Source: Alteromonas abrolhosensis (GTDB taxonomy: Bacteria > Pseudomonadota > Gammaproteobacteria > Enterobacterales > Alteromonadaceae). Taken from it: a DNA stretch of 64,000 nucleotides. This document shows, in pieces, positions 1-64,000 of the stretch. The notes beneath the pieces are model-generated. The model saw only the letters and a list, made by a program, of their open reading frames with translations, had not been told where the DNA came from and searched no databases. A program made the translations under genes and the position numbers. The stretch lies in assembly GCF_001953635.1 (NCBI RefSeq), contig NZ_MEJH01000002.1, forward strand, positions 124,001 through 188,000, read 5' to 3'. Each line of letters begins with the position of its first letter. Positions within the stretch are counted from its first letter, which is position 1.

Positions 1-459
1 ATTGTTGTGACCATGAACAGCGTCTGTCCCCCACATTGTAGGAATTGTCGAGCCGTCCAAACTGTCGTCAATGGAAGCTTGATAGAGCTTTTCTGCAAGC
101 GCTACCCAGTCTTCTGGTGTGGCGTGCTTGTCGTTATTAGGGAATGCACCACCGCCATTAAGATAAGAACCAAATCCGTATTTGCGCATATCTTCTACCG
201 TGATATTGCGAATTTCAGGCTGGATCATCTGCGCAATTTTTTGCTCGACAGTCATGGTAGACAGAATTTCTTCAACCTTGGTTTCGACAGCAGGATTTGA
301 TTTAACTTCAATATCAAGCTTAGGCCACACAGCGCTCGCTTTGCTTGGCGTCGGCTCAACGCTTTCAACTGAAGCAGCATCTTTTTCAGCAGAACATGCA
401 CTAACTAAAACGCCAACCAATGCACCGGTAACAACTTTCGCGATTATACTTTTTCGCAT
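1..459 (-). CDS. Glycoside hydrolase family 3 lipoprotein (beta-glucosidase type), N-terminal 153 residues only
   Basis: The gene runs off the left edge; only the start is present. The product begins with a lipoprotein signal (MRKSIIAKVVTGALVGVLVSAC, lipobox ending at Cys22), so it should be anchored to the periplasmic or outer-membrane face. Next comes the typical opening of the GH3 N-terminal domain: 'VEEILSTMTVEQKIAQMIQPE', then 'YGFGSYLNGGGAFPNN', and at the cut edge 'GTDAVHGHNN', where GH3 enzymes bind the substrate glucose. The catalytic Asp and C-terminal domain lie outside. The start ATG has a GAGG-type ribosome site and follows the symporter stop by 12 bp, so the two are cotranscribed from the divergent promoter near 1.8 kb. 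Likely role: trimming beta-linked gluco-oligosaccharides before glucose or disaccharide uptake. Confidence 0.9.
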   Translation of the reverse strand, partial: MRKSIIAKVVTGALVGVLVSACSAEKDAASVESVEPTPSKASAVWPKLDIEVKSNPAVETKVEEILSTMTVEQKIAQMIQPEIRNITVEDMRKYGFGSYLNGGGAFPNNDKHATPEDWVALAEKLYQASIDDSLDGSTIPTMWGTDAVHGHNN

Positions 460-471
460 TTTTAATCCTCG

Positions 472-1734
472 TTACTTTTCAGTGGTATTAATTTGAGATA
501 CGCGACTTCCTACAAGGCCATAGTAGGCAATGTAAAGGTAGCAAGAAGCGGGTAGTAAAAATGACAGCGTAACGCCGATAGTGTCTGCCAGCATTCCCTG
601 TAGAAGTGGAATAATGGCGCCGCCAACTATGGCTAAACAAAGAATGCCAGAACCTTGTGGGGTGTCTTTTCCTAGCTGGTGAAGTGCAAGGCTAAAAATG
701 GTGGGGAACATGATTGAGTTAAACAAACCTACTCCCAAAATACTCCATAGCGCTATATCACCTGTGCTTGAAAGTGATAGCAAAATAAGCGCAATAGCCA
801 TACAAGCGTTAAACGCCAGTACATAACCGCCCGAGATTTTTTGCATAACAACAGCACCGATAAAGCGCCCTACCATCGCGCCTCCCCAGTAGTAGGCAAG
901 TAGCTTGGCCGCCCCTGCCTCGCTTAATCCGCCAACCGCCGGACTCGCTAGATAGTTCACCAGCATACTGCCAATAGCTACTTCCGCGCCGACATACATA
1001 AAAATGCCAACCGCGCCTAAAACAAGGTGCTTGTGGTGCCATGCTCCGCCTTTAAACACTCCAGTGCTTGCGCTGGTGTGATTTAACTTCGGCAGCTTTA
1101 AATACATAAAAATAAGAGCCAGAAGAAGCAGTGATGCAGCAAGAATTAGGTAAGGCACTTGAACGTCTGATGCGCTTGGCGTACCGCCCCCGTGCTCGCC
1201 CGTTGCGCCGTAAATAAGATAAGAGCCGAAAAAGGGAGCCACAGTTGTACCAAAAGCGTTAAATGCTTGGGTCATAGTTAGCCGTGACGAGGCAGTTTTA
1301 GGGTCACCAAGCGCCGTTACATAAGGGTTGGCAGAGACCTGAAGTACAGTGATTCCAGACGCTAAGACAAAAAGAGCTAACAGAAAGATACCGTATATTT
1401 GACTTGAGGCAGCAGGGAAGAACAACAAGCACCCCGCGCAGGCTATGGCGAGCCCAAGTACAATCCCTTTTTGGTAGCCAATGCGCGAGACCACCATGCC
1501 TGCAGGCAGTGAAACAATGAAATAGGCACTAAAAAAGCAAAACTGAATCAGCATTGCTTGAGTGAAGCTAAGGTTAAATGCACCTTTTAAGTAAGGAATA
1601 AGGATGTCATTCAAACAGGTAATAAAACCCCACATGAAGAACAGCGTGGTGAGTGAGATAAGCGCAAAACGGTATCCACCGTTTGCCTCTGCCTCTTGGG
1701 CGCTTGAAATATTAGGCTGCACTGGTGTGTCCAC
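472..1734 (-). CDS. FHS-family sugar:H+ symporter (glucose/galactose transporter, GluP/FucP type)
   Basis: A 420-residue polytopic inner-membrane protein with about 12 hydrophobic segments. The opening '[34 protein letters not shown]' and the later '[13 protein letters not shown]' are hallmarks of the fucose-galactose-glucose:H+ symporter (FHS) family within the major facilitator superfamily. It should import a monosaccharide with protons. The start is a GTG at 1734 preceded by AGAGG at good spacing; there is no better ATG. It is the first gene of a two-gene unit with the GH3 lipoprotein (12 bp gap) and is transcribed away from the GH1/LacI genes through an operator-bearing intergenic region. 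Which hexose it carries cannot be read from sequence, but linkage to GH1 and GH3 enzymes points to glucose. Confidence 0.92.
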
Positions 1735-1780
1735 GAATAACCTCTGTTGCTATTTTTCTATTTAATGATAAATTTACATT

Positions 1781-1826
1781 TGAAAGCGCTTACATCTAGC
1801 TACAAGCAATTTTGTAAGCGCTTACA
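1781..1826. promoter_or_regulatory. Twin LacI-type operators in the divergent beta-glucoside promoter
   Basis: Two near-identical 14-bp palindromes lie between the divergent symporter and GH1 genes: TGAAAGCGCTTACA at 1781-1794 and a perfect TGTAAGCGCTTACA at 1813-1826. They share the core AAGCGCTT typical of LacI/GalR operators. Their centres are 32 bp apart, close to three helical turns, so two repressor dimers could bind the same DNA face. The adjacent lacI-type gene at 3317 is the obvious candidate regulator (inference). Confidence 0.8.
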
Positions 1827-1939
1827 TTGAAGAGATAATTACACGAAGCGTAATCGAATTCAATGTAAATATGATGTTATTTGCTCTGTCTAACGCAGGG
1901 TTAATATGAAGAAATTGTTATAGTCAGGACATTTCCACG

Positions 1940-3298
1940 ATGCAAGAAATTAACCTTCCATCCAACTCAATGATGTTGTCGAAAGACTTTTTGTTTGGTG
2001 TGGCTACATCGAGCTTCCAAATAGAGGGAGACCGTAAGGGTAGATTGGATTGTATCTGGGACACGTTCTGTGAAAAGAAAGGGGCGATTACTGACGCCAC
2101 TAATGGCGATATTGCATGTAATCACGTTGATTTGTGGAAACAAGATGTAGAGCTAATTGACTCCCTTGGTGTAGACGCTTACCGCCTATCCATTTCGTGG
2201 CCGCGAGTAATGAAACAAGACGGTAGCGTAAACGAAGTTGGCATGCGCTTTTACGTAAACTTAGTCAATGAAGTTATCAAGCGCGGCATGAAAGTGTTCG
2301 TGACGCTTTATCACTGGGATTTACCGCAACATCTTGAAGATAACGGTGGCTGGCTTAATCGCAATACAGCCTATGAATTCGAAAAATATGCTGAAGCCGT
2401 AGCAAACGCGTTGGGCGAAAAAGTCCACTCCTACGCTACATTAAATGAGCCATTTTGTTCAGCCTATTTGGGTTATGAGGCAGGCATTCATGCACCTGGA
2501 AAGACAGGCATGGCAAATGGTCGAAAGGCAGCGCACCATTTATTACTTGCCCACGGTTTAGCGTTGAAGGTGCTTAACCGAGTTTGTCCAAATAGCCAAA
2601 ACGGTATCGTACTTAACTTTAGTAATTGCCATACAAGAAGTGATTCACAGGAAGACATTCACGCCGCCAAGCTGGCCGATGACTACCACAATCAATGGTA
2701 TCTAAAGCCTATTATAGAAGGTAAGTACCCAAACATTATCGATAAGCTTGATGCCGACGCAAAACCTGACATATTGGACGGTGATATGGCTCTTATTTGC
2801 CAACCAATCGATTACTTAGGCATTAATTACTACACCCGCACTGTGTATCAAAGCGATGGCAACGGTTGGTTTGAAATTGTACCACCAGCCACAACCGAAT
2901 TAACCGCAATGGGCTGGGAAATTACCCCAGATGCCTTTACCGAACTGCTTGTTGATTTACACCAGCGCTACGATTTACCGCCTATTTATATTACTGAAAA
3001 CGGAGCCGCAATGGATGATGAGCTCGTAGACGGTGAAGTGTTAGACGACGGGCGTACCGCCTACTTTCACACACATTTAAATGCGGTAAATGAGGCAATA
3101 GAAAAAGGCGTAGATATACGCGGATATTTTGCCTGGAGCCTAATGGATAACTTTGAATGGGCACTGGGCTATTCAAAGCGTTTCGGCATAGTTTATGTTG
3201 ACTACGAAACCCAAAAACGTACGCTAAAACAAAGTGCTTTGGCTTATTCAGAACTGGTTAAGAGCCGGATAAATGGGTACATTAGCGGTATCAAATAA
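1940..3298 (+). CDS. GH1 beta-glucosidase
   Basis: A 452-residue enzyme of glycoside hydrolase family 1, the usual length for bacterial BglA/BglB. The N-terminal signature 'FLFGVATSSFQIEG' is present. The acid/base Glu is E170 in 'ATLNEP' and the nucleophile Glu is E353 in 'YITENGAA'; both diagnostic motifs are intact. There is no signal peptide, so it should act in the cytoplasm on imported cellobiose-like disaccharides or aryl beta-glucosides, releasing glucose. The start at 1940 has AGGA some distance upstream; the tandem Met codons at residues 11-12 are possible alternatives. It is the first gene of a unit with lacI (18 bp gap) and an SP-family transporter, and sits opposite the operator pair at 1781-1826. 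Confidence 0.95.
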   Translation: MQEINLPSNSMMLSKDFLFGVATSSFQIEGDRKGRLDCIWDTFCEKKGAITDATNGDIACNHVDLWKQDVELIDSLGVDAYRLSISWPRVMKQDGSVNEVGMRFYVNLVNEVIKRGMKVFVTLYHWDLPQHLEDNGGWLNRNTAYEFEKYAEAVANALGEKVHSYATLNEPFCSAYLGYEAGIHAPGKTGMANGRKAAHHLLLAHGLALKVLNRVCPNSQNGIVLNFSNCHTRSDSQEDIHAAKLADDYHNQWYLKPIIEGKYPNIIDKLDADAKPDILDGDMALICQPIDYLGINYYTRTVYQSDGNGWFEIVPPATTELTAMGWEITPDAFTELLVDLHQRYDLPPIYITENGAAMDDELVDGEVLDDGRTAYFHTHLNAVNEAIEKGVDIRGYFAWSLMDNFEWALGYSKRFGIVYVDYETQKRTLKQSALAYSELVKSRINGYISGIK

Positions 3299-3316
3299 GG
3301 ACAAGTACCAAACCGT

Positions 3317-4318
3317 ATGGCAACAATTTACCAAGTATCAGAGGCTGCTGGTGTTTCGTTAGCTACCGTTTCTCGCGTTATGAATGGCAACGCGAAGGTA
3401 AGTGAACGCACCCGCAAAAAAGTAGAGGATGCTATGGCGTCGTTGGGATATCAGCCCAATGCCATTGCTCAATCTCTTGCGTCAAACCGCACTAACAGCG
3501 TAGGTCTGCTCGTATCAGAACTTCACGGCTCTTACTTTGGCGACCTGATGAGTACGGTAGAACATGTGCTAAAACAAAATGGTAAGCACGTTATTATTAC
3601 CGCCGGTCACGTGGATGAAAAACGCGAACACGAAGCCATTGAATTTTTAAAAAGCCGCCGTTGCGATGCGTTAATTCTGCACGCTGAAGCGGTATCTGAT
3701 GAGTACTTAAAAACATTAGTAGACAGTAAAATCCCCGTTGTTGTCATAAACCGTAAAGTGGAAGAACTCGACGAAAACTGCTTTGTTGTGGACAACGAAA
3801 GAGGCGGTTACATGGCAACGAAAGCTGCTATTGATGCAGGCCACAAAAAGATTGCGTACATTAGCGGCCCGCTATTTAAAAAGGATGCGAGCGATCGTCT
3901 GGAAGGTCACAAAAGAGCGCTACAAGAAGCAGGGCTAACTTTTGATGAAACGAGCGTCTTTGAAGGCGATTTCCACGAGTCATCAGGCCAAGAAGGTATG
4001 CAGCATCTTCAAAAGGTATTCCCTCATTTTACAGCTTTGGTATGTGCTAACGACGAAATGGCGTCTGGCGCAATGACCGCTGCACGAGAATCGGGTTTTG
4101 ATATCCCTTCACAGCTATCCATAATCGGTTTCGATAATGTGCTGTTTTCGCGCTACCTTTATCCAAAACTCACTACCATTAATAACCCTATTCACGCTAT
4201 GGGCGAAATGGCTGCTTATTGGGTGCTACAACATGTTTATGACATAAAAAGCCCCATTCCTATTGAGCACCTATTTGAACCCGAAGTAATAAATAGGGAC
4301 ACATTAGGCAAATTATAA
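3317..4318 (+). CDS. LacI-family transcriptional regulator of the beta-glucoside locus
   Basis: A 333-residue LacI/GalR repressor. Residues 1-25 form the helix-turn-helix ('IYQVSEAAGVSLATVSRVMNG'), followed by the hinge helix region 'ALGYQPNAIAQSLAS' and a periplasmic-binding-protein-like effector domain ('VGLLVSELHGSYFGDLM', 'CANDEMASGAMTAARESG'). It lies between the GH1 enzyme and a sugar transporter, and palindromes of the LacI type occur in the divergent promoter of the locus. I infer that it represses both arms and is released by a sugar ligand; the ligand is not evident. Only 1 bp separates its stop from the next start, indicating translational coupling. Confidence 0.93.
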   Translation: MATIYQVSEAAGVSLATVSRVMNGNAKVSERTRKKVEDAMASLGYQPNAIAQSLASNRTNSVGLLVSELHGSYFGDLMSTVEHVLKQNGKHVIITAGHVDEKREHEAIEFLKSRRCDALILHAEAVSDEYLKTLVDSKIPVVVINRKVEELDENCFVVDNERGGYMATKAAIDAGHKKIAYISGPLFKKDASDRLEGHKRALQEAGLTFDETSVFEGDFHESSGQEGMQHLQKVFPHFTALVCANDEMASGAMTAARESGFDIPSQLSIIGFDNVLFSRYLYPKLTTINNPIHAMGEMAAYWVLQHVYDIKSPIPIEHLFEPEVINRDTLGKL

Positions 4319-4319
4319 A

Positions 4320-5888
4320 ATGAATAAAGCCCTGTCTCCGTCGCTGTATTACACTCTCATTGTCTCTCTTGGAGGGTTCATTTTTGGCTTTGATGCCAGT
4401 GTGATAGCAGGAGCCAATGGCTTTATCGATGCTGAATTTAACTTAAGCGACTGGCAGCAAGGCTTCGTCGTAAGCTCTCCGACACTAGGTGCGCTTATAG
4501 CCATGCTATTTGCAGGCGGCGTTAGCGACGCTATTGGCAGACGCAAAGCACTCATTCTTGTCGCTTTCCTTTACCTGCTTTCTTCTGTCGGCTCTGCCTT
4601 AGCCCCTAACTTCGAACTATTAGTGCTCTCTCGCTTTATTGGCGGCATTGCCTTTTGTTCGCTGATCATTGCCCCGCTGTATATCTCGGAAATAAGCGCC
4701 CCTGAAAACCGAGGCAAAATGGTGTCGGTGAACCAGCTAAACATTGTATTTGGCTTCGCCCTATCCTATTTCACCAACTATTACCTGTTGCAGCTGAGTA
4801 ACAGCGGTGCAGGTTGGGTTGCTGAATGGGGTATAGATACGCATTTGTGGCGCTACATGCTGGGCTTGGAGGTTATCCCCGCAGCACTATGGTTTGGTTT
4901 ACTGTTTACTATTCCACGTAGCCCTAGGTGGCTGGTATTGAAAGGCCAAAACAAAGAGGCGGAGCAGGTAATAAATCGCTTGTTCGACAGAGCCCAAGCC
5001 AGCGCTCTTGTTGAAGATATAGCGTCTTCACTTAAAGAAAAGTCGTGGCCTTTTCGCGAGCGGCTCGGCTTTCTAAAAGCCAAAGCCATGCGATTTCCGT
5101 TAATGGTGGGCATTATCATTGCCATTGCACAGCAAATTACAGGCATTAACGTTATCTTTTTTTACGCGCCCACTATTTTTGAACAAAGCGGTGTAGGTAC
5201 CAATGCGGCATTTATGCAGGCTGTATGGATTGGCTTGGTTAACGTGGCATTTACTGTGGTTGCTATGCTAACTATTGATAGATGGGGTAGAAAACCGCTG
5301 CTACTTATTGGCTTAACTGGCGTAGTGATCAGCATGTCTATTTGTACCTATGGCTTTAAACAAGCAACGTACCAAGTGCAGCAAACCGCCATAAGCGAAA
5401 TACAGCTAGACGCGCCGAGTGTGGCAATAAAGCTAACATCATTAACCAACGATACTTATTATTCAGACGTCGAGTTTAAGCGCGCGCTTAAAACCGCACT
5501 TACCAGCGAAGAATACGATACTTACCAGCAACCATTGCTTACAAGCAGTATTAACATGAATGCGCCTCTAGTTTTGTTTGGCATTATTGCGTTCGTTGCT
5601 TCGTTTGCGATGTCCCTTGGCCCTGTGATGTGGGCAATGCTTGCTGAAATTTTTCCGAATCAAACTCGCGCTTTGGCTATTTCATTAGTGGGCATGGTGA
5701 ATTCACTCACCAGCTTTCTTGTTCAGGTCATCTTTCCTTGGGAGTTGGCTAACTTGGGAGCCGCGGCCACGTTTGCAATCTACGGCGGGTTTGCCTTAGT
5801 CAGCCTGATATTAGTTGCTAAGTTCTTCCCAGAAACAAAAGGAAGAACGTTGGAAGAAATCACGGAAGAATTTGAGCAATGTGCATAA
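4320..5888 (+). CDS. MFS sugar porter (SP family) symporter
   Basis: A 522-residue major facilitator of the sugar porter family, related to XylE/GalP/GLUT. Diagnostic motifs are 'GFDASVIAGANGFI' in helix 1, 'DAIGRRKAL' between helices 2 and 3, 'RFIGGIAFCSLIIAPLYISEISAPENRGKMVS' around helix 4-5, 'QQITGINVIFFYAP' in helix 7, 'DRWGRKPLL' and the C-terminal 'PETKGRTLEEI'. It is longer than XylE because of a polar insert of roughly 65 residues between helices 9 and 10 (about residues 345-415), probably a periplasmic loop. It is the last gene of the GH1-lacI unit. The locus therefore has two unrelated symporters, this one and the FHS protein, perhaps for monosaccharide and disaccharide. Its substrate is not determinable here. 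Confidence 0.92.
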   Translation: MNKALSPSLYYTLIVSLGGFIFGFDASVIAGANGFIDAEFNLSDWQQGFVVSSPTLGALIAMLFAGGVSDAIGRRKALILVAFLYLLSSVGSALAPNFELLVLSRFIGGIAFCSLIIAPLYISEISAPENRGKMVSVNQLNIVFGFALSYFTNYYLLQLSNSGAGWVAEWGIDTHLWRYMLGLEVIPAALWFGLLFTIPRSPRWLVLKGQNKEAEQVINRLFDRAQASALVEDIASSLKEKSWPFRERLGFLKAKAMRFPLMVGIIIAIAQQITGINVIFFYAPTIFEQSGVGTNAAFMQAVWIGLVNVAFTVVAMLTIDRWGRKPLLLIGLTGVVISMSICTYGFKQATYQVQQTAISEIQLDAPSVAIKLTSLTNDTYYSDVEFKRALKTALTSEEYDTYQQPLLTSSINMNAPLVLFGIIAFVASFAMSLGPVMWAMLAEIFPNQTRALAISLVGMVNSLTSFLVQVIFPWELANLGAAATFAIYGGFALVSLILVAKFFPETKGRTLEEITEEFEQCA

Positions 5889-5907
5889 TTTAAAACTGCA
5901 CTGATGT

Positions 5908-7497
5908 TCAAGTGACCATGTTAAAGCGCTGACCTTTACTCAGGCTACCAACACTCCCTTCATCTAGTGATAGTATTGATGACACATTCAACGCGCTTGG
6001 CGTAACGTGAGAAGCAACAAGGATGAGGTGGTTGGCAGCGTAGCGATTTAATACCTCACACACTTTATGTTGAGTAGTTACATCCAAGCCCTCGAAGGGT
6101 TCATCAACAAGCAACACATTGGCGTGAGATAGAATAGCGCGCGCTAACGCAAGCCGTTTACGCTCCCCACCAGAAAGCGCCCTTCCCGCCTTGCCAACCC
6201 AAATCGACAGTGGCATCAGTGCCTCTAGCCCTAATTGAGCCAACAGATTACTCATGTCATCAAGGGGAATACCCACTCCGGCAGGGTCTAAATTTGAAGA
6301 GACACTGCCAGAAAGTACTATTGGCTCTTGTTCCACATAGCGCCAGTTTGTAATTAAGCCATCGGGTATACGCATGCCATCCACCTCTTTAATGCCTGTA
6401 GATGGCAGCACTCCAGCAATTGACTGAAGCAAGGATGACTTACCACAGCCTGAGGGCCCAGATACAGATACGATCCCTGAGGCTGGAAATGTTGCGCTCA
6501 CCAAGGGTAGACGCCTGTTTTTAGTTGCAAAATCAAACAATGTAAGTGAATGCTGCAGTTCGGTATTTTCGATTACCTGAATGGGTGTGGTTTTGAGCTT
6601 TTTAAGGGCCTTCACGCTTTGTTTGTGCTGTGCAAACTTGGAGATACTGTGAAACGCCGCGCCAGCCCAATCAGGGGCAGCCAGAAGTATCATAGGTACT
6701 ACAATAGCGATGGGCATATACGACATCTCAGATGGCGAGCTTAATACGCCCGACATGACTAATACAACGGTAGAAAATGCAGCCCCCTGAAACCACCAAT
6801 TCGCGCGTTGCGCTTTGTCTTTCTGCGCAGTTTGTTGTTGCCAAACACTATGAGCACTCGGAGCGCTGTTGATCACATGCCTTCCCTCTTCCTTTGGCAT
6901 GTTGTTCATTGCTTTATTTAAGTGCCATATAGCGCTGCAATTAAGAAAGTCGGCCGATTGCTGGCGAAATGCCTTATTTTCTTTCGTTACTCGTTTGGCA
7001 ATATTTAGTGCACCTAAGCCTTGTACCACCACTGCCACTAACCAAATAGCAAAAAGCGTAATTAAAAATGAGGTACCGGGAAGGTCAAACCATACTGCAA
7101 CAACGCAAAGATTTGTGAATATAAATGTAATGTTAGAAAGCGGAGCTATCCATGCAATCCAACGGCTGGCAAGCTCTTCGGTGTGCTGTGCTAACGCTTC
7201 TGTGGTGAAGGCTTTGTCGGTAATTTTACTGTTTTCAAGTTGCCTAAAAACACGTAGTCGCACCCCTGCGATACGCGCAAGTAAATCGTTGTGCCCCACC
7301 CACATACTGGCATACCCAGATGCTATGCGAAGTAGCGCTAGCGCGCGAATGACCACCGCCGGAATAACGTAGTTAAAACCTACAGGTGCAATAGCACTGA
7401 TAGCGATGAACCACGAAGAAATAACGAGAATGGTTATTCCTGCCGCACCGTGTAGAAGAGCAAGCAGTAGCGTGAGATAAGCCGGTTTACTTTTCAT
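5908..7497 (-). CDS. cydC: Thiol-reductant ABC exporter subunit CydC
   Basis: A half-transporter that pairs with CydD to export glutathione/cysteine to the periplasm, needed to assemble cytochrome bd. The N-terminal half has six membrane segments. The ATPase half has Walker A 'GPSGCGKSSL', signature 'LSGGERKRLALARAI', Walker B 'VLLVDEPFEGLD' and switch His in 'LILVASH'. I choose the ATG at 7497 (529 residues) rather than 7524: it has AGGAG upstream and overlaps the cydD stop by 11 bp, the typical coupled arrangement. The gene ends 19 bp from the convergent SP-family transporter gene. It lies at the end of the cyd cluster, which supports the assignment. Confidence 0.9.
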   Translation of the reverse strand: MKSKPAYLTLLLALLHGAAGITILVISSWFIAISAIAPVGFNYVIPAVVIRALALLRIASGYASMWVGHNDLLARIAGVRLRVFRQLENSKITDKAFTTEALAQHTEELASRWIAWIAPLSNITFIFTNLCVVAVWFDLPGTSFLITLFAIWLVAVVVQGLGALNIAKRVTKENKAFRQQSADFLNCSAIWHLNKAMNNMPKEEGRHVINSAPSAHSVWQQQTAQKDKAQRANWWFQGAAFSTVVLVMSGVLSSPSEMSYMPIAIVVPMILLAAPDWAGAAFHSISKFAQHKQSVKALKKLKTTPIQVIENTELQHSLTLFDFATKNRRLPLVSATFPASGIVSVSGPSGCGKSSLLQSIAGVLPSTGIKEVDGMRIPDGLITNWRYVEQEPIVLSGSVSSNLDPAGVGIPLDDMSNLLAQLGLEALMPLSIWVGKAGRALSGGERKRLALARAILSHANVLLVDEPFEGLDVTTQHKVCEVLNRYAANHLILVASHVTPSALNVSSILSLDEGSVGSLSKGQRFNMVT

Positions 7498-9352
7498 CAA
7501 GGCTACGCTCCTTTTGATTGGCATTCGTCTTGAAACTTGTTTCTACAACGCTACTACAACCTTGTTGGTGCCCTTCATGTTTTGCGCCCAGCTTGCTTTT
7601 AAGTCCTGCCTTTGACTTTAAGAGAACGTCTTGTTCAGGCGTGCTTCGCGATACCGTCCAAAAGCGGTTAAACCAGTTTGCAGGGAGGGCTTTGTGAGAA
7701 GCCCAAATCAGTGTTTTATCTTTGCCCAATCGTTCAATTAGCTGTGCCAATCTTGTGTGCTGAGCATCAGGTAAATGGGCCGTGGGTTCATCAAGCAACC
7801 ATATATTGTCTTTGCGCAACAGCGCTCTCGCAAGCGACAGCCTTTGCGCTTCTCCACCTGAAAGCAGCGGATAATCCGTCATTACCGTATCAAGCCCCAA
7901 AGGCAATAACGACAGCCACAAGTCAAGTTCTACTGCTTCTAGCGCTTTCATAAGCGCGTCGTCTGTATAGGTGTCGTTTAAGCACAAATTTTCACGCACG
8001 GTACCTGGCGTGATCACGGGGTGCTGGGTTATCCAAATTACCGGTTCACTGAATGTATGTGTGCTAGGTCTTTGACCACCTAGGGCTTCTAATAACAGTG
8101 TTTTACCCGAACCTGAGCGCCCGCTAATAAGTATTTTGTCGCCCTTTGATACTTCTAGAGATTCAGCGTGCAAATGCACAGACGGCTCATCAACATCCGT
8201 TGTAGCGCAAGAGCTTTGCGAGTGAGTTTGCCCGGCGTTAATGTCATAGACCTTAAGATTGTTAGCCGTTAGCAATACACCGTGTTCTGAAAAATGATAG
8301 TGGGATGTGGCAATGTTAACCGCGTTCACTGCACTACCATCAAGATTTTGCGTGAAGCACGAGAATAACGGCGCGAGTTCAGTTGTGGCTGCTTCTGCTT
8401 GCGCCTTCTGATGGTATACCTGCCCTAACTTTTTCATTTCACTTAGCAGCAAAGGTACGGTCAGCAATATCCATAAGCCTTGCTGGAGCGTTATTTCCGG
8501 CCCAATACTCAATTCTCCTAACAGTGAAAAACCAATAAATACTGCCGTAAGTGCAACCGCGAGTGTTGCGAAGAAGTCGAGCACGCTGTTGGACAAAAAG
8601 GCTACGCTCACTACTTTCATAGTACGCGCATTCAAGTTTTCACTGGCATCTTTTAGCAGGGCAGTTTGCTTTTGATGCGCCTGATAGCTAGTCAGCATAG
8701 GCAATGCAGCTAACCTATCAGTAAATAAACTTCCCAAACGTTCAAGGGCGATAAAGTGCTTTCGATGAAGAGCTGCCGCCCCTTTACCCACAATAATCAT
8801 AAAAAGTGGCACTACTGGCAATGTAAGCAGTAGGCCAATCCCTATAACGGGGTTCACATAAAAGATAACGGCTAAAGCAAATAATGGGACAACAACTGCA
8901 ATCAATTGCTGCACTCGATATTCAAGTGCCCAGTCGGCAAAAGCCTGTAAGTGCTGTAGCCACAACGTTTGCCAATAGTAAACCGAGTGCTGTCGAATAA
9001 GCGCATGTTGACGCTCAATGAATACGTGTTGTAGATGCTGTTCGAGCTTGTTTAACACCTGCATTCTTGCACTACTAGATAAGGCATTGAATGCGCCTTG
9101 TAGCAGCCAGCTAAGCCCCAGAGAAACGGCAAGTCCTGTGACATCACTCGCTGTTGCAGGAGTCTGGTTTACTACCCAGTCATGAGCAATATGTGAAAAA
9201 TAATAGAACCCAATAATCAAAGAAAAAAGCGACAAACACTTAACCATTACTTGGGCCGTAAGAGAGGTACGCAAGCCAAGCGACTGCGCCTTATCTATCT
9301 TATTGGACCACGTGTTGAGCGTTTGCCGGTTGGGAACTTTTTCTTTGATCAC
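7487..9352 (-). CDS. cydD: Thiol-reductant ABC exporter subunit CydD
   Basis: A 621-residue ABC half-transporter, partner of CydC. Six N-terminal membrane segments are followed by an ATPase with Walker A 'SGRSGSGKTLLLEAL', Q-loop region 'VIWITQHP', signature 'LSGGEAQRLSLARAL' and Walker B 'IWLLDEPTAHLPD'. An apparent linker of low conservation (about residues 340-395) precedes the ATPase. The C-terminus has a basic tail beyond the ATPase core. It lies downstream of cydX after a structured 230-bp gap and overlaps cydC. Together the pair exports reduced thiols that permit haem insertion in cytochrome bd (established for E. coli CydDC). Confidence 0.9.
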   Translation of the reverse strand: MIKEKVPNRQTLNTWSNKIDKAQSLGLRTSLTAQVMVKCLSLFSLIIGFYYFSHIAHDWVVNQTPATASDVTGLAVSLGLSWLLQGAFNALSSSARMQVLNKLEQHLQHVFIERQHALIRQHSVYYWQTLWLQHLQAFADWALEYRVQQLIAVVVPLFALAVIFYVNPVIGIGLLLTLPVVPLFMIIVGKGAAALHRKHFIALERLGSLFTDRLAALPMLTSYQAHQKQTALLKDASENLNARTMKVVSVAFLSNSVLDFFATLAVALTAVFIGFSLLGELSIGPEITLQQGLWILLTVPLLLSEMKKLGQVYHQKAQAEAATTELAPLFSCFTQNLDGSAVNAVNIATSHYHFSEHGVLLTANNLKVYDINAGQTHSQSSCATTDVDEPSVHLHAESLEVSKGDKILISGRSGSGKTLLLEALGGQRPSTHTFSEPVIWITQHPVITPGTVRENLCLNDTYTDDALMKALEAVELDLWLSLLPLGLDTVMTDYPLLSGGEAQRLSLARALLRKDNIWLLDEPTAHLPDAQHTRLAQLIERLGKDKTLIWASHKALPANWFNRFWTVSRSTPEQDVLLKSKAGLKSKLGAKHEGHQQGCSSVVETSFKTNANQKERSLDEK

Positions 9353-9503
9353 TGTGGTTTTGACTCATCTTTTTCGTTACTTAGTAACGAGAGCAAATCT
9401 CGCATTTCTTTTTCATTCTTTCGAAGTGGTGGTGGGCTGGCTGCAAGAACGCTCTAACACCTGCCAACTGAACTGATGACTCGGTGTTCACCCGTTTTCA
9501 AAC

Positions 9504-9548
9504 CTTCAGCAGCAGGGACGCTGCTGAAGAGCCCCCAAGGACGGGCTC
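9504..9548. repeat. Tandem hairpins between cydX and cydD
   Basis: A perfect 10-bp inverted repeat, CTTCAGCAGC (9504-9513) and GCTGCTGAAG (9520-9529) with a 6-nt loop, is followed directly by a second stem, GAGCCC (9529-9534) and GGGCTC (9543-9548). Neither is followed by a T-run on either strand, so they are not classic terminators. In the cyd transcript (minus strand) they would fold between cydX and cydD. They could stabilise cydABX mRNA or attenuate cydDC expression (inference). Confidence 0.6.
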
Positions 9549-9582
9549 ACGGCATGTTCTGGCGGCCAGCCTACCTCCGCTT

Positions 9583-9696
9583 CTACTCTTGGTCTTCGGG
9601 TCTATCCATATTTTCCGTCGACTCCAACCACATGGCGTTGATAATGCCAAAAGAGCACGCCAGTAAAACTCCTAAAATCCAAGCGAAATACCACAT
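9583..9696 (-). CDS. cydX: Cytochrome bd oxidase small subunit CydX (37 residues)
   Basis: A 37-residue single-span membrane protein read directly from the minus strand: it opens MWYFAWILGVLLACSF and continues GIINAMWLEST, then a short acidic tail ending in DQE. This matches the CydX/YbgT pattern: an N-terminal MWYF-W-LG helix and the conserved 'NAMWLE' just after the membrane span. CydX binds CydA and stabilises the haems of cytochrome bd-I. The ATG is preceded by AAGGAGAACGCT and lies 10 bp after the cydB stop, so it is the third gene of the cydABX operon. It is easily missed because of its size. Confidence 0.95.
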   Translation of the reverse strand: MWYFAWILGVLLACSFGIINAMWLESTENMDRPEDQE

Positions 9697-9706
9697 AGCG
9701 TTCTCC

Positions 9707-10843
9707 TTAATATATGGTGTGAGACTGGTCAAGGTCTTCATTTTTAATACGTCCGCGCATTACGTAAAAGCTATAAGCCGTGTAGCTGAGTACAATAGGC
9801 ACAAAGATACAGGCAACGATAAACATTACGTTGAGCGTCATATGGCTAGACGTAGCGTCCCAAACCGTTAAGCTCGCCTCTGGCATAGTGATGCTTGGCA
9901 TTAGAAATGGGAACATTGAAAAGCCTGCCGTTAAAATAACGCCTGCTATAAATAGCGCACTCGATACAAACGCCATACCTGCATTACCCTTCTTAGAGAA
10001 AAGCGCACAGGCCAAACCCGCAATAATGCCCAGCACAGGTGCTGCAATCATAAAGGGGTATTTGCTGTAGTTGCTCATCCAAGCCCCAGCTTCAATGGCA
10101 ACCTCTTTCTTAAGTGGATTTGACGTAGCAATGGTGTCAATTGCCGAGGTAATCACGAAGCCATCTAATCCAAATGCTACCCACAGGCCTGCAAGTACAA
10201 ATAGCGTTACACCAGTCAGGCTTAACACAACCGATACTGCACGTGCGCGAACTTCAATGAAGCCATCGGTTTTCATTTGTAGCCAGGTTGCACCGTGGTT
10301 CAGCAACATAGCCACAGAAAGCAATCCTGCCACCAGCGCAAACGGTGTTAAAAGGCCAAAAAACGAGCCTGTGTAGGTTGATTTAAGCGTGCTATCCATT
10401 TCAAACGGTACGCCCAACAGCAGGTTACCAAACGCCACACCAAAGATAAGGGCTGGGATAATACCGCCAGCAAATAACGCCCAATCCCACGCTTTACGCC
10501 ACTGCGGGTTAGGTAATTTACTGCGGTAATCAAAGCCTATCGGGCGCATCCAAAGGGCAATTAAGGTAAGGGCCAATGCTAGGTAAAACCCAGAAAACGC
10601 GGTGGCGTAAATCATCGGCCACGCAGCGAAAATAGCGCCACCTGCGGTGATAAACCAAACTTGGTTGCCATCCCAATGCGGTCCTACCGTGTTTATCATT
10701 ACACGACGCTCTTTGTCATTTTTACCAATAAGCGTGAGCAGAGCTCCAACGCCCAAATCGAAGCCATCAGTAACCGCGAAGCCAATTAGCAGAACGCCAA
10801 CCAAGCACCACCAAATGACTCTTAGTAGTTCATAATCAATCAT
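9707..10843 (-). CDS. cydB: Cytochrome bd ubiquinol oxidase subunit II
   Basis: A 378-residue integral membrane protein matching CydB in length and sequence: 'LRVIWWCLVGVLLIGFAVTDGFDLGVGALL', 'NTVGPHWDGNQVWFITAGGAIFAAWP', and the C-terminal 'VVLSYTAYSFYVMRGRI'. It forms the cytochrome bd heterodimer with CydA in the inner membrane and helps create the proton-delivery path. Its ATG overlaps the cydA stop (ATGA, 10840-10843), so the two are translationally coupled. CydX follows at once. Confidence 0.96.
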   Translation of the reverse strand: MIDYELLRVIWWCLVGVLLIGFAVTDGFDLGVGALLTLIGKNDKERRVMINTVGPHWDGNQVWFITAGGAIFAAWPMIYATAFSGFYLALALTLIALWMRPIGFDYRSKLPNPQWRKAWDWALFAGGIIPALIFGVAFGNLLLGVPFEMDSTLKSTYTGSFFGLLTPFALVAGLLSVAMLLNHGATWLQMKTDGFIEVRARAVSVVLSLTGVTLFVLAGLWVAFGLDGFVITSAIDTIATSNPLKKEVAIEAGAWMSNYSKYPFMIAAPVLGIIAGLACALFSKKGNAGMAFVSSALFIAGVILTAGFSMFPFLMPSITMPEASLTVWDATSSHMTLNVMFIVACIFVPIVLSYTAYSFYVMRGRIKNEDLDQSHTIY

Positions 10844-12420
10844 GCTTTTGCTCCTTGCTCATCAAGGTCAATAAGATCAAATTCAGTGTCAGGCTGTTTA
10901 TCTGCAGGGGGAACCGGCCCTTTTTTGGCAAACTTCTTCATTAAGTAAAAACCAATAATGAACATGCCGGTGTAGAAGGCGCTGTACGCCACAAGGGTTA
11001 TCACCACATCGCTTACCGCGAGGTTTGAAACAGACGTATGCACCGGAAGTACTTCTGCAATTGACCATGGTTGGCGGCCATATTCAGCGACGAACCAGCC
11101 AGCCTCACAAGCAATCCAAGGAAGCGGCAAGCCATAGAGCGCGCTTTTTAATAGCCAGCGTGGCTTAGTAATTTTGTGCTTAGTGCTGTAGTAAAAGGCA
11201 CACACAAATAGCGCAAGCATGATAAAGCCAGCCGCAACCATCAAACGGAAACTCCAAAACAAAGGAGCAACTGGCGGAATGCTGTAATCTACAGCCTGTT
11301 GGAGTGCGGTATCAGAAGGATTTGAAACGTTCTCAGTAAAAGGCTCTAGCAGCATGGCATAGCCTAAACTATCTTTATTTGCATCGAATGCAGCACGCTG
11401 TTCAGCTGTCGCGGTGCCATTTCTTACATCATCAAGTACTTCATAAGCTTTAATTCCGCTTAAAATACGCTCGCGGTTATCTTCTTTGAGATCCTTAATG
11501 CCTTTCACTTCTTCAGTTAACGAGCGGGTAGCAATTATGCCCATCGCCCATGGAATCTGAAGGGCGTACTCGGTTTCCTGCTTCTCGTCGTTTGGAATAC
11601 CAAACACGGTAAACGGCGCAGGTGCAGGATGGGTTTCGTACTCAGCTTCAACCGCTGCCAGCTTCACTTTTTGTACATCACCAAGTTCGTAACCACTTTC
11701 ATCACCCAGCACAATCACTGAAAGCGTTGAGGCCAAGCCAAAGCTAGCAGCTATGGCGAACGAACGGCGCGCAAAGGCGATGTGCTTGTGATTAAGTAAG
11801 TAATAGCTTGAAATTGCCAACACAAACATTGCGCCGGTAACGTAGCCTGCTGACACTGTGTGAACAAATTTGACCTGTGCTACGGGGTTAAAAATAACCT
11901 CAGCAAAGCTGGTCATTTCCATACGCATGGCTTCAAAATTAAATTCAGCACCTACCGGGTATTGCATCCAGCCGTTGGCAATCAGGATCCACAGTGCAGA
12001 GAAGTTTGAACCAATGGCCACCAGCCAAGTCGCCATAAGATGCTTCACCTTTGACATTTTGTCCCAGCCAAAGAAGAACAACCCCACAAAGGTAGATTCC
12101 AGGAAAAAGGCCATTAGGCCTTCGATGGCAAGTGGCGCGCCGAAGATATCGCCTACGTAGTGAGAATAATACGACCAGTTCATTCCAAACTGGAATTCCA
12201 TGGTTAAGCCTGTGGCTACACCAATGGCAAAGTTAATTCCAAACAGCTTTCCCCAGAACTGGGTCATCTGCTTATAAATTTCTTTACCCGTCATTACGTA
12301 TACCGATTCCATAATGGCAAGTAAGAAACTAAGCCCCAAAGTTAAGGGTACAAATATAAAGTGGAACATTGCAGTTAATGCAAATTGCCACCGCGATAGT
12401 TCTATTAACGTATCGCTCAT
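10840..12420 (-). CDS. cydA: Cytochrome bd ubiquinol oxidase subunit I
   Basis: A 526-residue CydA, the quinol-oxidising and haem-bearing subunit of the high-affinity terminal oxidase that reduces O2 to water. The N-terminal 'SRWQFALTAMFHFIFVPLTLGLS' includes the haem-ligand His (H20). The insert around residues 250-350 ('VFGIPNDEKQETEYALQIPWAMGII...') is the long Q-loop type seen in E. coli bd-I. The signature 'EYGRQPWSIAEVLPV' is intact. The start ATG has AAGGGAGAT upstream. A sigma-54-type promoter (12518-12533) and a perfect inverted repeat (12668-12693) lie in the 327-bp upstream gap, and a divergent enhancer-binding protein is encoded nearby, so expression is probably activator-dependent. 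Confidence 0.97.
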   Translation of the reverse strand: MSDTLIELSRWQFALTAMFHFIFVPLTLGLSFLLAIMESVYVMTGKEIYKQMTQFWGKLFGINFAIGVATGLTMEFQFGMNWSYYSHYVGDIFGAPLAIEGLMAFFLESTFVGLFFFGWDKMSKVKHLMATWLVAIGSNFSALWILIANGWMQYPVGAEFNFEAMRMEMTSFAEVIFNPVAQVKFVHTVSAGYVTGAMFVLAISSYYLLNHKHIAFARRSFAIAASFGLASTLSVIVLGDESGYELGDVQKVKLAAVEAEYETHPAPAPFTVFGIPNDEKQETEYALQIPWAMGIIATRSLTEEVKGIKDLKEDNRERILSGIKAYEVLDDVRNGTATAEQRAAFDANKDSLGYAMLLEPFTENVSNPSDTALQQAVDYSIPPVAPLFWSFRLMVAAGFIMLALFVCAFYYSTKHKITKPRWLLKSALYGLPLPWIACEAGWFVAEYGRQPWSIAEVLPVHTSVSNLAVSDVVITLVAYSAFYTGMFIIGFYLMKKFAKKGPVPPADKQPDTEFDLIDLDEQGAKA

Positions 12421-12517
12421 GGGTTATCTCCCTTGTATTTCGTGTGCGCGTTAAACGCTTAGCAGAAAAAGTGGTTTAAAATTCAGTGATGAACACATGA
12501 ATATGCCGCATGGCAAG

Positions 12518-12533
12518 AGCACGGTTTATGCCA
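12518..12533 (-). promoter_or_regulatory. Sigma-54 (-24/-12) promoter of cydABX
   Basis: Read on the minus strand the element is TGGCAT-AAACC-GTGCT, against the RpoN consensus TGGCAC-N5-TTGCW. The invariant GG and GC are exactly 10 bp apart. Transcription would start near 12507, giving a leader of about 87 nt to the cydA start. A gene for a GAFTGA-containing activator and a perfect inverted repeat upstream support this reading. No tool was used to score it. Confidence 0.7.
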
Positions 12534-12667
12534 TACATCTGTGATTTGGCTGCTTAAGCCCAATTACCGATGAATGGCGGTATTTTCGTACTGTGCGGAT
12601 AAATTATTCCACGACCGGGAGTTTGGCTTATTGATCCAACGCAACAATTAATGGTGAACAGTGCGCC

Positions 12668-12693
12668 ATATTTGTCACTAAAATGACAAATAT
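12668..12693. promoter_or_regulatory. Perfect 10-6-10 inverted repeat upstream of cydA, candidate enhancer
   Basis: ATATTTGTCA (12668-12677), a 6-bp spacer CTAAAA, then TGACAAATAT (12684-12693): a perfect inverted repeat. A further TGACA half-site follows at 12694-12698. It lies about 160 bp upstream of the predicted sigma-54 start, the usual distance for an enhancer. The natural candidate to bind it is the Fis-type helix-turn-helix of the divergent activator at 13485 (inference). Confidence 0.65.
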
Positions 12694-12747
12694 GACACAA
12701 AAGAAAGGTCACGTAGGTGAACATTGAGAGGTAGAGAATAGGGCGCG

Positions 12748-13353
12748 TTAGGGTGTATATGTGATTGTGAATGCACCCCGTAGATCACCCAATTCAAACC
12801 CTGTAGCTTGATCATTGGGATAGTGTTCTAAAATGGCGTGCTTTACTGACGGTGCCACATTGGCTCCGTGGCAGGCCATACATACTTGCCCTTGTTCAAT
12901 CGCCATCATGTACCTAAACTCACCACTTTCGCTATCGTATTGATAAGTTTCAATAGGTCTTTTAGGGGTCAAATTGTCTTGCTTAGCTTTGGTCAGTAAT
13001 TGTGAAAACCACGCTAGCTGCTCACGCTCCCAACGATCTGCCGCATTGTTTGGGTTCCTTACTTTTAGCGCGGTACGCCCGACCTCCCAACCATTTTGAC
13101 TAAGCGCTTGAGCAATAGGAGCCGCTGCCATCTGACATTCGTTAACGCCAGCCTCAAGTCCTCCGGATTGAATTGCTTGCTGTAATCGTGACTTTAGTGC
13201 GCCTCCCAGTGCTTTTGCATGTAATCGCGCTTCTTTAACTTTTTCCTGTACACTATTTTCACTTTGTTGCTCATTAGCAGTTGTAGTGTCTGCCAAGGAA
13301 TGAGCACTACTTGCCAATAGGCTTATCACTACCAGCATTACGCCATTTTTCAT
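12748..13353 (-). CDS. Exported single-haem c-type protein (DUF3365/Tll0287-like)
   Basis: A 201-residue protein with a cleavable signal (MKNGVMLVVISLLASSAHSLAD) and a single CxxCH haem-attachment motif, 'VCMACHGANV', near residue 167. The pattern around it ('YRYMM'-like segment, then CxACHG, 'HYPNDQATGFELGDLRGAFTI') matches the DUF3365/Tll0287-like family of periplasmic haem domains, which often serve as redox or gas-sensing modules. It lies upstream of cydA on the same strand and is divergent from the sigma-54 activator, an arrangement suggesting a role in sensing or supporting bd oxidase. The coding start has an AGGAG-like site. Function beyond haem binding is not known. Confidence 0.8.
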   Translation of the reverse strand: MKNGVMLVVISLLASSAHSLADTTTANEQQSENSVQEKVKEARLHAKALGGALKSRLQQAIQSGGLEAGVNECQMAAAPIAQALSQNGWEVGRTALKVRNPNNAADRWEREQLAWFSQLLTKAKQDNLTPKRPIETYQYDSESGEFRYMMAIEQGQVCMACHGANVAPSVKHAILEHYPNDQATGFELGDLRGAFTITYTP

Positions 13354-13484
13354 TATAAAGCTCTCCTAGGAATTAGATGGACTTCTATTGAAGTGCTGCC
13401 ATTTATCTCAAACAGTGAACAAGCTCTATGCCAATATGATAAATTGCCAGAATTAAATTAGAACAAACTAATATTCAGCCGCCC

Positions 13485-14789
13485 ATGAATATATCCATAG
13501 TACAAGCGATGATAGATGCGATAGATAAACCCGCAATCTTCATTAACCCAAGCTACGTTATTGAGGCTGTCAACCAGCCATACAGAGACACCTACCCTGT
13601 GGATATAAAGCTTGGCTTTAGTACCTGCTATCAAGTCTCTCACCGCAACAACAAGCCTTGCGATAAGTGCGGCGAGCATTGCCCCATGCAAGAGAGTAAA
13701 ACCACGGGGCGAGCTGCTAGCGTAGTGCACGTTCACACTACCAGTGAAGGTCAAAGCTACTGTGACATTCTCATGCGCCCAATCTTCGACGGTAGCGGAG
13801 AGTTATTAGGCTACTTGGAAATACTTGATAAGCTGTCGTTTGCCTCAAACCAACCTTCAATAGGGAAAATGGTGGGTGAGTCAGAAGCATTCAAAGCAAT
13901 GCTTAACAAAATAAATCGCGCTGCTAACTCAGATATCTCAGTGCTTCTGTTTGGGGAAACCGGTACAGGCAAAGAGTTGGTGTCCCAAGCACTCCACTCT
14001 AGTAGCCACCGCGCAAACAAACCGTTTATTGTCATCGAGTGTACCGGCATGTCTGACACCCTACTTGAGAGCGAGCTATTCGGTTATGAAAAAGGTGCGT
14101 TTACTGGCGCAACAACGAACAAGAAAGGACTCATAGAAGCAGCGGAAGGCGGCACATTATTTTTTGATGAAGTGGGTGATATTCCACTTTCAACACAGGT
14201 AAAGCTACTGAGGTTGTTCGAGTCGCAAACTTATCGTCCAGTAGGAAGTGTAGTCTCTAAAAAGGCTAACTTTCGTTTAGTGTGTGCAACACACAAAAAT
14301 CTAAAGCATATGGTGGAAACGGGCGAATTCAGACAGGACCTGTACTACCGCATTGCCGGCTTTCCTATCAATCTGCCTTCTTTAAGACAAAGAAAGTCAG
14401 ATATCGCGCTAATAGCAGCCCACTTTCTAGCAATGTCCAAAGAGAAAAAACGGTTTCATAAAAACGCGCTTGAAAAACTCACTAACTATCAGTTCCCAGG
14501 CAATATTCGCGAACTCAAAAATATTGTAGACCAGGCTATTTTACTGGCTAATGAGACGACTATTTACGAGGCAGACTTGCCCGACCTCGATAACATTAGC
14601 TCTGATGCTATCAATGATACTTCGTCATTCAACGGTAACGTTGTGACCTTAGACGAAATGGAAAGCCAATATTTACGTCAGGTTCACTCTTCTTTTGAAG
14701 GCGATACCCAGCAACTTGCACTAGCGCTGGGAGTGAGTACCCGTACACTTTACAGAAAGCTAAAAAAGGCAGGGATTGGAAGTAATTGA
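13485..14789 (+). CDS. Sigma-54-dependent enhancer-binding regulator with Cys-rich PAS-like sensor domain
   Basis: A 434-residue activator in three parts. Residues 1-120 are PAS-like and carry a cluster C48, H53, C59, C62 and C66 ('[11 protein letters not shown]'), suited to binding a metal, Fe-S centre or haem, or to thiol redox sensing. Residues 125-365 are the AAA+ core with Walker A 'GETGTGKE' (157-164), the sigma-54 contact loop 'GAFTGA' (204-209) and Walker B '[10 protein letters not shown]'. The C-terminus (about 390-434) is a Fis-type helix-turn-helix. There is no receiver domain, so it senses its signal directly. It is divergent from the haem protein and cydABX, whose upstream region has a sigma-54 promoter and an inverted repeat. 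I infer it is the local activator of cytochrome bd. The ribosome site is weak. Confidence 0.9.
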
Positions 14790-14858
14790 AAAATATTTGG
14801 TAGAAAAAGTATTTAGCTGCAGGCTATGATAAAAAAGTGCTCACCAGATTAATAAAAA

Positions 14859-15269
14859 ATGACTTTAAAGCGCCTACTTACACTAACACTGTGCCTTTGT
14901 ATGCTTTTGCAAAATGCATTAGCACTTGGCCTTGCTGCCCATACTATGCAGCAAGCACGTGGGCTTGTAGGTGAAGATATAGAACTTATCTGTACTGGCA
15001 AAACCATGCGCTACATTTCAGTCAGCGCCACAGAGTTTGAAGGTGAGTTCGTTTTTGTAAGCCCTGAACTACTTAAAGCTCCCGCCGAGCACGTTGACTG
15101 TACCAATGGCACGTTAGCCGACCTACCTCAGGTTGACGAGCCACTACATGCCACATTACCTTTGCTGTCGCTAGTTCGCTATCGTGCTTTAGTGGCGCGT
15201 TTAGCGGCTAAACCCTTTACAGATTTCGCCTACGCGGCGCCGCTAAGCCGCGCCCCACCGCACGCATAA
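14859..15269 (+). CDS. Small exported protein, DUF2946-like, paired with copper-type TonB receptor
   Basis: A 136-residue protein with an N-terminal signal (MTLKRLLTLTLCLCMLLQNALALGLAAH) and a central pair of cysteines ('ELICTGKTMRY' and 'HVDCTNG') about 33 residues apart. This size, signal and CxxG/CxxG-like layout resemble the DUF2946 family, which is often adjacent to copper transport genes. It lies 71 bp upstream of an OprC-like receptor on the same strand. I assign the family with moderate confidence; the molecular role, possibly periplasmic copper handling, is an inference. Confidence 0.6.
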   Translation: MTLKRLLTLTLCLCMLLQNALALGLAAHTMQQARGLVGEDIELICTGKTMRYISVSATEFEGEFVFVSPELLKAPAEHVDCTNGTLADLPQVDEPLHATLPLLSLVRYRALVARLAAKPFTDFAYAAPLSRAPPHA

Positions 15270-15340
15270 CAACCTCCAAAACACACTGAACATGCATGCT
15301 TTAACCATGCACAACACTCGTTTTTTAAAATGGAATTGTT

Positions 15341-17458
15341 ATGAAGCAATCTATCATTGCGCTTGCAGTATTTACTGCGTGCGCACCCGTACACATTTTC
15401 GCAAACACCACCAACTTGGCCGATAACACTTCAACAGAAGTGGTCACCGTTATTGGCACACCGCTTTCCCTTAGCACGCAAAATATCGAACAAGAGTCTG
15501 TTAATGCTACCAGCAATATTGACGCTGACTTCGGCGATCAGCTCGCCACATTACCTGGCGTATCGATATCTCGAAATGGCCCGGTGACAGGGCTTATTCA
15601 GTATCGAGGACTTTATGGTGACAGAGTTGGTGTGAGCATTGACGGCGTCGATATAACTGGTGCCGGGCCAAACGCCATGGACTCGCCCCTTTCTCATGTA
15701 CTGCCAGAACCAGGGCTGACTGCCACCCTTTACCGAGGAATTGTACCTGTAAGTGCAGGTGTGCAAACGTTAGGCGGAAAGCTTCGTATTCACTCTGATG
15801 CCTCAGCACTTTTTGACTTGAATACAGGCTTTAGCGGTAGCGCAAGTGCCAGCGCAATATCTCCGGGAAGCGGACAGCAATATCAGGGCAACGTGTTTTA
15901 TAAAAGTGAGCAAGCTTTTGTTAGCGGCGCCTTCACTCATCAACAGCGTGACGAACGAGAGTCAGCAGATAACAGCGTTATACCGAACAGCCATTACCAT
16001 AGAAATGGCGGTAAGATTAGGGCGGGCTATGAGTGGGGTAACCACCAAGTTGATGTGAGTTATCAGCAACTTAATACTAATGAAAGCGGCACGTCGGCTT
16101 TAGCCATGGACATTGGCTTTATTGATGCCGCTTGGTATCGACTGGGCTATCGCTATAGCGCAAACGATAGCGAGTTCTTTACGTTAAGCTGGTTTGGCAA
16201 CAGCAACCAACATGCCATGGACAATTTCTCACAGCGCATGGTGATGTCTGCCGACATGGCGAGAGAGAATAACGCTGATGCTATTGCTCAAGGTGTAGAT
16301 GCCACCTATGTTGTGCCATTTTATGAAGGTGACCTCAAACTGGGTGCCTATCTGCACCACAGCAGGAACAACTCAACCATCACGAACCCTAATAACGGCA
16401 TGTTCTTCGTTGATAACTTTACCAATGTAGAAAAAGGCACGGCCAGTGTGTTCACCGAATGGCAGCAGGATAAAGCGTCTTTCTCTACAACGATTGGCGT
16501 GCGATATACACGTGTTGACATGGATGCCGGGCTAGCTGGTTCTAACATGGTTATGATGAACCCTGCCATTGCCAAACTCGTTGATGATTTTAACGCCGCA
16601 GAGCGCGATAAAAGCTACAACATGTTGGACGTTGCCGCCAGCACGCGATATCACGCCAGCGACAATGTCGATGTTGTCCTTGGGGTATCGCAGAAAAACC
16701 GTGCCCCTACGTACTTCGAACGCTATACGTGGCTACCTCTTGGCATTTCCGGGGGAATGGCAGACGGGTTTAACTACATTGGTAACCTGGCTTTAGACAA
16801 CGAAACCGCACGCCAGATAGATGTGGGTATTGATTACCGTTTCAAAAGCTGGTCAGTTTCTCCTCGTCTCTTTTATCAAGATATTGAAGACTATATTACT
16901 GGTTCTCCCAGCACGAATATGGCGGCCAATATGGTCTCTACCATGATGGCAGGCACAACTCCATTTCAATGGACTAATACAGACGCCGTAATCAAAGGGG
17001 CAGATCTGACTGTTTCGGGTAACCTGCTTGATAACGTGAGGCTTAACGCAGTAGCAAGTGTTCAGCACGGTAATCGCGACGATATCGACGATGCGTTGTT
17101 TCGTATTGCCCCCGAACAGCTAATCACCACCATTCAGTGGGATACACAGCTACTCAATGCGCCAATGGCGCTGCAACTAACGTCAGAATTGGCAGGAGCA
17201 CAAAACCACGTTTCAGCGCTACAAAGTGAAAACACTACCGCTGGATATGGATTAGTGCACATTACGGGGCTTTTCACCCTTTTAGATAATGCGCAGTCAA
17301 ATCTTCAGATTACGGTCACCATTCATAACCTGTTTGATAAACACTACGCCCCACACACAGCGGGAATTAACCGCGTGAGGAATACTGATGTTGCAGTAGG
17401 TAAGCGAGTACCCGCTGCGGGACGAGAGTGGCATCTATCGCTAAGCTACAGGTTCTAA
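15341..17458 (+). CDS. TonB-dependent outer-membrane receptor, OprC/NosA-like (copper type)
   Basis: A 705-residue receptor: signal peptide (ends near 'VHIFANT'), TonB box-like 'EVVTVIGT', plug domain ('LATLPGVSISRNG', 'YRGLYGDRVGVSIDGVDITG'), then a 22-strand barrel ending in the aromatic 'HLSLSYRF'. It is methionine-rich in predicted loops: 'QHAMDNFSQRMVMS', 'GSNMVMMNPA' and 'NMAANMVSTMM'. In the Pseudomonas copper importer OprC the site is built from CxxxM and HxM. Here 'HAM' and 'NAMDSP' are present, but the Cys appears replaced, so this may be the methionine-only variant. The preceding DUF2946-like gene supports copper. Other metals cannot be excluded. Confidence 0.82.
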   Translation: MKQSIIALAVFTACAPVHIFANTTNLADNTSTEVVTVIGTPLSLSTQNIEQESVNATSNIDADFGDQLATLPGVSISRNGPVTGLIQYRGLYGDRVGVSIDGVDITGAGPNAMDSPLSHVLPEPGLTATLYRGIVPVSAGVQTLGGKLRIHSDASALFDLNTGFSGSASASAISPGSGQQYQGNVFYKSEQAFVSGAFTHQQRDERESADNSVIPNSHYHRNGGKIRAGYEWGNHQVDVSYQQLNTNESGTSALAMDIGFIDAAWYRLGYRYSANDSEFFTLSWFGNSNQHAMDNFSQRMVMSADMARENNADAIAQGVDATYVVPFYEGDLKLGAYLHHSRNNSTITNPNNGMFFVDNFTNVEKGTASVFTEWQQDKASFSTTIGVRYTRVDMDAGLAGSNMVMMNPAIAKLVDDFNAAERDKSYNMLDVAASTRYHASDNVDVVLGVSQKNRAPTYFERYTWLPLGISGGMADGFNYIGNLALDNETARQIDVGIDYRFKSWSVSPRLFYQDIEDYITGSPSTNMAANMVSTMMAGTTPFQWTNTDAVIKGADLTVSGNLLDNVRLNAVASVQHGNRDDIDDALFRIAPEQLITTIQWDTQLLNAPMALQLTSELAGAQNHVSALQSENTTAGYGLVHITGLFTLLDNAQSNLQITVTIHNLFDKHYAPHTAGINRVRNTDVAVGKRVPAAGREWHLSLSYRF

Positions 17459-17523
17459 TTGTTTAAAACTCAAACCCCATACGTAATATGTAGGTTCAGC
17501 CCTGAGTAAAAGCGAAAGGCAAA

Positions 17524-17560
17524 AAGATAAACCAGTGGTCTGCCTCCGCTGGTTTATCTT
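17524..17560. terminator. 12-bp hairpin between the TonB receptor and TSUP genes
   Basis: AAGATAAACCAG (17524-17535) and CTGGTTTATCTT (17549-17560) are perfectly complementary with a 13-nt loop. A-rich DNA precedes it and a short CTCTT follows it. It sits between convergent genes and is likely a terminator, better suited to the minus-strand transcript where the A-run reads as T. Confidence 0.6.
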
Positions 17561-17660
17561 CTCTTAATGTTTGATACACATGCCGTTAAGCCGCAGAGCT
17601 TAAACGCTAGAAATGAAAACTTGTGCACTAACGTAAGTATTTTGAAGGTAAAGAACTGTG

Positions 17661-18443
17661 TCAGATTACAGCGGGAAATAAAGCTGAAAATGCCTGCCAC
17701 AAGAGGCGCAGGGCCAACAGTGTCACCACTATCTTGAACGCCAGCATAAACTTTTCAGCTGGGACACGCTTTAATACTTTCAAGCCGATGAATGTGCCGA
17801 GCGCACCGCTGGCAATCATAATAATGATAAGCCCCGCCCACTGGGCAAAGGAAAATCCTACAAAGGTAAAAACAAACGCTTTAAGGCCGTGTTGCAGTGT
17901 CATACAGCTGGCAAACGTGCCGGTTATCTGCATTTTGCTGTAATTATTTCGATGAACAAATGCCGCAACCAAAGGCCCTGTGGCACCTACAAACATTGAT
18001 ACCAACGTGGTCACCACTCCGGCCAACGTTCTACCCGCGGGTTTCATTTCTTGTGCTCTGGGTTTGCTCCCCCACACCAGGAATAAAATAAATGCGGCAA
18101 CCGCAAATTGTATAATAACCAACGGCAACTGAACCACAATAAACGACGCCAAGAACGCGCCAACGATTGCGCCTAAAGAAAAATACTTCAGCATACTCCA
18201 GTCGATATGCTTTGCCGTCATCAGTGCACGATTTCCATTTGAACCAAGCTGAACTAACCCGTGAACTGGAATTAGCGCACTAACCGGCATAATACCGGCC
18301 ATTACTGCCAGTAATAAGACCCCGCCACCAATACCCATCGTTGCTGTCATCATCGACGTAAAGAAGGATGTAACAACAAGTACAACTGATGATGATATCG
18401 ACAGCGCATCATTGGCCGTTAACCAGCTATAAAGTAACTCCAA
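17661..18443 (-). CDS. TSUP (TauE/SafE) family membrane permease
   Basis: A 260-residue protein with about eight hydrophobic segments and the TSUP signature 'TSMMTATMGIGGGVLLLAVMAGIMPVSALIPVHGLVQLGSN', repeated in weaker form in the second half ('SMFVGATGPLVAAFVHRNN'). Members export sulfite, sulfoacetate or other small organic anions, or take up sulfur compounds; the substrate here is unknown. It is a single-gene unit facing the copper-type receptor gene. No regulator or sulfur gene is next to it. The start ATG has only a weak ribosome site. Confidence 0.85.
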   Translation of the reverse strand: MELLYSWLTANDALSISSSVVLVVTSFFTSMMTATMGIGGGVLLLAVMAGIMPVSALIPVHGLVQLGSNGNRALMTAKHIDWSMLKYFSLGAIVGAFLASFIVVQLPLVIIQFAVAAFILFLVWGSKPRAQEMKPAGRTLAGVVTTLVSMFVGATGPLVAAFVHRNNYSKMQITGTFASCMTLQHGLKAFVFTFVGFSFAQWAGLIIIMIASGALGTFIGLKVLKRVPAEKFMLAFKIVVTLLALRLLWQAFSALFPAVI

Positions 18444-18561
18444 GGGTCAAATTCCACTTTAAATTCGTAACACAGTTTGCGTGGTTTTGGTGATCATTAC
18501 ACCGAAACACATCGTTTAAATATCATACAAGAGTCACGCCTAGCGCGTAAGGTTATTTATC

Positions 18562-18738
18562 ATGCCGTCTATTAGTTATTTAAACAAAGCACTTCGAATA
18601 ATATGCGACAAGCAATGTACAAAAGGCGCTAAGCTTGTTGCCAGGCAACTTCTCCGCAATAGCGGGTTCACTGATAGAGATATTAATGATTGTTTAAAGC
18701 AGGGCTCGATTATTCGCATTACCATATTTGAAGCCTAG
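18562..18738 (+). CDS. Possible 58-residue protein of unknown function
   Basis: An ATG-initiated frame (MPSISYLNKALRIICDKQCT...) of 58 codons ending TAG. The product is basic and amphipathic with two cysteines. The segment 'RNSGFTDRDINDCLKQGSII' has the look of a helix-turn-helix or a small DNA-binding domain, but I recognise no family. It lies alone in the 630-bp gap between the TSUP gene and the attenuator. There is no clear ribosome site. It may be chance. Confidence 0.35.
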   Translation: MPSISYLNKALRIICDKQCTKGAKLVARQLLRNSGFTDRDINDCLKQGSIIRITIFEA

Positions 18739-18826
18739 GGTAGCGTTACACCTTACATCTTATACCTTACACTCACCGCTTGCCCACTCATCCCCATGGG
18801 TCTAATTTCTACACTTAAAAAACCCA

Positions 18827-18855
18827 TTGACTTTCTTTATTGTGCACAGGATACT
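18827..18855 (+). promoter_or_regulatory. Sigma-70 promoter ahead of the attenuator
   Basis: TTGACT at 18827-18832 and GATACT at 18850-18855, separated by 17 bp, match the -35 and -10 consensus at 5/6 and 4/6 positions. Transcription would start near 18862, about 40 nt before the leader-peptide ATG at 18900. Confidence 0.6.
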
Positions 18856-18899
18856 CAGGTCATTAAATACTCACTAGCAGCGCACTGTTTTTAAATACT

Positions 18900-18989
18900 A
18901 TGCCTAAAAACACGAATACACATACTGCTTACTCAGCGTCTGCGCTGATTATTATTCTCGCTATTCTACGGAATGGGCGGGTTTGCTAG
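18900..18989 (+). CDS. Candidate 29-residue leader peptide rich in Ile/Leu
   Basis: An ATG frame of 29 codons whose second half reads ALIIILAILRNGRVC, with three consecutive Ile ATT codons at 18948-18956 and further Leu and Ile codons, ending at TAG 18987-18989. It overlaps the first arm of the alternative hairpins described at 18976-19034, the geometry of a translation-coupled attenuator. Branched-chain codon runs are known from ilv and leu leader peptides. Weakness: no clear ribosome site precedes the ATG, and the downstream gene is not a known amino-acid biosynthesis gene. Confidence 0.4.
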   Translation: MPKNTNTHTAYSASALIIILAILRNGRVC

Positions 18990-19034
18990 TGCGTAAATAG
19001 AATTCACTAAACCCGCCACAAAGGCGGGTTTTTT
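18976..19034 (+). terminator. Intrinsic terminator with a competing antiterminator arm (attenuator)
   Basis: Three segments are visible: GGCGGGTTT (18976-18984), AAACCCGCC (19009-19017) and a second GGCGGGTTT (19023-19031). Segment 2 can pair with segment 3 to form a GC-rich hairpin followed by T-rich DNA, an intrinsic terminator. It can equally pair with the identical segment 1, which would prevent termination. Segment 1 overlaps the end of the leader frame. The next gene starts only 40 bp downstream at 19074. Confidence 0.7.
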
Positions 19035-19073
19035 ATTGGCTCGTCTTGCGGTAAAAATAACGGAACGACAGCC

Positions 19074-19496
19074 ATGAACAACCCAATATCTCACGTCTTA
19101 CAGCAGTTGCACGACGCAGTAAATCGAGGCGATCAAGACGCTTTAGCCCAATGTTATGCTAGCGATGCAACAGTGGTCGCGACCCCTATGTCCAGCTCAA
19201 CGCAAAACCAAGCCGCTAAAGAACATGCCACGCAGCGCGACTGCGTTGAAGCTCTGCTTAAATTTCAAAAGAAATTCATGCCCGATCATTTTGTTACAAC
19301 CGGAGATGAACGGGTTATACAAGCCGGTGACGTAGCGCTAGTCGTCGCTAAGCTTTACCTTGTCCCCAAAGCAACACCCAACGCCCTACCCTGCGAGGGT
19401 AAGCGCGCCGTTTACGTTCTGCAAAGGGATGCAAGTGGTGAATGGCGCTGTGTTATTGATAACTTTTTTGGTACTGACTTACTGGATTTTGCGTAA
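19074..19496 (+). CDS. SnoaL-like/NTF2-fold protein (DUF4440, SgcJ/EcaC type)
   Basis: A 140-residue soluble protein with the NTF2-like pattern: N-terminal helix 'VLQQLHDAVNRGDQDALAQCYASDATVVATP', central 'VTTGDERVIQAGDVALVVAKLYL' and C-terminal strand 'ASGEWRCVIDNFFGTDLL'. This fits the SnoaL-like/DUF4440 group whose members are small-molecule isomerases, hydrolases or binding proteins; no catalytic residue can be assigned. It is preceded by a candidate attenuator and a sigma-70 promoter, so it may be conditionally expressed. It has no cotranscribed partner. Confidence 0.75.
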   Translation: MNNPISHVLQQLHDAVNRGDQDALAQCYASDATVVATPMSSSTQNQAAKEHATQRDCVEALLKFQKKFMPDHFVTTGDERVIQAGDVALVVAKLYLVPKATPNALPCEGKRAVYVLQRDASGEWRCVIDNFFGTDLLDFA

Positions 19497-19648
19497 CTTT
19501 AAAAGTTGAGCCTGATGCCCATTACAGAATCTGAGCTTCAGCTTTTCCGGCGATTAACGTCATTACGCCAATGGCGCTTTAAAACAGCGCTATTGTCAGG
19601 CTCTTTGCAAACTTAAAGTGTGATAATGTATCAATTAAATCCTTTAAA

Positions 19649-19663
19649 TGTTATGTTATAACA
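19649..19663 (+). promoter_or_regulatory. Zur box upstream of folE2
   Basis: TGTTATGTTATAACA differs from the gammaproteobacterial Zur consensus core (TGTTATANTATAACA) at one position. FolE2 is the zinc-independent substitute for FolE and is a classic Zur-repressed gene, so the site makes biological sense. It lies 200 bp before the folE2 start; the other parts of the 366-bp gap (19497-19862) show only a few weak palindromes. Confidence 0.75.
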
Positions 19664-19862
19664 CTCAAAGGGTGTGGCAGGGTCAGTAGCGCTGTGAATT
19701 AAATATCTAACAAATGCTTTGTAGCATCAAAAGTGCGAATTGCTATTTGCGCAAAGCACAGCACAACCCCATCACCTATTGTTTCATTACTTCATCAAAA
19801 GCGAGCTGCTTTTTAAAAGATAGTGATGTAAGTCGTTCTTAAGGTCTCATTCAGAGGTAATT

Positions 19863-20789
19863 TTGGCCAGTTTCAATTCTCCCAATACGGTACTTCCCGA
19901 TGTCACCACCGAGCAACCTACTGCGCAAGTTCCTGTTATTGATAAAGTTGGTATGCAGGGCATTGCCATACCGCTACACATCTTAGGTAAACGCGGTGAG
20001 CGCTTAGCCAGTAAGGCTACGGTTGATGTAACAGTAAGTTTAGATCATCCCAATGCCAAAGGTATTCACATGTCTCGTTTGTACAATCTGCTGCAGCGGT
20101 ATTTGAGCAACCAAGACTTGCATAAGTCGGCGCTTGTATCGTTAATGAACTCGCTTATCGAGTCGCAAGATGGACTGAGTAACAGCGCTCAGCTTAATTT
20201 ACACTTTGACCTCACCGTGTCACGCCCGGCGCTTACAAGTAAGATGTCAGGATATCAATCGTACCCTGCTTCACTTTGCGTAAGGCGTTCACCAACCGGT
20301 CATAAGGCACAGTTAAAGCTAACAGTACCGTACTCTAGTACTTGTCCTTGTTCCGCCTCACTTTCCCGCCAGGCGTTGTCAGATGCATTTGTACAGAAAT
20401 TCGAAGGAAAAGATTTATCCCTAGAAGAAATGGGGGCTTGGCTGGCTTCCAAACAAGCCAGCATCGCCACGGCGCATGCGCAGCGTTCCTTTGCCGATAT
20501 AACCCTAGACTTAAGCGACAACGAAATTCCCGATTTTGTTGGTATTATTGATCTGATAGAAAACGCGTTAGGCACACCGCTTCAAACAGCAGTTAAGCGT
20601 GAAGATGAACAGGCGTTTGCCAAGCGCAATGCTAAAAACCTAATGTTTGTAGAAGATTCGGTAAGGCGACTGCATGAAGCGTTAAGTACGTATTACCAAG
20701 CTACCTATTTTCGTGTAAAAGTAGAACATCAAGAAAGTCTGCATGCACACGACGCCATTGCTGAAATATCCGGCCCAGTTTATCGATAA
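19863..20789 (+). CDS. folE2: GTP cyclohydrolase FolE2 (type IB)
   Basis: A 308-residue FolE2, which converts GTP to dihydroneopterin triphosphate, the first step of folate synthesis, without depending on zinc as FolE does. Recognisable segments are 'DKVGMQGIAIPL', 'LDHPNAKGIHMSRLY' and the catalytic-Cys region 'SSTCPCSASLSRQ' (Cys161/Cys163). The C-terminal 'DAIAEISG' segment is also typical. I use the TTG start at 19863 because AGAGGT lies just upstream and the reading opens with the normal family N-terminus. Linked to the Zur box at 19649, it is probably induced by zinc shortage. Confidence 0.95.
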   Translation: MASFNSPNTVLPDVTTEQPTAQVPVIDKVGMQGIAIPLHILGKRGERLASKATVDVTVSLDHPNAKGIHMSRLYNLLQRYLSNQDLHKSALVSLMNSLIESQDGLSNSAQLNLHFDLTVSRPALTSKMSGYQSYPASLCVRRSPTGHKAQLKLTVPYSSTCPCSASLSRQALSDAFVQKFEGKDLSLEEMGAWLASKQASIATAHAQRSFADITLDLSDNEIPDFVGIIDLIENALGTPLQTAVKREDEQAFAKRNAKNLMFVEDSVRRLHEALSTYYQATYFRVKVEHQESLHAHDAIAEISGPVYR

Positions 20790-20803
20790 GATCAGGGGTA
20801 ATT

Positions 20804-21649
20804 ATGGTGTTGAAACCCGTAGGCAGAAGAAACGATAAAAGGAAAATAACATTGTTATCTCTTAACAAACTCTCTGATATCAGCAAAGTTGTTTGCATCT
20901 GCGCTGCGGTGTCGACCATTGCTGCATGCTCGTCTACAGCATCAACCCCGCTTGCTGGTGAAAAAACGCATACCCTTTCAAATGCCGTGGTGTATCAAAC
21001 CAGCAGCAAAGAGTACCCTGTTCTTTCCAGCTTTGTGTATAACCAAGCTATTGCAGCACTACCTACGCGCTTTGCCGATGGCGACGTTGTGGTTATGGAT
21101 GTTGATGAAACTGTATTAGATAACAGCACATACCAGAAAGAGCGCGAAAGCGTAGGTTTGGGCTACTCGTCAAAAAGCTGGGCTGATTGGGTAAAGCGTG
21201 AAGAGGCCACACTGGTGCCTGGTGTAGCCGCTTTCCTCGATGAAGTTGTTGCACGAAATGGCAAGGTGGCGCTTATTACGAATCGCGATAAAACACTTGA
21301 TAGTCACACGTGGAATAACCTCTTGGCGCAAGGTTTACCGCTTACCACCAGCAATACCTGCGTGGTTGGCCGCACTACAGAAGATAAAGAAGCGGTAGGC
21401 CAGGAAGGTATGGTTAATGACAAAGACTTGCGCAGAATGCAGCTTACCCAAGGCAAGCTCGCATGTTCAAATACATCTGACGACACGGCATCAACCTGGG
21501 GTGCGCCTCACACTATTATCATGCAAATTGGTGACAACATTGAAGATGTGGGCGGCGTAACCCAAGAATCTGCCAACGTTCAGTCACTCATGCCACGAGT
21601 GGGCACAGAGATTTTTATTCTGCCTAATCCAATGTATGGGTCTTGGTAG
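20804..21649 (+). CDS. Lipoprotein acid phosphatase/5'-nucleotidase, HAD superfamily class B-like (e(P4) type)
   Basis: A 281-residue exported phosphatase. A long N-terminal region precedes a hydrophobic signal with a lipobox ('AAVSTIAAC', Cys near residue 42). HAD motif I is 'VVVMDVDETVLDNS', the DxDET form of the lipoprotein e(P4)/class B acid phosphatases. Later motifs are 'VALITNRDKT' and 'MQIGDNIEDVGG'. These enzymes dephosphorylate nucleotides such as NMN or other phosphomonoesters in the periplasm. The ATG at 20804 has AGGGGT upstream; a shorter start within residue 16-18 would give a more standard signal peptide. It follows folE2 by 14 bp, so they may be one transcript. Confidence 0.85.
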   Translation: MVLKPVGRRNDKRKITLLSLNKLSDISKVVCICAAVSTIAACSSTASTPLAGEKTHTLSNAVVYQTSSKEYPVLSSFVYNQAIAALPTRFADGDVVVMDVDETVLDNSTYQKERESVGLGYSSKSWADWVKREEATLVPGVAAFLDEVVARNGKVALITNRDKTLDSHTWNNLLAQGLPLTTSNTCVVGRTTEDKEAVGQEGMVNDKDLRRMQLTQGKLACSNTSDDTASTWGAPHTIIMQIGDNIEDVGGVTQESANVQSLMPRVGTEIFILPNPMYGSW

Positions 21650-21711
21650 AGAGCGAAGCTAGAGTAGCCGGGGCAACTCGCGTGTTCATCTTAGCTACTC
21701 CACGAATAGCG

Positions 21712-21742
21712 CTAGCTTATTCAACACTGTTGAATAAGCTAG
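21712..21742. repeat. Perfect 31-bp palindrome (15-1-15)
   Basis: CTAGCTTATTCAACA (21712-21726), one C, then its exact complement TGTTGAATAAGCTAG (21728-21742). It lies between convergent genes. There is no T-run, so a factor-binding site, a cruciform or a rho-independent-like end lacking a T-tract are all possible. An outer pair, GAGTAGC at about 21662 and GCTACTC at about 21694, sits just upstream. Confidence 0.75.
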
Positions 21743-21784
21743 TAAACCCAGTTCGCTCAGCTGATTATAGAAGTTAGCCCCTTT

Positions 21785-22018
21785 CTATCGAGAAGTAGGA
21801 GTGTCTGCAGAACACGCTAGCTCCCGTTCACTTTTAAGGCCAAGCACGTGTTTAAAGAATAGCGTTGCTGGGCAAAAGCCAGTGAAGCTTTGTTGAAACA
21901 AGTTTGCGCCGATAAACACGGTGAACCACATAAAATTTGCATGAACAAACTGGGTTAGGACTACAGATAACAACACCATGAACCCTGCAAATGCAGTTAA
22001 TGCTTTTTCCTGTGACAT
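21785..22018 (-). CDS. DUF2892 inner-membrane protein
   Basis: A 77-residue protein with two hydrophobic segments ('LTAFAGFMVLLSVVLTQFV' and 'FMWFTVFIGANLFQQSF') followed by 'TGFCPATLFFKHVLGLK', the signature of the DUF2892/YgaP-like membrane domain. Members often accompany rhodanese or sulfur-metabolism proteins, but none is adjacent here. It starts just downstream of the outer-membrane protein gene at 22046 (27-bp gap), so it may be the last gene of the MMPL operon. Function unknown. Confidence 0.8.
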   Translation of the reverse strand: MSQEKALTAFAGFMVLLSVVLTQFVHANFMWFTVFIGANLFQQSFTGFCPATLFFKHVLGLKSERELACSADTPTSR

Positions 22019-22045
22019 AACGAAATCCTTAAATATTGAAGAAGA

Positions 22046-23659
22046 TTAAAAATAAAATCGATAGGCAACAAACGCATTACTTGCGTCCTCAAACTGCCCC
22101 CAAAACGTATAGTTATCCTTACCTGAAAACACATTTACGCCCGCTCGCACTTGCCACTTATCGGTGGGCGAATAAGCCACTGTAGTCTTTAGGTATCCGT
22201 CGCTATCGCTGGGTGAATAAAACAGAAAAGTATTTAATGTCAGTGTTTGACGAAGTGCTAACCACGTTAAACGGGTCGTCACCCAATGGCGATATTTCTC
22301 CTGAACTCGCTCAGAAGACGAGACTGTTCTATCTAGGCCATCTGCATTGTGTAAATACTCGGTGTACCACTGGAAACCACCGGTAAGATTTGCGGCAATT
22401 TCTTGGCTATAGCCTAGTAAGAAACGACTTTGATCATTCGCTATTTGCCCGTCAGTTCCATCTATGTCTTCAAGGCTGTTGTAGAAAACGTATTCTGCAT
22501 TTGCTATCCCCCGCCCCAGAGGCGTAACAACACTTGCGCCATAGGCATTCATTTTACTGTAGCGAGGCCTTCCAAGAGAATCTGTCGCGGTGGGCTGCCT
22601 TGTATAACCGGTGTAACCATAGCCTGCGATCTCTATCCCCTTAACGGATTTATACACCCTTAAGGCAAGCTCACTTCCTCGTGGGCGATTTTCGCGCTCA
22701 ACAGAAAACGAAGGGGCAATGTTTTCATCCAATTGCGGGCTGTAAAAAGAAAATATTTCGCCTGTAATACCAATATCAGGCTCAAATTCAGGTGTGACGA
22801 CTAAATCTACATTGGCAAAATCCGTGTAGCCCGACACCTTTAATGCATTACTCGGCGCTTTAAGGTATTCGTCTTCTCTTCCTGCAAAGAACGACTGATA
22901 ATCTTTAGGGAAGAGATCATTTAAGAACAAGTAATCCCCTGTCCCCCAGGTCAGTACTTGCTTACCGACTTTGATGTCAAATGCACTTGCCCAGTCCCCC
23001 GTGCCGACTAAAGCGCTGGGTAGAATACTGCTTAAGCTACCTTGCCATGCCAGCTCGCGAAGTTGTGATTCCCACGACGACGTTACGCCGTCATACCAAA
23101 CATCGGCTTTACTGGAAATGGAAGAACTGTCTAATGCATAGTCTGCGCGAAGTTGAACTCTGGCGTCGCGCAATGTGCTGTTATTTAGCACGGATGGCGC
23201 GTTAGCAGCTTGGAAACTCTCGTTCATTTGTGAATTCTGACTGCCAAACGCAGTAGCCATGTCACGGGAAAAACGGTTTCCTACGACGAGCTCGGCAAAG
23301 CCAGAAATACGAAGTTTACTTTTGCTGTCAGTGCCCCATTCGTCATCCCACTCATCATTCCAATCATCACCTGATTCGACATTGTCGTCCCCAGGCCACA
23401 CGCTGTCCCACTCGTCGTTTGCGCTAGCTTCCTGTTCTTGAGCGCCCCTTTTCACTGGGTCTTTCTGATTCTGGTTTTCAACACTCACTGTCTGGGCGTT
23501 TAGCGGTAAACTAACTACAGCCGTGAACGCAAAAGTGAAAATAAAAGGCGCGAGCAAAACGTGCGCCCTCCATTGCTTTTTAACCCGCTCAGAAAGACCA
23601 TAGGCTTGGCTAGGCAGCGTTATCCGCATGGATGGAGCTAGTAATTTAGACAAGCGCAC
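22046..23659 (-). CDS. Outer-membrane beta-barrel protein (DUF1302-like) of the MMPL export operon
   Basis: An exported beta-barrel protein. I choose the GTG at 23659 (537 residues) because AGGAGG lies 7 bp upstream and the alternative start at 23731 would overlap the preceding gene. The signal peptide ends near 'SLPLNAQT'. It is followed by an acidic Asp/Trp/Glu stretch (about residues 65-105, 'DDWNDEWDDEWGTD') and then long alternating strands rich in aromatic residues, ending 'NAFVAYRFYF', an outer-membrane barrel C-terminus. It follows a LolA-like gene and an MMPL exporter. This set (RND/MMPL + LolA-like + DUF1302-type barrel) occurs widely in proteobacteria and is thought to move lipophilic cargo to the surface. 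Family assignment is by pattern only. Confidence 0.75.
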   Translation of the reverse strand: MRLSKLLAPSMRITLPSQAYGLSERVKKQWRAHVLLAPFIFTFAFTAVVSLPLNAQTVSVENQNQKDPVKRGAQEQEASANDEWDSVWPGDDNVESGDDWNDEWDDEWGTDSKSKLRISGFAELVVGNRFSRDMATAFGSQNSQMNESFQAANAPSVLNNSTLRDARVQLRADYALDSSSISSKADVWYDGVTSSWESQLRELAWQGSLSSILPSALVGTGDWASAFDIKVGKQVLTWGTGDYLFLNDLFPKDYQSFFAGREDEYLKAPSNALKVSGYTDFANVDLVVTPEFEPDIGITGEIFSFYSPQLDENIAPSFSVERENRPRGSELALRVYKSVKGIEIAGYGYTGYTRQPTATDSLGRPRYSKMNAYGASVVTPLGRGIANAEYVFYNSLEDIDGTDGQIANDQSRFLLGYSQEIAANLTGGFQWYTEYLHNADGLDRTVSSSERVQEKYRHWVTTRLTWLALRQTLTLNTFLFYSPSDSDGYLKTTVAYSPTDKWQVRAGVNVFSGKDNYTFWGQFEDASNAFVAYRFYF

Positions 23660-23687
23660 AGTGCTGCCCTCCTTTTTAGGGATAGTG

Positions 23688-24569
23688 TTATTTAATATAG
23701 TTTTGTGGTGGCACACGTAGGCTACGCTCACTAAATATGCTATCTGGAAGACCTATGTCGTACTCAATCCCTCTGAATTCCATAAGGGTATAGCCACCTG
23801 ATGTAAGGTCCGTCACCTTACTTCTCACCACAGTAGGGTTGCCCTGTATAGTCTCAATGGTCACAGCTTCAACACGACGGTAGTTATTGTCACCCTTATA
23901 AAAGTTAATTAAGGTGGGCAAGTAAGTGTCTTTGTCTATCTCTACTACATAGTGACTGAACTCTACGAGCACTGTGTCCTTAGGCGTCGCTTTTAAGCGA
24001 TAATGAGTTTGGGTTTGTTCAAGCAACTCAAAACTGTCTTGCGCCGTTGCGCGGCCTGAAACATCTTCATAGAAGAAATGAGAACCAACAAACGATGTAC
24101 GTTTATCGCCTGCTGCGATTCGCTTTACTAAATCTAAAGCCGGCAAATATAACCAACGGTCGTCATCAGAATTAAGCGACGCATGCTTTTCAACGCGAAA
24201 TACCGTACCTTCAACTTCAGTAGGACGGCTAAAGAAAACCAGCATACGTTGATCGCCGGTGTCGGCGCCTGCCTCATTCAGCACATCTTTGCGCAGAATA
24301 GTAAATTGACGCATTTGCTTTCGACCTTGCTCATCTACAATCAGCATTCTCGCCATTGAACGACCGTCATTGCCTGCGTAATACGCTGCTTGCTCGGCCT
24401 TATTGACGATTTCGCCAACATCTATATTACTACCGCTTTGGTTTGCCGAGGTTTGAGCGAAACCATTACCTGATATAAGTAATAGCGCAACAAGCCCGGT
24501 GAATGAGCTGCGTAGATTTAACTTTGTTGGTCGACGCAACCTTAGAGTTGATAATAGGGAAATACGCAT
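23688..24569 (-). CDS. LolA-like outer-membrane lipoprotein-sorting protein
   Basis: A 293-residue exported protein with a signal peptide ending 'SGNGFAQT'. The body ('EQAAYYAGNDGRSMARMLIVDEQGRKQMRQFTILRKD', 'RMLVFFSRPTEVEGTVFRVEKH', 'DRWLYLPALDLVKRIAAGDKRTSFVGSHFFYEDVSGR') is the classic pattern of the 'outer membrane lipoprotein-sorting protein' family, a LolA/LolB-like fold that holds a hydrophobic ligand in the periplasm. Its gene lies 1 bp after the exporter stop and 28 bp before the barrel gene. It probably shuttles lipid or a hydrophobic molecule between the inner-membrane pump and the outer membrane (inference). Confidence 0.88.
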   Translation of the reverse strand: MRISLLSTLRLRRPTKLNLRSSFTGLVALLLISGNGFAQTSANQSGSNIDVGEIVNKAEQAAYYAGNDGRSMARMLIVDEQGRKQMRQFTILRKDVLNEAGADTGDQRMLVFFSRPTEVEGTVFRVEKHASLNSDDDRWLYLPALDLVKRIAAGDKRTSFVGSHFFYEDVSGRATAQDSFELLEQTQTHYRLKATPKDTVLVEFSHYVVEIDKDTYLPTLINFYKGDNNYRRVEAVTIETIQGNPTVVRSKVTDLTSGGYTLMEFRGIEYDIGLPDSIFSERSLRVPPQNYIK

Positions 24570-24570
24570 T

Positions 24571-27174
24571 TTAGGCCTCCTTGAAAACCCAACGTTTAAG
24601 CAAAGTCATAGCAGCTGGCAACACCAGCAGCGTAACGAGTGCCGAAATAAACATGATACTTGCCAGAAAAATACCCACGGTGATGTAAGGCACGAGTGGC
24701 GCTAAAAGCAGCGGCGTAAAGCCAAGCGCAATAACCAGCGCATTACGAGTTATAGCGCTAGCAGGCTCTTCAAACATAGCACTTAGTGTGGCATTCACAT
24801 CACCAGTTTGCTTGTAGATCTCTTTAGCTCTAGCCAAGAAGTGAATGGCAAAGTCTACCGACAAACCCAATGTAAGGGCCGAAAGCACGGCAATTGGCAT
24901 GTCGTAATCTTTACCTACAATGCCAATAGCGCCGTAAATAAAGGTGATAGTTATGGTAAGAGGCAGCATAGCTAATAGGCCAAACACCAGCGAACGCAGC
25001 AGCAACACCATCATCACGAAAACAATAATGAAGGCGCTAAGTAAGCTGTCTAACATGCCCGCAACCATATTGTCCTGCCACACCACATTTAGGTACGCTT
25101 TACCTGCCCATTGATAAGTTAGGCCGTCAGGCAGTGGATGTTGAGCAAAGTAGTTATCTACTAACTCAATTACCTCTGTCATATCTTGGTTATCACCACT
25201 TGATAGCTGCAGCCACACCAAGGTTTTACGATAGTCTGGTGTCACGAAATGCCACAAGTCTTGCGGTCTATGAGAGGACTGATACTGTAAAAGCGTCTGT
25301 GCTATCGCTGGCTGAGTATTAGGTAACACGTAGTCACTATCATTGCCCGAGTGCAGCTCTCGGTTGACTACTTTAACCACATCACTGAGGGACTGAGTTT
25401 TACCCACCAGCGTTTGAGTGCTTAAGTAACTTTGCAGGTCTGAAAGCAACGCTACATTATCGGGCTGTTGAAACGTTTTGCTTGTGCCTTTAATTACATC
25501 AATACTTGAAAGCAAGCGATTTAAAGCGTCATATTCGTTGCTGTCTAGATCACCGAACAATGCATCATCGACGGCAAATGCGAGAGTCTCATAATTATTA
25601 CCGGCATTTTCATTGTTTAGTGCATCGAGGGTTGTTTTGCGCCATTCATCTAACGAAGAGGGCAACACTGCACTTTGTAGTATTTCACTTGCACTTTTCA
25701 GCTTGCGGGTATCTTCAATAACAATGTACGCGTTGTACGTACCCGCAAACTCCTTGTTAAGCGCCTTATCTGCTACACGAATTTCATGATTTTCTTTAAA
25801 CCAGCGCACAGGGTTGTCGTTAATTTGTATTTGGAAAATACCCCACACTGACACCGCTGAAATCACCATGAACGCTACGAGTAACGCACCTTTGTAATTC
25901 AGCGCAACATTTCGAATACCGTATACAAATCGCTGTAGATACGTAGCCTTTACTGAAGATGAGTTGGCATCGGTATGTAACGCAGCCTGCAACTTAGCCA
26001 GCGCTTCTGGGGACATTCTTGATATATAAGCAGGAATAAAAGTGAGCGTAATAACGAAAGCCAACAGGATACCTGAGCCAATGAAGGCGCCGAAGATTTG
26101 CACCGGCGGGATCGGTGTAAGCATAAGTGAGTAGAAACCGGCTGCGGAGGTCAGCGACGTATACAGCATCGGTTGAAATAAGTGTTCAACCACAGTGGTA
26201 ATCACATCATCGGCCTTTTGACCTGGTTTATAGCGGTCTGAAAACTCAGACAGTATATGCACCGAATCGACAACAGCTATGGGCATCAAAAATATGGCAA
26301 TCATGGATGACATGATGTGCACAGTGAAACCTAAGCCGATTAAGGCACCCATTGTGATAATTACCGTTGCCATTGCTACCACCATTGGGGCAGTAATCAA
26401 CGTGAAATTACGGAAGAAGACAAATAGGAGAATAAAAATCATCAATCCCGCAGCTGGCGCTGAAATTGCCATTTGAATAAACATTTCAACGCCGAACTGA
26501 TCTTCAGCAACGGGCAGCCCTGTTATGTGCCACTGCAATGTTTCGTTTGTTGTATTCGCGCCGATAAATGCGCGAATGTCTTCTGCAATTCGAAAGCTTT
26601 CATTTTTGTCTTTAATTGGCACATAAATAGCTGCTGCATTTTTAGAAGAAGAGGCTAGGGTACCTTGCAACATCGGAAGACGTGCTATTGCCTCAGCAAT
26701 TTTCCCCGCTTCCTCTTGAGACGCTGGAGCGTTTGGCATCATCCAAGAAAACTTAAGCTCGCCACTGTCGCCCTGAGTGATGTTGTCAACCGTTGAAAAC
26801 GACATGACATCTTGAGCAATTACACCCTCAGTGTTCAATATATGTTGAGTAACCTTGTCTATTGCACTTAGATTCTCTGGTGTGTAGATGCCTTTATTGG
26901 TAGTCCTATCGGCATTCTCAGTAGCAGTGTCATTCGCCGATGATGCTATAACCCCGACCACAATCGCGTCATGCATAGCAAAAGTATGTTTCACATCGTT
27001 ATGAAACACGCGGGCAGGATGATTGGCTTCAAGCATATTCTCCGGATCGGTGTCTATCGTAATTAACCGCATTTGATAAGCACAAAATAAGACAGCCAAC
27101 AATAAGACGGCATACACCCACTTTCCTTTGTGGGTAGACAAAAACAGTAATCTTTCAATAACTGCCGTAAACAT
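24571..27174 (-). CDS. MMPL/RND-family exporter
   Basis: An 867-residue inner-membrane protein with the duplicated RND plan: helix 1, a large periplasmic domain, a six-helix bundle ('HIMSSMIAIFLMPIAVVDSVHILSEFSDRY'), then a second repeat ending 'FAIHFLARAKEIYKQTGDVNATL' and 'VALGFTPLLLAPLVPYITVGIFLASIMF'. It belongs to the MMPL (hydrophobe exporter) branch rather than the drug-efflux HAE1 branch. The conserved Asp of helix 4 ('VVDSVH') and of helix 10 ('SVDFAIH') are present for proton relay. It leads an operon with the LolA-like protein and an outer-membrane barrel. Substrate unknown; lipid or hopanoid-like cargo is plausible. Confidence 0.9.
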   Translation of the reverse strand: MFTAVIERLLFLSTHKGKWVYAVLLLAVLFCAYQMRLITIDTDPENMLEANHPARVFHNDVKHTFAMHDAIVVGVIASSANDTATENADRTTNKGIYTPENLSAIDKVTQHILNTEGVIAQDVMSFSTVDNITQGDSGELKFSWMMPNAPASQEEAGKIAEAIARLPMLQGTLASSSKNAAAIYVPIKDKNESFRIAEDIRAFIGANTTNETLQWHITGLPVAEDQFGVEMFIQMAISAPAAGLMIFILLFVFFRNFTLITAPMVVAMATVIITMGALIGLGFTVHIMSSMIAIFLMPIAVVDSVHILSEFSDRYKPGQKADDVITTVVEHLFQPMLYTSLTSAAGFYSLMLTPIPPVQIFGAFIGSGILLAFVITLTFIPAYISRMSPEALAKLQAALHTDANSSSVKATYLQRFVYGIRNVALNYKGALLVAFMVISAVSVWGIFQIQINDNPVRWFKENHEIRVADKALNKEFAGTYNAYIVIEDTRKLKSASEILQSAVLPSSLDEWRKTTLDALNNENAGNNYETLAFAVDDALFGDLDSNEYDALNRLLSSIDVIKGTSKTFQQPDNVALLSDLQSYLSTQTLVGKTQSLSDVVKVVNRELHSGNDSDYVLPNTQPAIAQTLLQYQSSHRPQDLWHFVTPDYRKTLVWLQLSSGDNQDMTEVIELVDNYFAQHPLPDGLTYQWAGKAYLNVVWQDNMVAGMLDSLLSAFIIVFVMMVLLLRSLVFGLLAMLPLTITITFIYGAIGIVGKDYDMPIAVLSALTLGLSVDFAIHFLARAKEIYKQTGDVNATLSAMFEEPASAITRNALVIALGFTPLLLAPLVPYITVGIFLASIMFISALVTLLVLPAAMTLLKRWVFKEA

Positions 27175-27569
27175 AACAATGAACTCCTAGTTGGACTGCG
27201 CTTAAGTGCATTCATTAATGCTTAGAAAAATTTGGCTTTTCCCATGCATCATCCTGCTGCACTGAAATAGATTCGAAGACTGCTTCTTAATAAGAGCTGC
27301 AACTTAATTAAAGTTATACGCGAGACTAACAACTTTAAATAAGATAAATCTTATATAAACAATTTAATGTATTTTCAGAAAAGATCAAGGGTAATGCGAC
27401 AAGCGACATATGAGTGTTAAATGTGTTTGTAAAACGCTACACACTACCGAGAAAAAACTACAGAGTCGTTTCACGACAGTTTTACAAAACGGATAGAAAG
27501 AGCTAATGAACCAAAAAATAAACCATACAAATCAATCATATATAATATTCCTAAATTGTTTTTAAGGTT

Positions 27570-27585
27570 TGGCACAGATCACGCA
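27570..27585 (+). promoter_or_regulatory. Sigma-54-like promoter of the GGA-rich RNA
   Basis: TGGCAC-AGATC-ACGCA matches the sigma-54 -24 element perfectly and keeps the -12 GC at the required 10-bp distance from GG. A sigma-70 reading is also possible: TTGGCA at 27569 and TAGACT at 27591 with 16-bp spacing. Either gives a start near 27597-27603. No palindromic enhancer was recognised upstream. Confidence 0.5.
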
Positions 27586-27596
27586 TACATTAGACT

Positions 27597-28101
27597 AACG
27601 GATAAATACAGAACGCAGTTTGTAGCTAGGACAGCTTTAGCGACGGAGAGGCCAAATTGCGTAGATGAAAGGTACTGAAGGTGACGACATGGGAAGTTCA
27701 AGGAGTGTGTCACCAAGGAAAGATGGAAGTGTCAGTATCAGAACTAATGGATGACTGTAGAAGATTCGTTAAATTGCTGGTCGATGATGAGGTTAGGTAA
27801 AAGACAACCTAATTAAACTCGCAGGACGCAAGGCACTTGTTTCATAGGGATTGCAAACAAGCTCTGAGTACCTACATCGCAAGCACCGACAGTGATGTCT
27901 CGTGCAGCAAGGGATTGTTGACCCAATTTGGATTCGTTGAATGTACGTGTGTGTTGCTTCAGCGAAGCCATTGTGAGGACACTGGTAATGTCGTCGATGT
28001 TATTAGTGAGTTGTCATCCGACGACTACCCTCTCCCCTCAAAGGCCCATCCCGGCCTTTACATACCTCTGATTTTGGCCCGCCTTTGGCGGGCATTTTTT
28101 T
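27597..28101 (+). ncRNA. Candidate CsrB-like small RNA, GGA-rich, about 500 nt
   Basis: No protein gene fits this 985-bp gap. The plus strand contains 12 GGA triplets between 27629 and 27979, most as AGGA, GGGA or ATGGA(A/T), and several sit in hairpin loops: AGCT-AGGAC-AGCT (27624), CTTGTTT...AGGGA...AAACAAG (27836-27862), CAGCAA-GGGA-TTGTTG (27905-27920) and GTG-AGGA-CAC (27973-27982). The 3' end has two stacked hairpins, the last a GC-rich intrinsic terminator. This is the layout of RNAs that sequester the translational regulator CsrA. A frame of 92 codons exists but has no ribosome site. RNA class is an inference. Confidence 0.55.
28040..28101 (+). terminator. Double hairpin and T-run ending the candidate RNA
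   Basis: First stem AAAGGCC (28040-28046) and GGCCTTT (28053-28059). Second stem GCCCGCC (28077-28083) and GGCGGGC (28087-28093) with a TTT loop, followed by A and seven T. The second is a textbook intrinsic terminator on the plus strand. Confidence 0.9.
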
Positions 28102-28159
28102 ATCTTCAATTGTGATAAAATTACCAGGAATTTTGCCGCCTACTAAAAGGGCTACCTGC

Positions 28160-29374
28160 GTGTTATCGCCGTCTGCATCAAGCATTGTTTTTAGAGTACT
28201 TTTTTGTGCGCTGCTCGCTACGTCTGTTGGCCAAAGCGTTATGCTCACCACACTTCCTTCTATGGGTCGGGAAGCAAACCTTTCTGAATTCCACATTGCC
28301 ACCATTATGTCTAGTTCTGCGCTTATTTTTGCGTTTGGTACAAACGTGTGGAGTAAGGTTGCGAGGCGTGCAGGCTTTAAACGAATTTTAATGGTAGGGT
28401 TAACGGGTTATAGCTTGGGTACTTTTGCCTTTGCAAGCGCATGGATGGCAGGGTTTTCTGGCATTATAAGCGGAACCAATTTATTTCTGGCATTGTTGAT
28501 AAGCCGTAGTTTGCAATCAACTATTATGTCCGCAACTCCGCCCTCTGCCGTGGGTTACGCCGTCGCCATAAGTACGCCCCAAAGTAGAGTAAGTGCAATC
28601 AGCAAAGTGACCTCTGCAAGCAATGTAGGGCAAATCGTTGGGCCCGCTTACGCCGGTTTATTAGTTGGTTTTGGCTTATTAGCTCCGTTGTACAGCATTG
28701 TTTTATTAACTCTACTGGCGCTGGCATTGGTGTATTTTAAGCTACCTGTTCTGCCACCTTTGTCCCAGCAACAAAGCACACAGCAGACGAGCGACAAAGG
28801 CCAAGCATCAACTAAGGTGCCGTATATCTTTGTTGCAGCATGCATTTGTGTATTTTGCGCGATGGCGATGATGCAGCAGTCCTTAGGTTTCTTTTTTATA
28901 GATTTTTACCACTATTCCCCTGTAGAAGCCGCCCGACAAGTAGGCTTTGCCATGATGGTCAGTGCAGCCGCTTCGCTTACTGCACAATTCGGGTGGGTTC
29001 AAAAGGGGCGCGTCAGTAAAGAAGCCATGATAACAATCGCACTCCCCTTACTTGGAGTTGCATATTTACTGCTCTACCTTCAACACTCATTGGCGGTGCT
29101 TTACACTGCCATGACACTGATGGGTTTAGGCATGGGTATGGCTTACCCTTCGTTAGCAGCGGCGGCGACAACCTATTGCGCACCATCTCAACAAGCTACT
29201 GTTACTGGACTAATCACTGCCACCACTGCCATGGGGTACGTAATTGGCCCACCATTGGCTGCTTTTATTTATCAAGTAAATATCGCCCTTCCCTTTGCTG
29301 TAGCGGCTACGTTAATCACAATCATTACGTGTGTTGTCTACATAACGTTGCGAAGAGCAAGTCGCATTAATTGA
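28160..29374 (+). CDS. MFS transporter, drug-efflux-like
   Basis: A membrane protein with 12 hydrophobic segments. An upstream TTG at 28085 lies inside the terminator hairpin and cannot be the start. I choose GTG 28160 (404 residues), which has AAAAGGG upstream and begins just before the first membrane helix ('VFRVLFCALLATSVGQSVMLTTLPSMGRE'). The A-loop motif is degenerate ('GTNVWSKVARRAGFKR'), and 'YPSLAAAATTYCAPSQQATVTGLITATTAMGYVIGPPLAAFIY' in the second half is typical of DHA1-type exporters. Substrate unknown. It lies alone, with the candidate RNA upstream. Confidence 0.85.
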   Translation: MLSPSASSIVFRVLFCALLATSVGQSVMLTTLPSMGREANLSEFHIATIMSSSALIFAFGTNVWSKVARRAGFKRILMVGLTGYSLGTFAFASAWMAGFSGIISGTNLFLALLISRSLQSTIMSATPPSAVGYAVAISTPQSRVSAISKVTSASNVGQIVGPAYAGLLVGFGLLAPLYSIVLLTLLALALVYFKLPVLPPLSQQQSTQQTSDKGQASTKVPYIFVAACICVFCAMAMMQQSLGFFFIDFYHYSPVEAARQVGFAMMVSAAASLTAQFGWVQKGRVSKEAMITIALPLLGVAYLLLYLQHSLAVLYTAMTLMGLGMGMAYPSLAAAATTYCAPSQQATVTGLITATTAMGYVIGPPLAAFIYQVNIALPFAVAATLITIITCVVYITLRRASRIN

Positions 29375-29428
29375 ATACTGGTGCCATCTTTTACAGTACC
29401 CAACCACAACGTTTGAAAGCGTTTTTTT

Positions 29429-29459
29429 AAAGGTATTTATTTTTTTACCTTTTATTTTT
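29429..29459 (+). terminator. Terminator of the MFS gene
   Basis: AAAGGTA (29429-29435) and TACCTTT (29446-29452) form an AT-rich stem followed by TATTTTTA. It lies 55 bp after the MFS stop. Confidence 0.6.
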
Positions 29460-29570
29460 AAATAAGCGGAACCTTTTTTAAATTGAGCTATCTTAACTTA
29501 TACATGAAGTCGTTGAGTGTGCGTCTTTGTGGTGTGTAAATGTGTTTTCCAAGTTATGTTGTGGTTTTTT

Positions 29571-29597
29571 AAGGGGCTTTTTAGCCCCTTTTCTTTT
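29571..29597 (+). terminator. Strong orphan terminator, AAGGGGCT/AGCCCCTT
   Basis: AAGGGGCT (29571-29578), a TTTT loop, AGCCCCTT (29583-29590), then TTCTTTT. It is a strong plus-strand terminator separated by over 100 bp from the MFS terminator, so a short transcript could start in between (about 29470-29500). I see no convincing promoter for it. The rest of the 29375-29811 gap holds a Fur box. Confidence 0.75.
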
Positions 29598-29755
29598 GCT
29601 TATACTTTTTCTTTTATTACAAGCTGTCACATTTACCCTTTTTGAAATTCTCCATTCTGTATCAACTTGTTGAATCTGCTCACGCTTTCTTTAGGCTCTT
29701 CCGGTTAATCTAAAAATTAGAATTAAATAATCTTTTTTGTTTCACCTTTAGAAAT

Positions 29756-29774
29756 GGTAATGAGAATTATTAAC
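29756..29774 (+). promoter_or_regulatory. Fur box upstream of the siderophore-interacting protein gene
   Basis: GGTAATGAGAATTATTAAC agrees with the 19-bp Fur consensus (GATAATGATAATCATTATC) at 15 positions. It lies 37 bp before the start of a siderophore-interacting reductase, a typical Fur target. Confidence 0.75.
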
Positions 29775-29811
29775 AAATAAGATAGTAGCTCCATATTACA
29801 GGAGTAAGCTA

Positions 29812-30585
29812 ATGCCCAAACCGCAACTTCGCCAAGCTGTTGTGACCCAATCAGTCCGTATTACCCCAACCATGCAACGCATTTATCTTAGTGGTGACGA
29901 TCTGCTTAACTTTCCTGTTGTTAAGGCTGGCGCGTACGTGAAGCTGTTGTTCGACCTAAACGGAAATCCGCTCCAGCGCCCTACAGACACAGACCAAGTA
30001 GCAATGCGTACCTATACCGTTGCGCAGTTTGACGCTGCCAAGCCCGAATTAGTTCTTGATATGGTTGTTCACACCGATGGCGGTAAAACTGGCCCTGCAT
30101 CGGCATGGGCAACGAGCACTCAACCCGGTGACATCATCACAATTGCGGGCCCAGGCTCAAGTAAAGGGCTAAGCGAGCAATACGACTGGGTGTTATTGGC
30201 GGGGGACATGACAGCGTTACCCAGTATTAGAAATCATCTCGCGGAACTTCCTCAACAAACCAAGGGGTATGCTGTCATTCAAATTGAAGATGCAAAAGAT
30301 GCGGTGGCATTGAAAAAACCCGAAGGAGTCACTGTGATATGGGAATATGAGCACCCCTTACCTGTGCGTCTCGCTCAACTAGCATGGCATGAAGGCATAC
30401 CCAATGTCTGGGTGGCGTGTGAATTCTCTGATATGCGAGAAATTAGGGCATGGCTAAAGGGTGAAAAGGCTGTTGCCCATGAGAATATTTATATTAGTAG
30501 CTACTGGAAGAAAGGCCGTAGTGAAGATCAACATAAAATTGAAAAAAGGCGGGATAACGAAGCATTTATTAAAACGTTGGCATAG
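29812..30585 (+). CDS. Siderophore-interacting protein (FAD-dependent ferric reductase, ViuB/YqjH type)
   Basis: A 257-residue soluble flavoprotein. The N-terminal FAD-binding barrel contains 'AGAYVKLLFDLNG' and 'MRTYTVAQFDAAKPELVLDMVVH', where R-x-Y-T is the flavin-binding motif; then 'GPASAWATSTQPGDIITIAGPGS'. The C-terminal part ('YDWVLLAGDMTALPSIRNHLAELP', 'WVACEFSDMREIRAWL', 'YISSYWKKGRSEDQHK') is the SIP C-terminal domain. It reduces ferric iron from siderophores in the cytoplasm using NAD(P)H. The start has AGGAG, and a Fur box lies directly upstream, so it should be induced by iron shortage. No siderophore synthesis genes are adjacent. Confidence 0.93.
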   Translation: MPKPQLRQAVVTQSVRITPTMQRIYLSGDDLLNFPVVKAGAYVKLLFDLNGNPLQRPTDTDQVAMRTYTVAQFDAAKPELVLDMVVHTDGGKTGPASAWATSTQPGDIITIAGPGSSKGLSEQYDWVLLAGDMTALPSIRNHLAELPQQTKGYAVIQIEDAKDAVALKKPEGVTVIWEYEHPLPVRLAQLAWHEGIPNVWVACEFSDMREIRAWLKGEKAVAHENIYISSYWKKGRSEDQHKIEKRRDNEAFIKTLA

Positions 30586-30786
30586 CGTCTATCCAGCCTT
30601 TATGTAGGGTTTGCAAGGGCTTGTAAATTCTGCATGAGAATTGAGTTTTCATTTGGGCACTTAATTGTAAAATCCTATTATTTTCATACACCTACGCAAT
30701 GGAACACCATTTGCTGCTAGAAGAATAACTGGTCAATGTTTTTCGCCAGTTTTTTCAGCCAATTGTTTGGATAAGGAGAGCAAGTT

Positions 30787-30978
30787 ATGAACAGTGATCG
30801 TATTGAAGGTAATTGGAAAGAAATGAAAGGTAAGGTGCAACAGAAATGGGGCAAACTTACCGATGACGACCTTGATGTAATTGATGGTCGCCGTGAAGAA
30901 TTAGTAGGTAAGATTCAACAAGCTTATGGCAAAAGCCGTGACGAAGCTGAAAAAGAAGTAGACGGTTATTTTAACTAA
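30787..30978 (+). CDS. CsbD-family stress protein
   Basis: A 63-residue hydrophilic protein with the CsbD pattern: 'MNSDRIEGNWKEMKGKVQQKWGKLTDDDLDVIDGRREELVGKIQQAYGKSRDEAEKEVDGYFN'-type layout of two amphipathic helices. CsbD proteins are general stress proteins of unclear mechanism (sigma-B target in Bacillus; YjbJ in E. coli). It has a strong AAGGAG ribosome site and its own terminator shared with the convergent lipoprotein gene. Single-gene unit. Confidence 0.93.
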   Translation: MNSDRIEGNWKEMKGKVQQKWGKLTDDDLDVIDGRREELVGKIQQAYGKSRDEAEKEVDGYFN

Positions 30979-31055
30979 TTGCCGCTTAGCTTTGTAAGTT
31001 AAGACGCTAGTAACTCTATGTGATACCACTGAAGTTGCTAGCTTCTACTCCTACC

Positions 31056-31088
31056 AAAAGGGCCGCAGCATCATGCTGCGGCCCTTTT
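31056..31088. terminator. Bidirectional terminator after csbD-like gene and ECF-operon lipoprotein
   Basis: A 15-bp stem, AAAAGGGCCGCAGCA (31056-31070) and TGCTGCGGCCCTTTT (31074-31088), with a 3-nt loop. A-run and T-run flank it, so it serves both converging transcripts. Confidence 0.92.
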
Positions 31089-31137
31089 TAATTATCCTAA
31101 TACCAAAGCAGGAACAGTCATTCCCTCTAGCCCGGCA

Positions 31138-31662
31138 TTATTCTTCTGTTTTCGGCTGTAAGTTATCGCGGACTTCCCTCGCATCAAAGCTGGTTGCCGA
31201 AGTGGGGCGAGTACCTTTACCCATCTCAATACTCAAGATACTTTCTATCTCACTTTGTTGTGAACCTCCCACAAACACGCCCGTTTCGAATTGCGTTGTA
31301 GGATGATACGACGTACGGCAAGTAAGTACGCCACATTCTGTTACTCGTGCATAGCGCTGGCTAAACCCTGCGGTAGGTGTGGCTTGTACCGTCTCTTTGT
31401 CTACCAAGGTTTCGCGGTCAGTCACTACAAACCAGTCGTAGCCTTCCAGTAACGTAAGCTCCGCTGCACGCAGCATGGCGTAATCCATCGCTTTGCCTTT
31501 GTCTGAGCCTTTAGCTTTGAAGTGCACACGATATTGTGTATCGCTTAGTTTGCTTTCTGTATAGCCAAAACCACCTTTTTTAGCCTCTCTGTAATCAGGC
31601 TGACTCGCACAGCCCGCCATGATTAACACCGCAAGTACTAACATAATTTTAGTTTTCATCAT
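31138..31662 (-). CDS. Lipoprotein of CC0125/CC1285 type, third gene of the ECF operon
   Basis: A 174-residue lipoprotein with lipobox 'VLIMAGCAS' (Cys18). The core 'KGGFGYTESKLSDTQYRVHFKAKGSDKGKAMDYAMLRAAELTLLEGYDWFVVTDRET' is the shared motif of the CC0125/CC1285 lipoprotein family; function unknown. Two cysteines ('ECGVLTCRTS') may form a disulfide. The start overlaps the anti-sigma gene by 14 bp, so it is coregulated with an ECF sigma factor. It may be an envelope component made in response to stress (inference). Confidence 0.85.
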   Translation of the reverse strand: MMKTKIMLVLAVLIMAGCASQPDYREAKKGGFGYTESKLSDTQYRVHFKAKGSDKGKAMDYAMLRAAELTLLEGYDWFVVTDRETLVDKETVQATPTAGFSQRYARVTECGVLTCRTSYHPTTQFETGVFVGGSQQSEIESILSIEMGKGTRPTSATSFDAREVRDNLQPKTEE

Positions 31663-32488
31663 TTACTCCTTTGGCCTTGTCAGTTAGCCAAGTTGCTTCA
31701 ATTGCGTTCTTCTCTTGCTCTCGGTTTAATGGCGCAGACGCCATCATGTTATCCAGTTCGTCTTCCATTAATTTGGCGCTAGTGGCTGTTTGATATTGCC
31801 CTGTACTTTCACCTAGCTCATCCAGTTTGCTAGCAGCAAGCTGCCAGACGCCTTGTTTATCTTTACAAGCGATCATTACATTTAGTTCATCTTGAGATGC
31901 CACTTCAGCCTGTCGGCAGTAATTAAAATCCGTATTTACAAAAGACAACTGGGGTGTAACCGTAACACCTGTGTCAAAGGTGGTTGCTTCACCAGTTAGG
32001 TTGCTGTCCAGCACCGACGATACGTTTTCCCAATGTGTAGGCTGCGTTGTTTCAGCGCCCTGCTGATTAAAGAAAACTAGGCCCGCTAATACCGCCACAC
32101 TTGCAGCAATGGCGAAGGGTCCCTTCCACTTTGTCTGATTTTGCTGCGCACTGTTAATCGAACTCGCCTTCTGCGGAAACGGCGTTACATTTTCCGCTGA
32201 ATGTTGCTCTGTTGTACTTTCGCGCTCTAAGCTCACATCTGTTGCCTGTGCTTCACTTTTATCGCTTTGGCGGTTTTCATCGCTCAAAAGTGCCACTATT
32301 TCTTTAGGTAACGCCACTGCCGTCGCTTTTTCTGCCGCCGCTTTTACCACTCTATCGACCTCAGCAAGCGCGGCGAGCCGGTCAGAAATGGCAACGTCAT
32401 GCGCTATCGCTTCACGAACCAGGTCCATCTCAGCAATGTCTAGCTCGCCATCTAAAAATGCAGAGAGTTTTTCGTCAGTTAAGATCAC
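31649..32488 (-). CDS. Anti-sigma factor, single-pass membrane
   Basis: A 279-residue protein. The N-terminal cytoplasmic domain ('LTDEKLSAFLDGELDIAEMDLVREAIAHDVAISDRLAAL') is the anti-sigma fold seen in RseA/FecR-like proteins. A hydrophilic linker with many Glu/Ser/Gln follows. One membrane helix ('FAIAASVAVLAGLVFF', about residues 125-141) leads to a periplasmic domain of about 135 residues. It should hold the ECF sigma factor encoded just upstream, whose stop overlaps its start (ATGA type). The periplasmic part is probably the sensor or the target of regulated proteolysis. Confidence 0.85.
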   Translation of the reverse strand: MILTDEKLSAFLDGELDIAEMDLVREAIAHDVAISDRLAALAEVDRVVKAAAEKATAVALPKEIVALLSDENRQSDKSEAQATDVSLERESTTEQHSAENVTPFPQKASSINSAQQNQTKWKGPFAIAASVAVLAGLVFFNQQGAETTQPTHWENVSSVLDSNLTGEATTFDTGVTVTPQLSFVNTDFNYCRQAEVASQDELNVMIACKDKQGVWQLAASKLDELGESTGQYQTATSAKLMEDELDNMMASAPLNREQEKNAIEATWLTDKAKGVNDEN

Positions 32489-32988
32489 GATAACACCTCG
32501 TTTTGGCCATTAAGTAAATTTGATATTTTTGCTCTCGCTCTGGCAAGCCGACTCATGATGGTCCCAGTAGGAACCTGTAACACTTCCGAAGCATCAGCGT
32601 AACTCATTCCCTGTACTGCAACTAAGGAAAGGGTTTCTCTTTGCTCACAGGGTAATTCGTCCATGGCACTTGATACCTGTTTTAGCGTAATAGTCTGAGT
32701 GACCGCGTCATCCAAATTAGTATTGCTATTTGCTGATTGCGTTTCGTAAGAAAGTGCATCGGTTGCGTTGGTTCTCACTTTCTTCGCTCTATATTCGTCT
32801 ATCCAACAATTTCGGCACACTCTAAATGCCCACGCCATTAGCGTAACTTGTTCAGGAAGCGGCTTACTCAATAGCCGTTCAAGGGTGTTCTGAAGTAAAT
32901 CATCAGCATCATGCATGTTACCCGTCAACGAGTATGCGAATTTTCGCAACGACGGGACGAGTTCAGTCAACTCATCTTTCATTTTCAT
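32485..32988 (-). CDS. ECF-subfamily RNA polymerase sigma factor
   Basis: A 167-residue sigma-70 family protein with regions 2 and 4 only. Region 2 has 'RKFAYSLTGNMHDADDLLQNTLERLLSK' and 'MAWAFRVCRNCWIDEYRAKK'. Region 4 has 'ELPCEQRETLSLVAVQGMSYADASEVLQVPTGTIMSRLARARAKI', a helix-turn-helix. It is followed by an overlapping anti-sigma gene and a lipoprotein gene. Its likely promoter (33026-33050, minus strand) and that of the divergent S8 protease (33106-33130) share GGAAT-N16-CGT(C/T), so it probably drives both. Confidence 0.93.
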   Translation of the reverse strand: MKMKDELTELVPSLRKFAYSLTGNMHDADDLLQNTLERLLSKPLPEQVTLMAWAFRVCRNCWIDEYRAKKVRTNATDALSYETQSANSNTNLDDAVTQTITLKQVSSAMDELPCEQRETLSLVAVQGMSYADASEVLQVPTGTIMSRLARARAKISNLLNGQNEVLS

Positions 32989-33025
32989 GTACCTTTGTGA
33001 GGATTTCCGTTGTCTATATTCTGTT

Positions 33026-33050
33026 AACGAGCCACAACTATTTTTATTCC
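33026..33050 (-). promoter_or_regulatory. ECF promoter of the sigma/anti-sigma operon
   Basis: On the minus strand, GGAAT (33050-33046), 16 bp, then CGTT (33029-33026). ECF promoters typically have a -35 GGAAC and -10 CGTC at this spacing. Start would be near 33019, about 30 bp before the sigma gene. Confidence 0.6.
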
Positions 33051-33105
33051 ACGTATTAAGTATTTTTTTATTAAGTTAAAACGCGTAGATCTTCGGACTC
33101 GTATT

Positions 33106-33130
33106 GGAATTTTTTTTCTATCTATTCGTC
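33106..33130 (+). promoter_or_regulatory. ECF promoter of the S8 protease gene
   Basis: GGAAT (33106-33110), 16 bp, then CGTC (33127-33130), the same pattern as the minus-strand promoter at 33026-33050. Start would be near 33137, giving a leader of about 90 nt to the protease ATG. Confidence 0.65.
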
Positions 33131-33226
33131 ACTACACTATTAGGCAGTGATAAGAGGCATGGCACAATTTATGCCATTCCTTCTTACAACATCAAACTGC
33201 GCCAACGTTAAAGTAAAGGTAGCAAA

Positions 33227-34648
33227 ATGAAGTACACAATTATTATGGGATTTGTTGGTTTGTTTGCGGCTTCAATATCGCAAGCCCAACTAGCGGGAAC
33301 ATTGAATCAAGTGGTTCCTCCCGTGCGTCCTGTAATAGATAGAACGCCCTCTGATTTAAAAGCTATTCGTGAGGAAGCAAGACGGAAAGTGCAATCATCT
33401 GTAGAAGGTGTAAGCAACGTGTCTACGCTGGCTTCAGACGTTATTAGCGGCATACCAACACCCCAATTTACTCCACCCGCTGCGACAAACATTTTATCAG
33501 CGTCTGGCCAAGTGGTTGTTAAGGAAGTAACCGTTGAAGGTGGCTTTCTTGCTGTTGAAAAAGAATGGCTTTTTTTAGGTGAAGAAACCGACAGAGTGCA
33601 CTTCCAAGGCGCAAATATAGCGATTCAAAAGGCTCAGTATTTACCCGCGCTCTCCCAGTGGCTTTATCAAGTTAAAGTCACGGGAAATGAAGATGAAGTG
33701 TCGTATATTCGCAACAGTTTGCCACACAATCTACGGTCTCAAATAGGCCGGAACCATATCTATCTATCGCAGAGCAGGTCCCCAACAAATGAATTGACTC
33801 AAGAGTTTGAAACTAAAAATGAGGCCAACGAACTGGAAACCTGTTCCATACCGCTGCGCATTGGAATGGTTGATACCCATGTAGCGCCCACTCATCCATT
33901 GCTCTCACACATTGATTTAACACAAGCGTCTTTCATCGCTGGTCAGAATCAAGATCAAGATAGCAACGCAGATGACGAGGGTACAGCTGAAAAAACAGGT
34001 AAAAAGCCTGCGGATCCCCAAGAAAATACCGTGGCGTTTTCGTTTGACCACGGTACTGCGGTAGCTAGCTTGTTGGCGGCATCATTGCCCGATTCAAGTC
34101 AGGTGTTTAATGCCAGTGTTTTTTATTCACGTAATAGTGTTAGCCAAGGCGCCACGCTGATGTCGTTGATTGAAGGTCTAAACTTTCTTGCGTCACAGCA
34201 CGTAGACGCCATAAATATGAGTTTAGCAGGGCCTGACAACCCGGTTTTAGCGCGGGTGATAAAACAGCTTGATGAAAGTGGTATTCAAGTCATTGCAGCC
34301 GTGGGCAATGAAGGCCCAGCCTCTTTGCCCTTGTACCCCGCCGCTTATTCAGAAACGTTGGGCATTACGGCCGTTGATAAGTCTAATGTAATTTACCGAT
34401 GGGCGAATCAAGGTGATTATGTGGATTTTGCTGCATTTGGCGTGTCGGTAGATGCAGCACACCCCAATGGGAAAACAGTTAGGCAGACGGGAACCTCTAT
34501 GGCATCACCTCGTGTCACCGCTTTATATGCGTGCTATTTACGCAAAGAGAAAGCAAGAAACGCTGCCCTGATAAAGCTGCAACAATTAGCCATAGACGCA
34601 GGAACGCCTGGGCGGGACAGCGTGTTTGGTTTTGGCATATTGCCTTAA
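33227..34648 (+). CDS. Secreted S8 (subtilisin-like) serine protease
   Basis: A 473-residue exported protease: signal peptide ending 'SISQAQ', a pro-region of roughly 185 residues, then the peptidase domain. The catalytic triad is visible: Asp216 in 'RIGMVDTHV', His275 in 'DHGTAVAS' and Ser424 in 'GTSMASPR', with the oxyanion Asn361 in 'AVGNEGPA'. A hydrophilic insert (about residues 240-265, Asp/Gln/Lys-rich) separates the Asp and His motifs. It is the divergent neighbour of an ECF sigma operon and has the same promoter signature, so I infer it is the sigma factor's effector. Substrate unknown; envelope quality control or extracellular proteolysis are possible. Confidence 0.92.
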   Translation: MKYTIIMGFVGLFAASISQAQLAGTLNQVVPPVRPVIDRTPSDLKAIREEARRKVQSSVEGVSNVSTLASDVISGIPTPQFTPPAATNILSASGQVVVKEVTVEGGFLAVEKEWLFLGEETDRVHFQGANIAIQKAQYLPALSQWLYQVKVTGNEDEVSYIRNSLPHNLRSQIGRNHIYLSQSRSPTNELTQEFETKNEANELETCSIPLRIGMVDTHVAPTHPLLSHIDLTQASFIAGQNQDQDSNADDEGTAEKTGKKPADPQENTVAFSFDHGTAVASLLAASLPDSSQVFNASVFYSRNSVSQGATLMSLIEGLNFLASQHVDAINMSLAGPDNPVLARVIKQLDESGIQVIAAVGNEGPASLPLYPAAYSETLGITAVDKSNVIYRWANQGDYVDFAAFGVSVDAAHPNGKTVRQTGTSMASPRVTALYACYLRKEKARNAALIKLQQLAIDAGTPGRDSVFGFGILP

Positions 34649-34689
34649 GTTAAAAACACCCTTCATAATATGATTTACATTAACGTTCA

Positions 34690-35709
34690 CTAAAAATGAA
34701 CGTTAATGCCTAGCTCAGCAATGGTTTCTTGGTAGTTTGCACCATCTACACTAGACGCATAGTCGCCGTATTGGGTAGACAGTTTTATATCGACATTGCT
34801 GTGAACAGCGTAGTCTGCACTTAACTCAACAATATGCCTGTCGTCTTCCCTATCAATGCCTCCATCTTGTTCTGAAGCGTAATCCCTTACATCAAGTTGA
34901 TAGGCAACCTTAAGCTTCAGAGGTTTACTGAACATCGCTATGGGATAGGTGTACGCAAGATTTACCCCCTTACCTGTGTAGTCGAACACATTGTTTTGAG
35001 CATCTTCGTTTTGATACTTAAGTGCGATTTGAAAAAAGTCGTCTCCTTCAAAAAAGTAGAATAGATCACTGCGTACGGCGATAGCGTCGCTATCTCTAAT
35101 CGGCGCATCCTCAGGTGTGTTTTCGAACTGTTTGTCGATAAGGTCACTACTAACGCGCAAATACGTGCGCTGGCCCAGTAGTTTTCCCGCAGATAGCCCA
35201 TATTGTTGATAAGTGAGAAAATCGCGTCCCTCAAGTTCTGCGCTAGCGTGATAGTAGTGCGTACCTAGCTTCGCGAAATCAAACGCATAGCTAGTGCTTG
35301 CAGACAAAGTGGTAAGGCCAAGGTCAAACTCGCTTAGTGTTTGATAGTTGGTATTAGCCTGACTTACCGACAGTACATTTTCCCACTTCTCAGTGGGCTT
35401 CACTGACACCTTTAGCTGCGCTTCTGACTGTATCGCATCGTCTGCCACATCTGAGTTCGTATCTAACTCGCTTACACTCACATTACTATCATTGCGATAG
35501 CCAATGTAAGTAGAACCTGAGAATGAAACTGTTTGGTGCTTATCACTTGTATTGCTTGCACCTTCAGCAGCGTTTGACTGACTTTCAGCGCCCGCATAGG
35601 CAGCACTACAGCCGAGTAAAGCAGCGGTAACGGCAAAAGAAAGGCGTTGGTAGCTACCAAAGGTAGAAATAAATGTCGTGAGTGAATGTTGAGATATTTT
35701 CGTGTTCAT
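34690..35709 (-). CDS. Outer-membrane beta-barrel protein of unknown family
   Basis: A 339-residue exported protein with a signal that ends near 'SAAYAGAES'. The body consists of alternating polar/hydrophobic strands of 9-12 residues ('VSFSGSTYIGYRNDSNVSV', 'KLKVAYQLDVRDYASE') and ends 'ETIAELGINVHF', a barrel C-terminus with terminal Phe. It resembles surface-lipoprotein assembly modifier or outer-membrane porin-type barrels of 14-16 strands; I do not recognise the family. Neighbouring genes encode an exported tetrad-repeat protein and an unknown periplasmic protein on the same strand. A hairpin spans its stop codon (TTAACGTTCA at 34680, TGAACGTTAA at 34697). Confidence 0.8.
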   Translation of the reverse strand: MNTKISQHSLTTFISTFGSYQRLSFAVTAALLGCSAAYAGAESQSNAAEGASNTSDKHQTVSFSGSTYIGYRNDSNVSVSELDTNSDVADDAIQSEAQLKVSVKPTEKWENVLSVSQANTNYQTLSEFDLGLTTLSASTSYAFDFAKLGTHYYHASAELEGRDFLTYQQYGLSAGKLLGQRTYLRVSSDLIDKQFENTPEDAPIRDSDAIAVRSDLFYFFEGDDFFQIALKYQNEDAQNNVFDYTGKGVNLAYTYPIAMFSKPLKLKVAYQLDVRDYASEQDGGIDREDDRHIVELSADYAVHSNVDIKLSTQYGDYASSVDGANYQETIAELGINVHF

Positions 35710-35866
35710 TGTTTTTACCTACCACAGAGAAAATAAGTCTTAGCGATTACTGTTTTGCTCTATTTAAATAAGGGGAGACATGAGAATTGACTTGAGACGT
35801 TCGGTTTGACTGGAAATGTGGAATAACCAGATAGCGCGTCCGTACGTATAGCCAGAACCTTAGATT

Positions 35867-35896
35867 GCGGCTTGCCTTTCTACTTAGGCAAGCCGC
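35867..35896. terminator. 10-bp GC-rich hairpin after the tetrad-repeat gene
   Basis: GCGGCTTGCC (35867-35876) and GGCAAGCCGC (35887-35896), 10-nt loop. It lacks a T-run on either strand. Placed just downstream of the repeat-protein gene, it could still limit read-through into the barrel gene or protect the mRNA 3' end. Confidence 0.6.
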
Positions 35897-35973
35897 TCTC
35901 AGATTTTAAGGTGGCTATCTAAAGCGCTAGCTCAAGATTGCTCGGCTCCCACCTATTGGTTTTGGCCAAGATG

Positions 35974-37053
35974 TTAAAGGCCTAGAGCGCCAGAGATACT
36001 TGATGTAACGTTGTCGTTTACCGTGCTTGTTACGGCGCTTTCTACCGAGCTCGTCACTGTATTATTTACTGAGCTTTCCACCGTATTTGCTACAGTATTT
36101 CCAACTGTTGCTGACACAGTTTGCTCAACAGTCCCTGAAACTGCACCTTCGACAGAGCTTGCTACCGTATCAGTAACCGTTCCTTCGACAGCGGTGCCAA
36201 CCGTTCCAGTTACAGCACTAGTCACTGTATTAGTTACGCCGCCGTCTACTGCACTTTCAATGGTGCCTGCACCCGTGCTCTCTGCCGCACTTGATACACT
36301 ATTGCCTGCGGCGGCCTGGGAAGTATTACTGAGCGCGCCACTTACATCTCCCGTTAGCGAGCCACCTGCGGTATTTACCGCGTTAACGTTAGCTAGCGTG
36401 CTTATTTGGTTTAATTCCGCACCCTGTGTCGCAGTTTGTGTAGCGCTTTCTGCTTCACCGCTTGGGTCTGTGTTTGCCGAAGTTGATGAAAGCGCAGATA
36501 AAGAACCAGACAAACTGTTTGACACCGTTCCTGACACCGACGCTGTCATGGTATTTGCTGTTTCTGATGCTGCAGACACCGCACCATCAACCGAAGCTTG
36601 CGAAGTTGATAACAAAGATGCCGCTGCTGCTGTCGAAAGCTGCTGAGTGCTATTTGCTAACAAACTGGCGTTTGACGTAGACGTTTGCGCCACTTCGTTT
36701 GGTGATGCTTGGTCAGCGTTCTCTTCACCCTCTTCTTCAGGGGCTAGCTCAGACACTTGGTTCGATCCCTGAACGGTAGAGAGGTCATTACCTGACTGGC
36801 TTGCCGAAAATTGTCCGCTAGCGTTAGCTGAATTTTTGGTAGACGCTTGGCTTTGCGTAAAGGCTTCACCTTCAGCAGAAGTCTGCGTATTAGCTTGAGT
36901 AGCAGATTGTGAGTTTGCACCGTTTGTAATTGAAAGCGATGCAGAAGTCGATGCATTAGCTGAAGTATTCGAAGAAAATGCAGTTTCTTGAGCCAACACT
37001 GATGTTGAAGCGATACCTAAAGCCAGTGCAATTGCAGTATTTAACTTTTTCAT
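35974..37053 (-). CDS. Exported low-complexity protein with C-terminal xxxV tetrad repeat
   Basis: I take the ATG at 37053 (359 residues): it has GGAG upstream and a canonical signal peptide (MKKLNTAIALALGIASTSVLAQ), while the upstream extension does not. The mature protein is almost wholly Ser, Thr, Ala, Asn, Gln, Gly and Val, with one acidic patch ('APEEEGEENADQ'). The last 92 or so residues are 23 uninterrupted tetrads with Val (or I/L) at each fourth position, e.g. TSAVTGTVGTAVEGTVTDTV. No cysteine is present in the mature part. It looks like a secreted or surface filament-like protein. It belongs to no family I recognise and sits beside an outer-membrane barrel gene. Confidence 0.8.
   Translation of the reverse strand: MKKLNTAIALALGIASTSVLAQETAFSSNTSANASTSASLSITNGANSQSATQANTQTSAEGEAFTQSQASTKNSANASGQFSASQSGNDLSTVQGSNQVSELAPEEEGEENADQASPNEVAQTSTSNASLLANSTQQLSTAAAASLLSTSQASVDGAVSAASETANTMTASVSGTVSNSLSGSLSALSSTSANTDPSGEAESATQTATQGAELNQISTLANVNAVNTAGGSLTGDVSGALSNTSQAAAGNSVSSAAESTGAGTIESAVDGGVTNTVTSAVTGTVGTAVEGTVTDTVASSVEGAVSGTVEQTVSATVGNTVANTVESSVNNTVTSSVESAVTSTVNDNVTSSISGALGL
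35983..36258 (-). repeat. Tetrad-repeat coding segment (23 units of 12 bp)
   Basis: Protein-level repeat of four residues with Val in position 4; Thr, Ala or Ser precede the Val. Units run ESAV, DGGV, TNTV, TSAV, TGTV, GTAV and so on to TSSI, SGAL. At DNA level the 12-bp units are degenerate, so selection appears to act on the protein. Confidence 0.85.
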
Positions 37054-37150
37054 CCGTTTATCTCCGTTTTTCATAAAGGACACTGAGATAACGATTGAAG
37101 AAGATCTTTTATTCCGCGCAAAAATAGATTTTTTAAAAAGAATTAAAAAA

Positions 37151-37168
37151 GCCCTGTAAAAACAGGGC
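37151..37168 (-). terminator. Intrinsic terminator after the gene at 37178
   Basis: GCCCTGT (37151-37157), AAAA, ACAGGGC (37162-37168). On the minus strand it is followed by TTTTTTAATT, an ideal T-run. It separates the periplasmic-protein gene from the repeat-protein gene, which therefore needs its own promoter. Confidence 0.9.
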
Positions 37169-37177
37169 ATTTTCGAA

Positions 37178-37879
37178 CTATTTTTCTGAAGCAGTCATGC
37201 TCTTTTCCCACCAGGGAAGCGAGAAATCTATGTTCTCTGGGTCATAGGTTTTGGCGTATTTCATTTTAACTGAACTCCAAAACGCGGCTTTAAAAGCAGG
37301 GTCATAAATAACGAATTCACCTTTTTCGCGATATTGTTCGAACAGTTTTTGATAAGCACCAACAGGCGTTAGTGGGTTATCTTGTTGGAAAACCACATCA
37401 CCACCATACGCTTCGTAAAGTGCCTTCGATACTTTCCAGCTTTTTGCCATGCCTTCAGCCATAGCTAAACGATAACGCTCTAGTTCTTCATCTTGATAGG
37501 CGCCATCACTGTCTAAATCTACGGTCCATAGTTTTATTACCGAGTACGCAGATTGAATTTCGCTTTCATTGGGCTCGATCGCATTTTTATCGGCAAAGTC
37601 AGAAAGTACAGACTCGGTAATTTTATTACCAAGGGCACGGTGAGCCAAAATGGCTCGCACTTCTTTCTCTGACTTGTCGGTCAAAATAGATTGAAAACGG
37701 TCTACATCAGCCTGTGAAGGCTGCAGTTCGGTACTAGAAATGGATTTATTGAACAAACGAGCAATTATCTCGTTTGCGGCTTGTGGTGTATTAATCCCAA
37801 GCGAAACTACTATGGCTGCAAATAGCACCATAGGAATAACGTTCGAACGCGTCACTTTGTATGCTTCCCTAAGTTCCAA
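37178..37879 (-). CDS. Hypothetical signal-anchored periplasmic protein
   Basis: A 233-residue protein with an N-terminal hydrophobic helix ('VIPMVLFAAIVVSLGINTPQAA', residues 14-35) and a helical hydrophilic body. The segment 'PSQADVDRFQSILTDKSEKEVRAILAHRALGNKITESVLSDF' is reminiscent of SurA-type chaperone N-domains, but there is no rotamase domain. 'DLDSDGAYQDEELERY' looks like an EF-hand calcium loop (D-x-D-x-D-G). I do not recognise the family. It is upstream of the tetrad-repeat gene on the same strand, though a terminator lies between them. Confidence 0.7.
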   Translation of the reverse strand: MELREAYKVTRSNVIPMVLFAAIVVSLGINTPQAANEIIARLFNKSISSTELQPSQADVDRFQSILTDKSEKEVRAILAHRALGNKITESVLSDFADKNAIEPNESEIQSAYSVIKLWTVDLDSDGAYQDEELERYRLAMAEGMAKSWKVSKALYEAYGGDVVFQQDNPLTPVGAYQKLFEQYREKGEFVIYDPAFKAAFWSSVKMKYAKTYDPENIDFSLPWWEKSMTASEK

Positions 37880-37981
37880 TAATTAGCATAAGCACAAGAC
37901 ACATTCGTTTATTATTTTAAGAATTTTCCGTTGTCTTGCGAAATGACATCTATAAGGCTTAATACTTTAGACGAGTTTTGT

Positions 37982-38398
37982 TTAAAATTCCACTTTCTTA
38001 CGCATAGATTTTTTAGCACTTTGTTGTTTTTTTACATCGACACGACGTGCTTTTGCCGCACGGCTCACCTTGGTCTTTATGCGCGGTTTTTGTTCAACCG
38101 TAGCAGCTTTTATCCACTCAACCAGACGCGCTAACGCATCTTCTCTGTTTTGCTCCTGAGTCCTAAAATTCTGTGCTTTAAGCACAAAAACGCCGTCATT
38201 TGTCACCCTACTGTCATTTAGTTGAAGCAGCTTTTGCTTCAGCTTTTCAGGTAACGATGACCCATTGATATCGAAACGCAAATGGATAGCGCTACTTACT
38301 TTGTTGACATTCTGCCCTCCACTGCCCTGGGCCCGAATGGCTTGCAATTCCGCTTCGCCCTCATCTATAGCGATAGAAGGGGTTATCATTAATTCCAT
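37982..38398 (-). CDS. arfB: Alternative ribosome-rescue factor ArfB (peptidyl-tRNA hydrolase YaeJ)
   Basis: I choose ATG 38398 (138 residues, close to E. coli YaeJ at 140) over the upstream frame because an AGGA site precedes it and the family starts here. 'GSGGQNVNKVSSAIHLRFDI' carries the GGQ catalytic loop that hydrolyses peptidyl-tRNA on stalled ribosomes. The basic C-terminal tail ('KPRIKTKVSRAAKARRVDVKKQQSAKKSMRKKVEF'-type) enters the mRNA channel. It acts when trans-translation is unavailable. Single gene, convergent to nothing on the left. Confidence 0.95.
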   Translation of the reverse strand: MELMITPSIAIDEGEAELQAIRAQGSGGQNVNKVSSAIHLRFDINGSSLPEKLKQKLLQLNDSRVTNDGVFVLKAQNFRTQEQNREDALARLVEWIKAATVEQKPRIKTKVSRAAKARRVDVKKQQSAKKSMRKKVEF

Positions 38399-38544
38399 CT
38401 CGAATCCTATTTGTTCATGGCTTAGCCACGTTAACTTTGCATCAATAGCACCGCTGCATCTATAGGGCACTATCACTACTGCTTACTTGACCACGTTAGG
38501 GTTAACCGATAGGTTAATTTTCACCCTTATTTAGGAAGTACAAC

Positions 38545-39483
38545 ATGTTCATTGCTTTGCTTATTTTTATTTGTATCTTCGTGGCTCTTATTTGGTTTAC
38601 TGCCAAAATGGACAGCAGCATCGAAAGCGCATTCTCTCCGTCAGGTAAACTCACCCCTGTTGAAGGAGGAGTAATACATTGGCAAAAGCAAGGAAACGGG
38701 CCGGCGCTTATTCTTATTCACGGTTTATTGGGCAATAGTAACAATTTTAATGAATTAGCCAAAACCCTTGCACCCCGTTACACGGTTTACTCAATTGACC
38801 GGCCAGGAAGCGGGTTTTCGAGCCGTTACAAAGGAACACCAGCAAACTTTGAGCAGCAAAGTAAAATGATTCTCGAATGGATGGAAAAAGAGGGTATTGA
38901 AAAGGCAAGCATTGCTGGGCACTCAATGGGAGGAGGCATTGCGTTAAGGATGGCAATTGACGCCCCTGAAAAAATTAAGTCAGTTTCGCTCTTATGCCCG
39001 CTGACTACGCCTCTTAAAGGTGGTGCTGGCCCTTTGTCGGTTCTCTACATTCCTAATGAGTGGGTACGCAGTAGTGTGGCAAAAACAATCGCCAGTCCGT
39101 TAAGAGCACGGTTAGGCAGAAAACAAGTCGCCCAAATTTTTCACCCCGAACTGGTACCGGCTTCTTTTTCAACGGCTGGAGGGGGCTTATTGGCGCTTCA
39201 CTCTCGAAGCTTTTATGAGGGGAGCCGAGATACTGTTTCAGCTCAAGGTAGTCTGCACAGACAACAAGCACGCTACGGAGAAATTCAATGCCCGGTAGGC
39301 GTGTTGTATGGCGAAAAAGATACCATTTTAAAACCAGATGAGCACATCGCGGCAGTGACTAAAGCGATTGACTCTGCTGTACACGAAGTCATTGCTAACA
39401 CCGGTCATATGATCCCCGTTACACAGGTACAAGCATGTGCAGATTTCATTGTATCGATAGACGACAAGAGCAAAGCCGATTGA
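38545..39483 (+). CDS. Alpha/beta hydrolase, membrane-anchored
   Basis: A 312-residue serine hydrolase. A hydrophobic N-terminus (MFIALLIFICIFVALIWFTA) forms a signal anchor. The oxyanion motif 'LILIHGLLGN' and nucleophile elbow 'IAGHSMGGG' (Ser near residue 132) are intact; the acid ('VLYGEKDTIL') and His ('NTGHMIPV') complete the triad. It resembles bacterial epoxide-hydrolase/haloperoxidase-like lipases or esterases. It stands alone, ending next to a convergent small HTH gene. Substrate unknown. Confidence 0.88.
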   Translation: MFIALLIFICIFVALIWFTAKMDSSIESAFSPSGKLTPVEGGVIHWQKQGNGPALILIHGLLGNSNNFNELAKTLAPRYTVYSIDRPGSGFSSRYKGTPANFEQQSKMILEWMEKEGIEKASIAGHSMGGGIALRMAIDAPEKIKSVSLLCPLTTPLKGGAGPLSVLYIPNEWVRSSVAKTIASPLRARLGRKQVAQIFHPELVPASFSTAGGGLLALHSRSFYEGSRDTVSAQGSLHRQQARYGEIQCPVGVLYGEKDTILKPDEHIAAVTKAIDSAVHEVIANTGHMIPVTQVQACADFIVSIDDKSKAD

Positions 39484-39918
39484 TTAATGAAGGGTCGCGC
39501 CGACTTTTTCTACCTGCTCCTTATGGGAATACTCGATAACGGCCAGCGAGCGCTCTCTGCCACATGACGACTGCTTCAATTTACGAAGCTGGTCAGCTAC
39601 GCGTTCAATACCATCGTGCTCTTTACACATTTCGAATGGGGTCATTTCAAGCGTGACGTTGTAGCTGCTAAACCACACTTTCATCTGCTCAGTGTCCCCA
39701 TCTGACAATGAGATGAGTAAATGATACATACGAATAAACGCCAACTGCTTTCTATATTCTGTGGTACCACTTTCAAAGCCAAGTAGCGTGGTCTGCGCCA
39801 ACGAAGATGGAGAAATACCCAGTATTTCAGAAGCTTGCTTGATATTTAGACCCAGTTCTTGGTACGCCCAAGTAAACGCTTTGGTAACAACACTAGTAGG
39901 AAATAATGATCTATTCAT
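39484..39918 (-). CDS. Small HTH protein with DUF2384-like (Xre/MbcA/ParS) C-terminus, no toxin partner
   Basis: A 144-residue cytoplasmic protein. Residues 10-45 form a helix-turn-helix ('ELGLNIKQASEILGISPSSLAQTTL'). The C-terminal half ('HLLISLSDGDTEQMKVWFSSYNVTLEMTPFEMCKEHDGIERVADQLRKL') matches the DUF2384 antitoxin pattern of W...N..L...P.......G...V...L. In such pairs the toxin (RES or PIN) is usually next door; no toxin gene is visible here, so it may be a regulator that has lost or never had a toxin. It ends 1 bp from the hydrolase stop and lies beside three further small genes on the same strand. Confidence 0.6.
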   Translation of the reverse strand: MNRSLFPTSVVTKAFTWAYQELGLNIKQASEILGISPSSLAQTTLLGFESGTTEYRKQLAFIRMYHLLISLSDGDTEQMKVWFSSYNVTLEMTPFEMCKEHDGIERVADQLRKLKQSSCGRERSLAVIEYSHKEQVEKVGATLH

Positions 39919-39991
39919 AGTATCGCCTCGTCTTATCGAACAATGTTATATAGATGTTATAAGACGTTGCGAAATGCGTACCAAGTTTGCC

Positions 39992-40438
39992 CTAAAGCTT
40001 CATAGAAACCTTCTCGCGGTGTGCATCAATACCTTCTTGGTCAACCGTAAACCCTTTTGAAGATAACCATTCAACGGCGTCCTCTACTGAATCCACGAAA
40101 ACATATTCTATATTGGTATCGCGATACACGCGTTTGAGCTGCGCCTGTGTGGTTGCTCGCACGGATGACTCCCCCATCACTAAGGCAACATGTGTAAGCC
40201 CTATGGGGTTTACTGAAGCAACACGCTCATGAAGGAGCGTTTCAGCATCTGGGATAAGCAGGGATTCTCCGATGACACAAACAATATCGCACCAGGTCTG
40301 CCCATGTAGACTCTCAGAGTGAGTGCGATATTCACCAGCAAAACTATTCACACACTCTTTGTTCCAAGGCCCATAGGCTTGCGTTAGCACCGCATCACCA
40401 CAGCGTGTAATGATGAATTCGCCATGAGCATACTGCAT
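39992..40438 (-). CDS. Hypothetical protein, SpoIIAA/STAS-like fold
   Basis: A 148-residue soluble protein. Strand-helix alternation ('DAVLTQAYGPWNKECVNSFAGEYRTHSESL', 'WCDIVCVIGESLLIPDAETLLHERVASV', 'THVALVMGE', 'IEYVFVDSVEDAVEWLSSKGF') resembles SpoIIAA-like/STAS proteins, including the 'GPWN' turn and the C-terminal 'EDAVEWL' helix. The molecular function is not known. Cluster neighbours: an HTH protein downstream and a CBS-domain protein upstream, all on the minus strand. Confidence 0.6.
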   Translation of the reverse strand: MQYAHGEFIITRCGDAVLTQAYGPWNKECVNSFAGEYRTHSESLHGQTWCDIVCVIGESLLIPDAETLLHERVASVNPIGLTHVALVMGESSVRATTQAQLKRVYRDTNIEYVFVDSVEDAVEWLSSKGFTVDQEGIDAHREKVSMKL

Positions 40439-40500
40439 ATAACCACCTAACTACTTCAATAAAATGTTGAGTTAGCAAATACCGTTAATGCGATATATGC

Positions 40501-40540
40501 CTTTGACTACGCGTTGTTTAAAAGCAACGCGTAGTTAAAG
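40501..40540. terminator. 16-bp hairpin downstream of the CBS gene
   Basis: CTTTGACTACGCGTTG (40501-40516) pairs with CAACGCGTAGTTAAAG (40525-40540) with one mismatch. No T-run follows. It separates the CBS gene from the SpoIIAA-like gene and may act as an mRNA 3' end. Confidence 0.6.
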
Positions 40541-40568
40541 TATGGTCCAGTATTGAAAAAATTGAAAA

Positions 40569-41132
40569 TTAAGCTGCGAGGATATTAATTAACTCAGCAA
40601 ACGTAGGGCGGCCTTGTATATCCAGCGGCAAGCGCAGTTCTCTGGCAATGTCGCTAACGCTAATCACTCCGCGAATTTCATGACTGTCTCTGTCCATGAC
40701 AAGACAATGGTGCTGTCCGTAGTCTTTAAGTGTTTCTATTACGTCACCTACAGACGAACGCATTAGTTCACTGAAGTCGAAAGACATAAGCGAGGTTTTA
40801 GGGCGCATGAAGTCATGAACGGTGAGTTCTTCTCGCTTAACCTTAAGCTCGCTCACACGCTGAATGATTTGCTGTTCACCCACATCGTGACTGGTAACAA
40901 TGCCTATGAAACGGTTTTCACTGTTTACCACCAGCATCATACGAACATGAGACTGACGCATAATCGACTCTACTTTCGTTGCCGGAGTTCGAGCGTCAAT
41001 AACATGGGGTAAGTGCTGCTTAAAGTCTGTGAAGACCGCCATAGCAGATGAATTGACAGTAATAGTGTTTTCAACAACCGGCCATGCCAAGGTATCGATA
41101 GCTTCGGTTTTATATAGATTTAAGGCGTGCAT
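40569..41132 (-). CDS. CBS-pair domain protein
   Basis: A 187-residue soluble protein with two CBS motifs: 'HVIDARTPATKVESIMRQSHVRMMLVVNSENRFIGIVTSHDVGEQ' and 'MRSSVGDVIETLKDYGQHHCLVMDRDSHEIRGVISVSDIARELRLPLD'. A CBS pair usually binds an adenosyl nucleotide (AMP, ATP or SAM) and regulates a partner. It is a stand-alone pair with no enzyme domain, so it should control another protein in trans. The downstream small gene at 41177 lies upstream on the same strand (44-bp gap). Confidence 0.88.
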   Translation of the reverse strand: MHALNLYKTEAIDTLAWPVVENTITVNSSAMAVFTDFKQHLPHVIDARTPATKVESIMRQSHVRMMLVVNSENRFIGIVTSHDVGEQQIIQRVSELKVKREELTVHDFMRPKTSLMSFDFSELMRSSVGDVIETLKDYGQHHCLVMDRDSHEIRGVISVSDIARELRLPLDIQGRPTFAELINILAA

Positions 41133-41176
41133 ACCTTTCTCCTAATCAAAAATAAAAAATGCGTTTTTTTAAATGA

Positions 41177-41509
41177 TTAAGCGAAAGTAGGGGGCCCTCG
41201 TATGATGTTTGCGCGTAGTTTGGTGAAAATTTTCGCATCAGCTGCTTTTCCAGCAGAAAGCCAATACTGCTCTACACCATTGGCAATGTTAACAAACGGA
41301 ATGCCGTCATCAATGTCGTCGTCAGATACCTCAAAAGCCGAGCTTTCCCACTCACTTATAAGGGTTGAAAGCGCAGTAGCACTGTTCGATTGCCCCGTCA
41401 TATTTTGCACACTTCTTCCCTCTCCCAATACAGAGACGGAAACCAGTGATGAAAATAGCGCTGGCAGAATGACAGCCAACAAAACGTATGAAACGCGCAA
41501 AGCGTACAA
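41177..41509 (-). CDS. Hypothetical small exported/membrane-anchored protein
   Basis: A 110-residue frame with a hydrophobic N-terminus (MYALRVSYVLLAVILPALFSSLVSVSVLG), then an acidic hydrophilic part ('FEVSDDDIDDGIPFVNIANGVEQYWLSAGKAADAKIFTKLRANIIRG'). I recognise no family. It precedes the CBS gene by 44 bp and could be in the same operon. An opposite-strand frame of similar length covers it, but the signal-like start favours the minus strand. Confidence 0.5.
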   Translation of the reverse strand: MYALRVSYVLLAVILPALFSSLVSVSVLGEGRSVQNMTGQSNSATALSTLISEWESSAFEVSDDDIDDGIPFVNIANGVEQYWLSAGKAADAKIFTKLRANIIRGPPTFA

Positions 41510-41845
41510 CCTCTACTGAACTAAACAACGTTGAAGCCAAGAAGCCACTTTTGTTACTTCTTATTTAAACTATAAGAGTATTTGGCGCGTTTAATAGAGG
41601 TGTTTGGCGCATTTTATCGACCATTAAACGACACTAGATTAAAGACGCTAACTATTAACGTGGTTTTACAGGCCGTTGGCTATGTCTTCATTCTAAAAAC
41701 AAGAATGAATACTCTCATTAAATATGATGTTTAGCCGGTGTAATTGGAAATACACTAGGTCGCATGACTTTTGCTGTACGTTTTAGCAACGACGACACAC
41801 TGAAGCAGATGTTACGGCTTCGATAATATTCAGGATAAAGGAGAA
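41510..41845. other. Intergenic, 336 bp
   Basis: The gap between divergent genes. It holds AT-rich promoter-like DNA and a ribosome site (AAAGGAG) for the YceI gene at its right end, but no operator or hairpin I would name. Confidence 0.5.
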
Positions 41846-42415
41846 ATGATGAAGAAGTTAACACTTGCCTTGGCCGCAGCGCTGTCTTTGAGCACCGCTA
41901 ACGCCGCAGATTATGTGATTGATAGCAAAGGCGCTCACGCGTCTATCAACTTCAAAATTCAACACTTGGGCTACTCGTGGCTTACTGGTCGCTTCAACGA
42001 TTTCAAAGGTACCTTTAGTTACGACGATGCAGCACCAAGTGCAGCCAAGATAATGGTGACTATCGATACAGACAGTATCGATTCAAACCACGCTGAGCGT
42101 GACAAGCACCTTAAAAGCGACGACTTCTTAAATGTTGACGAATTTCCAGAAGCGAAGTTTGTCAGCACCAAAATTGTCGATAAAGGCAATGGCTCGATGG
42201 ATGTAACGGGTGACTTCACGCTTCACGGTGTGACAAAGCCTATTACTATTGAAGCCAAGAAAATTGGCGAAGGTAAAGATCCATGGGGCGGCTACCGCGC
42301 AGGCTTTATGGGCACGACGACTATTGCACTTAAAGATTATGGTATCGACTATGATTTAGGCCCAGCGTCGCAAACAGTAGAACTAGAGCTTCACGTTGAA
42401 GGCGTAAAGCAATAG
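41846..42415 (+). CDS. YceI-family periplasmic lipid-binding protein
   Basis: A 189-residue exported protein. Signal peptide [20 protein letters not shown], then the YceI lipocalin-like barrel: '[35 protein letters not shown]', '[38 protein letters not shown]', '[22 protein letters not shown]', '[12 protein letters not shown]'. Members bind isoprenoid quinones or polyprenols in the periplasm. Length and motifs are standard. A strong AAGGAG precedes the ATGATG start. It is often near cytochrome b561, which is absent here. A bidirectional terminator follows. Confidence 0.94.
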
Positions 42416-42457
42416 CTATTTCCATTTAGTTCCAGCGAGCTAAATTTATGATTTAAA

Positions 42458-42485
42458 AAAGCCCCGAACACGGGGCTTTCTTTTT
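42458..42485. terminator. Bidirectional terminator between yceI-like and ndh-like genes
   Basis: AAAGCCCCG (42458-42466), AACA, CGGGGCTTT (42471-42479), flanked by A-run and T-run. It ends both converging transcripts. Confidence 0.93.
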
Positions 42486-42495
42486 TTATATGTGG

Positions 42496-43788
42496 TTAGT
42501 GAAGTTTCAGCTTAGGGCTAATGGCCTGACTTAACTTCTTCACTAGTAGTTTAAGTGCACCTTTAATTTTTCCGTGTACCGCAAACTGATGCATATTATA
42601 CAAAGAAACATAAACCAACTTAGCTAGACGCCCTTCAATAAACATACTGCTGTTTGATAGTGAGCCCATCAAACTTCCCACTGTGCTGTATTTACTCAAG
42701 TGAACCAGCGAACCATAGTCTTTATAAGTGAAGTCCTTTGTACCTTTTTGGGTAAATAACGACGTTATATTGTGCGCAACGATGTCAGCCATTTGGTGAG
42801 CAGATTGCGCCCGAGGTGGCACCCACTTTCCATTTTCCTGCTGGAAGCCACAGCAGTCACCTAATACCCAGATATTTTTGTGCGTAGTGCTGCGAAGCTG
42901 CTTATCAACAAGAATTTGATTGGCTCTGTTCGTTTCAAAAAGTTCTAGCTTTGTTATGAAGTCAGGTGCTTTTACCCCTGCAGCCCACACCATTAAATCA
43001 GCGTCAATCCGGCCACCGTCTTTGGTGATCAACCCTGTCGCGTCGGCTTCGGCCACCATGGTTTGCTCTTTAATGTCTACGCCCAACTTATGCAGTGCTT
43101 TTCTTGCAGAGTTTGCTATGCGCTCAGGAAGCGCCGGTAATATGCGCTCTCCGGCTTCCACAATAGTAATTTTAAGACGAGAAGCCGACATATCTGGCAT
43201 ACCGTAAGCCTTAGACAAATTAGCCACATGGTGAAGTTGAGCGGCGAGCTCAGTACCTGTTGCTCCTGCCCCGACGATGGCGACATCAATTCTGGCGTCT
43301 TTGTCTTCTTGCTGATTAATGCGGATAAGCTGATTAAGGAGCGCTCGGTGAAAGCGTTCAGCTTGCTTTAACGAGTCGAGGAAGTAGCAATGCTCAGCAA
43401 CCCCTGGCGTACCGAAGTCGTTACTCACGCTGCCAACCGCCAGCACTAACTGGTCGTAATGAATCTCGCGCTCAGGCAAAACCTGTGTCCCTTCCTCATC
43501 GATTAGAGGCGACAAGGTTATAGTTTGCGCCTGCGCGTTAAGCGAGCACATTTCACCTAATTGGAAGCGGTAATGATGAGCGGCAGCGTGAATAGCGTAG
43601 TCCACACCGTCTGAATGTTTATCAATGACGCCAGCGGCCACTTCGTGTAATAGCGGCTTCCAGATATGGGTTCGACTGCGGTCGACAAGGGTAATTTCGG
43701 CTTGTTTCTTTCTCCCGAGGGTGCGGCTTAAGCGACTGGCTAATTCAAGACCACCAGCACCGCCACCAACAATTACTATTTTTTGCAT
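42496..43788 (-). CDS. ndh: NADH:quinone oxidoreductase type II (NDH-2)
   Basis: A 430-residue flavoprotein that passes electrons from NADH to quinone without pumping protons. I use ATG 43788 (AGGT upstream; the frame extends further to 43806). The FAD-binding 'KIVIVGGGAGGLELASRL' opens the protein; 'VAIVGAGATGTELAAQL' is the NAD(H) site; 'MVWAAGVKAPDF' and 'IWVLGDCCGF' are family signatures. The amphipathic C-terminal tail probably tethers it to the inner membrane. With cytochrome bd in the same window it completes a simple non-pumping respiratory route, though not as an operon. Confidence 0.93.
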   Translation of the reverse strand: MQKIVIVGGGAGGLELASRLSRTLGRKKQAEITLVDRSRTHIWKPLLHEVAAGVIDKHSDGVDYAIHAAAHHYRFQLGEMCSLNAQAQTITLSPLIDEEGTQVLPEREIHYDQLVLAVGSVSNDFGTPGVAEHCYFLDSLKQAERFHRALLNQLIRINQQEDKDARIDVAIVGAGATGTELAAQLHHVANLSKAYGMPDMSASRLKITIVEAGERILPALPERIANSARKALHKLGVDIKEQTMVAEADATGLITKDGGRIDADLMVWAAGVKAPDFITKLELFETNRANQILVDKQLRSTTHKNIWVLGDCCGFQQENGKWVPPRAQSAHQMADIVAHNITSLFTQKGTKDFTYKDYGSLVHLSKYSTVGSLMGSLSNSSMFIEGRLAKLVYVSLYNMHQFAVHGKIKGALKLLVKKLSQAISPKLKLH

Positions 43789-43973
43789 GGGTATACCTAT
43801 TAACAATCATTCCACGTATGTCGCCTGACCTTAAAAAGCGCTATACATGGCGTGACTGAAACCCATGCTGATGTCTACAGACTACGCCTGAAGCCGATGG
43901 GGTACAAGCAAATCACGGCAATAGTCTGCATTTTCAGGATTAATAGTTATCTATTACACCTATTTATTTGAAA

Positions 43974-46058
43974 CTATAATGAAAACGACGCCGTTATCAT
44001 GAAGTTTCGAGGACGACCGGGAAAGTAACGAGGGCCTGTAAAGCTAGTAAAATCGGCACGTTCAGCGTAGTCCGTATCAAATATATTGTTAATTCGTGCG
44101 TATAGCGTAACGTCTTCGTTCACGCTATAACGAACACGCCCATGAACTAAATCATGCCCTTCGTATTCGTTGAGATTTTCAGCGTCAGTGAAATAGCTCG
44201 AAACATGTTGCCACTCTAGCTGCGTTTGTACCTTTCTCGACATATCAAAGCTTAAACGCGCGTTAAACTGAAGCTTTGGCGCGGTATCAATATCATTACC
44301 TTTAATGTCTTGTTCACCTGAAAGTTGGCTGTGCTCGTAGGTATGTCTTGCATACGTGCCAGCAAAGTCTAAACGCAATGCGTCATTAAGCTGCTGATCA
44401 AGAGAAAGCTCTATACCTCTATGCCACGTTTCACCGTTGCTCACGTTAAAAAAGTCGCTGTCGCGGTAAATCACATTATCTTTTTGTAGGCTGTAAAGGC
44501 TAAGTGTATAGCTACCTTCAAGTAGCGTGCCTGTAACTCCCACTTCGATATTATCGGCGGTTACCGAGTCAAGATCAGTTACTGTTTGTGCACGCTGCAA
44601 ACGATACAGCTCTGTTGCCTGAGGTGCGCGATAGCCTCTTGCGATGCCGCCAAATAACTGGGTTTGTGGGTTTAGTTGATAACGAAGTGAAAGCTTCGGA
44701 CTAAAGTTATCAAAATCATTTTCGCTGTTTGCTGGTCTGGAGTATCTGCATCCACCAAAACCGCATTCTGTGCCATCTTCGCGTAAACGACCGACATTCA
44801 TATTGTTGGTGTAGTCGTATTGCATAGATTCAAAGCGTCCGCCCACAGAAATAGCCCAACGCTCAGCTTGCCAGTTAAACGAAAAGAAAGGCGCAAATAG
44901 CTTTGCATCTACATCATAATCATAGTGTTTGCCTACAGGAATGGTTTCAACTAAAAAGGCAGACCCTTCTGTGGCGCTGTCTTGTGACTGGGTTAATTCA
45001 CCTTTGGTGTATTCTACGTCTAGCCCTATATCCGCACTCAAGCTGTCATTGAAGACATAATTGAACTGAGAAAGCACACCAACGCCTTTTTGGGCATTCG
45101 TTTCAAGGGGTTTGCCTGGAAGAAAATGCATTCTAAAACGCATGTCCTGGTTGCGTAAGTAAGGTGTAATCGACAGTGCATGACCGCCGTTAAAGTTTGT
45201 ATCGAACTTGCTCCATAACCTAAGACTTTCTGCTTTTCGAAACGCTTCTGGGTTCGGGTTGCTCTTGGCTATTTGTGTATTTTTGTAGCTTTCAAACCCT
45301 TCTATGTAGCCGGCAGTTTCTTGGTCTAAATGGGTATAAGTAAGGCCACTCGTGATAACCGTGTTATCCCACTCTAGCCTGTGGCGAAGCGAGACTTTCT
45401 CTTGGTCAACGCCCTCTTCATTTCGATATCCTGTATCTCTGGTAACACTAGCAGCAATACCCACGCCGCTGCGACCAAAGTCTTTACCTTCTTTAAGCTT
45501 TACGCGATGAAAGCCATAAGACCCATAATCAACGCTGAATTCCCCGTCTCCTTGTGTTGTGTCAGGCGTAATCACATTAATCACACCGTGTATCGCATTA
45601 GAGCCATAAAGCGCTGACGCAGGGCCTTTTATCACGTCAATACGCTGTGCTATTTCACCGTGCGCTTCAAACAGCTCGTTGATATTGCAAAACCCTGCTG
45701 CGCGCAACGCAATACCGTCTTCGGCCGCTAAAATTCCGCCGCATGCACCGGCTCCAGTTAACACTGGCGAACGAAGGGCAGGCAAATACTCTTGTCCGTT
45801 GCCCCGCTGTACACCGGCGCCCGCAATGTAATTCAGCGACTCTTGGATATGTTGAAATGAAAGCAGCGAAAGCGTTTCTTCTGAAATAGACGACACCGCG
45901 TAGGCAGAAGCATTCATGCTACCCTGTATACGAGAAGACGTGGTTTCAATTCTTTCTATTTCGTTTGTTTCTATTTCATTTTTTTCTTGGGCAGTAGCTG
46001 TATGTGACAGCAAAGACACGGTGATTAACGACAGAGGAAGGCATGGGGCAAAGCGCAT
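43974..46058 (-). CDS. TonB-dependent outer-membrane receptor
   Basis: A 694-residue receptor: signal peptide ('SLLSHTATAQ'), then the plug ('GAGVQRGNGQEYLPALRSPVLTGAGACGGILAAEDGIALRAAGFCNINELFEAHGEIAQRIDVIKGPASALYGSNAIHGVINVITP'), then a long barrel ending 'FMITASFSL'. The plug carries two cysteines ('GACGG' and 'GFCNI') and the barrel a short Cys pair ('CGFGGCRYSR'), possibly disulfides. The family (colicin I/siderophore/vitamin type) is clear, the ligand is not. No Fur box, B12 riboswitch or other control site was recognised upstream, and no substrate genes are adjacent. Confidence 0.9.
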   Translation of the reverse strand: MRFAPCLPLSLITVSLLSHTATAQEKNEIETNEIERIETTSSRIQGSMNASAYAVSSISEETLSLLSFQHIQESLNYIAGAGVQRGNGQEYLPALRSPVLTGAGACGGILAAEDGIALRAAGFCNINELFEAHGEIAQRIDVIKGPASALYGSNAIHGVINVITPDTTQGDGEFSVDYGSYGFHRVKLKEGKDFGRSGVGIAASVTRDTGYRNEEGVDQEKVSLRHRLEWDNTVITSGLTYTHLDQETAGYIEGFESYKNTQIAKSNPNPEAFRKAESLRLWSKFDTNFNGGHALSITPYLRNQDMRFRMHFLPGKPLETNAQKGVGVLSQFNYVFNDSLSADIGLDVEYTKGELTQSQDSATEGSAFLVETIPVGKHYDYDVDAKLFAPFFSFNWQAERWAISVGGRFESMQYDYTNNMNVGRLREDGTECGFGGCRYSRPANSENDFDNFSPKLSLRYQLNPQTQLFGGIARGYRAPQATELYRLQRAQTVTDLDSVTADNIEVGVTGTLLEGSYTLSLYSLQKDNVIYRDSDFFNVSNGETWHRGIELSLDQQLNDALRLDFAGTYARHTYEHSQLSGEQDIKGNDIDTAPKLQFNARLSFDMSRKVQTQLEWQHVSSYFTDAENLNEYEGHDLVHGRVRYSVNEDVTLYARINNIFDTDYAERADFTSFTGPRYFPGRPRNFMITASFSL

Positions 46059-46376
46059 TATCTATCCTTATGATGACAAAATGTTTTTTTAGCAATGGGT
46101 GCTAGTTTACCGTTAATTTAGGTAAGAATGGGTTAAAAAACCGCTAAACTATTGCGGCTTTTCGACAATTGCGTCATATCACTGTTTTAAGCGTTGGCGT
46201 AGACTTTGCAGTTCGCAGACTTTACTGTCACAACACATGTCTTAGTTCTATACACTGTTTCTATGTTACGTGTATTTAACGTAAATAGACTGGCAGTACG
46301 TAAATAGATTGCAGCAACGGGTTAATCACCCTTTGCCTGAAGTTAGAACACCAAACTTTGTTCGCTGGAGGAACCA
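46059..46376. other. Intergenic, 318 bp
   Basis: The gap between divergent TonB receptor and DUF2721 genes. It contains AT-rich promoter-like DNA. No palindrome, riboswitch or Fur box seen. Confidence 0.5.
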
Positions 46377-46820
46377 TTGGACACACTTATTCCTAGTCTT
46401 TCACAGCTTATCGAATTCGCTGTTGCCCCCGTATTTTTACTTACCGGTATTGCGGGCTTTCTCAATGTTATGTCATCTCGGCTGGGCCGAATATCAGACA
46501 GGGTGAGGGTGGCGGAAAGACAGATTCATACTCTATCAGACCCGCATATTGTCGATCGCTCAAAGAAAGAAATTAAGGTGCTATGGCGCAGGGTAAAAGT
46601 GATTAACTGGGCGATTGGGCTGTGTGTCGCCGCTGGACTAATGGTGTGTACTGTCATTATGGCGCTGTTCTCTGGGTCGCTGTGGGTTGTCGATTTAAAA
46701 ACACCTGTCATCGTGTTGTTCATACTGGCTATGATGTTTTTGATTAGTGCGCTTATTGTCTTTCTGGTTGAAGTAAAACTTGCGACTAACACCATAAATA
46801 TGGTCAGAACCATTCGCTAG
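46377..46820 (+). CDS. DUF2721 membrane protein
   Basis: A 147-residue inner-membrane protein with three hydrophobic segments. 'EFAVAPVFLLTGIAGFLNVMSSRLGRISDRVR' is the DUF2721 signature, followed by a conserved basic segment. The start is a TTG preceded by GGAGG at ideal spacing; no ATG fits. Function is unknown. It is a single-gene unit ending at a strong hairpin. Confidence 0.85.
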   Translation: MDTLIPSLSQLIEFAVAPVFLLTGIAGFLNVMSSRLGRISDRVRVAERQIHTLSDPHIVDRSKKEIKVLWRRVKVINWAIGLCVAAGLMVCTVIMALFSGSLWVVDLKTPVIVLFILAMMFLISALIVFLVEVKLATNTINMVRTIR

Positions 46821-46880
46821 TCCCACCACGTCAACGGTTTGCTCGCTGACGTTCAGTTGATAACGTTAGAAGCACCTAAG

Positions 46881-46925
46881 AAAGGCGGATAGAGCGTATT
46901 GTTAACCTTCCCTATCCGCCTTTTT
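46881..46925. terminator. Terminator AAAGGCGGATAG/CTATCCGCCTTT
   Basis: A 12-bp perfect stem (46881-46892 and 46912-46923), 19-nt loop, followed by T residues. It is between convergent genes and likely works for both. Confidence 0.88.
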
Positions 46926-47015
46926 CGTTTTAGGTAGTCGCTATTGGCTTCACTTTGAAACGCTCTGATATATGCAAAGAAGCAAATGCGTTATCGATGC
47001 ATATCATGCTAACCG

Positions 47016-48026
47016 CTACTCGTCCTCAGCTAATGTGTCTAACACAGAAAACAAAACGTTAGCGCCAATTCTAGAGACTTCTTGGTCGTACTTGTTTTCT
47101 ACGTTAACCCCCTCTTGTCCACCCGCTAAATCGCTAATGGCCCGCACAATCACCCAATCGACATCATTAACCGTACACACCTGACCAATCGCGGCTGACT
47201 CCATCTCAGTTAATTCGGCATCAAATACGTCTCTTGTCCACTTTCGATACTCGCGGTTATCCATAAACACAGACCCGGTAATACCGTTTCCGCCAACGAA
47301 GAGTTCAGCGTCCCGTTCTTCTAGCACGCGCTGCGTTGGCATGGAGCTTATAGCCTGTTTTGCAGCGGCTAAAAGGCGTGGTGTCGCGCTGAAATAGGCG
47401 GTGTCTTGTGGTGTATCCATCCCCTCTTTCACAATAAGCACTTCGTCAGGATGAATGAAGTGAAAGGGCTTATATTTTGGTGTGTGAGGATCTTTAGCGC
47501 GGCGTTCATCTTGCTCTTCGATGAACTTTGCATAATATTCAGGAAGTATGTATTCGCCTGGCGCATTTGGGTCTTCATTGGTATACACGCTTTCGTCATG
47601 ATAATACCAACGCGCGGGAACAATTACGTCACCCGGTTGCCATTTTGGGTTAACCGCTCCCGCAATCCCCATGTAAACCACCTGCTTAACCGGAAAGTAA
47701 TCAAGCGCCATCTGCATAGTCATTGCAGCGTTGGCAATACTCATTCCGGTAGCAAATATCAATATTGGCTCGTCGTGATAGGTACCAATGCGATATGTAA
47801 CGCCCTTAATTGTTGTGGTGGTATGAATGGATGCATTGGGGTCTTGTTCAATACGATTAAGAATACCCTGCATTTCTGGTGCATACGCCACGGTGACTGC
47901 TGTAAATGCCGGTTGTGAGAACGCGGCGGGTCCATATGAGGAGTTAACGGATGTTTGGGTAGAAGCACATCCGCCCACCCACGACGTGGAGAGCAGAACG
48001 ATAATCATCAAAGTAAATCGTTTCAT
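47016..48026 (-). CDS. Exported nucleosidase-like lipoprotein (PNP/UDP phosphorylase superfamily)
   Basis: A 336-residue protein with a lipoprotein signal ('LLSTSWVGGCAS', Cys20). The body has the PNP/MTA-SAH nucleosidase fold: 'TVAYAPEMQGIL', 'PILIFATGMSIANAAMTMQMALDYFPVKQVVYMGIAGAVNPKWQPGDVIVP', and 'FDAELTEMESAAIGQVCTVNDVDWVIVRAISDLAG', where the ME pair and Asp are the nucleoside-binding residues. Cytosolic MTAN is around 230 residues; this one is larger, with an insert of about 60 residues ('YYHDESVYTNEDPNAPGEYILPEYYAKF'), and is exported. It may salvage extracellular nucleosides or purines. No transporter lies beside it. Confidence 0.8.
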   Translation of the reverse strand: MKRFTLMIIVLLSTSWVGGCASTQTSVNSSYGPAAFSQPAFTAVTVAYAPEMQGILNRIEQDPNASIHTTTTIKGVTYRIGTYHDEPILIFATGMSIANAAMTMQMALDYFPVKQVVYMGIAGAVNPKWQPGDVIVPARWYYHDESVYTNEDPNAPGEYILPEYYAKFIEEQDERRAKDPHTPKYKPFHFIHPDEVLIVKEGMDTPQDTAYFSATPRLLAAAKQAISSMPTQRVLEERDAELFVGGNGITGSVFMDNREYRKWTRDVFDAELTEMESAAIGQVCTVNDVDWVIVRAISDLAGGQEGVNVENKYDQEVSRIGANVLFSVLDTLAEDE

Positions 48027-48341
48027 TCGCGATTCTCAGCTGCATAGTTAGTGAGTAATTAAACTAGCACTTTAATCAAATAAAGAAACGCTGCATTTCA
48101 ATAATTTACTATTTAAAAACAGAAAGAAAACATCTTTAAAACAAGGTGAACTCTCTTGTTACTTTTAACTACTAATGCAATGGGGCTGCATAACATTTCT
48201 AATGTAAGCATTGCGTAAAGACCCGCTTCAAAAGCGTTCATCAACGTTAAAATACGGTAGAATTCGACCATTTCCGTCGTTAATTTGCTACAAATGAACA
48301 GTCAAAATGCTGCGGCCAATAAAAAGGATTAACCAAGCGCC
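48027..48341. other. Intergenic, 315 bp
   Basis: The gap between divergent nucleosidase-like and LysR genes. AT-rich, with no clear operator; a TGCAT-rich stretch near 48176-48195 is the only slight symmetry seen. Confidence 0.5.
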
Positions 48342-49226
48342 ATGAACACTAAATTACTTCGCTCTCTTCAGGTTTTTGTTGCAGTAACTGATAGCGGCAG
48401 CATGAGTGTAGCCGCCCGAGAGCTTCATATGACTGTCTCAGCTATTAGCCAGCAGTTAAGAAAGCTAGAGCATGATATCGGCCTTAGCCTTTTTAATCGA
48501 AACACCCGAAGCTTGAGCCTAACGGAAGCAGGCCGCATCTACTACGAAACCAGTAAGCAAATGCTGCAAACAGCAGAACTCGCCCAGCAGAAAATTGAAA
48601 GTCTACAGGACGATCCCACTGGTAAAATAAATATCATCGCACCTGAGGGGTTTGGCGGAGGACTGTTAAGCGAGCCGCTGAAAAAGCTTTGTGAAGAATT
48701 TCCTAAAATAACAATTTCTTTAACCGTGACTGACGAGCCTAAAGACATTATCGCTTCTAGTGCAGATCTTGTTCTTTGTTTCGCCCCGGTTTCCGATACC
48801 AACTTCAGCAGCTTAGTACTTGCGACGTGGAAGCGTATTTTGTGTGTCTCTGCAGACCATCCACTTGCTAGCGAAAAGCTTACTTCACCTGACGCACTTA
48901 GTGCACATGCATATATTGCTCACAGGCATATCGACGACTATGTGATGAAACATGCAGACGGGGGCGAGTATGAACTGGACACTCAACGCATTGACGTCAA
49001 CTCTATGCAGACGCTCATTAAGCTTACCCAAGATAGTGTTGGCTACGCTGTTCTTCCGGAGCCTGAAGTGAGACATCTATTAAAGTCTGGTGAAATGAAA
49101 CAGCTCTTTACCAACTGGCAACTACCTGATTACACGGTATATGCGGTAACCCCAAAGCGCGAGCTCATGCCAGCCAAAATCAGTGCAGCAATTACCTGTT
49201 TGCAAGATTTGTTCGCGCAAATTTAG
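48342..49226 (+). CDS. LysR-family transcriptional regulator
   Basis: A 294-residue LTTR. The N-terminal winged helix 'LLRSLQVFVAVTDSGSMSVAARELHMTVSAISQQLRKLEHDIGLSLFNRNTRSLSLTEAG' is canonical; the C-terminal substrate-binding domain is complete. It resembles the CrgA/DsdC-like LTTR branch. No clear target is divergent except the nucleosidase-like lipoprotein gene at 48026, 315 bp away, so that is the default candidate. A bidirectional hairpin follows at 49255. Confidence 0.92.
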   Translation: MNTKLLRSLQVFVAVTDSGSMSVAARELHMTVSAISQQLRKLEHDIGLSLFNRNTRSLSLTEAGRIYYETSKQMLQTAELAQQKIESLQDDPTGKINIIAPEGFGGGLLSEPLKKLCEEFPKITISLTVTDEPKDIIASSADLVLCFAPVSDTNFSSLVLATWKRILCVSADHPLASEKLTSPDALSAHAYIAHRHIDDYVMKHADGGEYELDTQRIDVNSMQTLIKLTQDSVGYAVLPEPEVRHLLKSGEMKQLFTNWQLPDYTVYAVTPKRELMPAKISAAITCLQDLFAQI

Positions 49227-49254
49227 CCGTAAAATATTGCGCAAGAGTTCCATC

Positions 49255-49299
49255 GCAAATAAAAAGGCAGCGTAAATACGCTGCCTTTCTTATTTGCCT
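49255..49299. terminator. Bidirectional terminator between LysR and FadL genes
   Basis: AAAGGCAGCG (49263-49272) and CGCTGCCTTT (49279-49288) with a 6-nt loop. GCAAATAA before it and TTATTTGC after it extend the stem. Confidence 0.92.
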
Positions 49300-49313
49300 T
49301 GGCTTCTTTATTT

Positions 49314-50672
49314 TTAGAAGCGAGTGTTCATTTGAACACTTAGAATGTGCGCAGTAGCTGACTGAGTACCAGTGAAGTTAGTAGTGAAATCAGTACCTGG
49401 CAGAACGTTTCTTAGAATAGTTCTGTCTTTGTTGATATTCGCTTCACGTCCATCAATGAATACATACGCTACATCAATTGATGTGTCTTTGCTCAATGTG
49501 TAAGTCATACCACCAGAGAACCAGTGGCGATCCGTATCAGGGATACTTAGTGAACGATTCTCTACCGATACCACACCATCGTCATAAGCATAGCCAGCGC
49601 GTAGAGTGATTTCGTCATTTAGGATGTAAGTTACACCAAGTGCCGCTCTCCAAGAGTCATCGAAATTCTCTTCTTTAATTAGGAAATCGATACCATCTTC
49701 TAGGTTAGCTTCAAGCTTCTCAAACGTGCTCCAGTCAGTGAAGGTAACACTTGCTTGCACTGACCACTGGTTATCAATTTTCTGATCAACCGCTAGCTCT
49801 GTAATGGCTGCAAGATTCAAATCTAGGCTACCAGGCTGATTTAAGTTGATAGGAAACACAGGCGTCTGTGAAGATACTGCGCCTTCCAGCTCTAGTTTGG
49901 TTTCCGCGCGATATGAAAGCGCAACATTGGTCATATCAGTTGGCTGCCAGAAAATACCTGCATTCCAACCATAGCCTATATCGTCGCCTTCCATGCTAAA
50001 CAGTGAGTTGCCAGGAGTAAGGGTAGGTAAAGTAATACCTAAAGCTTCTGCTGTTGGCGCTAGGGCAGCAACCGTACCTGCAAGGGTGTTTGATACACCA
50101 GAGCCAATTTCAGCTTCTGCATAAGTAATGTTCAAGCCAAAACCAACCATAAGCTGTTTATTTACTTTGTAAGAAACAGCTGGGTTAAGAGTTACCGTTT
50201 TCACTTCAGCCGTGTCAGCAAAGTGCAGCGCGCCGAAATCATCAGAGTAATCTGAACGAAGACCATAGGTTGTAAATACACCCACGCCAGCAGATAGCTT
50301 TTCATTAATTGGCCTTACATAAAAGAACCCTGGAACAAAAGCAGTATCAGCAATGTTGTCTTCTGCCGCTGGCATAGGCTGGCCAACTGGGCTTTCGCCT
50401 AATGCAAAGCTTACATCACCATCAATGTCGACGTTAGGATCGATAAAACTTACTGACGCGCTGAACTCAGCTTCTTTAAATACACCAATTGCTGCTGGGT
50501 TAGTCGCTAGAATAGAGGCATTCTCTGGCTTAGCTGCTTGACCAGCCATAGCGCGGCCCAGGCCGTTTGCACTGTGTTCATTAACTTGGAAACCAGCTGC
50601 CAGCGCAGAAGAAGAGGCTAAGGTAGCAAGCGCTAAGCAAACTGAGGCACGTAGAGAAAACTGTTGCTTCAT
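49314..50672 (-). CDS. FadL-family outer-membrane long-chain fatty-acid transporter
   Basis: A 452-residue barrel. I choose ATG 50672 as the start of a standard signal peptide (MKQQFSLRASVCLALATLASSSALAAG); the longer frame (50738) adds an unlikely leader. The mature N-terminus 'GFQVNEHSANGLGRAMAGQAAKPENASILATNPAAIGVF' is the FadL hatch signature with the NPA motif. The C-terminus 'ATAHILSVQMNTRF' ends in Phe as barrels do. It admits fatty acids or hydrocarbons from outside. A single-gene unit. Confidence 0.92.
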   Translation of the reverse strand: MKQQFSLRASVCLALATLASSSALAAGFQVNEHSANGLGRAMAGQAAKPENASILATNPAAIGVFKEAEFSASVSFIDPNVDIDGDVSFALGESPVGQPMPAAEDNIADTAFVPGFFYVRPINEKLSAGVGVFTTYGLRSDYSDDFGALHFADTAEVKTVTLNPAVSYKVNKQLMVGFGLNITYAEAEIGSGVSNTLAGTVAALAPTAEALGITLPTLTPGNSLFSMEGDDIGYGWNAGIFWQPTDMTNVALSYRAETKLELEGAVSSQTPVFPINLNQPGSLDLNLAAITELAVDQKIDNQWSVQASVTFTDWSTFEKLEANLEDGIDFLIKEENFDDSWRAALGVTYILNDEITLRAGYAYDDGVVSVENRSLSIPDTDRHWFSGGMTYTLSKDTSIDVAYVFIDGREANINKDRTILRNVLPGTDFTTNFTGTQSATAHILSVQMNTRF

Positions 50673-51057
50673 AAAATACTCATTGTAATAGGGGAAAATT
50701 GCACAGCGCATTCTACGGATCTGAGTACTTTTGTTCAATGCAAGTAAACGCCATTTACGCTCTTTTATCGCATTTTTTACAATTATAGCGACAACTTCGA
50801 TGCATTTATAAGCAAATTTGATAATGCACGGTTAATGAAAGATCTCAATATTGTTAACGCCAATTTAATTGACTATCACTAACAACTATTGGAAATGTAA
50901 AAACGTTTCACTCAAATTTATAAACAGTCAGCGTTAGAGGTTGTGTTTAAGCCCATAAACCCCACCCTCTTTTCAATGTTTGGACGCGCCCGTGTTAAAC
51001 AACGCGCTTCACCGTTCGAAAAACGCCGTTCCCATTTACTTGTTGCCGGAGGATACC
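50673..51057. other. Intergenic, 385 bp
   Basis: The gap between divergent FadL and reductase genes. One AAAACGTTTCA-type half-palindrome near 50900 could be a lipid-regulator site, but the match is weak. Otherwise AT-rich with nothing I can name. Confidence 0.4.
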
Positions 51058-52056
51058 ATGTCAACATACAAAGCTATTACGCTTGTTAAGCGTCCCCATG
51101 ATAGAAAAATTGGTCCGCACCTTTTTGAAAGCAAAGAGCTTGAAATTCCTACGCCTAAAGATGGGCAAATTTTGATAAAACAAACCTATATGTCTTTAGA
51201 CCCTGCCATGTTGGGGTGGATGAGCGAAGACAGAGAAAGCTACATCCCACCTGTCGAGCTTGGGGATGTGATGCGCTCAAGCGGTGTGGGCGAAGTGGTG
51301 GAGTCGAACAACCCTAAATTTTCAGTTGGCGACAAAGTGATGGGCATGACCGGCTGGAGTGAATATGTGCTAAGTGATGGCACTGGGTTTAACAAACTTC
51401 AGCCTGGTGTTACCGAAGAAATGGCTCTGTGCGTTTTCGCACTACCAGGTTTGACAGCCACAACGGGTTTGTACAATTTTGGCGACCCAAAAGCAGGTGA
51501 AACGCTTATTGTTACGGGCGCAGCAGGCTCGGTAGGTTCCATTGTGGGGCAACTTGCGAAAGCAGACGGCCTTCGCGTAATTGGGGTCGTAGGTAGCGAC
51601 GAAAAAGCCGACTGGATTGTGAACGAACTTGGGTTTGACGGTGCCATAAATTACAAAACCGATAATTTAGAAGAAAAGTTGGCGGAGCTTACACCAAACA
51701 AAATAGACGTCTTCTTTGAAAATACGGGCGGTCCTATTCAGCAGCACATTTTTAATAGAATGAATGCCCATGGTCGTATTGTGGTGTGTGGAATGATTGC
51801 CGACTACCAGTCAGAAACGCCGTCACCGGGCCCGAACTGGATCCCACTGATTAAAAAGCGCATAAACATTCGTGGCTTCGCTATGCCGGATCACTGGGGT
51901 GAAATTCCTAAGTTGTTACAAAAACTTTCACCTTATGTTCAACGAGGCAAAATCAAATACCGCGCACATACGGTGGAAGGTTTGGAGAACGCTGAAAAAG
52001 CCCTAAATATGTTGTTTGAAGGCAAGAACACCGGAAAGATGCTAATAAAGCTCTAA
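51058..52056 (+). CDS. NADPH-dependent 2-alkenal/curcumin reductase (CurA type, MDR family)
   Basis: A 332-residue medium-chain dehydrogenase/reductase without zinc. I use ATG 51058 because GGAGGATACC precedes it; the longer frame has none. Signature segments: 'QTYMSLDPAMLGWMSEDRESYIPPVELGDVMRSSGVGEVVES', nucleotide-binding 'ETLIVTGAAGSVGSIVGQLAK', and 'KIDVFFENTGGPIQQHIFNRMNAHGRIVVCGMIADY'. Members reduce enones and aldehydes. Probably detoxifies unsaturated carbonyl compounds, which fits the neighbouring FadL only loosely. Confidence 0.92.
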   Translation: MSTYKAITLVKRPHDRKIGPHLFESKELEIPTPKDGQILIKQTYMSLDPAMLGWMSEDRESYIPPVELGDVMRSSGVGEVVESNNPKFSVGDKVMGMTGWSEYVLSDGTGFNKLQPGVTEEMALCVFALPGLTATTGLYNFGDPKAGETLIVTGAAGSVGSIVGQLAKADGLRVIGVVGSDEKADWIVNELGFDGAINYKTDNLEEKLAELTPNKIDVFFENTGGPIQQHIFNRMNAHGRIVVCGMIADYQSETPSPGPNWIPLIKKRINIRGFAMPDHWGEIPKLLQKLSPYVQRGKIKYRAHTVEGLENAEKALNMLFEGKNTGKMLIKL

Positions 52057-52086
52057 ATCTGTCTAAGCTCTAAATCTATCAGAATG

Positions 52087-52118
52087 AGGCGCAGTGTTAG
52101 CTTGTACACTGCGCCTTT
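52087..52118. terminator. Hairpin between the reductase and diguanylate-cyclase genes
   Basis: AGGCGCAGTGT (52087-52097) and ACACTGCGCCT (52106-52116), 8-nt loop, then TT. Its right arm covers the last codons of the cyclase gene. It should end the reductase transcript. Confidence 0.8.
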
Positions 52119-53173
52119 ACTAATACATATTGCGCTTTACCCTTTTCCTTGGCGTCATAAAGCGCTTTGTCGGCCTCGTCGATAAGACAATCTATGGTCA
52201 TTTTATCGACCGAATTCGCGAATACCACACCAATTGAACAACTCATTAGCGGGTGCTTCGCCTCTTTCGCATGTTCTAAAGCCGCCTCTTTCCACTTGTC
52301 TAACAGTGCATCACAGTGCTTTTCTACTTGGGACTGCTCAATGTCGCTCAATACAACAATAAATTCTTCTCCGCCGTATCGACCTAATATATCTGTTTCG
52401 CGCTTAAACACCTGCTTCATAATGCGGGCTTGCACTTTTATTGCTTCATCACCCTGCTGATGACCAAAACTGTCGTTGTATTTTTTGAAGTCATCTAAAT
52501 CGAGCATCATTACCGCCATCGACACCTTGTGACGCTTGCTGAATGCCAACAGCTTTTCACTTTGTTCCCTAAGGGCGCGTCGATTTAATAAATCAGATAA
52601 TGGGTCGTACTTGCTAAGCTTAAGTAGTCTGTCGTTAGTTTCTTTAATCATGTGCACGCTGCGGTCTAGTCGATAACGCGCATAAACACAGATAAATAAA
52701 GACCCTAAAACAAATGCCATTGAAATTAGCACTCTGTCACCGTACACCGGCGCAACCCACATTAAACCAAAGAAACCCAATATATTGATGACATTGGCGG
52801 CAAGCGCTAATTTAAACGTGATACCCAGCGCAAAGACACAAAAAAAGGCATATAAAATGGTACCTTCGTAAGGGAAAATGAAGTTGTGTTCTTCCCAGCA
52901 AACCCATATCAGCCAGTAGTTACTGTAAGTAAGAGCGATGAGTAAAGCGGCGAAAATGCATGCTCGATATTGAATAAACTTGCGCCAGAAGGAAAGGACA
53001 ACCACGACAAGTACAATGGGAAGCTGAAGAAGTAAGCGGTCAAATACATACAGCTCATACATACTATGAGGGATTAACATTAAGTCGGCGGCCATAAAGG
53101 CTAGCACGAGTACAGCACCAATGATCAGCGCTATTCGCAGCCGAAGTAACTCGCTGGGTTTATTGATTTGCAC
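52097..53173 (-). CDS. Membrane-bound diguanylate cyclase (GGDEF)
   Basis: A 358-residue protein: six hydrophobic segments (residues 12-165) then a GGDEF domain. The active-site motif is 'GRYGGEEF' (GGEEF at 267-271, intact), and the RxxD inhibitory site (R258-E-T-D261) is five residues upstream, so it should synthesise c-di-GMP with product feedback. The nucleotide-binding 'DPLSDLLNRRAL' is also present. The membrane domain is of unknown signal specificity. It is upstream of nothing else in its operon; the neighbouring kinase gene is 103 bp away. Confidence 0.93.
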   Translation of the reverse strand: MQINKPSELLRLRIALIIGAVLVLAFMAADLMLIPHSMYELYVFDRLLLQLPIVLVVVVLSFWRKFIQYRACIFAALLIALTYSNYWLIWVCWEEHNFIFPYEGTILYAFFCVFALGITFKLALAANVINILGFFGLMWVAPVYGDRVLISMAFVLGSLFICVYARYRLDRSVHMIKETNDRLLKLSKYDPLSDLLNRRALREQSEKLLAFSKRHKVSMAVMMLDLDDFKKYNDSFGHQQGDEAIKVQARIMKQVFKRETDILGRYGGEEFIVVLSDIEQSQVEKHCDALLDKWKEAALEHAKEAKHPLMSCSIGVVFANSVDKMTIDCLIDEADKALYDAKEKGKAQYVLVKAQCTS

Positions 53174-53276
53174 ACGCCACCTTAAGCAATAAATTACCGT
53201 TTACCATTTGAAGAAACGCCAGTGATGGAAGTAAACACCGGTTATTTCAACTTCAGCTCACTGAAGTTGCTTTGCT

Positions 53277-55202
53277 TTAACTATTATCAGTGACATCTTG
53301 GCTAAGCGCCAGTTTTAGCAAACTTTCTTGTAACGCTTCAACGGTAACTGGCTTAGTGACAATGTCGTCCATACCTGCTTCCTTGAAGGATACGTGACGC
53401 TCTTTAAACGCTTCTGCGGTCAGCCCTATGACAGGGGTCTTACTAAGCTCCCCTTCTAATTTGCGTATGCGCTTCGTTGCTTCAATACCATCCATTACCG
53501 GCATGTGTACATCCATGAAAACAACATCAATTCCACCTTCTTCAACTCGCGCGGCGGCTTTTAACCCATTATCCACATGCTCAACATCACAGTTGAGCTG
53601 CTCTAAAAGCGCCTGCGCAACGACGGCGTTAATCGCATTATCTTCTGCCAATAGAACTTTAATACCCGCGGGCAAACTAGCGCGCTCCGCTTGTCGGGCG
53701 GAATCTGAATCAGCTGCCGACTCCACCTTGCGTCGCGACTGCACGCTTGCGGTAACCGTAAAGCATGAGCCTTCCCCGACTTTACTTACTACTTTAATGT
53801 CGCCGCCTAGTATCTGGGCTAGCTGCTTAGCAATCGCTAAGCCCAATCCCGTACCGCCATACTTTCGCGTTATAGACGAATCGGATTGAGTAAATTTATC
53901 AAAAATATGCTCAAGCCTGTCTGGCTCAATACCAATGCCGGTATCTTTAACTGCAATCACCAAACGGTTATCACTCACGGTGTCTGTTGATGGCTGCTTA
54001 AGTTTGGCAGTGATACTCACAGTCCCTTTGTGAGTAAATTTAATGGCGTTGCTGACCAAGTTAATAATGATTTGGCGAAGCTTAGTGATGTCACTGATTA
54101 CAGCCACAGACTCCATGTTCTTACTGCTGTAGATCAACCGGGTACTGTTGGCGCTGGCATTCGTGCCCAGCAACGTAATGAGGTCGTTTAGCATAGCGTC
54201 GAGGTCAAACTCTGTTACATCGACCTCTGTCATACCCGATTCAATTTTTGAGAGGTCCAGAACGTCGTTAATGACAGTAGCTAGGATAGACGCCGATGAC
54301 TTCAAATCACTGGCGTATTGGTGCTGCTTATCTGATAGCGGTGTATCAAGAAGTAGCGTTGCTAGCCCCTGGATGCCGTTTAGCGGGGTACGAATTTCGT
54401 GGCTCATAACCGCGAGGAAATCTGTTTTTGCCCGGTTGGCCTGTTGCGCTTCGTCAACATATTGCTCGATTTCGCCAGACATTGCCTCTACATCTCGCGC
54501 CAAACTCCCTAGTTCATCATTTTGCTGTAAATCGATGTTGACCTTCTTGTGATCAACGGCAATACGGCTCGCTGCAGATTTTATTTTTTCGATAGGAGAT
54601 ACAACGAATACTTGCGTAACTCTTCCCATTAATAAGCTAACGATAACGACTGCGAACAGCGTCACTAACGACGTTAGCCAAGCAATAGTAGATAACGACG
54701 ACTGCAATGAATCTGCGGGTTGTAAAACGGTGACTTTCCAATTCCACGGTGCAAATTCAGAACACGCAAATAACACGTCAGCGTCATTGATGGTTGACTC
54801 GCCAAACGCCACCTGCCTGCGGGCAATGGTCGCTATCGTTGCATTCTCGGCACTGGGCACAAGCGTATGCTCCATTGTACTAAACACAACCGTATCAGTA
54901 CTTTTATCACTTATAGCAAAGTGACGGTCAGTGGCTTGCTGTAACGACTTTAACTCTTCAAACACTTCCTTTTGATAAGCCTCGCGAAACACCGGCACAT
55001 TCTCTAGACCTGATTCAATAAGCAGCTCTCGCCGTTCGTCGATAATTTCTAAAACATTTAGAGTAAGCGTTTGAGTAAGAAGCTGATATTCCCTCTCGCG
55101 CACTGAATCGTACGCTGTTAAATAAGCCCAATATCCTGTGAGCGTCATTCCAATAAGTAATATTGGAATGTATATAACCAGCAGTTTCGTTTTAATCCGC
55201 AT
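53277..55202 (-). CDS. Hybrid sensor histidine kinase with receiver domain
   Basis: A 641-residue sensor kinase. Membrane helix 1 (8-28), a periplasmic sensor (about 30-170), helix 2 (172-194) and HAMP (195-250) lead to HisKA with His268 in 'MSHEIRTPLNG'. The ATPase has 'NLVSNAIKF', 'DTGIG' and 'GTGLGLAI'. The C-terminal receiver ('KVLLAEDNAINAVVAQALLEQL', phospho-Asp in 'VFMDVHMPVMDG') completes a hybrid kinase. No separate response regulator or phosphotransfer gene is adjacent. A substrate-binding-protein gene is 19 bp upstream, so the sensor probably listens to that protein. Confidence 0.93.
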   Translation of the reverse strand: MRIKTKLLVIYIPILLIGMTLTGYWAYLTAYDSVREREYQLLTQTLTLNVLEIIDERRELLIESGLENVPVFREAYQKEVFEELKSLQQATDRHFAISDKSTDTVVFSTMEHTLVPSAENATIATIARRQVAFGESTINDADVLFACSEFAPWNWKVTVLQPADSLQSSLSTIAWLTSLVTLFAVVIVSLLMGRVTQVFVVSPIEKIKSAASRIAVDHKKVNIDLQQNDELGSLARDVEAMSGEIEQYVDEAQQANRAKTDFLAVMSHEIRTPLNGIQGLATLLLDTPLSDKQHQYASDLKSSASILATVINDVLDLSKIESGMTEVDVTEFDLDAMLNDLITLLGTNASANSTRLIYSSKNMESVAVISDITKLRQIIINLVSNAIKFTHKGTVSITAKLKQPSTDTVSDNRLVIAVKDTGIGIEPDRLEHIFDKFTQSDSSITRKYGGTGLGLAIAKQLAQILGGDIKVVSKVGEGSCFTVTASVQSRRKVESAADSDSARQAERASLPAGIKVLLAEDNAINAVVAQALLEQLNCDVEHVDNGLKAAARVEEGGIDVVFMDVHMPVMDGIEATKRIRKLEGELSKTPVIGLTAEAFKERHVSFKEAGMDDIVTKPVTVEALQESLLKLALSQDVTDNS

Positions 55203-55221
55203 ACTTACTTCTAATCAGGCC

Positions 55222-56244
55222 TTATTGATACACATGTTTTTTAGATAACTTCAGATAACTTGAAGGGATGGGCAACTGTAGTTTTATTGCCGTTGATACA
55301 TTAACCGCTACAGTGTACGTATCCATCTTATCGACGGGAATGTCTCTCGCCGATTTTTTCTCAAGAATGAGTTTTGCCTTCCGTGCTGCTGATTTTCCGA
55401 TACTTGCAGGCTCAGACACAACGCCAAGAAGCGCTCCTTCTTTCACCGAAGAAATGCTTTCCGCAAATAATGGGAGTAAGCCGGTTTTTTCTTTTACTTT
55501 CGTGACTAAACCTTTTGATTCAGCTAGCGGGCCTGATGAAAGCCAATAACCATCTAATTCACCTGCTTTTTGCTGCAAGCTGCTAATAATACTGTCAGTC
55601 ATTTCAAGCAGACCGTCATCGCCTTCTAAATAGGGCGTACTAACAGCAACGAGATTGATATTCTCATAGTCATCATTAAGTGCCAGCAATTGATTCACCA
55701 AGTTGCTAGAAGATGGGTACGTAGAATGGACTAGCCCAATAGTAAAGGGAGATGAGGGTTTAGAGGCTCTCAAGACGCCCTCTAACATGTCTAGTTTCAC
55801 CTTAGCATCTAGCACGTGTGACTCGCCTGTCATATTACGCTCACTAACTGCGCCGATAGCAGGCACAATTCCCTCCTCCACAGGAGCAGAAACCACCATA
55901 AAAAGCTTGGGTGTATCGAGAAATTCTTCTGACGCGTTTAGCGCACGTGTGGCGAGTGTGGCCACGGATACGATCAGGTCAGGAGCAGGGTTCTGCGCAA
56001 GTTCGACAAGGATCTCCTTGGCGCGGACTTCAGAGCCTTCTGCGTTGTACGTGGTTACGCTTATCTCGTATTCCGGCATAATTCGTACTAGCTCTTTTTC
56101 GAACTCAGCACGAGACTCGGAAACCACCGGAACGGGCAGCGTTTCAAGAACAATAAGGTCTAAAGCTTCTTTCTCAGACGCAGCGCTTACCTCCGACACC
56201 AGCGAAAAGAAGGCAAAGCATAAGGAAAACCAGACCTTTGTCAT
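55222..56244 (-). CDS. Periplasmic binding protein (ABC_sub_bind family) paired with the hybrid kinase
   Basis: A 340-residue exported protein. I take ATG 56244 (AGGA upstream; signal MTKVWFSLCFAFFSLVSEVSAA). The body ('VRAKEILVELAQNPAPDLIVSVATLATRALNASEEFLDTPKLFMVVSAPVEEGIVPAIGAVSERNMTGESHV', 'IGLVHSTYPSSSNLVNQL') is the ABC_sub_bind (PF04392-type) fold, similar to TrpX-like proteins. No permease or ATPase is nearby; instead the kinase follows 19 bp on. This suggests a sensing protein rather than an import receptor (inference). Confidence 0.85.
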   Translation of the reverse strand: MTKVWFSLCFAFFSLVSEVSAASEKEALDLIVLETLPVPVVSESRAEFEKELVRIMPEYEISVTTYNAEGSEVRAKEILVELAQNPAPDLIVSVATLATRALNASEEFLDTPKLFMVVSAPVEEGIVPAIGAVSERNMTGESHVLDAKVKLDMLEGVLRASKPSSPFTIGLVHSTYPSSSNLVNQLLALNDDYENINLVAVSTPYLEGDDGLLEMTDSIISSLQQKAGELDGYWLSSGPLAESKGLVTKVKEKTGLLPLFAESISSVKEGALLGVVSEPASIGKSAARKAKLILEKKSARDIPVDKMDTYTVAVNVSTAIKLQLPIPSSYLKLSKKHVYQ

Positions 56245-56368
56245 GAATGTAGTCCTACCACAACTAACTGAAATTACGCACATATGGACGTATCATAAGG
56301 TTATTCGATGGGCATTCATAGAGGAAGTTATAACCATACAGTCAACACAGGTAATAACCTCCTGCAGT

Positions 56369-57355
56369 CTAAGAGGCGATTTCTGCAAATGCATTGACGC
56401 TGAATAAGCGCGCCTCAATATCATAAATTGGCATCGACACGATAATTTCATCAATGCCTGTTGCTTCAACAAAATGATGCAACTTGTTTTGCACTGTTTC
56501 TTTGGAGCCCACCAGCGCATACCTAAGCACATTCGATAGCATTGCTTCATCTGTCGCGGTGCAATACTCATCAAAGTTACGCATAGGCTTGGCGAAAGGT
56601 TTATTTAGTCCACGGCGCATGTTCATAAATTGTTGCTGAACCGAAGTGAACAAATATTTTGCGTCTTCGTCGGTTTCGGCAATCACCACCATAACACCCG
56701 CCATCGCTTTCGGCGCTGACAATTGCGATGAGGGTTTAAACATATTGCGATAAACATGAAGCGCATCAAATAGCGCATCGGGCGCAAAGTGCGAAGCGAA
56801 CGAATATGGCAGCCCCATTTTTGCTGCCACTTGGGCGCTGTACAAGCTAGAGCCCAGCAACCACAGCGGCACATGAGTATTTGCCCCAGGTACCGCAACA
56901 ATTGGCTGACCCTCTTGCGGTGTACCCAAGTAATGCTGAAGTTCTCGAATATCTTCTGGATAACTGTCTACATCGCTTTGTAAATTACGACGAAGCGCCC
57001 TTGCAGTCGCCATATCCGTGCCTGGTGCACGACCAAGACCGAGCTCAATGCGATTAGGGAATAATTCAGCCAAGGTGCCAAATTGTTCAGCAATGACCAA
57101 AGGTGCATGATTAGGCAGCATAATACCGCCCGCACCAACTTTAATCGTAGAGGTGGCATTGGCAATGTGCGCTAACACTACCGAAGTGGCGGAACTGGCT
57201 ACGCCATGCATACCGTGGTGTTCAGCCAACCACACGCGCTCATAGCCACTGCGCTCTGCTTCCATAGCCATTAGCTTTGAATTCTTCAGCGCGTCTTTTA
57301 CGCCAAACCCTTCCGATATCGGCGCTAAATCTAGCAGTGAATAAGGTATCGCCAT
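56369..57355 (-). CDS. LLM-class flavin-dependent oxidoreductase (luciferase-like)
   Basis: A 328-residue soluble enzyme. I use ATG 57355 with GAGG upstream rather than 57367. '[13 protein letters not shown]', '[77 protein letters not shown]' is the bacterial-luciferase-like fold of the MsnO8/YhbW group. Likely an FMN-dependent monooxygenase whose substrate is unknown. It sits between the sensor genes and glmS without an obvious partner. Confidence 0.92.
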
Positions 57356-57551
57356 GTTGCCTCGCAATGTTTAAACCGTGTAATTACTCATAAGTATGAC
57401 CTTACTTCCTGTTTTACAACGGCGCTGCATAGCAAAGTAAGACGGATGGAGAGGGTTTATCGATGAAGTGAAGGTTGTTTAAAAAGCAGTGAGGCTTAAA
57501 CCTGGGGCACGCTGTTTGACTGCAGGCCAATATTCACCTTAGTTAAATAAG

Positions 57552-57582
57552 AAAGCCTGCGATTTAGTCAATCGCAGGCTTT
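57552..57582. terminator. 13-bp hairpin downstream of glmS
   Basis: AAAGCCTGCGATT (57552-57564) and AATCGCAGGCTTT (57570-57582), TAGTC loop. The minus strand reads on into CTTATTTAAC; a moderate terminator for glmS. Confidence 0.75.
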
Positions 57583-57618
57583 GTATGTGAGCGTTACTAA
57601 GTGTGTTAGCAGCGGGCT

Positions 57619-59451
57619 TTACTCTACCGTCACCGACTTCGCCAAGTTACGCGGCTGGTCAACGTCTGTGCCCTTAATTAGCGCTACGTAGTAGCTTAAT
57701 AGCTGTAGCGGTAAGGTATAGATGATAGGTGCAATTGGCGCTTCACAGTGCGGTACGTCAATAACACGCATGGTTTCATCACCCTCAAACGCGGCATCCT
57801 TATCAGCAAAAACGTACATAATACCGCCACGGGCACGCACTTCTTCAACGTTCGACTTCAATTTTTCAAGCAGTTCATTATTCGGTGCAACCACAATTAC
57901 TGGCATTTCGTCATCAATTAGCGCAAGTGGGCCGTGCTTCAGCTCACCTGACGCATACGCTTCAGCGTGAATGTAGGAAATCTCTTTAAGCTTAAGCGCC
58001 CCTTCCATAGCGATAGGGTATTGATCGCCACGACCTAGGAATAAACTATGGTTTTTATCTGCGAATTCTTCAGCTAAATCTTCGATTCCGCCTGTGATAG
58101 CTAGCGTTTCTTCAAGCTTGGCAGGTAGGCTGTGAAGTGCAGAGACAATAGCTTTGCTATCAGCATCTGTCATGCCGTTTTCTTTGCCTAGCGCAAGAGT
58201 TAGCATTAAGAACGCAGTTAGCTGAGTAGTGAACGCTTTAGTAGATGCTACGCCAATTTCCGCGCCAGCACGGGTCATAAATGCAAGGTCTGACTCGCGT
58301 ACCAATGACGAGCCCTGAACGTTACAAATGGTCAAACTCGACATATAGCCCAGCTCTTTTGCCAAGCGAAGTGCAGCCAACGTATCGGCTGTCTCACCTG
58401 ATTGAGAGATAGTAATAAGCAGGCTGTTTGGATGCACAACTGACTTGCGGTAACGGAACTCTGATGCAATCTCTACATTGCACGACACATTTGCATATTG
58501 CTCTAGCCAGTAGCGCGCCGTCATACCCGCATGGTAGCTGGTACCACAGGCAATAATTTGTACATGCTGTACTTTTTTGAATATCTCGTCAGCACCTTGA
58601 CCAAATACATCAGCGGTTAGTCCGTTTTCGTCAATACGATCTTTAAGCGCGTTGCGCACAACAGTTGGCTGCTCGTGAATTTCCTTAAGCATGTAGTGGC
58701 GGTAACCCGCTTTGTCACCGGCATCGTGCTCGATATTCGACTCAATCACTTCGCGTTCAACAGCGTTACCTTCTTTATCGAAGATTTTAACGTCGCGACG
58801 CGTAATCTCTGCCACATCGCCTTCTTCTAAAAAGATGAAGCGGCGTGTTACCGGCAATAATGCCATTTGGTCCGAAGCAATAAAGTTTTCGCCAAGACCT
58901 AAACCAATTACAAGCGGGCTGCCTGAACGCGCAACGACTACGCGGCTAGGATCTTCTTTATCCATGATGACGGTGCCATACGCACCGTGGAATGTTTTAA
59001 CGGCACTTTGCACAGCGTCTAGTAAAGTCTTACCTGACTTAAGCTCTTCGTGAACGGTATGTGCAATGGTTTCTGTGTCGGTGTCGCTGGTAAAGGTATA
59101 GCCCTGCTCTTTTAACTGCGCTTTTAAGTTAACGTAGTTTTCAATAATACCGTTGTGAACAACAGCTACACGTTCAGTTGAAAAGTGAGGGTGCGCGTTC
59201 GCTTCGGTCACACCACCGTGCGTTGCCCAACGGGTATGAGCAATACCGGTTGTGCCCAAAGCATCACCTTCTGCAACCGCATCAGCAAGCTCTTGTACTT
59301 TACCTGTACGGCGAATACGAGTTAGCGTTCCGTCGCCTTGCAATAGCGCCACTCCAGCTGAATCATAGCCGCGATACTCTAGTCTTTTTAAACCTTCTAA
59401 TAGGATTTCAACCACGTTACGCTCAGCTACAGCGCCAACAATTCCACACAT
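57619..59451 (-). CDS. glmS: Glucosamine-fructose-6-phosphate aminotransferase
   Basis: A 610-residue GlmS (E. coli 609). Cys2 of 'MCGIVGAVA' is the glutaminase nucleophile; the N-terminal glutamine amidotransferase domain covers residues 1-240, and two SIS domains follow ('[17 protein letters not shown]', '[17 protein letters not shown]'). The C-terminus '[11 protein letters not shown]' is the expected tail. It makes glucosamine-6-phosphate, the entry to cell-wall amino sugars. A DeoR regulator gene lies immediately upstream (2-bp gap) and glmU is 2.4 kb away. No GlmS ribozyme or sRNA target site was recognised in the short gap. Confidence 0.97.
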
Positions 59452-59453
59452 AA

Positions 59454-60263
59454 TTATTCTCCACTCGGCGCAGCAATAAGTACTGTCACGCCCTGATTTT
59501 CAATATTAAATTTGTCTTCATCACTAATGCCTTCATCAGTGATCAAAACAGAAATGTTTTTCCAGCTCAGCTCAAGATTAGGCATTTTATGCGTCAATTT
59601 CTTTGAACTAGCTAATACCACGACCTTACTGGCCGCTTCGGCCATAGCACGGGTTACCCCAATAAGTTCGTTAAAGGTAGTGGTGCCCCTGTTCACATCT
59701 ATGCCCGCGGCACCAATAAATGCAATATCAAAACTATAGGCACTAACCAACTGTTCAGCCATCGCGCCTTGAAATGACTGAGATTGCGCATCCCATGTGC
59801 CTCCCACCATTAATACTGTAGGCTCTTTATCACTTTGGGTAAGATAATTGGCAGTGGATAACGTGTTGGTCATTACCACTAAATCGTCGATTTTTGCCAG
59901 ATGGGGCAAGACTGATGCGGTGGTAGAGCCGCAATCTATAACTAGCTTACTGCCTGGTTTAACCAAGCTCGCTGCGAGTTGCCCTATAGCGTTAATTGAT
60001 GGGCTAGTAGTTGAATTCGCGAAAGGGTCACTGGTAATAGGTTGTGAGAGGTCAGAAATTGCACCTGTATCGGGTACAGGCACTGCGCCACCAAACTGTC
60101 GAATTAGCAAACCTTGCTGTGATAGCGCTGCAAGATCTTTTCTTATCGTGACTTCAGACGTAGCAAAACGCACGGCCAAATCTTCAACTTGTGATTGACC
60201 ATGTGCTTTCACCCACGCCACTATTTGTTGGCGGCGATGTTCAACTGATTTACTACTTTTCAA
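59454..60263 (-). CDS. DeoR-family regulator of glmS
   Basis: A 269-residue DeoR repressor: N-terminal winged helix ('[52 protein letters not shown]') and a sugar-phosphate-sensing SIS-like C-domain ('[21 protein letters not shown]', '[11 protein letters not shown]'). DeoR proteins are released or enhanced by sugar phosphates. It is cotranscribed with glmS (2-bp gap), so I infer it senses an amino-sugar phosphate and controls glmS and itself. Two GAAAG boxes 21 bp apart lie upstream. In several gammaproteobacteria a DeoR gene takes this position in place of NagC. Confidence 0.9.
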
Positions 60264-60372
60264 TACAACCTCGATGCTTTTGTGGATGTTTTACTAAGCT
60301 TCGCTTATAGCGATAGCCATAGTAAATGAGCTGAAGAAAAGCCCTAGAACCAATCCACAAACAAACCCATAA

Positions 60373-60408
60373 CTTTCAAAACGAAAGCTATAAATTTTAA
60401 AGTGAAAG
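60373..60408 (-). promoter_or_regulatory. Candidate DeoR operators upstream of the regulator-glmS unit
   Basis: A CTTTC (60373-60377) and two GAAAG boxes (60383-60387 and 60404-60408) whose starts are 21 bp apart, two helical turns. DeoR-family operators are typically repeated GAAAG/CTTTC elements. The gap 60264-60447 also holds the likely promoter. Confidence 0.45.
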
Positions 60409-60447
60409 CATCGTAAGTTAAATTGAAATGGCGATCAAGCTAATTGT

Positions 60448-61488
60448 TTAATTAAACGTCAATGTTTTCTTTTGATCGCTCGCTTTTATGGCTAACTCAA
60501 TGACTTTAATAACAGGTACAACAGTGCTCGCGTCTGCTGGTGAGAAATTACCGTCTTCAATGGCATGGGCAAGACGATTGAAGAATGTCAGGTATTCACC
60601 TTTCAACGTTTTGACCGTCTCTTCAACTAGCTCACCACTTTCGTTAACCACAGCTAGTACGCCATGCTGTTCTTCGTTTGTATTTGCCCAGTTTTCGTCG
60701 TCAAACGATAGCTCTGCACGAAGCTGATCTTCCTGAGGGTCTAAATAAAATTTACGGTAGCTGCCCTTAGTACCTTGCAAGTCGTAGCGCAATGTCGCGC
60801 TGGCCTGAAAGGCGGAGCTGCCAAGCTTTACTACTTTGTCGCTGTAGTGCAGCGTAATAGCGAACGTGTCGTCTGACTGCCCGTTCTCTCGAAGAGCCAC
60901 AATGTTAGCCGACACTTCTTGTGGCTCGCCGAATAGCTGTATCGCTTGGTCTACTAAATGCGGGCCTAAATCCCAAAAGATGCCGCTACCTGGCCCTGCA
61001 TTTTCACGCCATCTATCCCGAGGTACTGGACGAAACCGGTCGAATCGGCTTTCCAAGCGTTTAATCTCGCCAAGTTTTCCATCGTTAATTAGCTGCTTAA
61101 TCGTAAGAAAATCGCCATCAAAACGTCGGTTGTGATAAACACAAAGCTGTCTATTTTGCGCTTGTGCGAGCTCTACTAGCGCTTCTGCTTCTTCACTATC
61201 TAATGTAAATGGCTTTTCTACTAATACGTGACAACTGTGCTCTAATGCCAGTTTCGCCTGTGGCCCGTGAAGGTGGTTTGGAGTGGTAATAACCACTAAG
61301 TCTACATCGTGAATTTTAAGCGCTTCTTCCAACGAGCCATACACTTCGGCGTGGGGCAAGACTGCTTTAACCGCATCGGGCTTTGAAGAGATAACTACAT
61401 CGACAGAGAACTGCGGCAGATAATTTAGAAACGGTAAATGAAAGGTTGTAGCGGAAAACCCAAAGCCCACTAGTAGTGTAGATATCAT
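60448..61488 (-). CDS. Gfo/Idh/MocA-family oxidoreductase
   Basis: A 346-residue NAD(P)-dependent dehydrogenase. I use ATG 61488 with AAGGAG upstream; the longer frame (61530) has none. The Rossmann motif 'TLLVGFGFSATTFH', the catalytic Lys in 'HVLVEKPFTLDSEEAEALV', and the substrate-side 'WRENAGPGSGIFWDLGPHLVDQAIQLFGEP' mark the family. Substrate, likely a sugar, is unknown. It lies between the glmS regulator and glmU. An imperfect palindrome (CACTATC 61532, GATAGTG 61549) sits upstream of its promoter region. Confidence 0.9.
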   Translation of the reverse strand: MISTLLVGFGFSATTFHLPFLNYLPQFSVDVVISSKPDAVKAVLPHAEVYGSLEEALKIHDVDLVVITTPNHLHGPQAKLALEHSCHVLVEKPFTLDSEEAEALVELAQAQNRQLCVYHNRRFDGDFLTIKQLINDGKLGEIKRLESRFDRFRPVPRDRWRENAGPGSGIFWDLGPHLVDQAIQLFGEPQEVSANIVALRENGQSDDTFAITLHYSDKVVKLGSSAFQASATLRYDLQGTKGSYRKFYLDPQEDQLRAELSFDDENWANTNEEQHGVLAVVNESGELVEETVKTLKGEYLTFFNRLAHAIEDGNFSPADASTVVPVIKVIELAIKASDQKKTLTFN

Positions 61489-61825
61489 TGCAGCTCCTTG
61501 TATTACGTAAATCTTGAGGTAAGTGAACACACACTATCAGTAATAGTAGATAGTGAGAACCCGGAAAGGTTCATTATTTGAAAGACATAAGAAGGTGGAA
61601 AGCTGGAATAGTTTATTGTACGTCCACATACCAAACGCTAGTTCTAGACGCTTGCTTTAATCGTTTATTCCAGCCGCCTACTTGAGCCTTTTGTTTTGCT
61701 CGTTCATTTAATTAGGCGCTATTTTGGATAGAACCGAAGAAGACATCGGGCCAGCAAATCATAGCTTTTGTTTGCCAGCCCTAATTCTTGAGTTAAAGCT
61801 TAAGTAGCCTTGCGGGGGAACGTCT
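61489..61825. other. Intergenic, 337 bp, with hairpins
   Basis: The region upstream of the oxidoreductase gene and downstream of glmU. It carries CACTATC-N10-GATAGTG (61532-61555), a long-range stem GCTGGAATA (61602-61610) with TATTCCAGC (61666-61674), and a GGCCAGCAAA/TTTGCCAGCC-type stem near 61750-61782 that may end the glmU transcript. No protein gene seen. Confidence 0.55.
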
Positions 61826-63184
61826 TTATTTCTTAGTCGGACGAGGCCAATTAGGAATGTTGCGCTGCTTTCCTCGCGCAACGGCTAATGCGTCTTCGTC
61901 TACTGTCGAAGTGATCACTGAGCCAGCACCTACGGTAGCGCCTTTGCCGATATTTACCGGTGCTACAAGCGATGAGTTTGAGCCGATAAAGGCATTTTCG
62001 CCAATGACGGTTTTGGACTTGTTCACACCGTCATAGTTACAGGTAATTGTACCTGCGCCAATGTTCGCTTTGGCGCCCACTTCAGCGTCGCCCAAGTAGG
62101 TTAGGTGATTTGCTTTCGCCCCTTCACCCAAAATGGTTTTCTTCATTTCTACGAAGTTACCCACCTTGGCATTTTTCTGCATTACTGCACCAGGGCGTAG
62201 TCGCGCGAAAGGCCCAACCGTACAGCCTTCACCTACACTAGCCTCTTCAACAATAGAATTTGCTTCAATTACGGCGTTATCGGCAATGGTACAGTTGCGC
62301 AAGATACAGTTAGCGCCAATTGAAACGTTGTTACCCAGGGTAACCTTCCCTTCAACAATAACGTTTACGTCTATCACTACGTCGTTACCGTTTTCGAGCT
62401 GCCCACGCAAATCAAACCTTGCTGGGTCTAACAGAGTTACACCATTAGTCATTAGCTCATCAGCTTGGCGACGCTGAAGCGCACGCTCAAGGTTAGCCAA
62501 CTGCAAACGGTTGTTAACCCCTTCAACCTCTACCGCAGACTGTGGCTGTGCAGACTGAATTCGCTTGCCTTCAGCCGCAGCCATGGCAATAACGTCGGTA
62601 AGATAATACTCACCTTGCGCGTTATCATTGCTTAGCTCGCCCAACCAGCGCTTAAGATCTGCACCAGACATCATCATCATGCCGGTGTTAATTTCTTTAA
62701 TCTCACGCTGTGCATCAGTGGCATCTTTGTGTTCAACAATTGCAGTAATATTGTCATTTTCACGAATAATGCGCCCCATACCTGTTGGGTCATCTAGGTT
62801 AACGGTCAACAATGCTAAGTCGCAGCTTTCTTTTGCCGTTTTCAGCGCACTTAACGTTTCTTCTCGAATAAGCGGAGCATCGCCAACCAGAACAAGTACG
62901 TCTTCATTATCTTTAATGTGAGGAGCCGCTTGCTGAACGGCGTGACCTGTGCCTAGTTGCTCGGCCTGTAGACACCAGTTTAGATTATCTTCAATAATCG
63001 TTGCCTTAAGCTGGTCGCCTCCGTGACCATAGACCAAGTGAATATTGTCAGCACCCAGTGATTTTACTGTGTTGATAATACGCTGCACCATAGGTACGCC
63101 ACCTACTTTGTGTAACACCTTTGGCAACGACGATTTCATACGAGTACCTTTACCCGCTGCTAAAACAACCACTGAGAAAGCCAT
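61826..63184 (-). CDS. glmU: Bifunctional UDP-N-acetylglucosamine pyrophosphorylase / glucosamine-1-phosphate N-acetyltransferase
   Basis: A 452-residue GlmU (E. coli 456). The N-terminal uridylyltransferase domain opens with '[28 protein letters not shown]'; the C-terminal left-handed parallel beta-helix has hexapeptide repeats ('[30 protein letters not shown]', '[13 protein letters not shown]'). It makes UDP-GlcNAc, the last shared step for peptidoglycan and LPS. Unlike in many gammaproteobacteria it is not adjacent to glmS here; an oxidoreductase and a DeoR gene lie between. Confidence 0.97.
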
Positions 63185-63421
63185 ATAATTCCTTTATTTC
63201 GCAAAGAGAATGAAAATTGTCGCATAGTGTAACCAAGGGACCGCCATATGTCAGCGATTGATTGGGGTTAAAACGACAGCAAAAAAGTGTAAAATCTAGG
63301 TGTTTTCCTTCATTGTCATTTAGTCTAAAGTTGAGGATAGTCACCTAGTAGTTCATTATTGCAACAGGTATACTTACCGACATAGGTAAAGTTCAGTCAG
63401 GCAAGGGAGCATGCGTAGTCT

Positions 63422-64000
63422 GTGAACACATTTAGAACACTGCATAGAAGCATTTTAGTGTTATTTGCGGTAGTGGTTGTCGCTATCGTTACACTGGTGC
63501 ACTTTAGTATTTCCAAGATTGTTGCCGAGCAGAGTCGAGCGCAACAACAGTCACTTTCGCCCGCGATATCGCTTATTGTGGAGCAACTTCTCAAACCATT
63601 ACATATCTCTGAAGCCTTGGGGCACTCTACTGAACTGGTAGACTTGATGGATGGAGAAACGATTGACCAAGAGGCTGTTTTTAAGACATTGGATCGTCTT
63701 GAAAATGAGTTCGGGTTATCTTTCTTTATTGCCAGCGAGGCAGATAGAAAACAATATAATTCAGATGGCAGCATTATTAACCTTATTGAAGGGGAAGTAA
63801 GCTGGTATTTCAAGTTCAAGGACTCCCCTACCGATGCCGTAGCAGATATCGGTAAATGGGAGGATACCCATTTTTATATTGATATAAAAATTCACGATGA
63901 AGATGGCCGCTTCTTAGGCTTCTTTGGTGTTGGCAAAAGCTTGCGTAGCTTTATCGAGGTGTTTGATACCTACAAACAAGAGTACGGCTACGATTTTCTA
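63422..64000 (+). CDS. Membrane sensor protein, N-terminal 193 residues only
   Basis: The gene runs off the right edge. The GTG start at 63422 is inferred: GGGAG lies about 9-12 bp upstream and the alternative ATG just before it hits a stop. A membrane helix ('SILVLFAVVVVAIVTLVHF', residues 10-30) is followed by a periplasmic sensor-like domain with Cache-type alternation ('FGLSFFIASEADRKQYNSDG', 'WEDTHFYIDIKIHDEDGRFLGFFGVGKSLRSFIEVF'). This beginning is typical of GGDEF or histidine-kinase sensors; the output domain lies outside, so the class cannot be settled. Confidence 0.65.
   Translation, partial: MNTFRTLHRSILVLFAVVVVAIVTLVHFSISKIVAEQSRAQQQSLSPAISLIVEQLLKPLHISEALGHSTELVDLMDGETIDQEAVFKTLDRLENEFGLSFFIASEADRKQYNSDGSIINLIEGEVSWYFKFKDSPTDAVADIGKWEDTHFYIDIKIHDEDGRFLGFFGVGKSLRSFIEVFDTYKQEYGYDFL

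Follow-up and report, generated by a model that had tools for sequence, protein, structure and literature searches.

Cytochrome bd gives sulfide-resistant respiration (PMC4815019), and the cydAB genes are induced by sulfide in Acinetobacter baumannii, E. coli and M. tuberculosis (PMC7315123). The sulfide regulator FisR uses three conserved cysteines (PMC9774590), and a tetrasulfide has been described between its Cys53 and Cys64 (PMC9495516). A stand-alone haem-Cache protein was shown to bind neither O2 nor NO strongly, with weak nitrosyl forms, and electron transfer or redox sensing was proposed for it (PMC12889525). Sulfide-resistant bd respiration and the induction of cydAB by sulfide are therefore known features, and a direct sigma-54 circuit from sensor to oxidase of the type described below was not found among the matches listed in the open-licence PMC literature.

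Organization of the locus

All coordinates are positions within the window, i.e. the whole stretch of 64,000 nt that was analysed, with its forward strand as (+). The activator gene (13485-14789, +) encodes a protein of 434 aa with the domains PAS_4, Sigma54_activat and HTH_8. It is composed of a PAS-type sensor (approximately residues 1-116), an AAA+ sigma-54 domain carrying the GAFTGA motif (PF00158, 220.7 bits) and a Fis-type HTH (PF02954, 27.2 bits). The nearest named relatives are Alteromonas; in Alteromonas marina, for example, the sensor domain is 98% identical. As announced in the original prediction, the activator is divergent from a haem protein and cydABX. The minus-strand block contains the gene of a Tll0287-like (DUF3365) stand-alone c-type haem protein (12748-13353, -), cydA (10840-12420, -; PF01654 with 581 bits, NF011677 with 828 bits, below its cut-off of 968) and cydB (9707-10843, -; TIGR00203 with 526 bits for a cut-off of 117), so that both families of cytochrome bd, CydA and CydB, are represented. 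It continues with an ORF (9583-9741, -) holding a small peptide (MWYFAWILGVLLACSFGIINAMWLE...) that we take to be CydX, with a true start probably at 9696, and with two ABC exporters, one cydD-like (7487-9352, -; TIGR02857 with 308.6 bits for a cut-off of 435) and one cydC-like (5908-7524, -; scores below the cut-offs).

The predicted sigma-54 -24/-12 element TGGCATAAACCGTGCT is indeed found in front of cydA, at 12518-12533 (-), and would place the transcript start of cydA near 12507. Further upstream are localized an FNR-like box TTGCGTTGGATCAA (12631-12644, -), with two mismatches to TTGATNNNNATCAA, a proximal operator TGACAAATATGGCG (12664-12677, -; 17.9 bits as the 20-mer 12661-12680) and a distal operator TGTCATATTTGTCA (12684-12697, -; 20.6 bits as the 20-mer 12681-12700). 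The centres of the two operators are 20 bp apart. The 10-6-10 inverted repeat announced at 12668-12693 is exact and extends to a perfect 11-6-11 repeat (12667-12694), which corresponds to the inner half-sites of both operators.

Identification of the tandem operators

Taken one by one, these elements do not stand out. The RpoN pattern occurs twice in the window for 0.87 expected, and at least two occurrences were obtained in 17 of 100 shuffles, so that by itself it has no significance against the shuffled window. Perfect 10-bp inverted repeats with gaps of 0 to 20 reach 40 overlapping counts in the window versus 0 to 3 in 10 shuffles, and those with a gap of 6 are three versus 0 to 1; the 10-6-10 repeat is weak evidence alone because such repeats are common in the window. 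The genome contains no second copy of it within two mismatches, and one copy at three mismatches. It is only the comparison between genomes that raises the RpoN element and the repeat above chance, and it leads us to reject chance as the whole explanation.

The motif TTTGTCA-N6-TGACAAA is exact in the window only and displays at least three mismatches in the relatives. The 10-6-10 repeat was therefore rejected as the operator, and the operator was searched de novo. When gapped palindromes were enumerated over 66 promoter regions, TGTCA-N4-TGACA came out, present with at most one mismatch in 48 of them, for 1.3 regions expected; the best word in the shuffles reached 12. A matrix built from 58 sites recovered, at the 99% null level, 58 of 67 regions, which are its own training data. 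Among 96 regions, 68 contain at least two sites, 22 contain one and six contain none. In the 68 multi-site regions the spacing is of 19-22 bp in 55 cases and of 30-33 bp in nine, which puts the operators on the same side of the helix. It is a tandem pair of operators of the form TGNCA-W4-TGNCA that is conserved. The proposal of the inverted repeat as a binding site thus fails for the repeat as a unit and would hold for its arms, each being the inner half of one operator of the pair. L033 and L034 have an imperfect repeat and yet keep both operators, 21 bp apart.

The same operators are found between the activator and SQR genes, and beside distant homologues. Outside the training data, 25 of 54 distant loci contain a site (0/54 when shuffled) and 13 contain a phased pair; the betaproteobacterial loci L233 and L238 were excluded from the operator scan, which gave 6/7. 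Several SQR promoters combine operators with -24 elements having TTGT at -12. The strict GG-N10-GC rule, which was kept for our tables, overlooks such SQR promoters, reading TGGCACG-N4-TTGTT. In the window genome, a scan with the exact operator pattern, which off-pattern sites would escape, gave 16 matches versus 10 in the reversed control, a mild excess. Among the 15 of these 16 matches that were inspected, a pair accompanied by an RpoN element is present at cydA only, which therefore appears to be the sole paired-operator target seen in this genome; weak RpoN-like matches also accompany two single genomic operator sites (L107 and L114).

Distribution of the operators and of the activator gene

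The family sample comprised 196 genomes, in which activator orthologues were recognized at E <=3e-117 (the next matches being near 1e-75) and canonical cydA at E <1e-200. Counted from the listings, there are 47 full-length activator orthologues and 58 canonical cydA, 35 genomes having both and 12 of the 47 having the activator without canonical cydA. Within the genus, defined here as a grouping of 59 genomes whose named members are mostly Alteromonas, 35 genomes contain the activator and 44 contain cydA; all 35 activator genomes have cydA.

The original prediction proposed to examine whether the sites occur only with the activator gene, and this comparison came out clearly. Upstream of the linked cydA, the operator and the RpoN element occur together at 52 of 61 activator-bearing loci; none of 28 genomes lacking the activator has both at cydA (Fisher p 1.2e-15, in a test that ignores relatedness). 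In the genus, both sites were detected at 33 of the 35 loci with activator, the operator at 35/35, and both at none of the eight activator-less ones. In the rest of the family the corresponding values are 19 of 26 linked loci and 0 of 20, with one operator-only match among these 20. The 20 activator-less cydA of the family are only 62-71% identical, and the eight genus genomes are therefore the sole close comparison. Where activator and cydA are unlinked, both sites are present at cydA in two of four genomes and neither in L104 and L105. Shuffled regions passed the threshold in 3.9% (RpoN) and 0.6% (operator) of cases.

The search was limited to intergenic DNA within 330 bp upstream and to the strict -12 rule, and the 9 of 61 linked loci missing at least one site are partly explained by the strict -12 rule and the 330-bp limit. 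The operator lies beyond 330 bp or upstream of the haem gene in L062, L064, L071, L073 and L074, and in L079 and L080 operators were found with the 330-bp limit and not within 300 bp. An RpoN match in G068, which falls within the end of a TauE coding sequence, was dropped by the intergenic limit. L157, whose gene extends beyond the fetched stretch, was counted as activator-bearing. G236, below the activator threshold, was counted apart: it contains only a remnant of the activator, with both sites still upstream of cydA.

The cydA tree of the genus implies at least three changes in the presence of the activator, the eight activator-less genomes being placed at three positions. We read these states as probable losses, in a tree that leaves the direction unfixed. 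In L125 and L128 the neighbouring genes of a TonB receptor and a small protein are kept, and the haem gene, the activator and both types of site are gone. This co-occurrence of gene, operators and RpoN element strongly supports a local RpoN control of cytochrome bd by the neighbouring activator, as had been predicted.

The prediction had also set this circuit apart from the textbook ArcA/FNR scheme. The motif TTG-N6-ATCAA is found upstream of cydA at 38 of 44 genus loci, including all eight activator-less ones, and its exact FNR-like form TTGCGNTRGATCAA at 24 of 44, including five of the eight; TTGCGNTRGATCAA is aligned among the window, its close relatives and activator-less species. Because this box persists in most genus loci, textbook FNR control may coexist with the local activator. 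The sigma-54 part of the claim is supported, but the conserved box indicates that the FNR scheme has probably not been replaced.

Sensor domain of the activator

The cysteine motif C48-x4-H53-x5-C59-x2-C62-x3-C66 is present as predicted, but not all of it is conserved: C48, H53, C59 and C66 are invariant in the 47 family orthologues, whereas position 62 is a Cys in only eight. The invariant triad is C48-x10-C59-x6-C66. Homologues of the activator were detected at 1e-85 in 61 of 369 genomes class-wide and in 31 of 398 phylum-wide. The form C-x3-SH-x5-C-x6-C was found in 53 of 54 new loci of the class and phylum (loci being given for part of the matching genomes), L267 being the exception, without the SH form of the motif. 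AlphaFold predicts a PAS-like sensor (pLDDT 89.1; 88.9 for the full protein) in which the three Cys belong to the helical stretch connecting strands 2 and 3. The best Foldseek matches of the sensor are PAS and LOV structures, the list including flavin, haem and other PAS.

The homologue of Cupriavidus metallidurans CH34 displays 47% identity over residues 15-431 and is divergent from PDO-like and SQR-like genes, which is the FisR layout; its Cys motif, read by eye from the translation, is CYRVSHGYDVPCDQAGEHC. The likeness to FisR was drawn through this homologue and the published descriptions of FisR, rather than from characterised FisR sequences. The x10 spacing of C48 and C59 equals that of Cys53 and Cys64 in FisR, whose third Cys is presumably at the x6 spacing. 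With the Cys triad, the AAA+ and HTH domains and homologues at sqr/pdo loci, the activator has the features of a FisR-like protein. Its own divergent operon contains TLL-cydAB and no sqr/pdo at the window locus, and we accordingly call the protein FisR-like and its circuit a variant, distinct from the FisR circuit. The original prediction suggested oxygen, NO or redox state as the signal. The sensing of O2 or NO now seems less likely, the Cys triad and the sqr/pdo/tauE neighbourhoods pointing to reactive or sulfane sulfur, and the activator is probably a FisR-like reactive-sulfur regulator. An identification as NorR or NO sensor was rejected (274.9 bits for a cut-off of 476; PAS_4 and no GAF).

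Sulfide genes and cytochrome bd around the activator

In the family, SQR faces the activator at 19 of 47 loci (detected by its N-terminal motif), a PDO gene belongs to the divergent block at five (by motif) and TauE is found at some. Canonical cydA is in the divergent block of 31 of 47 loci (26 outside the genus and five inside) and a TLL gene in 21. A CIO-type bd oxidase is present in the block at L049 and L076 and on the other side at L056. SQR, PDO, cydA and TLL are all missing from the block at three of the 47 loci (L044, L055 and L056). The neighbours at L041, annotated with Pfam and NCBIfam, are a Pyr_redox_2 protein with a weak match to the SQR model, a Blh-like PDO (394.6 bits, below the cut-off of 625 for the bifunctional protein) and TauE/SafE. 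This SQR, which we take to be of type I, matches the sulfide-quinone reductase 3sz0 at 1e-158 (one SQR was compared). SQR, PDO, cydA, TLL or TauE are within 1.5 kb at 24 of the 54 class and phylum loci.

Among the 59 genus genomes, 12 contain a type I SQR, in 11 of them at the activator locus. Type I SQR gave no match in the window genome, and a full-length PDO of the kind searched is absent from it (one match of 34% over 156 residues). The lineage of the window has thus kept the activator without these usual partners in sulfide oxidation, and its main target left in this genome seems to be cytochrome bd.

The haem protein

The haem protein matches PF11845 with 87.4 bits (cut-off 24.1) and carries the motif CMACH, which makes it Tll0287-like. 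At the threshold used, 5b82 was its only sequence match in the PDB. CxxCH is conserved in the 32 recognized genus copies, and a conserved Cys upstream could be an axial ligand. It had been suggested that this protein may feed the same signal as the activator. A shared gas signal is not favoured, because the one tested stand-alone member shows no strong binding of O2 or NO and has a proposed redox role (PMC12889525). With its gene recurring beside SQR and cydA, the protein may rather have a redox function in the handling of sulfide.

Proposed mechanism and alternative explanations

We consider it likely that the FisR-like activator induces cydAB(X) in response to sulfane sulfur, through the tandem operators and RpoN. 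The activator would bind both TGNCA-W4-TGNCA operators, which are in helical phase and precede the predicted start of cydA by about 163 and 183 bp. Sulfane sulfur (polysulfide, persulfide) formed from sulfide would modify C48, C59 and C66 in the PAS domain, and the modified activator would remodel the RpoN-holoenzyme at the -24/-12 element, with induction of cydAB(X) as the result. A sulfide-resistant quinol oxidase would then take over once the haem-copper oxidases are inhibited. The same activator also faces sqr in many relatives, some of which have pdo and tauE there as well. In the window lineage sqr is absent from the locus, and cytochrome bd is the sole paired-operator target seen, to which the FNR-like box probably adds low-oxygen control.

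The activator could also control cydAB through the same operators and RpoN and sense NO, oxygen or general thiol oxidation. Cytochrome bd serves under NO and low O2 as well, PAS folds can hold many ligands, including those of the flavin and haem structures in the Foldseek list, and the window genome has neither type I SQR nor the searched PDO. However, the invariant Cys triad fits the spacing of the FisR Cys pair, the neighbours in relatives are sulfide genes, the NorR model gives 275 bits for 476 in a protein without GAF, and C62 of the proposed cluster is a Cys in just 8/47; against NO itself, a non-exhaustive scan of the neighbours recognized no NO genes adjoining the activator. We regard another signal as unlikely on this evidence.

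The remaining alternatives question the role of the activator at cydA. The hypothesis that the operators and the RpoN element serve another enhancer-binding or CRP/FNR-family protein, the activator gene being a hitch-hiker, draws on G067, a genome outside the genus in which the genes of a histidine kinase and an NtrC-type response regulator immediately precede a cydA that has an RpoN-like site but lacks the operator, and on the TGTCA half-sites, which resemble some CRP-family sites. It is made very improbable by the distribution of the operator at cydA (0/8 activator-less genus genomes, which fall at three points in the tree, and 1/20 elsewhere) and by the operators between the activator and SQR genes and beside distant homologues. 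Even harder to sustain is the idea that the sites are relics, cydAB being run by FNR/ArcA and the activator mainly serving the haem protein or the TonB receptor. The conserved TTG-N6-ATCAA (38/44 genus loci, 8/8 activator-less) and the recent loss of the activator tolerated in G236 are in its favour, but 33 of 35 activator-bearing genus loci retain the operators together with the RpoN element, and in the window the intergenic DNA between activator and haem gene contains no RpoN match and only an operator site of 11 bits. A FisR-like activator inducing cydAB(X) on sulfane sulfur is thus the reading that we retain.

Comparison with known systems

Local regulators of bd oxidases are represented by CydE (GbsR type, PMC6096048) and CioR (MarR type, a repressor, PMC11837568). 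Both are dedicated local regulators, as the activator here would be, and sulfide resistance is mentioned in both titles, but neither protein is a sigma-54 activator. In C. necator the growth rate under CO was not significantly altered by rpoN mutations (PMC10164946), and its cydA2B2 genes were rejected as a precedent. Tll0287 and the stand-alone haem-Cache protein (PMC12889525, PDB 5b82) share PF11845, CxxCH and the stand-alone form with the haem protein of the window, whose gene, unlike theirs, is situated in a sulfide/bd gene block. A. baumannii offers the parallel of a sulfide-induced cydAB and of FisR as the main sulfide activator; its cydAB is however at a separate locus, and a dependence of cydAB on FisR is not stated in the excerpt of that study (PMC7315123).

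It is an evenly balanced proposition that a reactive-sulfur sensor which elsewhere governs sulfide oxidation became, where the lineage has no sqr at this locus, a dedicated switch of the sulfide-resistant cytochrome bd at a single promoter, with a tandem phased operator, and that the same sensor came several times to control bd-type oxidases, of both the canonical and the CIO type, across Proteobacteria. If true, sulfide would directly command the choice of terminal oxidase across Proteobacteria. The joint loss of the activator gene and the sites designates a specific, testable operator and promoter and allows the targets of FisR-like proteins to be predicted throughout Proteobacteria. The FisR systems of Cupriavidus pinatubonensis and A. 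baumannii share with this locus the AAA+ domain, the Fis-type HTH, the divergent gene order and the sigma-54 promoter; the FisR circuit activates sqr/pdo, whereas the neighbouring target in the window is cydAB with a Tll0287-like gene.

Gene neighbourhood of the activator

The TauE/SafE-like gene of the window (17661-18443) has a homologue located directly 5' of cydA in four genomes devoid of the activator gene (loci L081 and L122-L124). As this homologue adjoins cydA in those four genomes, it is the activator cassette that separates the two genes in the window. In the genome G236, the activator is reduced to a remnant (L126:5459-5683), and despite this reduction both the tandem operators and the RpoN element are retained upstream of cydA. 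The locus L151, which is the sister of G236 in the tree, contains a full-length activator gene. An RpoN-like element is also present at cydA of the genome G067, where a histidine kinase and an NtrC-type response regulator are encoded directly upstream (L083:731-3204). This pair represents a second kind of sigma-54 regulator adjoining cyd.

CIO-type bd oxidase genes, and not canonical cydAB, are found near the activator at L049, L056, L076, L201 and L212. All the betaproteobacterial homologues of the activator (L230-L238), several of which come from named sulfur oxidisers, display the motif C-x10-C-x6-C. Their neighbours are other genes, including those of a TrpD-like and a Rieske-like protein (identified by eye), and the homologue of L234 adjoins fragments of cydA and cydB.

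In eight relatives (L037, L039, L041, L044, L050, L052, L054 and L055), the opposite flank of the activator gene encodes an MMPL-type transporter, a LolA-like protein and an unknown protein, the Pfam names being taken from L041 alone and the other seven loci being assigned by similar size and sequence. At many loci of the genus, as in the window (14859-17458), the activator is followed by a small protein and a TonB-dependent receptor. The Pfam search detected no domain in the small protein (136 aa). The receptor is a distant relative of the copper receptors (139.9 bits with the model TIGR01778, below the cut-off of 472). Since a candidate copper receptor is reported to be induced by sulfide in Acinetobacter baumannii (PMC7315123), the receptor beside the activator may possibly be linked to a sulfide response.
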